Shown here piece after piece: positions 1 to 37,236 of a stretch of 37,236 bases of DNA. Every line of letters starts with the position of its first letter. The stretch's first letter is position 1. The position numbers and the translations under genes are program-made. The stretch is from assembly GCA_027024255.1 (NCBI GenBank), contig JALVSQ010000022.1, positions 1 to 37,236 of the forward strand. The letters are read 5' to 3'. The DNA is from Microcaldota archaeon (lineage in GTDB: Archaea > Micrarchaeota > Micrarchaeia > Anstonellales > J096). The notes under the pieces are model-generated. The model was not told the origin of the DNA. It did no database searches and was given only the letters and a program-made list of their open reading frames with translations.

Positions 1-707
1 ACCTTGCCCACAACGATACCTGCATGGGTTATATGAAGATTGCCTTTTCCAGCTGCTTTCTCAAGGACTTTTTTGCTGGCCTCTCCTATTCTTTTCCAGA
101 GGCCACTTTTACTTAATGTTTTATAGGATTCGCTGGCATGAGAGCTTGTAGAGAAGTGCATAAAAACAATGTCTCCTACCTGAACATCATCGATATTCAT
201 AACCAATTTGTTTCCTTTTACCTCCCACAGGCCTTTTAAAGAGCCGTAGGGACTTCCTTTTTTGCTTAATCTGGCAAGCAGGCTCCATACAGAATCGCCT
301 GGCTTTATGCCAAGGGCTTTATAGAATTTCATAGGTGTGCCTTCTTCACTGCTGAATATACTTTCAACCTTTCTTATAGCTCTTTTTACAAATCCCTGCG
401 TAAAGTACTTGATGCCGTAGAGCCTTGCGAGTGTAAACAGAGCAAAAGCAAGACATTTATCCCCTTTCTCATTTTCGCTTATGCCTGTTGCCTCAAATGG
501 ATTTCTAATTAATTCAGTGAGAAAACGGGCTGGATTTACTTCCTTCTGTTCATCTTTTTTAATAAAATTAATTCCTTCTTTTATTCCTCTCAACCAGACC
601 AGGCGATTAACACTCTTTCTGTTTATCTCAACAACTTCTACCTCCATTGCCCTGTGTGGAATTACTGGAGGGATATTTCCTGCCGGGATCCTGATAGGGT
701 GAGCCAT
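1..707 (-). CDS. Partial CDS (3' end outside window); possible papain-like NlpC/P60- or CHAP-like protein
   Basis: Minus-strand frame open from ATG at 707 to the window edge (not in the supplied track because truncated). Reads MAHPIRIPAGNIPPVIPHRAMEVEVVEINRKSVNRLVWLRG...GDKCLAFALFTLARLYG...VQVGDIVFMHFSTSSHAS...LHITHAGIVVGK. Order of Cys-helix, GDIVF and HAGIVVG resembles NlpC/P60/CHAP folds. Confidence 0.6.
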   Translation of the reverse strand, partial: MAHPIRIPAGNIPPVIPHRAMEVEVVEINRKSVNRLVWLRGIKEGINFIKKDEQKEVNPARFLTELIRNPFEATGISENEKGDKCLAFALFTLARLYGIKYFTQGFVKRAIRKVESIFSSEEGTPMKFYKALGIKPGDSVWSLLARLSKKGSPYGSLKGLWEVKGNKLVMNIDDVQVGDIVFMHFSTSSHASESYKTLSKSGLWKRIGEASKKVLEKAAGKGNLHITHAGIVVGK

Positions 708-741
708 TAATTATACTATTCAATATAAATGTTTTTAACAG

Positions 742-1434
742 TTACTTAACACCAAACTTAATTGTTTTCTTGGCCACTTCAACCTCAACAACAACCTCCT
801 GCTTTAAGTTGAATTCCTTCTGTCCGTCAAGGACAAGAACAGCTTTTCCATTGCTGTATGTTGCCTTTATCTTTGTCTTTGGCACAACAACAGGGAAAGC
901 AGTCCTTCTTACAGGAGAGATGGGTGTTATGACCAGAGCATCTACATCCAAGGATAAGGAAGGACCTCCTGCTGAAAATGAATAGCCTGTTGAACCAAGG
1001 GGCGTTGCTATTATTAATCCATCTCCTTCGAAGTACATGAACTCATTTTTATAGTAAACTCCAACACTTATAGTTCTTGAATCAGAAGCATGCAGAACAA
1101 CATCGTTTATGGCATAACCAGCTTTTTTCTTCCCTACTTTAACATTTAACAGAGGAAGCTCCACGAATTTATTGCTCTCAACGAATTCAAGTAAGTGTTT
1201 TTTCCAGTTGAGCCTGTTCAGCTGACAAACATAGCTTTTTTCAGAGCCTATTGCTATGAGCTTTCCTTCTATTTTTTGTTTGTGATAAAAGATGGTACCG
1301 TCCCCTCCTATTACAACTGTGAAGTCTGCTTTCTTACCTTTCTCAAAACCAGCATCAGATAGAAAGAGACTTACCTGTTCAGCAAGTTTTTTAGCCCATG
1401 CCTTTTTTCTATTGTAAATTATTTTGTAATTCAT
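742..1434 (-). CDS. nadK: NAD kinase (ATP-NAD kinase family)
   Basis: GGDGT motif (VVIGGDGTIFYH) and GLIIATPLGSTGYSFSAGGP motif. Confidence 0.94.
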   Translation of the reverse strand: MNYKIIYNRKKAWAKKLAEQVSLFLSDAGFEKGKKADFTVVIGGDGTIFYHKQKIEGKLIAIGSEKSYVCQLNRLNWKKHLLEFVESNKFVELPLLNVKVGKKKAGYAINDVVLHASDSRTISVGVYYKNEFMYFEGDGLIIATPLGSTGYSFSAGGPSLSLDVDALVITPISPVRRTAFPVVVPKTKIKATYSNGKAVLVLDGQKEFNLKQEVVVEVEVAKKTIKFGVK

Positions 1435-1453
1435 AAGGACATATTGAATGGCA

Positions 1454-2221
1454 TTATTTTAAATCTTTCTTATAAGCAGTGAATAAGTTATTTGATAAAA
1501 CACCATCCATCGTTATATACGCTATTTCTCCGTCTGACTCCGGGATAACAAGCTCAACCTCAAACGGAAGGTCTTTTTCAATTATCTCCTTCTCAATTCC
1601 TTTTAGCTTAGCAGGAGATATTGTATATGCTCGTCCATCAACAATCATTGGGTGGAGCCTGAGTTTGCTTACTCCGAGCTTTCTTAAAACATGGAATATA
1701 TTAAATACATCATCTTCATTCTTTTCTGAAACAACTGTGTTTACAAGAACTCTCCTACTTCCCACCCTTTCTATTAACCTCCTTATATTGTTAAGCACAA
1801 ACATGAAGGCATCTACTCGTGTTATGGTTTTGAATAATTCTGGATTTGAAGCATGAAGGCTTACCTGTATTATCACATTTTCATGAGAAGCCAGAACATC
1901 CATGAATCCATCCGGTATTTTTGATAGGTTGGTGGATAGTACAACATATCCTGATTTGTTTGAGAATAACTCAATAATCTCATTTATAGATGAATGTAGC
2001 AGAGGTTCCCCTCCACCAATTCCTAAATAAATGAACTTTCCGTTTCGTTTTAAAACATATCTTTCCACTTCTTTGCTTTCAAGGAGTTCTTTTATTTTGG
2101 TTAGAGGCAATTCTTTTTTAGTTTTCTCAATAGGAACAGGACAAAAAAAACAGGAAAAGTTGCATTGCCTGTTTATTTCTACAATTAAGCCTCTAAACCT
2201 CTTCATTTCCAACCTCTTCAA
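1454..2221 (-). CDS. Radical SAM protein
   Basis: CxxxCxxC in INRQCNFSCFFCPVP, followed by GIGGGEPLL (GGEP-type motif). Confidence 0.9.
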   Translation of the reverse strand: MKRLEMKRFRGLIVEINRQCNFSCFFCPVPIEKTKKELPLTKIKELLESKEVERYVLKRNGKFIYLGIGGGEPLLHSSINEIIELFSNKSGYVVLSTNLSKIPDGFMDVLASHENVIIQVSLHASNPELFKTITRVDAFMFVLNNIRRLIERVGSRRVLVNTVVSEKNEDDVFNIFHVLRKLGVSKLRLHPMIVDGRAYTISPAKLKGIEKEIIEKDLPFEVELVIPESDGEIAYITMDGVLSNNLFTAYKKDLK

Positions 2222-3110
2222 TAACCTCTTTCCATACTGTCTCCTCTTCTAACTCCTGTCTATTTGCTAACTCACTTAAATTGGCATTCCCATAAAATAC
2301 ATTCCCTTCTTTAACCACAAGCAGGGGACTTATTATTATCTCTTCTCCTCCATAGAAACCCGTTATATCCACTGTACTTGAATTTATCAATCTTGTGATT
2401 CTATTCAGTTCCTTCCTTACTTCTTCCATATATTCACTTACCTTGGGGTCTATTCCCTGAACTTCTGAGAGTGTTACAAAATCAGCTCTGACCCTTCTTA
2501 TTCCAAGAGCATAGAGAAAAGAAAGAGTTGACAGTGCTGAACGGGAAGCAAGTCTTATCCTGTCGTTAACAACATAAACTAAACCGTTCTTTGTCTCCTG
2601 TAACTCACCTTTCATCTCAATAGAATTTACCTTTATTATTAAGGTATCTCCTGAAACCTCTTTTTTAAGCAATACTCCATCAACTTCTTTAATTATTTCT
2701 TCAAGAGCCTCAATGGAGCTTTTGTATGCTCCTATGTCTCTGAGAGCCATTCCCACTATGGAAGGGACATCTCTGGCTAAATAAAACTTCTTTTCGTATG
2801 CTATGGATTCAACTACTGCCGCTTCAATAGAACCTAGGAGAGCTAATCCATTCTTTGAGGTAAAGTCAAGTAAGGCAACAACAAATGGGTTCAGTTTTGG
2901 CTTTTCTTTGCTATCTATGAGTTCAACAATTCTGTTCAGAAACTCTTTATACCTGTTTTTTTCAAGTACAACAGCCTTATTTTGAATGAGGTTTCTGATC
3001 GTGAAGCCTATCCCCCTTTCTTTGTTCTCCTCTCCTGCTCTCAAAACTGCTGCCCTGTAATCGTTGAGCTTTATTTTTACCTCAACGACCATCTTATTCA
3101 CCCCCCTCAA
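2193..3110 (-). CDS. Hypothetical protein (305 aa)
   Basis: Long ORF overlapping both neighbours by a few codons in the same orientation, consistent with an operon; family not recognised. Confidence 0.75.
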   Translation of the reverse strand: MRGVNKMVVEVKIKLNDYRAAVLRAGEENKERGIGFTIRNLIQNKAVVLEKNRYKEFLNRIVELIDSKEKPKLNPFVVALLDFTSKNGLALLGSIEAAVVESIAYEKKFYLARDVPSIVGMALRDIGAYKSSIEALEEIIKEVDGVLLKKEVSGDTLIIKVNSIEMKGELQETKNGLVYVVNDRIRLASRSALSTLSFLYALGIRRVRADFVTLSEVQGIDPKVSEYMEEVRKELNRITRLINSSTVDITGFYGGEEIIISPLLVVKEGNVFYGNANLSELANRQELEEETVWKEVIEEVGNEEV

Positions 3111-4059
3111 GAGTTTCTGCCAGAACTACATCAACTACTGTCTTTACCACTGTCTCAACCTGCTTCTGCCCCATTGTTTCAATTGTTTCAGAAGGAACAC
3201 TGCCTGCTATCTCACTTATTTTCTCATTAAATTCATCTCTTGAAATACCTCCCTGAACATTAGCCTCTGAAAATGCTGTGTTATAAGTGTCAACAACCTT
3301 TTTCATTGTTTCTGTTCTGATTTCTGTGTGAGACCCTCTCTCAACAGTTCTGTGGAATGTAACCCCTAAGGAAGATGTGTTTCCGATAACTTTTATTGAT
3401 TTAACCCTGACACCTGATTTTTCAAGCACTTTCTGCAGGGTTGGAACTTCTACAGTAACATGCTCCACTGCCCTTGAGCTTCCTTTTTCAAGCCTTTCAA
3501 CAGCCTGAATTACTTCCTCAACAGGTTTTCCTGTGAGTTTTGCAACTAAGGCTATTACATCTTCCTTCATACCTTCCCAGTTGAATTTTTCTTTAAATTC
3601 CTCCCTCATAATTGCAGTGTCTTCCTTTGGCTCCATTATAAGAGAGACAACAGCGTCCCTAACAGAGTTTTCAATACTCTCTGCAACGGTGTAAAGCAGA
3701 CCTCTTTTTCCCGGGTCTTCCTCTCTATTGGCAGAAGTATCTATTTCCTCTATTACTTCTGAAAACCTTTCAAGAGCCCCGACTACATCCTCAAATCTCG
3801 GCACTGCACCTCCTCTGATGAAGAACTCTCCTCCGTATCTCCAGACTTCAAACACATCCTTTGAAACTCTCAAAGTAACTTCATTACCTGAATCATCTGT
3901 AACTTTAAGTTCTATCTCTTCCTTTTCTTTAACCCTCTCTTTCCCAAACAATTTTTCAAGCTCTTCGCTTTTTCCTTCAAATAAGTCCGGAAGTTTTACC
4001 TTACCTTTACCCCCCTTTTCTCCCTTGCCTTCATCATCATCCATTATTTTTTCTTTCAT
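3094..4059 (-). CDS. Hypothetical acidic protein (321 aa)
   Basis: Long ORF overlapping the start of the 305-aa ORF; K/E-rich N-terminus; family not recognised. Confidence 0.75.
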   Translation of the reverse strand: MKEKIMDDDEGKGEKGGKGKVKLPDLFEGKSEELEKLFGKERVKEKEEIELKVTDDSGNEVTLRVSKDVFEVWRYGGEFFIRGGAVPRFEDVVGALERFSEVIEEIDTSANREEDPGKRGLLYTVAESIENSVRDAVVSLIMEPKEDTAIMREEFKEKFNWEGMKEDVIALVAKLTGKPVEEVIQAVERLEKGSSRAVEHVTVEVPTLQKVLEKSGVRVKSIKVIGNTSSLGVTFHRTVERGSHTEIRTETMKKVVDTYNTAFSEANVQGGISRDEFNEKISEIAGSVPSETIETMGQKQVETVVKTVVDVVLAETLEGGE

Positions 4060-4114
4060 GTGTTGAATTGTGTATGGAAATGTTTAAAAATGTTTTTGCT
4101 CATTTAAGTTTATC
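4060..4114. promoter_or_regulatory. Probable bidirectional promoter region between divergent genes
   Basis: 55-bp AT-rich gap containing atgtttaaaaatg about 25-30 nt upstream of the 4115 start (archaeal TATA-like). Confidence 0.5.
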
Positions 4115-6460
4115 ATGGCACCGATCTTTGTTGATTCAAATGAAGGTAGTGAAGACAGGGCAGGAGCTAATAAAAGGGGTGAAGAGAAAGGACTGGAAGA
4201 GATAAGGAAGATTGCCAGGAGGAGTGTGGAGCAGTACAGAAGACTACTGGAAAAGAGAGGTAAAGAAAAAGCCTCAGGTGTGATATATGACATGATTAAA
4301 GGGGAATATGGAGTTGATAAAGACTCTAGATGGTTTAAAGGAATGGCTATTGATCTGGATTCTTCAATTTTCCACTACAAAAGGCCTGTTGAAGCAAACA
4401 GAAATATTCTCCTTATTGGACCTCCTGGAACAGGAAAGACATTCCTTATAACAAAACTAGTAGAAAACTTTGGAGTTCCAATTATAATTGATTCAGGTTC
4501 CATAAATCCAGATGAGATAAAAGGAAAATTTCAGTTAGCAAGAGAGTTCAGAAGAGTGATTATTGAGGAAGCAATAAAAATTGAATTCAGTTTTGGCTTG
4601 GATAAACTTTACAATGAAGTCGCTAAGGAATTGTTTGGTATAAAGACGCAAAGAGAAGAAAAGATAAATAAAATCAAGGATAAAGCGAGAGAAATTATAA
4701 TAAGGGAAATTGCTGAAGGGTTGAAGGCAAATTTAGAGAGGGAAGACCAGTTGCTGGATTTGATAAGCCCAACAAATCCCCACATAGCTTCTTCATCAAT
4801 GAGCAGCTTGTTAACAGCATTGAAGAAAAAGATGGAAAAAACTATAAATAGTCTTGAAGAGGCAAAAGAAATCAGTGAAGAGGCGGCTCAACTTTTAAGA
4901 GAAGAGTTTGTTGAAAAATTAACTTCATCCAATGTCCTGACTGCATTTAACTCAGTGTTAGTCTATCCTCCAACCATTATAGTAATTGATGAAATAGATG
5001 CTTTGGGAAATAGAGAGGTCAGAAATAATAAGGTGCTGACAAATCTGTTGCAGGAAATAGATGGAGCAACCCCACCAAACCTCAACAACGGAATTAGTAT
5101 ATTTGCTGCTACAAACATATCTTCGTTCCTGGACCAGGCATTAACAAGACAGGGGAGGTTTGGTACAAAGATAATATTCCACTATCCAAATTTAAGAGCA
5201 AGAAGAGAGATAATTGAAGTAAAAGAAAACAACTTTGGGAATCCTTTAGCTAAATTCAGTGAAGGGGCAAAGGAAGTTCTCCTTTTGATGCCATTAGCAA
5301 CAGGAGCAGATATAATGGGAATAATGGACAGATTGATAAAAATCAAAGTGGGTAGAACAGCTGGTTCTGAGTTTAAAAAAGGTCCTGTAGTAATAACACC
5401 CCAGGATGCGTTTGAAGAAGTCCTTAAAAAAGTTAGAGAGCCTTTCATTCCTTTACCTGGCATCAGTGTAAAGGGAGGAAGCTTTTGGGTAAAGGAGATG
5501 GGAAAATTGTATGAAGGTGTTGATACAGGTAAAGTGCGTGTTAGCAAGAAGTTTGGGGATATAAAAGAGATTATGATGGCCTATGAGCTTTCAGAAGAGC
5601 TCCTTGAAGAAATGAAGAAAGAGGAAACCAGGGACATTGAAGACAGATTTTTGGTTGAGGAAGTTGAAAGCAGAATAGTAGATAGAATGATAGAAAGCAT
5701 TCCATTCATCATTGGATATTCAGAAATTGTAGATTCAATTCTTCTAAAAGCACTTAGTGAGGAAGGAAGCCTTTTGAGGATATTCGGTGAAAACACACTT
5801 GAGTTAATTGCTATGGGTGTTGTGTTTAAGAGTGTAGAGAAGATAAAAGAAGTGGCTGAACAAACAGGTTCAATTATATCAGACCCTCTCTTAGTTGCTG
5901 AAATAAACATGGCAAACACTCTAAGAGGTATTGTTGGTCAGAGTGAGAATGTATTGAAAACATTGTTCAACGCTCTTGAGGCAATGGAAAACACAATTGT
6001 AGTGATAAAAAACTTTGATGTTTATTCCCATCAGCGCTCTTTCTCCAGTCAGGGAGAAATTGCAGTAATAACAGAGAGTATTGAAAGACTCATAGACAGG
6101 GGAAGAACTGTTATAGTTGATTTTCCAAAAGGCATAACAACTCCTTCAAGCCTTAACGCACTTGAAAATTATCTTGGTTTATTCACCTATCCAGGAGAAC
6201 TTGTAGCACTTGTATTTTCCCCTCTGGATAGAAAGATTTTGCATTACATCTCCTTCAAGAAAACAGACCCTGAGCTTAAAGAGAAGATGAAGGAGTTCCT
6301 GAAGGAGAATGGAGAGCTTAGCTACAAAGGTATTGAGGAGTACCTCGGTAAAAGAAAATTAAAGGAAATAACCGACTCCGAGTCTTACATTGCTTTTATA
6401 AGAAAGATAAGAGACAGAAACATAGATTTGAAGAAAGCTCTTAAGAAAATGCCAAACTAA
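4115..6460 (+). CDS. Tandem AAA+ ATPase, Cdc48-like arrangement with degenerate second module
   Basis: Walker A LLIGPPGTGKTFL, Walker B IIVIDEIDALGNR, SRH-like FAATNISSFLDQALTRQGRFG; second region GIVGQSENVLKTLFNALEAMENTIVVIKNFDVYSHQR resembles an AAA core without Walker A or the DE. Confidence 0.88.
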   Translation: MAPIFVDSNEGSEDRAGANKRGEEKGLEEIRKIARRSVEQYRRLLEKRGKEKASGVIYDMIKGEYGVDKDSRWFKGMAIDLDSSIFHYKRPVEANRNILLIGPPGTGKTFLITKLVENFGVPIIIDSGSINPDEIKGKFQLAREFRRVIIEEAIKIEFSFGLDKLYNEVAKELFGIKTQREEKINKIKDKAREIIIREIAEGLKANLEREDQLLDLISPTNPHIASSSMSSLLTALKKKMEKTINSLEEAKEISEEAAQLLREEFVEKLTSSNVLTAFNSVLVYPPTIIVIDEIDALGNREVRNNKVLTNLLQEIDGATPPNLNNGISIFAATNISSFLDQALTRQGRFGTKIIFHYPNLRARREIIEVKENNFGNPLAKFSEGAKEVLLLMPLATGADIMGIMDRLIKIKVGRTAGSEFKKGPVVITPQDAFEEVLKKVREPFIPLPGISVKGGSFWVKEMGKLYEGVDTGKVRVSKKFGDIKEIMMAYELSEELLEEMKKEETRDIEDRFLVEEVESRIVDRMIESIPFIIGYSEIVDSILLKALSEEGSLLRIFGENTLELIAMGVVFKSVEKIKEVAEQTGSIISDPLLVAEINMANTLRGIVGQSENVLKTLFNALEAMENTIVVIKNFDVYSHQRSFSSQGEIAVITESIERLIDRGRTVIVDFPKGITTPSSLNALENYLGLFTYPGELVALVFSPLDRKILHYISFKKTDPELKEKMKEFLKENGELSYKGIEEYLGKRKLKEITDSESYIAFIRKIRDRNIDLKKALKKMPN

Positions 6461-6482
6461 CTCTCTTTTTTATCAAAACATT

Positions 6483-6490
6483 TTTAATAA
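6483..6490 (+). promoter_or_regulatory. TATA-like element upstream of the C/D box RNA and trm1
   Basis: tttaataa about 21-28 nt upstream of the C box at 6511. Confidence 0.4.
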
Positions 6491-6510
6491 AGTAAACTCT
6501 AAATTCTAAG

Positions 6511-6559
6511 GTGATGATGCGAGGTATTTCTGAACAATGATGAAAAGAGGGTATGCTGA
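6511..6559 (+). ncRNA. C/D box guide sRNA (box-to-box core; termini not determined)
   Basis: C box GTGATGA 6511-6517; 12-nt guide TGCGAGGTATTT 6518-6529; D' CTGA 6530-6533; spacer ACA; C' ATGATGA 6537-6543; 12-nt guide AAAGAGGGTATG 6544-6555; D box CTGA 6556-6559. Confidence 0.85.
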
Positions 6560-7638
6560 TGGAAGAGAAAGCCATTGAGTTTAATGTTGAAGGAGTTTTT
6601 TACAACAAGCATATGGAACTAAGCAGGGATATAAGCTCTTTAATTGTTGGAAGCATTGAATCAAAGCTGAACATACTTGACGGATTTTGTGCCTCAGGCA
6701 TAAGAGGCATTAGATACTATGTAGAGAATAGCAATGTTGAAGGGATAACATTTGTTGATATAAGCAGGGAGGCAATAAAGAGGGCTGAAGAAAATGCCAG
6801 GAAAAACAATGTTGAGTTTAGCCTGCATGAAGGAGATATTCTAAATTACTTGCTTAAAGAGAGAAAACACAACTTCATAGAACTTGACCCCTTTGGAAGC
6901 CCTTCATTTTACATAAGGTATGCAATTCATGCCTTAAAGGATTATAAAAGAGCCTATTTATCAGCAACAGCAACAGATACTGCTGTGCTCTGTGGAAAGC
7001 ATAAGGAGGCATGCTTAAAATACTACGGAGCCAAACCGTTGAGAAACTATTTCTGCCATGAAACAGGATTAAGGATTCTCATTTATCATATTCAAAGGGA
7101 AGCATTTCACCACCACTTTTTAGTAAAGCCCCTGGTTTCATTCTACTACAGGCACCAGATGAAGGTTATCGTTGAGCTTGTAAAAGGAGCAAAATTGAGC
7201 AACAGAGCATTAAAAAACATAGGATTTGTTTGCTGGAACAAAGAGACATTTGAAACATGCTTCAATGATGTTTATTTACAATGTAATTGTGGTGAGTATG
7301 CAGGACCTTTATGGATAGGAAGCCTGCATGATGATGAAGTTGTGAAGAAAGCGTTAAAAAAAGCAGAGAAAAGAGGATGGAAAAAGGCAGGGAAAATGCT
7401 TAGCTTATTCCTGGAAGAGAACCACATGCCTCCTTATTTCTTTTCAATACATGCCCTTGGGAAATTGCTTAAGATTAAACAACTGCCAAAAGTTAGTGAT
7501 GTGATTAAAAAGGCAGAAGAGCAGGGAGTTAATATGACAAGAACTCATTTCTCTGGAGATGGAGTAAAGACAGAAAGGATAGATGAGCTGGTTTCAGTAC
7601 TTAAACATATGCGCCAGGGAGGGGATTCGAACCCCTAA
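6553..7638 (+). CDS. trm1: tRNA (guanine(26)-N2)-dimethyltransferase, Trm1 family
   Basis: NILDGFCASGIRGIRY SAM-binding motif, IELDPFGSPSFY, LSATATDTAVLCG, Cys cluster CNCG; overall Trm1 architecture. Confidence 0.95.
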   Translation: MLMEEKAIEFNVEGVFYNKHMELSRDISSLIVGSIESKLNILDGFCASGIRGIRYYVENSNVEGITFVDISREAIKRAEENARKNNVEFSLHEGDILNYLLKERKHNFIELDPFGSPSFYIRYAIHALKDYKRAYLSATATDTAVLCGKHKEACLKYYGAKPLRNYFCHETGLRILIYHIQREAFHHHFLVKPLVSFYYRHQMKVIVELVKGAKLSNRALKNIGFVCWNKETFETCFNDVYLQCNCGEYAGPLWIGSLHDDEVVKKALKKAEKRGWKKAGKMLSLFLEENHMPPYFFSIHALGKLLKIKQLPKVSDVIKKAEEQGVNMTRTHFSGDGVKTERIDELVSVLKHMRQGGDSNP

Positions 7639-7695
7639 GCCCTTGCGGGCACCGGATCTCAAGTCCGGCGCGTTACCTGGTTCCGCCACCCTGGC
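7612..7695 (-). tRNA. tRNA-Ser (anticodon UGA)
   Basis: Minus strand GCCAGGG TG GCG..CGC G CCGGA CTTGAGA TCCGG, long variable arm GCCC-GCAA-GGGC, T-arm AGGGG TTCGAAT CCCCT, acceptor CCCTGGC, discriminator G; class II tRNA, no encoded CCA. AT-rich TATA-like ttttaaa about 28 nt upstream. Confidence 0.95.
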
Positions 7696-7727
7696 TATAA
7701 TTTTTAGGTTCAATTAGGTTTAAAATT

Positions 7728-8210
7728 CTACTGTAGAGGGATTGCCTTGTTCCAGAGAGTGTTAAATTTATGCTTGAACTCATCAACATTTAAAAAGAGA
7801 ATGAACACTCCCGCTTCAACATTCCTTTTCAATGCTGATTTGCTTATATTGTTAGAGCCAACCATAACCTTTAAGCCATCTACTATGTAAAATTTTGCAT
7901 GGGTTGTTGTTCTGGCAATCCTTACCTCTATGTTAGGATGGCTGTTTAGCTTATGCACTGTGTAGGGTTCAAATCTCTTTTCATTAACAATAATCCTTAC
8001 TTTAACACCCTCATCCGCTTTGGCAATTATTAAATCAGTTAATGTAGATTCATAAAGGGAATATACAACTATATCAAGAGATTGGGATGACGAGTTAATG
8101 AAATCAAGAACTTCTTTACTCTCTTCAGGTAGAAAATAAGGGTTTACAAGAAATGAAGATAAGAGGAAGCCAATCAACACACCTACCAATAAAAATAAAA
8201 CTCTCTCCAC
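7728..8210 (-). CDS. Phospholipase D-like (Nuc-type) protein with one HKD motif and N-terminal membrane/signal segment
   Basis: HAKFYIVDGLKVMVGSNNIS (HxKxxxxD...GSxN) and N-terminal VLFLLVGVLIGFLLSSFLV. Confidence 0.88.
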   Translation of the reverse strand: MERVLFLLVGVLIGFLLSSFLVNPYFLPEESKEVLDFINSSSQSLDIVVYSLYESTLTDLIIAKADEGVKVRIIVNEKRFEPYTVHKLNSHPNIEVRIARTTTHAKFYIVDGLKVMVGSNNISKSALKRNVEAGVFILFLNVDEFKHKFNTLWNKAIPLQ

Positions 8211-8245
8211 CCTGTTATTTTACTCAAAACGCTTTAATAACCTAA

Positions 8246-9085
8246 CTAAAAGGGCAGGAATACCTGGAATAAATAGGCTAATAAACCAAGGCCAAGAGCA
8301 TAAAGCATTATCTTTCTACTTTTTCCCGGCTCATTTAATAAAAACAGAGATTTGACCAGTAGCAAATATGCGAGTAGAAACACCAGCAAACCAGATATTT
8401 TGAAAGGCAGTGAAAAGAAAGCCAATAAACTGAAAGGAATGAATAAGGTGATGAAAAACAAAGCAACAACAAGAGCATTCCTTTTGCCTATTAAGATAGG
8501 CAATGTCCTTGATTTCCTTGCTTTTAAGTCCCCTTTCATATCTTCAACAGACTTAATTATTTCTCTTGCCACACCTATGAAAAAGGCAGCACATGATATA
8601 TAGATGATTTCATTACTTATCTTTCCTCCAATAAGGGCTCCAAATACAAAAGGAATCCCCATTGAGAGGGCTATGACTAAATTGCCTATCAAAGGCAAAT
8701 CTTTTAGTTTAAAGTCATATGCAATTGAAAGAAGAGCAAAGAGCAGAGCAACAGCTCTTGCGTATGCGTTGATTAAAAAAGAGAGTAGAAAGGCAATTAA
8801 AAATGATGTTAGTGTTATTCCAAGAGCTTCTTTTTTTGTTACACTGCCTCTAACCAGTGGTCTGTCAACCCTTTTATTGATTAAATCGCTTTCAAAATCA
8901 AGAAAGTCATTTAATGCAAATGCCCCCATTTCTATAAAGAAAGGGACTATTAAACCAGCGATATGCTCAACATCAAGAACAAGATTGTTTGAGAGGGCAT
9001 AGCCTATAAGAACAGCCAGTGAAAGCATGAATGCATGCTCTATTCTTGTGAGCTCAATAAAGCCTTTCAGCTTCTCCTTTAACAT
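8246..9085 (-). CDS. UbiA-family prenyltransferase, likely digeranylgeranylglyceryl phosphate synthase
   Basis: NDFLDFESDLINKRVDRPLVRG and DMKGDLKARKSRTLPILIGKR aspartate-rich motifs; multiple TM segments. Confidence 0.9.
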   Translation of the reverse strand: MLKEKLKGFIELTRIEHAFMLSLAVLIGYALSNNLVLDVEHIAGLIVPFFIEMGAFALNDFLDFESDLINKRVDRPLVRGSVTKKEALGITLTSFLIAFLLSFLINAYARAVALLFALLSIAYDFKLKDLPLIGNLVIALSMGIPFVFGALIGGKISNEIIYISCAAFFIGVAREIIKSVEDMKGDLKARKSRTLPILIGKRNALVVALFFITLFIPFSLLAFFSLPFKISGLLVFLLAYLLLVKSLFLLNEPGKSRKIMLYALGLGLLAYLFQVFLPF

Positions 9086-9812
9086 ACCTCATCACTTTCT
9101 CCACATGTATGTTGAGAGCCAACTTCTTTTTAAAGTAATTAACAACATTCCTTATATCTCTTTGGAGAAGTTCATCACTCCTTGGGTGCTTTAAAACAAC
9201 ACCCTGTCCAAAGTCTATGAAGTAGTTTTTATCACCTTTGAGTATGTTGTACTCACTCAAATCTCCATGGACTAGTCCATAAGAGTACAATCTCTTTATT
9301 TGCTCTACGATTTCTTCAAAATCCTTTTTTTCGACAACTCCATCAACCATTCGTGGATAAGGTAGACCTTCTTTGCCTAAGAAAGACATAACAACTACAT
9401 TTTTGTAGTGATACAAAGGGATAGGAGCAGGAACATTTGCTTTATACGCAACCTTTAAGTTCTTGAACTCCTTTGAGGCAAATGCATTCACGAGTTCTCT
9501 TTCTGTTTTAGGAACAGAAGGAAACCTTGGGTCTCCGATGATGTAGGAGTGCCTTCTAAAAAATCTGGCAGTCTCCTTTTTATAAATCTTGACAGCAACA
9601 AATTCATCACTGGCCTTTGCTCTATAAACATTTGCCTCCTTACCCATTGAAATAAGGTAATCCAGCTTGTTGAAGATGCCTTTCTCTATGATCTTGCTTA
9701 ACGCTAATAATGTTTCTTTATCAAATACTAAATCTTCTATTTCCCATCTCTCTTTTAGCAGAAACTTTTCCTTTGGAGGTCTTTTTTTACCCACAATTAC
9801 ACAACTAAGCAA
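9054..9812 (-). CDS. rio1: RIO1-family serine protein kinase
   Basis: SMGKEANVYRAKA..VAVKIYK, LVHGDLSEYNIL, YFIDFGQGV. Confidence 0.94.
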   Translation of the reverse strand: MLSCVIVGKKRPPKEKFLLKERWEIEDLVFDKETLLALSKIIEKGIFNKLDYLISMGKEANVYRAKASDEFVAVKIYKKETARFFRRHSYIIGDPRFPSVPKTERELVNAFASKEFKNLKVAYKANVPAPIPLYHYKNVVVMSFLGKEGLPYPRMVDGVVEKKDFEEIVEQIKRLYSYGLVHGDLSEYNILKGDKNYFIDFGQGVVLKHPRSDELLQRDIRNVVNYFKKKLALNIHVEKVMRYVKGEAERLY

Positions 9813-9814
9813 AA

Positions 9815-10198
9815 TTATTTTATTATTTCCTCAACAACCGGCTTGCACTCTATTTCAAACTCTTTATCAACTCTCTCGTTTATAACTCCATTCCTATCGT
9901 ATGCAAACACAGTTATCTTTGCCCTGTATATATCTGGCTTTGTATACTTGGAACCGAATATTCTAATGTACTTTTCTATAACTTCATTCTTTCTCAGAAT
10001 ACCTATTCTTATTTTGCCTTTTCTAAGGGAATGGTCAGGTGTTAGGGAAAGCTTATGAGGCACTTCAATATCTGCTTCAAACCACCTCAAGCCTTTTTTA
10101 TCATTCTTAACCCTTATGATAAGCCTTACATCGTTGAAGCGCTCTGCCTCAAGGCTTGAAGGATAAAGCTTTATGAAGACCTCCATGTTAAACCCCAA
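9815..10198 (-). CDS. Hypothetical beta-rich protein (127 aa)
   Basis: Complete ORF directly upstream of rio1; alternating beta pattern resembling an Ig-like sandwich. Confidence 0.7.
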   Translation of the reverse strand: MGFNMEVFIKLYPSSLEAERFNDVRLIIRVKNDKKGLRWFEADIEVPHKLSLTPDHSLRKGKIRIGILRKNEVIEKYIRIFGSKYTKPDIYRAKITVFAYDRNGVINERVDKEFEIECKPVVEEIIK

Positions 10199-10265
10199 AA
10201 CATAGGAAATGTAGGGTTTTTAAACCATAGACAAAGCATTAAAATACTTAGCCTCCAATTAAATC

Positions 10266-10613
10266 ATGGAGAAGTTAATCAGTGCAGAGGAGTTATCTGC
10301 AAAGCCATGGGAAGAAATACTTGCTTTTGGTGATGAGTTGTTGAAGGAGATGAAAGAAAGAGATGAAAGAATAAAGAGAATAAAGAAGAAAGTGGAAATT
10401 GTTAAGTTGCTTTTGAACGAATACAAAGAGGCCAAAGAAGGCTTTATGCTATCAGACCTATTCAGGCAAATGACAGAGTTGATAGCCATGCTTGAGGCAA
10501 AGCTTTTCTCGAAATTACCTTCCCAGAAGTACAGGGTTTTTCTTGAAGCGATAAAAAGAAAGTTAGGGAAAAGCCCACTTGCTGAGATTGAGAAGTTTAA
10601 GAAGGAGGACTAA
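10266..10613 (+). CDS. Hypothetical helical/coiled-coil protein (115 aa)
   Basis: ORF followed 2 nt later by the next ORF in the same orientation; charged helical composition. Confidence 0.7.
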   Translation: MEKLISAEELSAKPWEEILAFGDELLKEMKERDERIKRIKKKVEIVKLLLNEYKEAKEGFMLSDLFRQMTELIAMLEAKLFSKLPSQKYRVFLEAIKRKLGKSPLAEIEKFKKED

Positions 10614-10615
10614 GC

Positions 10616-11227
10616 ATGAAGCTTTCAGATGTAATAGATTTAGAAGTGAATGGTTTATTTGTTTTGCTTAACGGTAAGGCTTTGAGTGGAAAGCATTACA
10701 GGTTTGATTGTCTAAAGGGCACATATCCTTTGAAGTTTGAATCTACTGATGTTGCTTTTATTGAGTATAAAGTCACAGAAAAAGATGGCTTTACTTATTC
10801 TCTATTTATCATTCCTCCCAGACTTGTTGGCGGCTTTTATGTAAAAACAACTGCTCATAAATCAAGCGATGATGCAGTTCAGTTAATATGGGGAAGAGGG
10901 GCTATACTGGCTCATTACCTTAATTCAGACCTTTCTGTGTCCATAAAGTCAGGTTTGTTTTCTCCTGTGGAAACTGTTAAGATAGGCAAAGACTGGATAT
11001 ATACTCTTTACAATTTCGGGAAAGAGAAAGTAATCTTTCTTGTTAAGTACAGGGAGCCATGGTCAAATACATCCTTTATTAAGGATAATGAAGGAGAAGC
11101 TTTCTTTTTCAAGTCAGATGGTTCAACAATAAAAAACACCAATTATCTCGTTGCAGATATAACTGAGTTTGTACCTTCTCAAAAAAGTTTGTTAAGAGAA
11201 TTAGAGGATTTAATCCACAATGCCTAA
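10616..11227 (+). CDS. Hypothetical protein (203 aa)
   Basis: ORF tightly downstream of the 115-aa ORF; family not recognised. Confidence 0.72.
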   Translation: MKLSDVIDLEVNGLFVLLNGKALSGKHYRFDCLKGTYPLKFESTDVAFIEYKVTEKDGFTYSLFIIPPRLVGGFYVKTTAHKSSDDAVQLIWGRGAILAHYLNSDLSVSIKSGLFSPVETVKIGKDWIYTLYNFGKEKVIFLVKYREPWSNTSFIKDNEGEAFFFKSDGSTIKNTNYLVADITEFVPSQKSLLRELEDLIHNA

Positions 11228-12394
11228 TCCTGCCAACCTCCATCTATGACCTATCCTTCTACTTATAGCTATTTTATCTCCTTTAACAGCAATGACAGGT
11301 CTCTTAAGCCTGACAATTGCTCTTTTCTTTTCTAACTTTACAATCACTCCTGATGTTGGTGTTGCATGAATGTTTAGAAGCAGGGGTTCACCCTCCTTTA
11401 GCAATGGATTTTCAATGTCCTTTCTTTTAAGCAATGAATACTTTAACCTTAATTCAGATGTTTCTTCAGGCAGAGTTCCTTTTAATCCCATAAGCCTTCC
11501 AGCCAGCAAATCTGATTTTGTTAGAGAGGGGTCAAGCAAAGTGCCAAATGCAATTAATCCACCTGGCTTTGCCTCTTTTAAATCTTCTGAACCTGACTTT
11601 AAAGATGTAATTTTTGTGCTTAATCTTACATAACCACTTTCAGTCCTTATTCCAGGAGCAATTTCGACCTCGTCTCCTACTTTGAAAACACCCTGAACAA
11701 TCGTGCCACCTAAAACACCACCCACCATTTCACTTACCTTTTTTCCCGGCTGGTTTATATCAAAACTCCTTATGATATAAGCAATGGGCTTTTTACTTTC
11801 ATCTCTTTCAGGTGTTGGAATAAACTTATCAATTGCTTCAATTACATAATGAGCATTCAGGTTGTAGGTTGAAGAAACAGGGATTATAGGTGCATTTTCA
11901 GCAACAGTTCCTTTAACGAAGTTCTTTATTTCTTTGTAGTTCTCAATGGCTCTTTCCTTGCTTACAACATCGACCTTTGTTTGAACTATGACTATGTTTT
12001 TTACACCTAAGAGTTCCAGTACCATTAAATGCTCCTTTGTTTGTTCCTGAGGACATTTCTCATTTGCAGCGATTATGAACAATGCCCCGTCTATTACTGC
12101 TGAGGCAGAAATAGCTGTTGCCATCAAGCTTTCATGACCAGGAGCATCCACAAATGAGACCTTTCTCTTTAACTCTGTTTTTGAGCCGCAGAAAGGGCAC
12201 TTTGTTTTGTTTGAATACATTTTACATTTTTTACACTGCCTTATCTCCATATCAGCATAACCTATCTTTATAGTTATACCTCTTTTTATCTCCTCGCTAT
12301 GTGTATCTGTCCACTTACCTGTAAGCATTTTGGTTAGTGTAGTTTTTCCATGGTCTACATGTCCAAAAAGACCTATGTTGAGCTCAGGCTGCAT
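11210..12394 (-). CDS. eif2g: Translation initiation factor aIF2 subunit gamma
   Basis: MQPELNIGLFGHVDHGKTTL, VDAPGHESLMATAISASAVIDGALFIIAANE, zinc-knuckle Cys pairs CKKC..CPFC. Start chosen at the internal Met; the ORF track extends to 12451. Confidence 0.95.
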   Translation of the reverse strand: MQPELNIGLFGHVDHGKTTLTKMLTGKWTDTHSEEIKRGITIKIGYADMEIRQCKKCKMYSNKTKCPFCGSKTELKRKVSFVDAPGHESLMATAISASAVIDGALFIIAANEKCPQEQTKEHLMVLELLGVKNIVIVQTKVDVVSKERAIENYKEIKNFVKGTVAENAPIIPVSSTYNLNAHYVIEAIDKFIPTPERDESKKPIAYIIRSFDINQPGKKVSEMVGGVLGGTIVQGVFKVGDEVEIAPGIRTESGYVRLSTKITSLKSGSEDLKEAKPGGLIAFGTLLDPSLTKSDLLAGRLMGLKGTLPEETSELRLKYSLLKRKDIENPLLKEGEPLLLNIHATPTSGVIVKLEKKRAIVRLKRPVIAVKGDKIAISRRIGHRWRLAGLGIVD

Positions 12395-12773
12395 CCTTCT
12401 TTTCCTCCTTTTTACCCAGGATGTTCTCCAATGGCTCTTTGCCCTCTTCAACTACAACTGTGTTGACCTGAACTATGTCCTGGCTGTATGTATTCCCTCT
12501 GACAGTTTTTCTCCTTCTTTCTCCTTTTCTTTTTGGCCTGAAGCCAGGAGGCGAAGAGAGCAGAGCTTGCTTTTTCACAGCTCCGCTGATGTCCTTCCTC
12601 ATAGGAAAACCACTTTCATCAGAGCCACCTGTAAGTTTCAGTTTGTATCCACCTAAGCCAAGGACATCGCCTTCAATTACATCACCTATCCTCTTTCCTA
12701 TTATGTAAGGTTCTTTTTCCTTTGGCAATTCCAGTTTGTAAGTCTTCCCTTTATGAGATATATTCACAATCAT
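12384..12773 (-). CDS. rps6e: Ribosomal protein S6e
   Basis: IGKRIGDVIEGDVLGLGGYKLKLTGGSDESGFPMRKDISG and KRKGERRRKTVRGNTYSQDIVQVN; adjacent to aIF2-gamma as often in archaea. Confidence 0.95.
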   Translation of the reverse strand: MIVNISHKGKTYKLELPKEKEPYIIGKRIGDVIEGDVLGLGGYKLKLTGGSDESGFPMRKDISGAVKKQALLSSPPGFRPKRKGERRRKTVRGNTYSQDIVQVNTVVVEEGKEPLENILGKKEEKKDAA

Positions 12774-12818
12774 ACTTTCACCTCATTTAATTTTGTTAGA
12801 TAAGCATTTAAATATTAC

Positions 12819-13709
12819 TTAAAATGTTATGAGTTTTACAGCTCCTTTTTCACCAGTTATGCAAATAGCAACATTATTTTTAGAATAGCCTATTGAAATT
12901 GATGAAATACTCTCGTCAAGAGTGGTAAAAGGAGATTTACCTGATTCCTTTATGTAATGGACTTCTCCACCTGATGTGCCTGTCAGGAAACCATTGCTAT
13001 AAGGAGTAATTACTTTAACATCTTTTATGCTTATAACCGCTTCTTCTGCTTTTAAAGGGTTGACTCTCTCTGTATTTATTTTTCTGATTGTTATCTTGCT
13101 ATCCTCTACAAAGGCTATTTTATCGTCATTTACAGCAATCATCTTACATTTTTCATGTATTAGTTTGGGAGGTTTATAAGAGTATGAGAAAATATGTTTT
13201 TTATTTAAGATTTCAACTCCTGCATTTGATAAAATGGCAATGAATTCATCAACATGAATGTTTTTTGGAGTGCTGTTTAGCTTTAAAGGAATTTTGGCTA
13301 AAACTTCCCTTCCTGTGTATATTATTAATTCATCCTGCTTTAACACATAGAGCTTCCCTTCGTTATCCCTTGCTATATCCACGACATTTTCTTCCAGTTT
13401 TATGGGATTATGCCCTATTAAACCATAAAGGCTATTTCCAGCTTTAAAGAACAGTGAATCTGTAAAAGCTATTTTTTCGACTTTTTTATTTGTAAGAATC
13501 AGTTCGTACTCTTGCTTGTTTTCTTCATCATAAAATAAGTATATTGCTCCTTTATCGGTCTCATTGATATTCATGAACGGGTTAGAAGATGAACCAGCCA
13601 CAGCAAATCCATTATTAAAGAAAGTTGATGTTAGCGGAATTGAGGGAATCCTGAATAATTTAACTTTTTTAGGAATGCTTATTTTCTCATTTTCTTTTGT
13701 TTTCAGCAT
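12819..13709 (-). CDS. Hypothetical protein, possible beta-propeller
   Basis: Repeated short beta/turn pattern (e.g. NEGKLYVLKQDELIIYTGREVLAKIPL; NDDKIAFVEDSKITIRKI; SNGFLTGTSGGEVHYI). Confidence 0.65.
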   Translation of the reverse strand: MLKTKENEKISIPKKVKLFRIPSIPLTSTFFNNGFAVAGSSSNPFMNINETDKGAIYLFYDEENKQEYELILTNKKVEKIAFTDSLFFKAGNSLYGLIGHNPIKLEENVVDIARDNEGKLYVLKQDELIIYTGREVLAKIPLKLNSTPKNIHVDEFIAILSNAGVEILNKKHIFSYSYKPPKLIHEKCKMIAVNDDKIAFVEDSKITIRKINTERVNPLKAEEAVISIKDVKVITPYSNGFLTGTSGGEVHYIKESGKSPFTTLDESISSISIGYSKNNVAICITGEKGAVKLITF

Positions 13710-13761
13710 AACCCTTCTTATTATAAGATAAATTTTTATTTGTTATTCTTGATATGTCTTT

Positions 13762-14460
13762 GTGAAGTATTACAAAACAACTGTTTCAATTATGCTGGGT
13801 GTTTTAGGTGTTGTTTTAAGTGCTTTTAATAATATTATTGGCATTCCAACAGGCTTCGGTATGACGGTTGATTTAGCTGCTGTGCCTGTTCTTGTTGCTG
13901 CATTTGTCCTTGGAGCAAGGTATGGGGTTTATGCTTTAAATGTTTTATTTCTTGGCATTCTCTTTACTTCACCAACAGGCTTTATAGGAGGTACAATGAA
14001 GTTCATTGCAACTGCTCCTCTTATATTTGTTCCTTATTTTATGAACAGGGGATTGTTGAGAGGCTTTGCTTTTTCAATTGCTATTCTGATTGCTCTGTTT
14101 AGCCTTCCTGCCCTGGCCTTCACATTTAATCAGTTTTTAGGAGCATTACTTTTCCTTTTAGCTGTTGTTTTAATCGCTTATTCCACAGGAGAGGATAGGA
14201 TAAGTCCTTCGCTGTTTGGTTTTGTCCTCGCTGTTGTGGTTAGATGCATTATTACAGTAATAACAAACATCTATTTTGCAGGTCCTCTGTTTTTCAAGAT
14301 GTCTCCTGATGAACTTATTGCCTTTGTAGAATCTATTGGATTACCTTTTGCAAAGTCAAGTGTCTACGCAATCATATCTTTCTGGAACATAATTCAGAGC
14401 ATTGTTGAGTGGAGCATTGCTTATTACATCTCCTTTTACAGACTTAAGCATAAGTATTAA
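13762..14460 (+). CDS. Membrane protein resembling an ECF transporter S (substrate-binding) component
   Basis: GTG start; about six hydrophobic segments with FGMTVDLAAVPVLVAAFVLGARYG and FIGGTMKFIATAPLIFVPYF layout typical of ECF S components. Confidence 0.65.
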   Translation: MKYYKTTVSIMLGVLGVVLSAFNNIIGIPTGFGMTVDLAAVPVLVAAFVLGARYGVYALNVLFLGILFTSPTGFIGGTMKFIATAPLIFVPYFMNRGLLRGFAFSIAILIALFSLPALAFTFNQFLGALLFLLAVVLIAYSTGEDRISPSLFGFVLAVVVRCIITVITNIYFAGPLFFKMSPDELIAFVESIGLPFAKSSVYAIISFWNIIQSIVEWSIAYYISFYRLKHKY

Positions 14461-14487
14461 AAACATGATTGTTCTTATATTATAACT

Positions 14488-15417
14488 GTGAGACTTAGAA
14501 AACTCAAACAACCTGAACTCCAAGCATTTAAAGGGTTTAACCGACTTAGAAGAGGGAATGTTAGATTTGGACATGAGGAGTTTAATATAAAAATAGATAA
14601 AGATTTTTTAGCAGAAGAAGTGAGTATAAAAGGTTCCTCTCACTCCACCAATGAAGACAAACTTGTTTTTAAAGTATCAAAAGGTGTTGGATATGCGTTT
14701 GCCATAGATGGAATCAGTAAAGGAGGCCTGGGAGCTTCTTCATCAAGCAAATGGAAAGATGTTATTGAGGACATAAGTGTTAATCCTTATGGAAAGAAGG
14801 CTGTTAAAATAGTTAAAGAGTTCAGGAAAAAAATACTTAAGGCACTTAAAAGAAGTGAAGAGGAATTAATAATCTTAGAGAATGCTGTTCTTTCAGGCGT
14901 TGTATTCTTTAAGGAAGGAGATGAGTGGAGATATATTTTCATTTACGGTGGAGATGGAGGCTTTGCCATTGTAGGTGATAGGGTTTTTTCTCCTCTTGCA
15001 GAGGGCGTAGAAAAGATGCCTGTTGATATTAGAAAGCATTTATCCCTTAATGGAAACCTGGTGCATCCTTTGCTTTTAGATGAATCATTTGAAGTTAAGC
15101 ATTGCTCTTTGCTAAAACATGAGGATTTTATGAAGGAAGGCTTTCCTCTAACAATACCTTCATTTGTGCCTGTGTTTGCTTTCAGGAGAGAGTGGTTTGA
15201 CCCTCTCGTTGTTTATACAGATGGCTTAACAGAGGCTTATCTTGGCTATGCAGGGAGGTTTTCACCTGATTCCTATGCGAGGTTTATGAAAGCGCTTGCC
15301 AATGATAAAATAGGTGCTGATGAGTTGAAGGCATATGCCAAGAAGTTTAGAGAGACAAGAGGAATTTCAGGATGGGATGATATAAGCTATTTGGTGGTTA
15401 AAAAAAGTAGTGAGTAA
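14488..15417 (+). CDS. Divergent PP2C/PPM-like phosphatase (309 aa)
   Basis: STNEDK, YAFAIDGISKGG, FIYGGDGGFAIV, LVHPL, VVYTDGLTEA, WDDISYLVV in the PP2C motif order. Confidence 0.8.
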   Translation: MRLRKLKQPELQAFKGFNRLRRGNVRFGHEEFNIKIDKDFLAEEVSIKGSSHSTNEDKLVFKVSKGVGYAFAIDGISKGGLGASSSSKWKDVIEDISVNPYGKKAVKIVKEFRKKILKALKRSEEELIILENAVLSGVVFFKEGDEWRYIFIYGGDGGFAIVGDRVFSPLAEGVEKMPVDIRKHLSLNGNLVHPLLLDESFEVKHCSLLKHEDFMKEGFPLTIPSFVPVFAFRREWFDPLVVYTDGLTEAYLGYAGRFSPDSYARFMKALANDKIGADELKAYAKKFRETRGISGWDDISYLVVKKSSE

Positions 15418-15429
15418 AAAAGAAGGGAT

Positions 15430-18054
15430 TTATTTTCCTTTTCCTTTGGTTGTTGTTTTTGGCTTAACTAGACTGTAAAGCATCAACAGGTACATTGCCA
15501 GAGAGGATGTTTTTCCTGCAAATCTATATAATCCATAAGGCAGTTTTATACCTATGAATGAAAGGGCATTTAATCCAAACAATGCTGCTATTGCAACATC
15601 TCTTGCAAGTGTTAGGTAAGCCTCTGTTAATTTGCCCTCTTTCTTTAATCTCTCAAAGTTATCTTTAATGTACTTTATTTGACCTATTAAAGAGAGTATC
15701 ATTGAAATTGCTGCTATTATGCTTGTTATTGTAAATACTACTGACCATACAGGTGCAGTTGCAATTCCAAGAAGTCCAAGCACACCTCCGAGAATCATTG
15801 CTCCATAAGAGACCTTTGCCAGTCCATTTCTTATTTTGGTTATTTTATCTAACAATGTCTCCTGTTGCTGTTGCTGTTGCTGTGTTGTATCTGTTTCTTC
15901 CCCTACCTTTGTCTTCTGGAATGTTGTTACAATTTCTGTCTCTTCTATCTTTGATTTACCCTTTTCTTTCTTTATTCTAAGTTCTAAAGATTTATATGTG
16001 TAAACTCCAATTACCCCAGCGCTTGCTATTTTCTCTTTTTTAATCAATATTGCTTTATATCCTTTCTTTCCTTTCAACAGAATGATTCTGCTCATGTTCC
16101 ATTTACCGGCATTTCCTTTCTTCTTCATCCATTCTATCAGGGCAGTTGCGGCATCTTCTGGCAGTACTTTGGAGGCTTCTATCCATTTCCCTTCTTTATT
16201 TCTTATGTAAACCTTTCCATCTGCCCCCAGATAAACTGAAGAATCTATCTGGAGGGAATAACTTGTGTATTCTGTGTTTCCATCAGGTTTTGGCATTGCT
16301 TCAACAACCGAACCATCCTTTTGATAGTAGACAACAGGTTGCCACCCAGCTTTTCCACCAACTTTTCTGAAGGAAATATTAATTGTTTTAGCTCCTTTTG
16401 GAATCGCCACCGTGAGTGAAGGTTTTTTGTCTCCTTTCTTCTGGAATATTGCAAATGTAACTCCTCTCTTTTGGGCAAGAGGCTCTAAAATGTTAACCAA
16501 CGCGTTCAACTTAATGATTGATGATGATGTAAGCCCTGCAAGGCGGTCGCTGTTTACCCCCATTACCTGGAAAATAACACCTTCTTTATTGTCAGGAGGT
16601 AGGACAAGATAGTAAGATACTCCTTCAAGTCCGCTCTGGGACCATCTGAAGCTTAGAGACCCATCCTTCATTTTCTCTATATTTACCTTTCCTTTTATAA
16701 TAAGGTCTCCAACCTGTGAGGGAATGCTGTATGTTTTCCCGTCGTATTCAAAAGTGATAAGTTTACCCTTCTTTTTACCATTTTTTATGGCCTCTGCTAT
16801 CTTCTTCTTTTCTTCATCAGACAATTCTGTAACAGAAGGAGGTGGTGCTGTTTCTTCCCCTTCTTTATAGAACTTAAGAACTAAGGTGTTTGTTTTTACA
16901 ACCCTGCCTTTTCTTGCAGTAGCTTTAAGCACCCATTTACCACTCTCTTTCTTTACTTCAAAGTCAACTTTATAGCCTCTGAAGGCATAAGAATGCTTTT
17001 TCTTAAGGACTTTAACCAGTTTCTTGTATACTTTTTCAGCATTATCTCCTTCTTTGAGTTTAGCCTCTTTAATTAGTTTCGCTACAAATTTTAAGGAGTA
17101 GGATGTTACTCCGCAGTTTCTGAGTATGAAGGTTATTAGCTCTTCTATAGCTTTACCATACTTGCCTTCTTCTACTGCTTTAAAGAAAGTATCAATTTCC
17201 TCCCGGGTTAAGCCTGCTTTTTTCAGAATATCGTTATATTTTCCATTCCAGAAATACTCTACCTGCTGGTTTAGAGAGATTCTATTAGCATGTTGTGGAG
17301 TGGGGTGGTCTTCATCTTCTTCCTCTTCTTCATGTGATTCTTCTTGCTGCATCCTCTGTATTTTGGGGTTGCGCCACTCTTCATACTTCTTTAATTTTCC
17401 CTGATGAAGAGATGAAAATTTTTTATACTTTGATAGATCACTTGAGGTTGATTCTGAAACATTGTAATCATAAGCGTCTTGGTTAACTGCTAGTATTGTA
17501 GGAGCTTCATGTGTGGTTGGGGCTTGTCCAGGACCGGGTACTAATACTTCGCCCGTTCCTCTTACCAATAAATAGTAGTTTTCATTCTCTTCAACAACCA
17601 AAATAAGAGGAACATTACTTATGACTTTGTTTCCTTCTATGTCTATAACCCATTTCTTTCCCTCTTTCTTAGCTTCTATGGTTATGTCATCTCCTCCATG
17701 AAGCCACCCCTTTCTTTCTATTCTTATTTCAAATCCATTTCTGGTAATCCTGATGGTAATTTCTTTTTTATTTGGCACATGCCCATAAAAGTTCAATATA
17801 TTGCTTAGAGTATAAATAAGGGCAAGCCTTTCATCTGTTGTCTTATCCTTTGTGACAAGCGCCTGGGCTAAATTATTTAAATTTTGTTCTGGAAGACCTT
17901 TTTGTTTAAGTTTTTCAAGTTCTTCTTCCAGTACTTTTGCTTCTCCTTCACTTATTATTCCATCTTCCTTTGCTTTTTCTATAATTTTCATATATGCTGG
18001 TTGCTCTTGCGTTGTCACAAGGTTATACACAAACACCATCTTCCTCCACCTCAA
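15430..18054 (-). CDS. Large protein of unknown function (874 aa) with C-terminal hydrophobic segments, poly-Q and acidic linkers
   Basis: Single uninterrupted ORF; true start likely the Met at about 18039 (MVFVYNLV). Linkers EEEEEDEDHPTPQ and TTQQQQQQQE; C-terminal segments GAMILGGVLGLLGIATAPVWSVVFTITSIIAAISMILSLIG. Confidence 0.85.
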   Translation of the reverse strand: MRWRKMVFVYNLVTTQEQPAYMKIIEKAKEDGIISEGEAKVLEEELEKLKQKGLPEQNLNNLAQALVTKDKTTDERLALIYTLSNILNFYGHVPNKKEITIRITRNGFEIRIERKGWLHGGDDITIEAKKEGKKWVIDIEGNKVISNVPLILVVEENENYYLLVRGTGEVLVPGPGQAPTTHEAPTILAVNQDAYDYNVSESTSSDLSKYKKFSSLHQGKLKKYEEWRNPKIQRMQQEESHEEEEEDEDHPTPQHANRISLNQQVEYFWNGKYNDILKKAGLTREEIDTFFKAVEEGKYGKAIEELITFILRNCGVTSYSLKFVAKLIKEAKLKEGDNAEKVYKKLVKVLKKKHSYAFRGYKVDFEVKKESGKWVLKATARKGRVVKTNTLVLKFYKEGEETAPPPSVTELSDEEKKKIAEAIKNGKKKGKLITFEYDGKTYSIPSQVGDLIIKGKVNIEKMKDGSLSFRWSQSGLEGVSYYLVLPPDNKEGVIFQVMGVNSDRLAGLTSSSIIKLNALVNILEPLAQKRGVTFAIFQKKGDKKPSLTVAIPKGAKTINISFRKVGGKAGWQPVVYYQKDGSVVEAMPKPDGNTEYTSYSLQIDSSVYLGADGKVYIRNKEGKWIEASKVLPEDAATALIEWMKKKGNAGKWNMSRIILLKGKKGYKAILIKKEKIASAGVIGVYTYKSLELRIKKEKGKSKIEETEIVTTFQKTKVGEETDTTQQQQQQQETLLDKITKIRNGLAKVSYGAMILGGVLGLLGIATAPVWSVVFTITSIIAAISMILSLIGQIKYIKDNFERLKKEGKLTEAYLTLARDVAIAALFGLNALSFIGIKLPYGLYRFAGKTSSLAMYLLMLYSLVKPKTTTKGKGK
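15862..15886 (-). repeat. (CAACAG)n microsatellite encoding poly-Q
   Basis: Plus strand ctgttgctgttgctgttgctgtgtt inside the 874-aa ORF. Confidence 0.8.
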
Positions 18055-18201
18055 TATACTTTTTTCAACGAACTATTTAAAAATAATATTGGTGTGTTAT
18101 TTTGTGGATTTTTATGTGGTAAGCTGGCAATTGCATTCGTGACACAAACGAACCCGGATTAAAACACAATAATTAAAATACCTTTTCTCCATTATTTAAT
18201 C

Positions 18202-18207
18202 AGGTGA
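18202..18207 (+). promoter_or_regulatory. Shine-Dalgarno-like site of the 2221-aa ORF
   Basis: aggtga 4 nt before ATG at 18212. Confidence 0.55.
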
Positions 18208-18211
18208 GTTC

Positions 18212-21200
18212 ATGCAAAAGCTTGCAAAACAAACCATAACAGGGGTTGAAGAGCTCAGCTACGAGCAGTTAAAAACCATGATAAATGAGCAGATAAGCGA
18301 TATGGAGGAGAAGGAAAAATACGAACAAATCCTGAACTCAATAGAGCAGGAATCAAATGAAGAAATCAAAAAGAAGAAGGCATTAGCCTTATTCCTGCAC
18401 ATTCAATTAATGAAAACTCAGGAACATATGCCAGATGAGTTAAAGGGATATGCCAATTCCTTCCTCTCAGAGTTTAGTCTTGAAAACTTCAGCAACTGGG
18501 ATTACGAGAAGTTTAAAGTAGGTGCTCTCCTTATTGTTACAGCCTTTGCATTAGGAAAGATGAAGGAGAAGGCACCGGATAGAAGGTTGAGAAGAGCCAT
18601 AAATTACACTTACTCGGGTATAATTGAAATATTGAAGGAAAACAACCTTACAGATCAAAGTTTTGCCGCAGTAAAAAGAAACTTCAACTACATTACAGAG
18701 ATGTTTAAGTTAATATATGCAAGAAAAGGACTTTTAAAGTACTATTCAGGTATCAAAACCTCAACATTGAAGATGCTCGGTTACTTAACAAAAGTTGAAA
18801 AGGGTTTTAACATAAACATAAAAGCAAAGGGAATAATATTATCCAACTATAAAACCCTTCAGAGCCTTTATACAAGATCACTTTCAGAAATAGATGCTGC
18901 TATAAGCAAACTTGAAAACGCTATTCTCAATGCTCAGGAAACCAAAATAGACACACCTGTAACAGGAGCATTCATGAAGCAGGCTCAGAAGCTTGGGGCT
19001 TTGATAAATACAACATCAAAGTATGTGGGAAGCGCACTGGCATTCGGTACTGAGGTAAGCAAAACAATGCAGATTATCTCCTTAGCAGGTAAGATGAACG
19101 CAGGTAGCAAACGAGCAAGTCAGAGACAGGTGAAAATACTGAGTAAAAAAATGGATGAAATCATTAACTTCCTTAAATCCTTTGACCCTGAGAAAAAATT
19201 AAATGTTAAAGGAAAGGACCCTGAATTAACATCTCTGTTTTCCTTTAAAGGTAAGAATATTCCACCTGTGTTTGCCTCTGTCCACTCAGTTGAGGATATG
19301 AAAAAAGTTGAAACTAAATTCGCAAAATCTTATGGGACAATAATATATGGTGAGGTAGAAAGAGCTTATTACATTGGCTTAAAAGATGTAAATTTAGATA
19401 CCGGATTTCTTGGTAAGATGTTTGGATTTCTGGGAATAAGAAAACTAACAGGATATGAAATAACACAAAGAGATGTTGATATTGTAAGGTATGAAACAAA
19501 GGATGGTAAGAAAGGTTTTGTTTTGAGAAATGCTTTAAGAGGAGAAGAAAGATGGTTCAGCATTGATGAGTTAAGAAAAGATGGGGTTTTTCTTAGGGCA
19601 AAGGACGATGAGGTTGTTCTCAATACAAAAAGGGCTTTAGAACTTGTTTTCTCCAACTACAAAAAAGCAATGGATATACTGAACAAATACAGAAAAGGCA
19701 AGAAGTTTGATCTTGAGGGTTTAAGAAAGGCTGTCCAGGAAGCACAGAAGTACATTGCAAAGGCACAGATGTATCTGTTTTTGCTTGAATCTGAGTACGA
19801 AGGAGGTTTGTATACAACAAAAGAGATGAAGATGGTGAGTGACTCTCTTACAGCAATAACTATCCTGGCAACAGCATTAACACTGGGAGCAGGTGCTGCA
19901 GCTCTTGCAGGGCAGGGCCTTACAAGGGCAGGACTGGCAGCAGCATGGAGAGCGATAGGTGGAGGAGTAACAGAAGGTATTGCTGGTTTGATGGGCAGGG
20001 CAGGTAATTTATTATTCATAAGCACAATAGGAGAAGATTTACTGCTAAAAGGTGTTTCAAAGGCTTATGGAGCAGATGTTTCATGGACAGACATAGGGGT
20101 AGATGTCCTCTTCCTTTTAAGTCCTGTGGCAAGGGCTTTGAGAGGAACATCAACACTTGCCAGAATAACTAAGGGAACTATTGCAGCTGGTGTGGGAGCA
20201 GCTGCTGGTTATGTTGGTTATGAATCTGTAAAGAATGTCTGGGAAAAGAAGAAAAGAGGAATGAAAGTAGGGTTTGAGGACTACATGGGTTTAATATGGG
20301 GTATGTGGGCTCTGACAGGAGTTGCTCATTCATTTGCAGAGATTAAGGCTTCTATTAAAGGCAGTAAACCTCCTACCCCGCTTCTATCAGGAGAAGCTAA
20401 TAAAGAGCTTCCAATGCTTCCTTCGGGAGAGAAACCCAAGGCACTTCCTCCAGGAGAAACCAGACCACCTGTGCCCAGAAAGACAGGTCCTCAACCTGAA
20501 ATTGTGGTTAAAGAAGACCCCCATCTATGGGGGGATATACTAAGAAATGAGCGTGTGAGAAAGGTTTCTCCGGAGAAAGACGGGTTTAAGGTAGAACTTG
20601 ATTTAATGAAAATAGAGGCAACAAAGGAAGGAAAGATTGTGAGGGTTGAGATGGATGCAAAGAGGTTTAAGGAGGTCTTTCCTGGCTATGAAATAGAGGA
20701 AGGTTCTGTATCTTTGAACAAGGAAAAAGGAGTGGTTGAATTCAGGGTTAAAAGAAAAGGTAAGGTTTATGAGGCAAGATATGACCTCAGGAAAGGTGAA
20801 GCATCCGTAAAGATAGATGGAAAATGGGAAACACTACCAAAGATACTCCATCCCAGGCTTAAAGGAGAGAGCGATAATGAAATGACAGTCCTTAAGCATG
20901 GAGATGTTGAGGTGTACCTTGTCAAAAACAAAGGAGCAAAGCATCCAATGCAGGACGGAGTTGTGGTAATAGAGCAAAGGGTGGGCAATGCAAAAGTAAG
21001 GATTGCTTTCAGCCTTGATGGTATAAGCGGTGAAACAGGTGCTGAGTTGGCTGTAGAGGCATTCATAGAAGCATGTAAGGAGCTCAGGCTGGAGCCAGGA
21101 GATGTAGTGTCGGGAAATGAAGTCAGGCCTGAAGAGCTTTACAGAAAAGTTTACGAAAAAATAAGGCAGAGATATATGGAAATTCTTAAAGAAAAGATAA

Positions 21201-24200
21201 AAGAAAGGTATGAGGAAGCGTTTAGAAAGAAGTACGGGAAGGCTCTGAAAAGACTCATGAAAGGGTATGAAAGTGGCAGGATCTTTGACTTTGAAAACCC
21301 AGAGGTATTAAACAAGATGGCAGAGAGTTTAAAGATAGGATTCGTTCACAACATGTATGTAGAGGTTTCGTACGGAGGTAAGGTTCACCGCTACATACTG
21401 AGGAGCGGTGATGGAGAGATATTTGCAATTACTAAAAAGGGAGAGGTTGTGTTCCCCAGAGTAGAGGGAGGAGGTGAAGGTGCGGAGACAGTTGCAAGAG
21501 CGAGTCATTATATATATGGGTCAGAAGTTGATCCTCTAGAACATCCCCTCCATAACCTTGATGCAATAAGAGAAGGAAGAAAGAGATTTAAGAAGCTCAG
21601 GTTGGGCGACACAGTAGGGGATATTAAAAAGGGGAATATTGAAGATTATTGGAACATCTACGAAATTCCAGAGAATGCTGAATTCGTTGTCTTTGGCAGT
21701 GATGGCATACTTGATCTGTACGAGTTTGCTAGGTCAGAAGGAATGGTGGGAAGTTATCAGGAATTTTTGAAGAGACTTGCCGCAGATAGGGGATTCAGGA
21801 ATGAACTGATTGAAAAAATTAGGAAGTCAGGGCTAAAACATGATGATATTTCACTTGTTATAATGAAGGTGGGTGAGAAGACCCCGTCATCTGTTATAAG
21901 AATAGGCCCTGAGCCGTTGGGTCCAGAAAAAGCTGGAAAACCAGAAGGCAAGGCAGAGAAGGCTAAGCCACCTGAAGAAAAACCACCACAAGAAAAACCA
22001 CCTGAAGAAAAAGTCAGAAGTGACAAGGAGTTCATTAACTTAGATAAGTTAAATGCTGAAAATATAGATAGGGAGGAAATTGGAGGAGTTATTTATACCA
22101 CTCCAGAAGGAGAGCAAATCAGGGTGAATATAGAGAGCATAAGGAAGTATCTGAGCGAGGATGTGCTGAGGGCTTATAAAGGAGAAAAAGGTTTCAATGA
22201 AGAGGTATTCAGGGAGCATCTTCCCTTCTCAGAAGAAATAAAGAATGTGATAGTTAAGATTGCTAAAGAGAGAGCACAAAAACTTAAATCTATCAATATG
22301 GAAGAGATTCTTTCGGAGAAGGTAAATAATGGAACGCTTACAGATGTTGCCCGGGAATTTGCAGGATTTAATAAAGAAGGTGAGAAGGTCAGGCCTTCAA
22401 ATCGTTTAAAAGAAGGATATAATTGGGTCAGGCAGAAGCTTGGAAAGAAGCCGGTGGATATAACTAATTTGAAAGGAGAGCAGAAGAATTTCATTGACAA
22501 CTTTTTAAAAGCAGCTAAAACACCCGGAGAACATCCAGAGGCTTATACAGTGAAAATAGGAGAAGAAACCTATGCATTGATAAATGAGGACCTTTTCCTC
22601 AATGCATTGAGATTTAATCCAAGAGATGGAGCAATAAGGGCATGGATAGAAAGAGGCCTGCCTTTAACATATGAGGAGTTCCTCCACAGGCTGGGTCTTT
22701 TAGGAAAGGACTTCAAAAAGGTCCTTATAATAAGGAAAAGGATAGGTTTGAGAAGGAGGTTTGATGTTGTTGAAATCACCAATTTAAAGTCTCTCTACTA
22801 CAAGTTAAGAGAAATCTCTTCAAGAGCGTTCAAGGTAGAAGGGAAGAAAGTAACTGTTGTTAGTGAAGAAGCGCTTAAAGAGATTAAAATGCCTGAGTGG
22901 ATGAAGAAGAAGACAATAAAAGTGCTTCAAGATGCTTTAAGGGAAAGGTCGTTTAGAAAGCTCTTAAAGAAAGCAAAGAAAATAGAGGAAAAATTGAAGA
23001 AAAGGCTGGAAGGAGAGATTCCTGAAGATGAGCTAAAGAAGGTAAAACCGGGTGAAATAGTCACAATAAGAAGGAAAGGATTGATTAAAGGAAAGAAGAT
23101 TCAGGCAGCCCATATAGAAGACTTTGTTAAAGACTTCGAAAGCATAAACTCAGGAAAGGACTTGAACAACTTCATGGAGAAGTATGGCTCTGTTGATGTT
23201 ATTGTTTATAAAGATGCACAGGGAAACATGCGTTACTTTGAGATTTATGGAAAAGAAGACCTGAGGAAGGTTGTGCTCGAACTGGATAATGTTAAAGGCA
23301 TTAATGATAAAAATAAAGGAATGTATATTGCCAGATTGAAAAACATAATGCCTGAGGATAAAGCTAAAGCAATAGCAAATAAAGTTGAAAAACTGGTGAA
23401 TGAGAAAGTGATAAAACCATCAAAAACACTCAGGGAACTTCCCAGGATAATAGGAGAAGAAGGGGAGCTTAATCTTGGAGACCAATTAATAGAGAGGCTT
23501 CAAAACCATGAGGTTGTTGAATTCAACGGAAATAGGTACATGCTTGCCGATGATTTTGTTGATATGATGTTTGCATACGAAAATCCAGTGGAGATGATCA
23601 AAGCCTTGGAAGCTAAAGGAAAACTGCCCAACTACCTTGTTTACGGTGAAGGCAAAACCCCCAAGGTTGTTAAAATAGAGCCTAACACCCTTATAGAAAA
23701 GCTTGTTCCTGGTATTGCGAACGATGCTATTTTATGGGAAGATATAGAGTTATTTGTAAAGCCCAGGAAATTTACACTAAAGCCCAAGAAGTTTATAAAC
23801 TGGGTGAAAAGACCTTTTGCAAGGAAGCTGGTTTTTGATGCAGAGGAGTATGCAAGATACTTAATCCACAGGTATAAAATACCAAGAGAACTGGCAGAAT
23901 CAATTGCAGCCCATACAAAGGTAAGGATGGATGCTGTTCTTGATGTAGCAAACATGAGAAGAGAGTTCCTTCCCAGAATGAAGGAAGTAAATGAAGGAAT
24001 GGCAGAGCTTAGAAAGATAGCAACCACGGAAGAAGGATTAAAAGAAGTACGTGAAGGAGTTTACTCCTTTAGAAAGCCACCTGAGAATGCTGAGGTTTAC
24101 AGGGTGGCCATTGCTCTTGATAAAAGCGGAGCAGAAGCAATAAGAGATGTGGTTAGGTGGCTCAAGAAAAAGGAAATACCATTTGAGCTCCATACAAATC

Positions 24201-24877
24201 CCGATGATGGAGCATCAGTGCTGAGAATATTTGTTGATAAATCAAAGGTTGAGGCTGTAAAAGATGCAGTAAATACTATCTTAAGAGAAAGGGTCCGCGG
24301 GCTGGCACTTACAACAGGTTATGTATTCAAAGAAGGAAACAAACCTATTAATGCCCAGCTGAAGTTCAGGAGGAAGTATTTAAAGATTTGGAAGGCAGCG
24401 CACGAAGGGAAGTGGAAGAAAGTGGCAGAAATAGCAGGAATTCCGTTCAAAAAGTTAAAGGAGATAGAAGAAGCGAATAGAGCCTGGTTAAGGAAAATGA
24501 GGGATAAGGGCTTCTTTGGCAAGGTAGCAGCATCTGGAATAGACATCGGTGAAAGACTCTTTGTTAACTCTATTATCTGGGGTATTGGCCTTTATCTTGC
24601 CAATGCTACAGGCGTTATTCCAAAAGGCTCTCCATTAGATTGGGTAATGAAAGGATCTGCGTCTTTCCTTGTCTGGACTACGCCGTATCCAAAAGGCATA
24701 GGGTGGAAATGGAAGCCTCTCATGGTACTTGCTGCCCTCGGCATTGTTGGAACAGCAATAGAGAAGATAATAGAAAGACAAGTTTTTGGCTCCTCAGGTT
24801 CTGGTAGCTCAAGAATACATTGGGAGACAGGTGAGCATGATAAAGATAATAAAAAGAAAGAAAAGAAAAAGAGCTAA
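18212..24877 (+). CDS. Giant membrane-associated protein (2221 aa) with internal PP2C-like domain
   Basis: Uninterrupted ORF of 6.7 kb. Gly/Ala-rich hydrophobic block (SLTAITILATALTLGAGAAALAG...), PP2C-like motifs FSLDGIS, RSGDGEIFAI, HPLHN, FGSDGILDL, HDDISLVIM, Pro-rich linker, C-terminal hydrophobic segments and basic tail. Confidence 0.9.
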   Translation: MQKLAKQTITGVEELSYEQLKTMINEQISDMEEKEKYEQILNSIEQESNEEIKKKKALALFLHIQLMKTQEHMPDELKGYANSFLSEFSLENFSNWDYEKFKVGALLIVTAFALGKMKEKAPDRRLRRAINYTYSGIIEILKENNLTDQSFAAVKRNFNYITEMFKLIYARKGLLKYYSGIKTSTLKMLGYLTKVEKGFNINIKAKGIILSNYKTLQSLYTRSLSEIDAAISKLENAILNAQETKIDTPVTGAFMKQAQKLGALINTTSKYVGSALAFGTEVSKTMQIISLAGKMNAGSKRASQRQVKILSKKMDEIINFLKSFDPEKKLNVKGKDPELTSLFSFKGKNIPPVFASVHSVEDMKKVETKFAKSYGTIIYGEVERAYYIGLKDVNLDTGFLGKMFGFLGIRKLTGYEITQRDVDIVRYETKDGKKGFVLRNALRGEERWFSIDELRKDGVFLRAKDDEVVLNTKRALELVFSNYKKAMDILNKYRKGKKFDLEGLRKAVQEAQKYIAKAQMYLFLLESEYEGGLYTTKEMKMVSDSLTAITILATALTLGAGAAALAGQGLTRAGLAAAWRAIGGGVTEGIAGLMGRAGNLLFISTIGEDLLLKGVSKAYGADVSWTDIGVDVLFLLSPVARALRGTSTLARITKGTIAAGVGAAAGYVGYESVKNVWEKKKRGMKVGFEDYMGLIWGMWALTGVAHSFAEIKASIKGSKPPTPLLSGEANKELPMLPSGEKPKALPPGETRPPVPRKTGPQPEIVVKEDPHLWGDILRNERVRKVSPEKDGFKVELDLMKIEATKEGKIVRVEMDAKRFKEVFPGYEIEEGSVSLNKEKGVVEFRVKRKGKVYEARYDLRKGEASVKIDGKWETLPKILHPRLKGESDNEMTVLKHGDVEVYLVKNKGAKHPMQDGVVVIEQRVGNAKVRIAFSLDGISGETGAELAVEAFIEACKELRLEPGDVVSGNEVRPEELYRKVYEKIRQRYMEILKEKIKERYEEAFRKKYGKALKRLMKGYESGRIFDFENPEVLNKMAESLKIGFVHNMYVEVSYGGKVHRYILRSGDGEIFAITKKGEVVFPRVEGGGEGAETVARASHYIYGSEVDPLEHPLHNLDAIREGRKRFKKLRLGDTVGDIKKGNIEDYWNIYEIPENAEFVVFGSDGILDLYEFARSEGMVGSYQEFLKRLAADRGFRNELIEKIRKSGLKHDDISLVIMKVGEKTPSSVIRIGPEPLGPEKAGKPEGKAEKAKPPEEKPPQEKPPEEKVRSDKEFINLDKLNAENIDREEIGGVIYTTPEGEQIRVNIESIRKYLSEDVLRAYKGEKGFNEEVFREHLPFSEEIKNVIVKIAKERAQKLKSINMEEILSEKVNNGTLTDVAREFAGFNKEGEKVRPSNRLKEGYNWVRQKLGKKPVDITNLKGEQKNFIDNFLKAAKTPGEHPEAYTVKIGEETYALINEDLFLNALRFNPRDGAIRAWIERGLPLTYEEFLHRLGLLGKDFKKVLIIRKRIGLRRRFDVVEITNLKSLYYKLREISSRAFKVEGKKVTVVSEEALKEIKMPEWMKKKTIKVLQDALRERSFRKLLKKAKKIEEKLKKRLEGEIPEDELKKVKPGEIVTIRRKGLIKGKKIQAAHIEDFVKDFESINSGKDLNNFMEKYGSVDVIVYKDAQGNMRYFEIYGKEDLRKVVLELDNVKGINDKNKGMYIARLKNIMPEDKAKAIANKVEKLVNEKVIKPSKTLRELPRIIGEEGELNLGDQLIERLQNHEVVEFNGNRYMLADDFVDMMFAYENPVEMIKALEAKGKLPNYLVYGEGKTPKVVKIEPNTLIEKLVPGIANDAILWEDIELFVKPRKFTLKPKKFINWVKRPFARKLVFDAEEYARYLIHRYKIPRELAESIAAHTKVRMDAVLDVANMRREFLPRMKEVNEGMAELRKIATTEEGLKEVREGVYSFRKPPENAEVYRVAIALDKSGAEAIRDVVRWLKKKEIPFELHTNPDDGASVLRIFVDKSKVEAVKDAVNTILRERVRGLALTTGYVFKEGNKPINAQLKFRRKYLKIWKAAHEGKWKKVAEIAGIPFKKLKEIEEANRAWLRKMRDKGFFGKVAASGIDIGERLFVNSIIWGIGLYLANATGVIPKGSPLDWVMKGSASFLVWTTPYPKGIGWKWKPLMVLAALGIVGTAIEKIIERQVFGSSGSGSSRIHWETGEHDKDNKKKEKKKS
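21968..22011 (+). repeat. Short tandem repeat encoding PPEEK/PPQEK linker
   Basis: ccacctgaagaaaaaccaccacaagaaaaaccacctgaagaaaaa within the giant ORF. Confidence 0.75.
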
Positions 24878-25509
24878 CCCCACCCCTCGGCTTTAACCTT
24901 CCCTCCTTTTTCTTCTATATAACCTTTAAATGAATCAACAAAGCCTTTGCTCCCGCATAAAAAGTAGGTGTAATCACTGCCAAGATAAACATCCTCAGGA
25001 GCAAACCTGCCGTGTTTAAAGCCTTTAACCTCCTGTCTTGTGAATGTTATGCTTACATCAACATTCCTTATCATCTTCAACTCGCTTAAATAAGGCATAT
25101 TTGCATTCCTGAAGCTGAGGAATGCCTTAAAACTTCCTTTAACATTGTTTAACTCTATATGCCTCATTATTGAGAGCAGAGGAGCAATCCCTGCACCTCC
25201 TCCTATGAACACAGCTTTACTCTCTCCTTCGTAAATAAACTTGCCCATGCCCTTACTTATATCAAATGCTTTACCAACATCTGCTTCTTCAAGCAGGCTC
25301 GTCATCTTTCCCTTTATAAAATGAATGAAGAGCTCAATGTACTCAAACTCAGGAGGTGAAGCAATTGAATAAGGCCTGAATAAACCTGTTTCTAAGTCTT
25401 TAAGCAAAACGAACTGGCCAGGCCTGAATTCAACCCTCTCCTTTTCAGGAAAGAACCTTAGAATACCCAGCTCTCCACTCATCAACTTACTGAGTAATAC
25501 ATACTTCAT
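24874..25509 (-). CDS. Ferredoxin/flavodoxin-NADP reductase-like FAD/NAD-binding oxidoreductase
   Basis: PGQFVLLKD..FRPYSIASPP, AVFIGGGAGIAPLLSIMRH, YFLCGSKGFVDSF. Confidence 0.9.
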   Translation of the reverse strand: MKYVLLSKLMSGELGILRFFPEKERVEFRPGQFVLLKDLETGLFRPYSIASPPEFEYIELFIHFIKGKMTSLLEEADVGKAFDISKGMGKFIYEGESKAVFIGGGAGIAPLLSIMRHIELNNVKGSFKAFLSFRNANMPYLSELKMIRNVDVSITFTRQEVKGFKHGRFAPEDVYLGSDYTYFLCGSKGFVDSFKGYIEEKGGKVKAEGWG

Positions 25510-25560
25510 GAATGATTAAGAAAGAGAACATTAAAAATACTTTTCCCAAACATAACTCCA

Positions 25561-26628
25561 ATGCTTTTAGCTTTTCTAATAGCAGTATTCATAACCTTAA
25601 TTCCTGGCCTACACATAAACACAATTTCTGCATTACTTTCTCAGTACATAGATGACCCTTATTTTTATCTTCTCCTTATGGGTGCTTATGTGCCTTTAAC
25701 AGCACTACCCCTGCTTTTATTCAATGTCAGCGAGGAATCAGTTGCTTCTTTACCTGCTTTGCAGAGAGCATCAAGAGAAGAACCATCTAAGGCAATCTCT
25801 TATTACATTATCTCGACCCTTCTTTCCTCATTCATCGCTCTGTTCATTCCTTCAGGTGTTTTTTCCCTTCTTTATTCTGTAATAAAACCATATCTTTTTT
25901 ACATAGTTCTTGGTTTCTCACTTGCCTTATTAATAAAAACAAAAAGGATGCTTGGCCTCTTTGCGTTCATCCTCTCAGCATTGATAGGCTACATCTCTCT
26001 AACATCAAAAATGGCAGAACCCTTTTTACCCATGTTCTCCGGCTTTTTTGCAATTCCTTTCATATTACTATCAACTCCTTCTAAAAACATGAACATAAAA
26101 CCTGTGTTTGAATTAAGCATATTAAGGCCTTCAATAATTGGTTCTTTACTCGGCATACTTGCTTTAATGCTTCCAGGCATAAGCTCGCCTTCTGTTGTTG
26201 CCATTCCATTAACCCCTTTGCTTAAATCGTTTGATTACATTGCTTTAACAAGCGCTATAATGTCATCTGAATACACCTTAAGCATTCAAAACTTTTATGA
26301 AACAGGAAAGAAAAGAATAGGTGTTGTTGGAATAATAAAGAGAGTTGAGAATGCTAAGCTTTACATATTCTCAGGTGTTTTAGTTGGCAGTGGATTGGCA
26401 TTTGGTTTGTTGAGGTATCTTAAGCCCTCAAGGACAAGAGCAGGCAAGTATTTGACTATTGCTTACTTAACATTAATCTCATTTCTTCTTAACGGTGTTT
26501 ACGGAATTTTAATACTTGCCTTATCATCACTACTTGGCTTAATAGTTAAATTGAACAATGTGAATGCCAGTGTTTTACTCGGCTCCATCATAGGAACTAC
26601 TCTCTACTACCTGCACTTCTCTGCTTAA
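25561..26628 (+). CDS. TctA/DUF112-like polytopic membrane protein
   Basis: LIPGLHINTISALL and ALMLPGISSPSVVAIPL duplicated PG motifs; about ten TM segments. Confidence 0.78.
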   Translation: MLLAFLIAVFITLIPGLHINTISALLSQYIDDPYFYLLLMGAYVPLTALPLLLFNVSEESVASLPALQRASREEPSKAISYYIISTLLSSFIALFIPSGVFSLLYSVIKPYLFYIVLGFSLALLIKTKRMLGLFAFILSALIGYISLTSKMAEPFLPMFSGFFAIPFILLSTPSKNMNIKPVFELSILRPSIIGSLLGILALMLPGISSPSVVAIPLTPLLKSFDYIALTSAIMSSEYTLSIQNFYETGKKRIGVVGIIKRVENAKLYIFSGVLVGSGLAFGLLRYLKPSRTRAGKYLTIAYLTLISFLLNGVYGILILALSSLLGLIVKLNNVNASVLLGSIIGTTLYYLHFSA

Positions 26629-27008
26629 ATATCAAACACAACCTCTATTTCTCCATCATCTACTTTTAGCTGGTGGTATGTTACTGCCTTTATTATTGCA
26701 TTTGGACTTCCTTTTCTGCATTTAATTTTAGCCCTTATTTTTCCCTTCTCTACTTCTATGCTTTCAACACTTAAAGGAATTAATCCTTTTATCTCAATCT
26801 CGCTCAGCACATCGCTGAGTAGGTTTACAACCATATCCTCTTTTGTTTCTCCCTGGCTTTCTACAATCAGATGAGTGTCTCCATTACCTTCTGCTTTAAC
26901 AATGTCAAACATCACTTCAAGCAATTCTTTAAGTGCCTTTTTGAAGCAAGGAGCTTTAACCCTTACCTTTATATCCCCTGTATGCTCTAAAAACTCATGC
27001 ATACTCAA
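26625..27008 (-). CDS. Archease (RtcB-associated)
   Basis: EFLEHTGDIKVRVKAPCFKKALKELLEVMFDIV and C-terminal IIKAVTYHQLKVDD..VVFDI. Confidence 0.92.
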   Translation of the reverse strand: MSMHEFLEHTGDIKVRVKAPCFKKALKELLEVMFDIVKAEGNGDTHLIVESQGETKEDMVVNLLSDVLSEIEIKGLIPLSVESIEVEKGKIRAKIKCRKGSPNAIIKAVTYHQLKVDDGEIEVVFDI

Positions 27009-28206
27009 TCACAACATAGCTTGTATCATCTCTTGGATAAGGCAAACTATTTTTAATAAAGGAAGGCGTGAGTGAGCCGTCCATTGCTTTTCTTATAATC
27101 CTCTCATGAATCTCTTTGGTTTTACCTAAATCATCAAATTCATTCTCATAATACTCATTTATACATAAGTCATCCAATCCATCGGTATAAACAATGGCCT
27201 GGATGGGCTTTTTGGTTTCTAATTCAAAGACCAGAGGCCTTCCTTCAACTAAGAGATTGAAAATCCTTTCACCATCTTCACCATTCTTGATTGATGCATA
27301 AGGCTTACCTGAGATGAACCCCCTTGTATTGACAATATTGCCTAAGGGATGTATGTGTTTTACAATATCAAATGGGACATATGCATCATCTACCTTTACA
27401 TTTAGCCCTCTTATATAATCACCTATTTTAAATCCAACCCCTCCATCTCCATTGATTATAAATATCGTTCTATAATTTCTCTTCTTTTTGTCGTAGAACA
27501 TTATTGCTCCTGAAAAGGTTGCGGAAATAAGTAAATCAGGCTCTTTGGTACTGTTAATTATTTTGTTTCTTATCAGCTCAGCTATCTCAACATCACTTTT
27601 CCCTTCTATTTCTTCAACGTTTATATCAAGGGATTCAATTATCCTTTTGTATTCTTCTGCTGCTTTTGTTCCATTTGCCCCTTCCATACTTATTCCATCT
27701 ATGGCAAACGCAATAATAACTTCTTTTCCTTCTTTAACAGCAACTCTATCCTGATTTTCATGCTCTGTTCCTTCAACAGAAAGATAAGAGTACTTAAACT
27801 TTCTTTTATGCTTTGCGCCTTCTTTTCTCAAAAGCTCCTTTACTTTGTTCCTCAACCCGGCTGCTCTTGGGATTATCTCAGGAGAGGCTCTTCCGCTTTC
27901 TACCTTTTCAACTCTTCTTATAAGCTCATCAGGTGTGTAAGCTTCATGACTTCCTTCCAGATAGATATTAAAGTTACTTATTAGCGCCTTTAATTCATCG
28001 AAGTTTTCCGCAAGTTTTATGAATTCGCTGATGACCTTTTCTCTCAACCCATCCTTTCTTGTTAAAACTCTTGATTCTCCATGTATAATAAAAATGCTTA
28101 TCCTCTTGTTTTTTTCCTTCCCATCTTTATCCTTTCCGAATTCTTTCTTTAACTCTCTTTCCTTAGCAATAATTTTTTCAACGAGTTTGCCAGTGAGCCT
28201 GTACAT
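26995..28206 (-). CDS. Divergent PP2C/PPM-like phosphatase (403 aa)
   Basis: ENQDRVAV, IAFAIDGISMEGA, FIINGDGGVGF, HIHPLGNIVNTRGF, IVYTDGLDDL, RDDTSYVVIEY. Confidence 0.85.
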   Translation of the reverse strand: MYRLTGKLVEKIIAKERELKKEFGKDKDGKEKNKRISIFIIHGESRVLTRKDGLREKVISEFIKLAENFDELKALISNFNIYLEGSHEAYTPDELIRRVEKVESGRASPEIIPRAAGLRNKVKELLRKEGAKHKRKFKYSYLSVEGTEHENQDRVAVKEGKEVIIAFAIDGISMEGANGTKAAEEYKRIIESLDINVEEIEGKSDVEIAELIRNKIINSTKEPDLLISATFSGAIMFYDKKKRNYRTIFIINGDGGVGFKIGDYIRGLNVKVDDAYVPFDIVKHIHPLGNIVNTRGFISGKPYASIKNGEDGERIFNLLVEGRPLVFELETKKPIQAIVYTDGLDDLCINEYYENEFDDLGKTKEIHERIIRKAMDGSLTPSFIKNSLPYPRDDTSYVVIEYA

Positions 28207-28230
28207 GATGTGTTTTATGCAGGGAAGTAT

Positions 28231-29754
28231 TTATAAGCAATCTCTTTTTACCCTTTCAATGCCAAGAGCATATATCAATTTTCCGAGCCTTGGCCCTTTA
28301 TCTTTGCCTATAAGTGTTTTATAAACAGCTTTAAACATCTCCTTTGGCTCTATACCTCTTGACCTGCTAAACTCATACACAGAGTTGTGAATGTCTAATG
28401 CATTCATCCCTTCTTTCAAAGATGATAAAAACTCTTTAACAACACCATCTGCTTTTACAGGTTTGTAAGAAAAATCGTAGTCATCAGGCACAAAGCCCTT
28501 TTCAATCCATCTTTTTATGTAAGGCAATATGAATCCCAAACTTTCTTCATCAATATTAAGGTGTAGCTTTACCTTGCTTAAATCTTTGTAAATTTGATAA
28601 TACATTAAAACCTCTCTAAATGAGCCTTTCCATTCCCTTTGACCTGCCAATTCATAGGCCATCCATTTTTTTCTCTCAGCCCTTGTCATCTCCTCCACTG
28701 GTTTATTTAACATAGATGTTCTTTCATAATCTTCAATTATATGAAGTATATTTTTCTTTGTTGGATTGAAATCAATGTTCTCTTTTAAATCAAATTTTAG
28801 CAGATGATAGGCAATTACATTTGCAGGAATTAACTCAATCATCTCCTTTACTGACATACCTGTGCCTTTGCTTTTAGAGAACTTCTTCCCTTTTAAAAGA
28901 ACAAACCCGTACTTAAACCCGATTGGAGGTTCTTTTTTGAAGAATGCCTTGAATATGGCAACACCTGTGTCCCTGCTTCCCCCCTTTGTAAAGTGGTCAA
29001 CACCCCCTCCTTCTGCTGAGCTGTTGAAGTAATGCCACCACGATGGCCAATGAAGCCTCCACTGGAGCTTGTATTTATGCTCTTTTATGCTCGATTTACC
29101 CTTATAGCCACAGCCTTTAACATAACCAGCATCTGAACTGCATGAGTATTCATAGACAACATCATTTTCAATAACCTCATGCTTAAGAACAACTGTTGTG
29201 CTTATTTTTCCGCAATTCTTGCATATAGGCATTATAGGGTTCCATGTCTTTTTCAATTGCCTTTTGCTTACCCTCTCCAGTATTTCTCTAACTTTAGCTA
29301 TATCCTTAATGAACATCAAAGCATATTTATCAAATGCTCCTGATGCATAAAGCTCATTTGCTTTAACTATCTCTGCCTTTACATTCATTGCTTTCATAAT
29401 GCTAATAGCCTCATCTAAATAATGCTCTCCAAAGCTTTCATGGCATCCAAAAGGGTCAGGTACTGTATAAAGTGGTTTTCCAAGATGTTCTTTGAGCATT
29501 TCACTATACTTTTCAACTGATTTAGGAATGGAGTCAAAGGCATCCATTATATCAGCAACAAAGTAGAACTTTACCTTCTTCCCTTTTTTTCTTAATACCT
29601 TTGCTATTGCATTTGGAAAAAGGAACTCGCAGACAGTGCCAAGATGTGCAGGGCCTGAAGTTGTCATTCCACCTGTTATTACATATGGTTCCTCTTTACT
29701 CTTTATTATTTCATCTGCTATCCTCTCTGCCCAGTGGTAGTACATAAAGCCCAC
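28231..29754 (-). CDS. lysK: Lysyl-tRNA synthetase, class I
   Basis: GGMTTSGPAHLGTVCEFL and KKFSKSKGTGMSV (HIGH and KMSKS-type motifs) with class I LysRS architecture. Confidence 0.93.
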   Translation of the reverse strand: MGFMYYHWAERIADEIIKSKEEPYVITGGMTTSGPAHLGTVCEFLFPNAIAKVLRKKGKKVKFYFVADIMDAFDSIPKSVEKYSEMLKEHLGKPLYTVPDPFGCHESFGEHYLDEAISIMKAMNVKAEIVKANELYASGAFDKYALMFIKDIAKVREILERVSKRQLKKTWNPIMPICKNCGKISTTVVLKHEVIENDVVYEYSCSSDAGYVKGCGYKGKSSIKEHKYKLQWRLHWPSWWHYFNSSAEGGGVDHFTKGGSRDTGVAIFKAFFKKEPPIGFKYGFVLLKGKKFSKSKGTGMSVKEMIELIPANVIAYHLLKFDLKENIDFNPTKKNILHIIEDYERTSMLNKPVEEMTRAERKKWMAYELAGQREWKGSFREVLMYYQIYKDLSKVKLHLNIDEESLGFILPYIKRWIEKGFVPDDYDFSYKPVKADGVVKEFLSSLKEGMNALDIHNSVYEFSRSRGIEPKEMFKAVYKTLIGKDKGPRLGKLIYALGIERVKRDCL

Positions 29755-29770
29755 TTTGGTAGAAAATAAT

Positions 29771-30352
29771 TTAAAGGCCCCTCTCTACCTCCTGCAGTAT
29801 TTCCTTTACTTTGTAAACATCTTCCATGCTTAAACCAAACTCATTGAGCCATCCCATGTAGTTATCAACAAATGTTTTAACATGCTTTACCTCTTCTTTT
29901 ATGAAGGGAACATTCTCCTTTAACTTTTTTGGAGATGTCTTGAAGTCCTGGTACGCATCTGAAAGCCAATCATTAAACATATCAGCAATCCTTTTTGGCT
30001 CATCACCCTCAACTTTTGATAGTGTTAATATGAACTCGCTCAACCTTTTCAAAAATACCTTTGACTCCCTTTCACCTATGAATTTGTAAATTGTTGAGAA
30101 TGCTTTAACAATTGCTCTTATATCTGATTCAAACATGTTGCTTAAATCCACTTTTTTCAGTCCTTCTAAGAATATGCTTAATTCCTTTCCTTTAAGTTTT
30201 CTTTTTATTATCTCGCCTGGCTCAAACACAAATGAATCGAGTTTGACATTAACTCCTTTATTCCCTTTCACATAACTTATAGATGTTTTTAACCTTCTCA
30301 TGCCTCTGTTTAACACAAAAAGGTTTAAATATTTAATGCCTGCCAAATCCAC
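29771..30352 (-). CDS. Hypothetical helical protein (193 aa)
   Basis: ORF upstream of lysK in the same orientation, 16-nt gap; family not recognised. Confidence 0.72.
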   Translation of the reverse strand: MDLAGIKYLNLFVLNRGMRRLKTSISYVKGNKGVNVKLDSFVFEPGEIIKRKLKGKELSIFLEGLKKVDLSNMFESDIRAIVKAFSTIYKFIGERESKVFLKRLSEFILTLSKVEGDEPKRIADMFNDWLSDAYQDFKTSPKKLKENVPFIKEEVKHVKTFVDNYMGWLNEFGLSMEDVYKVKEILQEVERGL

Positions 30353-30383
30353 TTTTTAAAACCTTTCTAACAAAGAGAGGCTT

Positions 30384-32972
30384 ATGCTGAGTAAAGATGA
30401 GTTAAGATTAAAGTTTCAAAAAGAATGGGAAAAGCATTACAGCTTGAATGTGCTTAAAGAGCTTGGCTTTAAAAGGCGGAGATGTAAAAAATGCGGGAGA
30501 TACTTCTGGAGTGTTGAAGAAAGAGAGCTTTGTGGAGACCCTGCATGCATAGGTTATGAGTTCATAGGGAATCCGCCTTCAAACCTTAAACTTGGTTATG
30601 TTGAAACATGGAAAAGGATTGAGAAATATTTTGTTGAAAATGGGCATGGCAGCATTGAGCCCTATCCAACAGTTGCAAGATGGAGGGATGATTTGTATTT
30701 TACAATAGCAAGCATAAATGATTTTCAGCCTTATGTTGTAAGAGGAGAGATAGAACCTCCTGCCAATCCGTTAATTGTGCCACAGCCTTGCATTCGCTTT
30801 TCGGATGTTGAAAATGTTGGAGTAACAGGAAGGCACTACACAAACTTTGTTATGATAGGCCAGCATGCATTCAACACTGAAAAAACAGGTCTTTTTTACT
30901 GGAAGGAGGAGGCTATAAGGCACGATATAAACTATTTAACGAAGGCAATAGGCATTCCCTTGGAAAAATTAGTTTTTCACGAAGATGTATGGATGGGTGG
31001 AGGCAACTTCGGGCCAAGCATGGAATACTTTGCAGGTGGGCTTGAACTGGGCAACTGTGTTTTTATGCAATATGAGATTTTGCCTGATGGTTACAGAGAG
31101 TTAAAAACAAAAGTGATTGATATGGGAGCAGGATTAAGCAGGTTAGCCTGGATAACCCATGGGAGCCCAACAAGTTATGAGATTGTTTTAGGAAAAGCAG
31201 TGGATAAATTAAAGGATTCAATAGGCATAAACATTGATGAAAAACTTTATTTAGAGTATGTTAAGTTATCAGGCTCCTTAACAACAGATGAGGTTGATGT
31301 TGTTAAAGAAAAGGAGAGAATTGCTAAGCAACTTGGCCTTGATGAATCTTTCTTTAAAACATTAGAACCTTTACAGGCAGCCTATGCAATAGGAGATCAC
31401 TTGCTAACTCTGCTCTTTACAGTTACTGATGGAATGATGCCCTCTAACAGCGGGGGTGGCTACAATCTGAGAATGCTGTTAAGAAGGGTCTTTGGTTTTG
31501 AAGAGAAGTATGGCTTTGATATTGATTATAATGAGGTCTTAGAGTTACTGATAAATCATTTGACGGGATTGTTTGATAGGTATAAAGAAGGAGTTGATGT
31601 GACTGCAAGGGTTGTTGAAGAGGAAAGGAAGAAGTACAGAGCAACAAAGGAAAAGGCGAAAAGAAAGATTGAAGTGTTAATGAAGAAGAAGAAAATTATA
31701 ACAAAAGAAGACCTTATTTTACTCTACAAAAGTTATGGAATTCCTCCTGAGTATATTGAGAAAGAGGCAAGCCAAAAAGGCATTAAGGTTTATGTGCCTC
31801 AAAACTTTTATCAGCTTGTTAAGGAAAAGGAAGAACTCGAGAAAAAGGAAGAACATGAAATAGATGTTTCAAAGTATCCGGCAACTCAAAAGATTTATTA
31901 TGAGCTCACTCAACCAGAGTTTGAAGCAGAGGTTTTAGGAATTGAAGGTAATTATATTATTTTAAACAAAACAAACTTTTATCCTGAAAGCGGAGGGCAA
32001 GTAGGTGACACAGGTTATTTGAATGATGTGAAAGTTTTAAACACAATAAAGGACGGCAATGTTGTTTTGCATGAAGTCAAAGAGCCAGAAGCATTTAAGA
32101 AGGGCATGAAAGTCAAAGGTGTTGTTGACTGGCAGAGAAGAGTGGACATAACTAGGCATCATACAGTGACTCACCTGGTTACTGCTGCTGCAAGACAGAT
32201 ACTTGGTAAGCATGTGTGGCAGGCAGGTGCAAAAAAGGATGAATTTAAAGCACATATTGATTTAACCCATTATAAGAGAATAACAGATGAGGAGTTAAAA
32301 GCAATTGAGATGAAAGTAAATGAGTTCATAATGCAGAATGCAGAAATAAATGTTTATGTAATGCCAAGAAATGAAGCAGAAAGAAAATACGGCTTTACAA
32401 TATACCAGGGTGGAGCTGTACCAGGAAAGGAGTTAAGGATTGTTGAAATAAAGGGCATAGATGTTGAAGCATGCGGTGGCACACATCATCTGCTAAAAAG
32501 GACAGGAGAGATAGGACCTTTTAAGATTATTAAAAGAGAGAGCGTTAAGGATGGGGTTGAGAGATTGGTTTACAAAGCAGGCAGGAGAGCGGTTGAGTAC
32601 ATTCAGCAAAGAGAGGAATTATTGAAAAATTCTTCAAGTATTCTAAAAGTGCCTGAGGCAATGCTCCCAAAAACGGTTGAAAGATTTTTCAATGAATGGA
32701 AGGAAAGAGGTAAAAAGATTGAAGAGCTAACCAATTTTGTAAAAAAAGATTTGAAAGGTGTTGTTGAACTGCCATTAACTATAAAGGATATTGGAAAAAT
32801 AAGTGGGGATATTGCCTTGCTTTTAAAAGATGGCATTGTTTTAAGCGGGAGGTATGCTGAGAAAGGAGATGCTTTAAAGCAAAAACTCAATATTAAAGGA
32901 GGGGGTACAAATAGTTTTTATGTTTTGAAAGGAGGTTATGATAAAAGAAAAGCTATTGAGCTGCTGAAGTAA
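30384..32972 (+). CDS. alaS: Alanyl-tRNA synthetase, archaeal type
   Basis: PQPCIRFSDVENVGVTGRHYTNFVMIGQHAF; RRVDITRHHTVTHLVTAAARQILG (HxxxH); GIDVEACGGTHH. Confidence 0.96.
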   Translation: MLSKDELRLKFQKEWEKHYSLNVLKELGFKRRRCKKCGRYFWSVEERELCGDPACIGYEFIGNPPSNLKLGYVETWKRIEKYFVENGHGSIEPYPTVARWRDDLYFTIASINDFQPYVVRGEIEPPANPLIVPQPCIRFSDVENVGVTGRHYTNFVMIGQHAFNTEKTGLFYWKEEAIRHDINYLTKAIGIPLEKLVFHEDVWMGGGNFGPSMEYFAGGLELGNCVFMQYEILPDGYRELKTKVIDMGAGLSRLAWITHGSPTSYEIVLGKAVDKLKDSIGINIDEKLYLEYVKLSGSLTTDEVDVVKEKERIAKQLGLDESFFKTLEPLQAAYAIGDHLLTLLFTVTDGMMPSNSGGGYNLRMLLRRVFGFEEKYGFDIDYNEVLELLINHLTGLFDRYKEGVDVTARVVEEERKKYRATKEKAKRKIEVLMKKKKIITKEDLILLYKSYGIPPEYIEKEASQKGIKVYVPQNFYQLVKEKEELEKKEEHEIDVSKYPATQKIYYELTQPEFEAEVLGIEGNYIILNKTNFYPESGGQVGDTGYLNDVKVLNTIKDGNVVLHEVKEPEAFKKGMKVKGVVDWQRRVDITRHHTVTHLVTAAARQILGKHVWQAGAKKDEFKAHIDLTHYKRITDEELKAIEMKVNEFIMQNAEINVYVMPRNEAERKYGFTIYQGGAVPGKELRIVEIKGIDVEACGGTHHLLKRTGEIGPFKIIKRESVKDGVERLVYKAGRRAVEYIQQREELLKNSSSILKVPEAMLPKTVERFFNEWKERGKKIEELTNFVKKDLKGVVELPLTIKDIGKISGDIALLLKDGIVLSGRYAEKGDALKQKLNIKGGGTNSFYVLKGGYDKRKAIELLK

Positions 32973-33000
32973 ATTTAAATATTTCCCTTCCATTGTTTTT

Positions 33001-34251
33001 GTGGATTTGTTTGAGGTTGCCAGGGAAATAAGCAAATCAAAGAATGAGCCAGAGTGGATGCTAAAGATAAGGCTTAAAGCAGCAGAGAAGTTTTCGGAAT
33101 TAGAAGGAAGCATAGATATCAATCTCGATGAAATCCTGCTTTATCAAAAGGGAAAGGGGGCAAAAGCAACCTGGGATGAGGTTCCTGGTTACATAAAGGA
33201 AATATTTGAGAGGCTGGGCATTCCTGAGGCAGAAAGGAAAATACTTGCAGGTGTTAGCCTGCAGTACAACAGCGAGGTTGCTTATGAAAGATTAAAAGAT
33301 GTATATTCAAAAGAAGGCATCATATTTGAAACAATGGAGAATGCAGTAAAAAAATACCCTTCGTTACTTAAAAAGTATTTTAAAAGCAGGAAGTACGATA
33401 AGCTTGGTTATTTAAATACAGCAGTATGGAGCGGGGGCAACTTCATTTATGTGCCTAGGGGTGTTGAGGTTAAAAGACCTATTCAGGCTTTCTTTACCGT
33501 TTACAAAGAAGGGCTTGGTCATTTCCCAAGAACGCTTATTGTGGTTGAAGAAGGTGCAAGCCTCAAATACATTGAGGGCTGTACTGCTCCAACATATTCA
33601 AAAATGTCTTTGCATTCAGCAATGTTTGAGGCATTTGTAAAGGGAAACCTTGAATGGGTGAATGTACAGAATTGGAGCAAGAACATGTTAACTCTGGATA
33701 GGTCTTATGTTTATGTTGATAACGGTTCATTAAGCATCGTCTCAGGAAATTTGGGCAGTAAGAAAGTTGAGAAAGTTCCTAAAATTTATTTAAACAACAG
33801 CAATTTAACAGCTCTATCTGTCAGTTATGCAAAAGAGCAACACTTTATCACAGGCTTTTCTCTAAACATAAAAGGCAAATCAAGTTTCAATATAAAATCT
33901 AAAGCTATAATAGATGACAAAGGAATCTCTGACTTTAAACTCAAAGCAAATATCAATGCAAAGGGCAATGGATATGTTGATTGCGAAACTGTAATGGTTG
34001 GCAGGGGCAAAAGCTTAACATATCCTTTCATTAAAAATTTGAGTGAAGAATTTAATGTAAGTCATGAGGCAAAGGTTAATTCCTTCTCAACTGATTCTCT
34101 TTTTTATCTATCAACAAGAGGATTAAATGAAGAGGAAGCATTATCTTTGCTTACAACAAACTTTTTATCAGAGTTTGCAAAAAAAGTGCCAATTGATTTT
34201 GCTGTTGAGTTCAATAAACTTTTAGATTTAAAGGTAAGGGGGATAGGATGA
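33001..34251 (+). CDS. sufB: Fe-S cluster assembly protein SufB
   Basis: GTG start; AVWSGGNFIYVPRGVEVKRPIQAFF, YIEGCTAPTYS, NSFSTDSLFYLSTRGL. Confidence 0.93.
   Translation: MDLFEVAREISKSKNEPEWMLKIRLKAAEKFSELEGSIDINLDEILLYQKGKGAKATWDEVPGYIKEIFERLGIPEAERKILAGVSLQYNSEVAYERLKDVYSKEGIIFETMENAVKKYPSLLKKYFKSRKYDKLGYLNTAVWSGGNFIYVPRGVEVKRPIQAFFTVYKEGLGHFPRTLIVVEEGASLKYIEGCTAPTYSKMSLHSAMFEAFVKGNLEWVNVQNWSKNMLTLDRSYVYVDNGSLSIVSGNLGSKKVEKVPKIYLNNSNLTALSVSYAKEQHFITGFSLNIKGKSSFNIKSKAIIDDKGISDFKLKANINAKGNGYVDCETVMVGRGKSLTYPFIKNLSEEFNVSHEAKVNSFSTDSLFYLSTRGLNEEEALSLLTTNFLSEFAKKVPIDFAVEFNKLLDLKVRGIG
34099..34121 (+). repeat. 23-nt exact direct repeat, copy 1 (in sufB; copy 2 at 34587-34609 in the SufD-like ORF)
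   Basis: cttttttatctatcaacaagagg in both positions, encoding LFYLSTRG. Confidence 0.85.
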
Positions 34252-34673
34252 TAATAAGCAAAGAAGGAACATACGATGTTAAAGGTGGAGATGTTTGTAT
34301 AAAAGCAGATGGTTCTGTAACTATAAATGTCTTAGGCGGGGATGTTAAGGTGAGGGGTATATGCAAAGACATTAAGTTAACAGTTGTACATAAAGAAGAG
34401 GCAAATTCAAATGTGGTTATAAGGGGTAAAGATGCCAGAATACATATTGTAGGCAAAGCAAAGCAGGGTTCCATCTACATAGAAGCTGCTTCTCTGTACA
34501 AAGGAGATGTTTCAGCTGCCCTTGAGATAGAAGGGGAGGTTAGAGCAGAACATAAAGCTTATACGTTTAATGCAGGGAATGAACTCCTTTTTTATCTATC
34601 AACAAGAGGGTTGAGTAAGGAAGAGGCAAGAAAGACTATTGAGGATTCTTTTTTAGAGCCGTGTAAATGCTAA
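34248..34673 (+). CDS. Short SufD/SufB C-terminal-like paralogue (141 aa)
   Basis: Overlaps sufB stop by 4 nt; C-terminal RAEHKAYTFNAGNELLFYLSTRGLSKEEARKTIEDSFLEP matches SufB's NSFSTDSLFYLSTRGLNEEEALSLLTTNFL. Confidence 0.8.
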   Translation: MIISKEGTYDVKGGDVCIKADGSVTINVLGGDVKVRGICKDIKLTVVHKEEANSNVVIRGKDARIHIVGKAKQGSIYIEAASLYKGDVSAALEIEGEVRAEHKAYTFNAGNELLFYLSTRGLSKEEARKTIEDSFLEPCKC

Positions 34674-35379
34674 AGAATGCCTCAACATACCAGCTGGATG
34701 GGTTGTAAGCATGAACAGCCTTTCTCTTATTTTTGTTCCATCCGTGCTTTGCTAAGTAGTTTGCTATTGAGAATATCGAATCATCCATGTTAAACAAATC
34801 TACCTTTCCATCATTATTTCCATCAATCCCATACTTTAAGTAGGAATAAGGCAGGAATTGAGGAAAACCAAATGCTCCTGCAAACGAAGAAGGAATAAAG
34901 GCGTCAAATCCATTTCCAACCATTTTGTTCAATGCTTTTAATTGGTTCAGAAAGCCACCTTTCTTTACATGAATTGAAAAAAGAGCGTTTATGAGTTGGT
35001 ATTTACCCACAAACTTACCCCCATGGGTTTCAATGGCAATTATAGTGGCAATAGCTTTGCTATCAACACCGAATCTCTTTTCTGCTTCTCTTAAAACTCT
35101 ATTGTAAGATTTTATGAGCTGGTTTGCGATGGCTATCTTTTTGTTTATATTCAGCAGTTTGAAGTAGAGTTTTTTATTAATTTTTCTCCTCTTTAATCTG
35201 TAAAGCCTGAACCTCCTGTCCAGAATAGGTGAAAGTAAATTATCCAGCTTATGCTTTTGGGCAATTCTAATGGCTTTTATCTGATCTTTTGTTGCGTTTT
35301 TCAGAGGGCTCACAAAAGGGTCTCTTGCAAAAATGGCAACTGACAATACAAAGGGTAGCACGAACCTTAACTTTTTCAC
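34636..35379 (-). CDS. Secreted MltB/SLT_2-like lytic transglycosylase
   Basis: Signal peptide MKKLRFVLPFVLSVAIFA; RFGVDSKAIATIIAIETHGGKFVGKYQLINALFSI; SFAGAFGFPQFLPYSYLKYGIDGNNDGKVDLFNMDDSIFSIANYLAKHGW. Confidence 0.9.
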   Translation of the reverse strand: MKKLRFVLPFVLSVAIFARDPFVSPLKNATKDQIKAIRIAQKHKLDNLLSPILDRRFRLYRLKRRKINKKLYFKLLNINKKIAIANQLIKSYNRVLREAEKRFGVDSKAIATIIAIETHGGKFVGKYQLINALFSIHVKKGGFLNQLKALNKMVGNGFDAFIPSSFAGAFGFPQFLPYSYLKYGIDGNNDGKVDLFNMDDSIFSIANYLAKHGWNKNKRKAVHAYNPSSWYVEAFFSIYTALKKNPQ

Positions 35380-35431
35380 ACATTATTTTTTAGCAGTATG
35401 TTTTTTAAACGCTTATAATAAATGAGCTATT

Positions 35432-35800
35432 ATGGCAGGAGTAAGATTTTTTTACAGGTTCATTCCGCTAAGATTTTCACCCAAGGCGGATAAGTATGTT
35501 GGCATGATTATTAGTGTTGAGAACAGAAGTGAAGAGCCAAAGCTTTTATCTGCTGATGTGGTTATAAAAACACCCGGGCAGGTTGGTCTGGATCCCTCAG
35601 CTGTTCATAAAAAAGGCATAAAGAAGATTGGAAGGCTTAACCCAGGAGAAAGGAAGGAAGTTATGGTCAAGATTTATGCTCTGCCAACAGCCCAGCCCGG
35701 AGACTACGATATAGAGCTTTATTTAAATGAACACTATTTAGATTACGATAAGATATTAGCAAGGTGGAAGAAAGAGGCTACACTTAGAGTAATTGACTAA
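35432..35800 (+). CDS. Hypothetical Ig-like/CARDB-like beta-sandwich protein (122 aa)
   Basis: YVGMIISVENRSEEPKLLSADVVIKTP...GRLNPGERKEVMVKIYALPTAQPGDYDIELYL pattern. Confidence 0.7.
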   Translation: MAGVRFFYRFIPLRFSPKADKYVGMIISVENRSEEPKLLSADVVIKTPGQVGLDPSAVHKKGIKKIGRLNPGERKEVMVKIYALPTAQPGDYDIELYLNEHYLDYDKILARWKKEATLRVID

Positions 35801-37236
35801 CCTTCTTGTTCTCCTTTGTTTGTGAAGGCTTATTCCAAATAGCTTTATTATATCTCCCCCTATACCGACATTAATATCTTTCCCACCAGTCTGAACAGGT
35901 ATTTCCACATACTCATTCTGAATAATTTCTTCTTTAACCTCAGAATATTGAGTAGCAAAATAATCTTTATCTGCTGTGCTCAGGCTTACTTCATAAGCAT
36001 TCCAGGACTGAATAAGGGTTTGATAATCTTTGCTCTGCACCTCATACATCCTCATTTTTTGGTTGGTTCCTATATTTACATCAATTCTCTTTACAATCCT
36101 CTCTTTCACCTCATTAACATTTTCAGCTTTAAGTTTAGCTACCAATTCATTATTCACTCTAACTTTGCTTTTTACTTTATCCTTCAACTCCTGTTTAAGT
36201 TTAATTTTATTCGTTCTCTTTTCAAACACTTCAATTCTTTCCTTCTTTTTAAGTTTAATTTTATTTCTTCTCTTTTCTTTCAATCTTTTCCTCGCTTTAT
36301 TCTTTGCTCTCCTCACAATTTCCAGCTTCAATTTAACATCTTCTTTCTTCTTTGGTTCCTTTATGCGCTTTACAGCTTTTCTCCTTTTAGTCTTTGAGCC
36401 TGTGTATTTGATTTTTTTGACCTTCCTTTTATCGACTTTGCCTTCTTTGTTCTTTGTCTTTCTACTACAGCCTTTATCAAAACTTTCATCAGGAGCTTTT
36501 TCTTGCTTTAAGAGCTCATTCTCCTTTCTCTCATGCTCTTTTTCATGCTCAACAGGGATGAGTCTGCTTCCTTTCAATTTTAAGTCCCCTTTGCTTAATG
36601 AAGGCTTTATCACAAACGACCTTTCTCCATTAAACACACTAACAGCAGGTCTTATTATATAATTCCTTCTCCACCTTGTTGCCCTGCCCTTTTTTCTGTA
36701 TTTCCTGAAATTCTTTAACTTTATTGTTTTGCCTTCAACCATGAACCACTCCTTCATACTTAACTTTGAGTTGTTTATGTTCGTGGAGAAGAAGAGGTCT
36801 CCTTCGCAGTAGTAAAGATTGAGCACATTAGTCATCGTTTTGCTCTTACATTGAAGGAGTGCAAACATAGAGGGGGGAACATTTATTTCCCTTTCAACAA
36901 ACCCCTTTTCGTTCTTCACTGCTTTGTTGAATATCTCTATCATTTCCTCTTTCGCTTTTCCTATCATAAAATCCCATAGTTTGTACTTACCAACAATATC
37001 CTTCCTTAGCTTTACATCTTTATCAACACCATAAACCTTCCCTTCTTTTTCAGCCCATTCAAGCACGTTTTTGTCGAAATCAGGTGTTATATAGATGACA
37101 ATACCTCTTTTGTCTGTAATAAAATCAACTATGCCTACATCTTCAGGTTTTGCACCCGCTCTAACTAACTCGCTTATATCGTAAACCTTTGTTACCTCGA
37201 CCAATTCATTGTTGTTTTTGAACTTCGCATCGAGAA
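35756..37236 (-). CDS. Partial CDS (5' end outside window): hypothetical protein with very K/R-rich central region
   Basis: Frame stays open upstream of the TTG at 37204 to the window edge (LDAKFKNNNE-LVEVTKVYD...); basic low-complexity segment KKIKYTGSKTKRRKAVKRIKEPKKK... Confidence 0.7.
   Translation of the reverse strand, partial: LDAKFKNNNELVEVTKVYDISELVRAGAKPEDVGIVDFITDKRGIVIYITPDFDKNVLEWAEKEGKVYGVDKDVKLRKDIVGKYKLWDFMIGKAKEEMIEIFNKAVKNEKGFVEREINVPPSMFALLQCKSKTMTNVLNLYYCEGDLFFSTNINNSKLSMKEWFMVEGKTIKLKNFRKYRKKGRATRWRRNYIIRPAVSVFNGERSFVIKPSLSKGDLKLKGSRLIPVEHEKEHERKENELLKQEKAPDESFDKGCSRKTKNKEGKVDKRKVKKIKYTGSKTKRRKAVKRIKEPKKKEDVKLKLEIVRRAKNKARKRLKEKRRNKIKLKKKERIEVFEKRTNKIKLKQELKDKVKSKVRVNNELVAKLKAENVNEVKERIVKRIDVNIGTNQKMRMYEVQSKDYQTLIQSWNAYEVSLSTADKDYFATQYSEVKEEIIQNEYVEIPVQTGGKDINVGIGGDIIKLFGISLHKQRRTRRLVNYSKCSLFLPPC
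36197..36277 (-). repeat. Direct repeat within K/R-rich region (36197-36223 and 36251-36277)
   Basis: aagtttaattttattcgttctcttttc versus aagtttaattttatttcttctcttttc (2 differences in 27 nt), encoding R(R/T)NKIKLK. Confidence 0.7.

Follow-up and report, generated by a model that had tools for sequence, protein, structure and literature searches.

A probable dual-guide C/D box sRNA packed against the start codon of trm1 in a small archaeal genome

Introduction

A reading of the DNA sequence alone had placed a C/D box guide sRNA at positions 6511 to 6559 of the 37,236-nucleotide stretch analysed here (the window), with its 3′ end running into the start codon of trm1, the gene for a tRNA (guanine-N2) dimethyltransferase. 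Such an arrangement raises the question of whether the guide RNA and Trm1 are coupled in their expression, or whether two unrelated genes have come to lie against each other in a compact genome. The window is contig C22 of a source genome of 874,647 bases in 52 contigs, which is ~91% complete. Here, we examine the anatomy of the putative sRNA, its junction with trm1, the targets of its two guides and its conservation among relatives, and we weigh a regulatory link against simple packing.

Results

Anatomy of the sRNA

In full, the element reads GTGATGA-TGCGAGGTATTT-CTGA-ACA-ATGATGA-AAAGAGGGTATG-CTGA at 6511–6559, and is made up of the following parts:

6511..6559, + strand: C/D box guide sRNA, from box C to box D (read directly, with a shuffle test)
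6511..6517, + strand: C box GUGAUGA (DNA GTGATGA), read directly
6518..6529, + strand: D′ guide UGCGAGGUAUUU, pairing with AAUACCUCGC of 23S rRNA; predicted 2′-O-methylation of A1940 (E. coli numbering)
6530..6533, + strand: D′ box CUGA, read directly
6534..6536, + strand: D′–C′ spacer ACA, 3 nt, read directly
6537..6543, + strand: C′ box AUGAUGA, read directly
6544..6555, + strand: D guide AAAGAGGGUAUG, pairing with ACCCUCUU in spliced 23S rRNA; predicted 2′-O-methylation of C1920
6556..6559, + strand: D box CUGA, whose final A also opens the probable trm1 start codon

Direct reading bore out the anatomy first proposed, namely RUGAUGA C and C′ boxes, CUGA D and D′ boxes, two 12-nt guides and a 3-nt spacer. 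With up to three mismatches permitted, the complete C/D pattern occurs once in the window, and it appeared in none of 100 dinucleotide shuffles at the same tolerance. Judged by its sequence, 6511–6559 has the make-up of an archaeal C/D box sRNA. No Rfam family matched it at the gathering threshold. By inspection, the flanks of 6511 and 6559 show no clear complementarity for a terminal stem, a structure for which minimum-energy folding is a poor guide, as it cannot model K-turns. The source genome carries genes for fibrillarin (PF01269, 2.2e-86) and L7Ae (PF01248, 2.0e-29); Nop5 was not among the three long open reading frames around the fibrillarin gene.

The C and D boxes hold ATG- and TGA-like words, which are common around the starts and stops of genes. 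One reading would have the boxes arise by chance between genes and at a start codon, with no functional RNA produced. The shuffles speak against this, as do the conservation of the guide across the order, against a control count of zero, and the matching rRNA targets (both described below), and we consider that this explanation has almost no chance of being correct.

The junction with trm1

Three features define the junction of the sRNA with the downstream gene:

6559..7638, + strand: trm1, tRNA (guanine-N2) dimethyltransferase (PF02005, E 9.6e-79)
6547..6550, + strand: GAGG, possible Shine-Dalgarno sequence of trm1, 8 nt before ATG 6559 and within the D guide
6481..6490, + strand: TATA-like element TTTTTAATAA, about 28–31 nt 5′ of the C box

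The overlap between the sRNA and the trm1 start is real and narrower than first drawn. The N-termini of Trm1 from relatives align with the second ATG (6559) and not with the first (6553, within the D guide), which makes 6559 the most likely start codon. The D box and this probable start share one nucleotide, the A of ATG 6559; the overlap would be larger if the mature RNA extends beyond the D box. The 3′ end of 16S rRNA carries CCUCC, and GAGG at 6547–6550 can pair with its CCUC. This segment of the D guide may therefore double as the trm1 ribosome-binding site.

The TATA consensus is matched at six of seven positions between −31 and −28 relative to the C box, and in 19 of the 32 upstream regions of C/D sRNAs that we compared, the best TATA match likewise lies near −30/−35. 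No TATA-like element is apparent close upstream of 6559. The element at 6481–6490 probably drives both the sRNA and trm1; the simplest reading of the sequence is a single promoter, with the sRNA as the opening 50 nt of its transcript. On such a transcript, processing of the sRNA would remove the trm1 start, as had been proposed, and the likely Shine-Dalgarno sequence with it; this part of the earlier claim stands as an argument from geometry.

At its other end, the trm1 frame extends 28 nt (7611–7638) into the convergent gene for tRNA-Ser(UGA) (7611–7695, minus strand), and the last codons of Trm1 are therefore read from the strand opposite the 3′ end of the tRNA. RNA genes thus overlap trm1 at both ends.

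Predicted pairing of the D′ guide with 23S rRNA at A1940

Complementarity of the guides to the organism's own rRNA or tRNA had been named as a means of checking the sRNA. We searched the 16S rRNA, the 23S rRNA and 42 tRNAs of the source genome, and both guides have a match in 23S rRNA, of 10 bp for the D′ guide and 8 bp for the D guide. The fifth nucleotides given earlier as the predicted targets, an A for D′ and a C for D, had been computed correctly.

The D′ guide forms 10 contiguous Watson-Crick pairs with AATACCTCGC of 23S rRNA, a match equalled by 5 of 1000 shuffled guides, and is predicted to direct the 2′-O-methylation of A1940. This nucleotide was assigned by counting five from the D′ box, in an E. 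coli numbering set by hand on the conserved GGUAGCG motif, m5U1939 and C1920. At the eleventh pair, two genomes (G001 and G008) have a U in 23S rRNA matched by an A in the guide, in place of C and G respectively, a compensatory difference between genera. The two guides of the sRNA resemble each other because their rRNA target segments, AUACCUC and ACCCUC, are alike.

Predicted pairing of the D guide with 23S rRNA across an intron junction

Against unspliced rRNA, the D guide finds only 7-bp matches, which is chance level. No good match exists in the rRNA as encoded because an intron splits the site: the intron-free 23S genes of relatives read CTGACCCTCTTAAGGTAGCGTAATACCTCG, whereas the source genome carries an insert after GACCCT.

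G000:C43 about 21932–22643 (L005 2452–3163), − strand: 712-nt 23S insert at L1923, from comparison with relatives

The insert encodes a LAGLIDADG_1 protein (2.4e-21) and, by inspection, could form a helix resembling P1 of group I introns between its 5′ end and the 5′ exon (GACCCU/GGGGGUC). It fits the group I model only weakly (E 0.0036, below the Rfam gathering score). The 23S genes of G023, G018 and other genomes also have inserts at or near L1923, a reported insertion site of archaeal group I introns (PMC6125680).

In the spliced 23S rRNA, positions 4–11 of the D guide form eight Watson-Crick pairs with ACCCTCTT, positions 2 and 3 being mismatched, and C1920 is predicted to be 2′-O-methylated by this guide. 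This is the only 8-bp match, and against all rRNA and tRNA it is not significant (194 of 1000 shuffles reach 8 bp). An 8-bp match this near the D′ target, within about 60–70 nt, is unusual, being found in 41 of 5000 shuffles; the D site lies 20 nt upstream of the D′ site in 23S rRNA. In another family, the guides of G023 and G047 pair with the same 23S site through nine Watson-Crick pairs and a G-U pair.

The target itself varies between clades. Within the order, all 26 genomes whose site is uninterrupted read GACCCTC; elsewhere in the class, 19 of 26 genomes read GACTCTC. The matching guide sequence for the latter, GAGAGTC, is present in at least 21 sRNAs of other archaeal contigs. This suggests that guide and target agree (GAGGG/CCCUC versus GAGAG/CUCUC), at the level of clades only. 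For some of the GAGAGTC sRNAs, the fifth nucleotide would fall on U1921 and not on C1920.

The calculated energy of the D duplex is −13.3 kcal/mol with the spliced rRNA versus −11.3 kcal/mol at the unspliced 5′ junction, which still pairs because the first base of the intron is identical to the first base of the next exon. These models suggest that splicing strengthens the pairing of the D guide and is not strictly required for it. A guide across an rRNA intron junction is the least familiar detail of the locus, and it makes the order of splicing versus methylation testable. A literature search found no report of a C/D guide spanning such a junction; the search was thin, so it tests novelty only weakly.

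Conservation of the guides

The pattern C box-GAGGTATT-D′ box was found in 26 of the 84 genomes of the order, with none for the control; at least one of these 26 places (L099) is without a second half and looks like chance. Among the matches listed for public genome contigs, many come from (Candidatus) Micrarchaeota and some from Marsarchaeota, with a complete C′/D half too, and bacterial contigs are also included, as expected by chance. Most of the archaeal contigs listed with this guide bear the name Candidatus Micrarchaeota, and the source organism is probably of that group. On this distribution, the D′ guide is a widespread guide family and no coincidence of a start codon. The D guide AAGAGGGU is also present in G023, G047 and G051, where no gene begins at the D box. 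The g2 genomes carry a decayed D guide.

These observations bear on the idea that the D half is no real guide, its sequence being kept or shaped by the Shine-Dalgarno sequence and start of trm1 while the D′ guide alone works. The two mismatches and the frequency of 8-bp matches among shuffled guides would fit this idea, and orphan guides at gene overlaps have been described (PMC7994747). Yet the D guide persists in genomes where it meets no gene start, relatives' guides pair with the same 23S site, and that site lies close to the D′ target. We therefore regard an orphan D guide as unlikely, and treat both halves of the sRNA as probable rRNA guides.

The sRNA and trm1 in relatives

The most far-reaching claim of the sequence-only reading was that the overlap links 2′-O-methylation of rRNA or tRNA to Trm1. 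As a selected cis switch, the locus would produce either guide RNA or Trm1, never both from one molecule; alternatively, L7Ae on the K-turn would hide the Shine-Dalgarno sequence and start codon. Trm1 would in this way track the supply of sRNP. The D box does touch ATG 6559, and GAGG does lie within the D guide. Furthermore, L7Ae represses its own mRNA via a K-turn in the 5′ UTR (PMC5539422), and 5′ overlaps reduce the expression of a downstream reporter (PMC7994747).

The comparison with relatives points the other way. At 29 other trm1 loci, none had such an sRNA in the flanks examined; this comparison covers genomes outside the source genus. Conservation of the overlap between box and start had been proposed as a check, and its absence at these loci, where the trm1 start is retained, counts against regulation, not against the sRNA. 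In other genera, the orthologous sRNA precedes unrelated genes; in several f8 genomes, for example, it precedes a gene for a VTT-domain membrane protein. A search for fusions of a D box with a Shine-Dalgarno sequence over the order gave at least 36 places, mostly without upstream C and D′ boxes, and few of them count.

At three loci of genus g2 (L107, L108 and L109, in G009, G001 and G008), the ATG of a conserved gene lies 9 nt after the orthologous sRNA, and the D box is merged with the Shine-Dalgarno sequence (CTGAGGTGA). The one product of this gene that was searched had no Pfam match.

Other C/D sRNAs of the source genome

A genome-wide search with the C/D pattern returned 10 matches, against none for a reversed control pattern. 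Of these, seven represent canonical sRNAs that share this geometry, two merely shift the register at places already counted, and one falls within a coding gene. Four of the seven canonical sRNAs are within ~20 nt of a same-strand start codon, the genes being unrelated, which again argues against a switch particular to trm1; the remaining three end a few bases from a convergent stop codon.

A different C/D sRNA immediately precedes the Hsp20 gene of two genera in the family (L038, G000:C2:51025-51072, and L268 in G005), and at the G005 locus the D box continues into the Shine-Dalgarno sequence. Unlike the trm1 case, the Hsp20–sRNA linkage is conserved, and it may be the better candidate for a leader function. 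The D guides of two further sRNAs strongly match the anticodon regions of tRNAs: that of L039 (G000:C3) by 11 bp in a tRNA with CCA (Trp-like), and that of L041 (G000:C15) by 10 bp and a G-U pair in a tRNA with CAA (Leu-like).

Because other sRNAs in the source genome are similarly packed and the trm1 junction is not conserved at the 29 related loci, the overlap is best read as packing. By analogy with other overlaps, a cis cost to trm1 expression is plausible, but an unavoidable cis effect is no evidence of selection for it. The sequence comparisons leave a dedicated regulatory circuit, or selected coupling with trm1, unsupported, and we judge the switch improbable; the proposed link between 2′-O-methylation and Trm1 was not upheld.

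Discussion

The element at 6511–6559 is very probably an ordinary dual-guide rRNA sRNA that forms the 5′ leader of trm1 through lineage-specific compact packing, with no conserved regulatory link. In this scheme, a TATA promoter about 30 nt 5′ of the C box would transcribe the sRNA and probably trm1 too. Assembly of the sRNP and trimming of its ends would free the sRNA, destroying the trm1 start on that molecule, while unassembled read-through molecules would be translated from ATG 6559. The sRNA would direct L7Ae, Nop5 and fibrillarin to 23S A1940 by its D′ guide and, by its D guide, to C1920 by the helix-69 bridge. With the guide gene packed against trm1, some loss of trm1 expression in cis would be possible.

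A bolder reading would give the 49-nt element three roles, as a 23S guide, as the Shine-Dalgarno sequence and start of trm1, and as a guide for the L1923 junction. Methylation of C1920 would then occur preferentially after splicing, each transcript would become either guide RNA or Trm1 message, and leader sRNAs would be recurrent. We think this combination quite unlikely. If it were true, this archaeal family would repeatedly use C/D sRNAs as 5′ leaders that control genes in cis, their D box fused with the Shine-Dalgarno sequence.

Under the packing interpretation, the locus is a clear example from a small-genome archaeon in which both rRNA targets of a guide RNA can be read. However tempting, a link between the methylation of rRNA and that of tRNA is here probably positional only. 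If the either/or fate of the transcript does carry a cost, the locus would offer a clean natural test of sRNP assembly versus translation on one transcript.

Comparison with known systems

The locus resembles the autoregulatory K-turn of L7Ae (PMC5539422) in having a putative K-turn-forming element near the Shine-Dalgarno sequence and start codon of an mRNA. It differs in that the element is a complete guide sRNA, trm1 is not a gene for a C/D core protein, and the linkage is not conserved. The 712-nt insert shares its position, a LAGLIDADG open reading frame and a P1-like pairing with archaeal LSU group I introns at 1923 (PMC6125680), but its match to the group I model falls below the Rfam gathering score.

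According to PMC7994747, 5′ overlaps with open reading frames affect about 7% of archaeal C/D sRNA genes, a minority arrangement, and most of the start codons fall within the guide or 3′ of the D box. The trm1 locus is like these genes (Tripp et al., 2017, cited through PMC7994747) in the start codon at the D box or guide, the close packing and the potential reduction of downstream expression. It differs in that its sRNA appears to own a TATA element and in that a guide may double as a Shine-Dalgarno sequence. The 5′ start overlap itself is a known arrangement.

With archaeal C/D sRNAs in general (PMC4644070, PMC7994747), the element shares the box sequences, the 12-nt guides and the short D′–C′ spacer. 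It also shares two guides directed at nearby 23S sites, which is usual for dual guides, in a known methylation hotspot, helices 68–71 of 23S domain IV (PMC7994747). Nothing essential sets it apart from this class, to which its sequence assigns it; here, an intron divides the D target, which becomes complete only after splicing.
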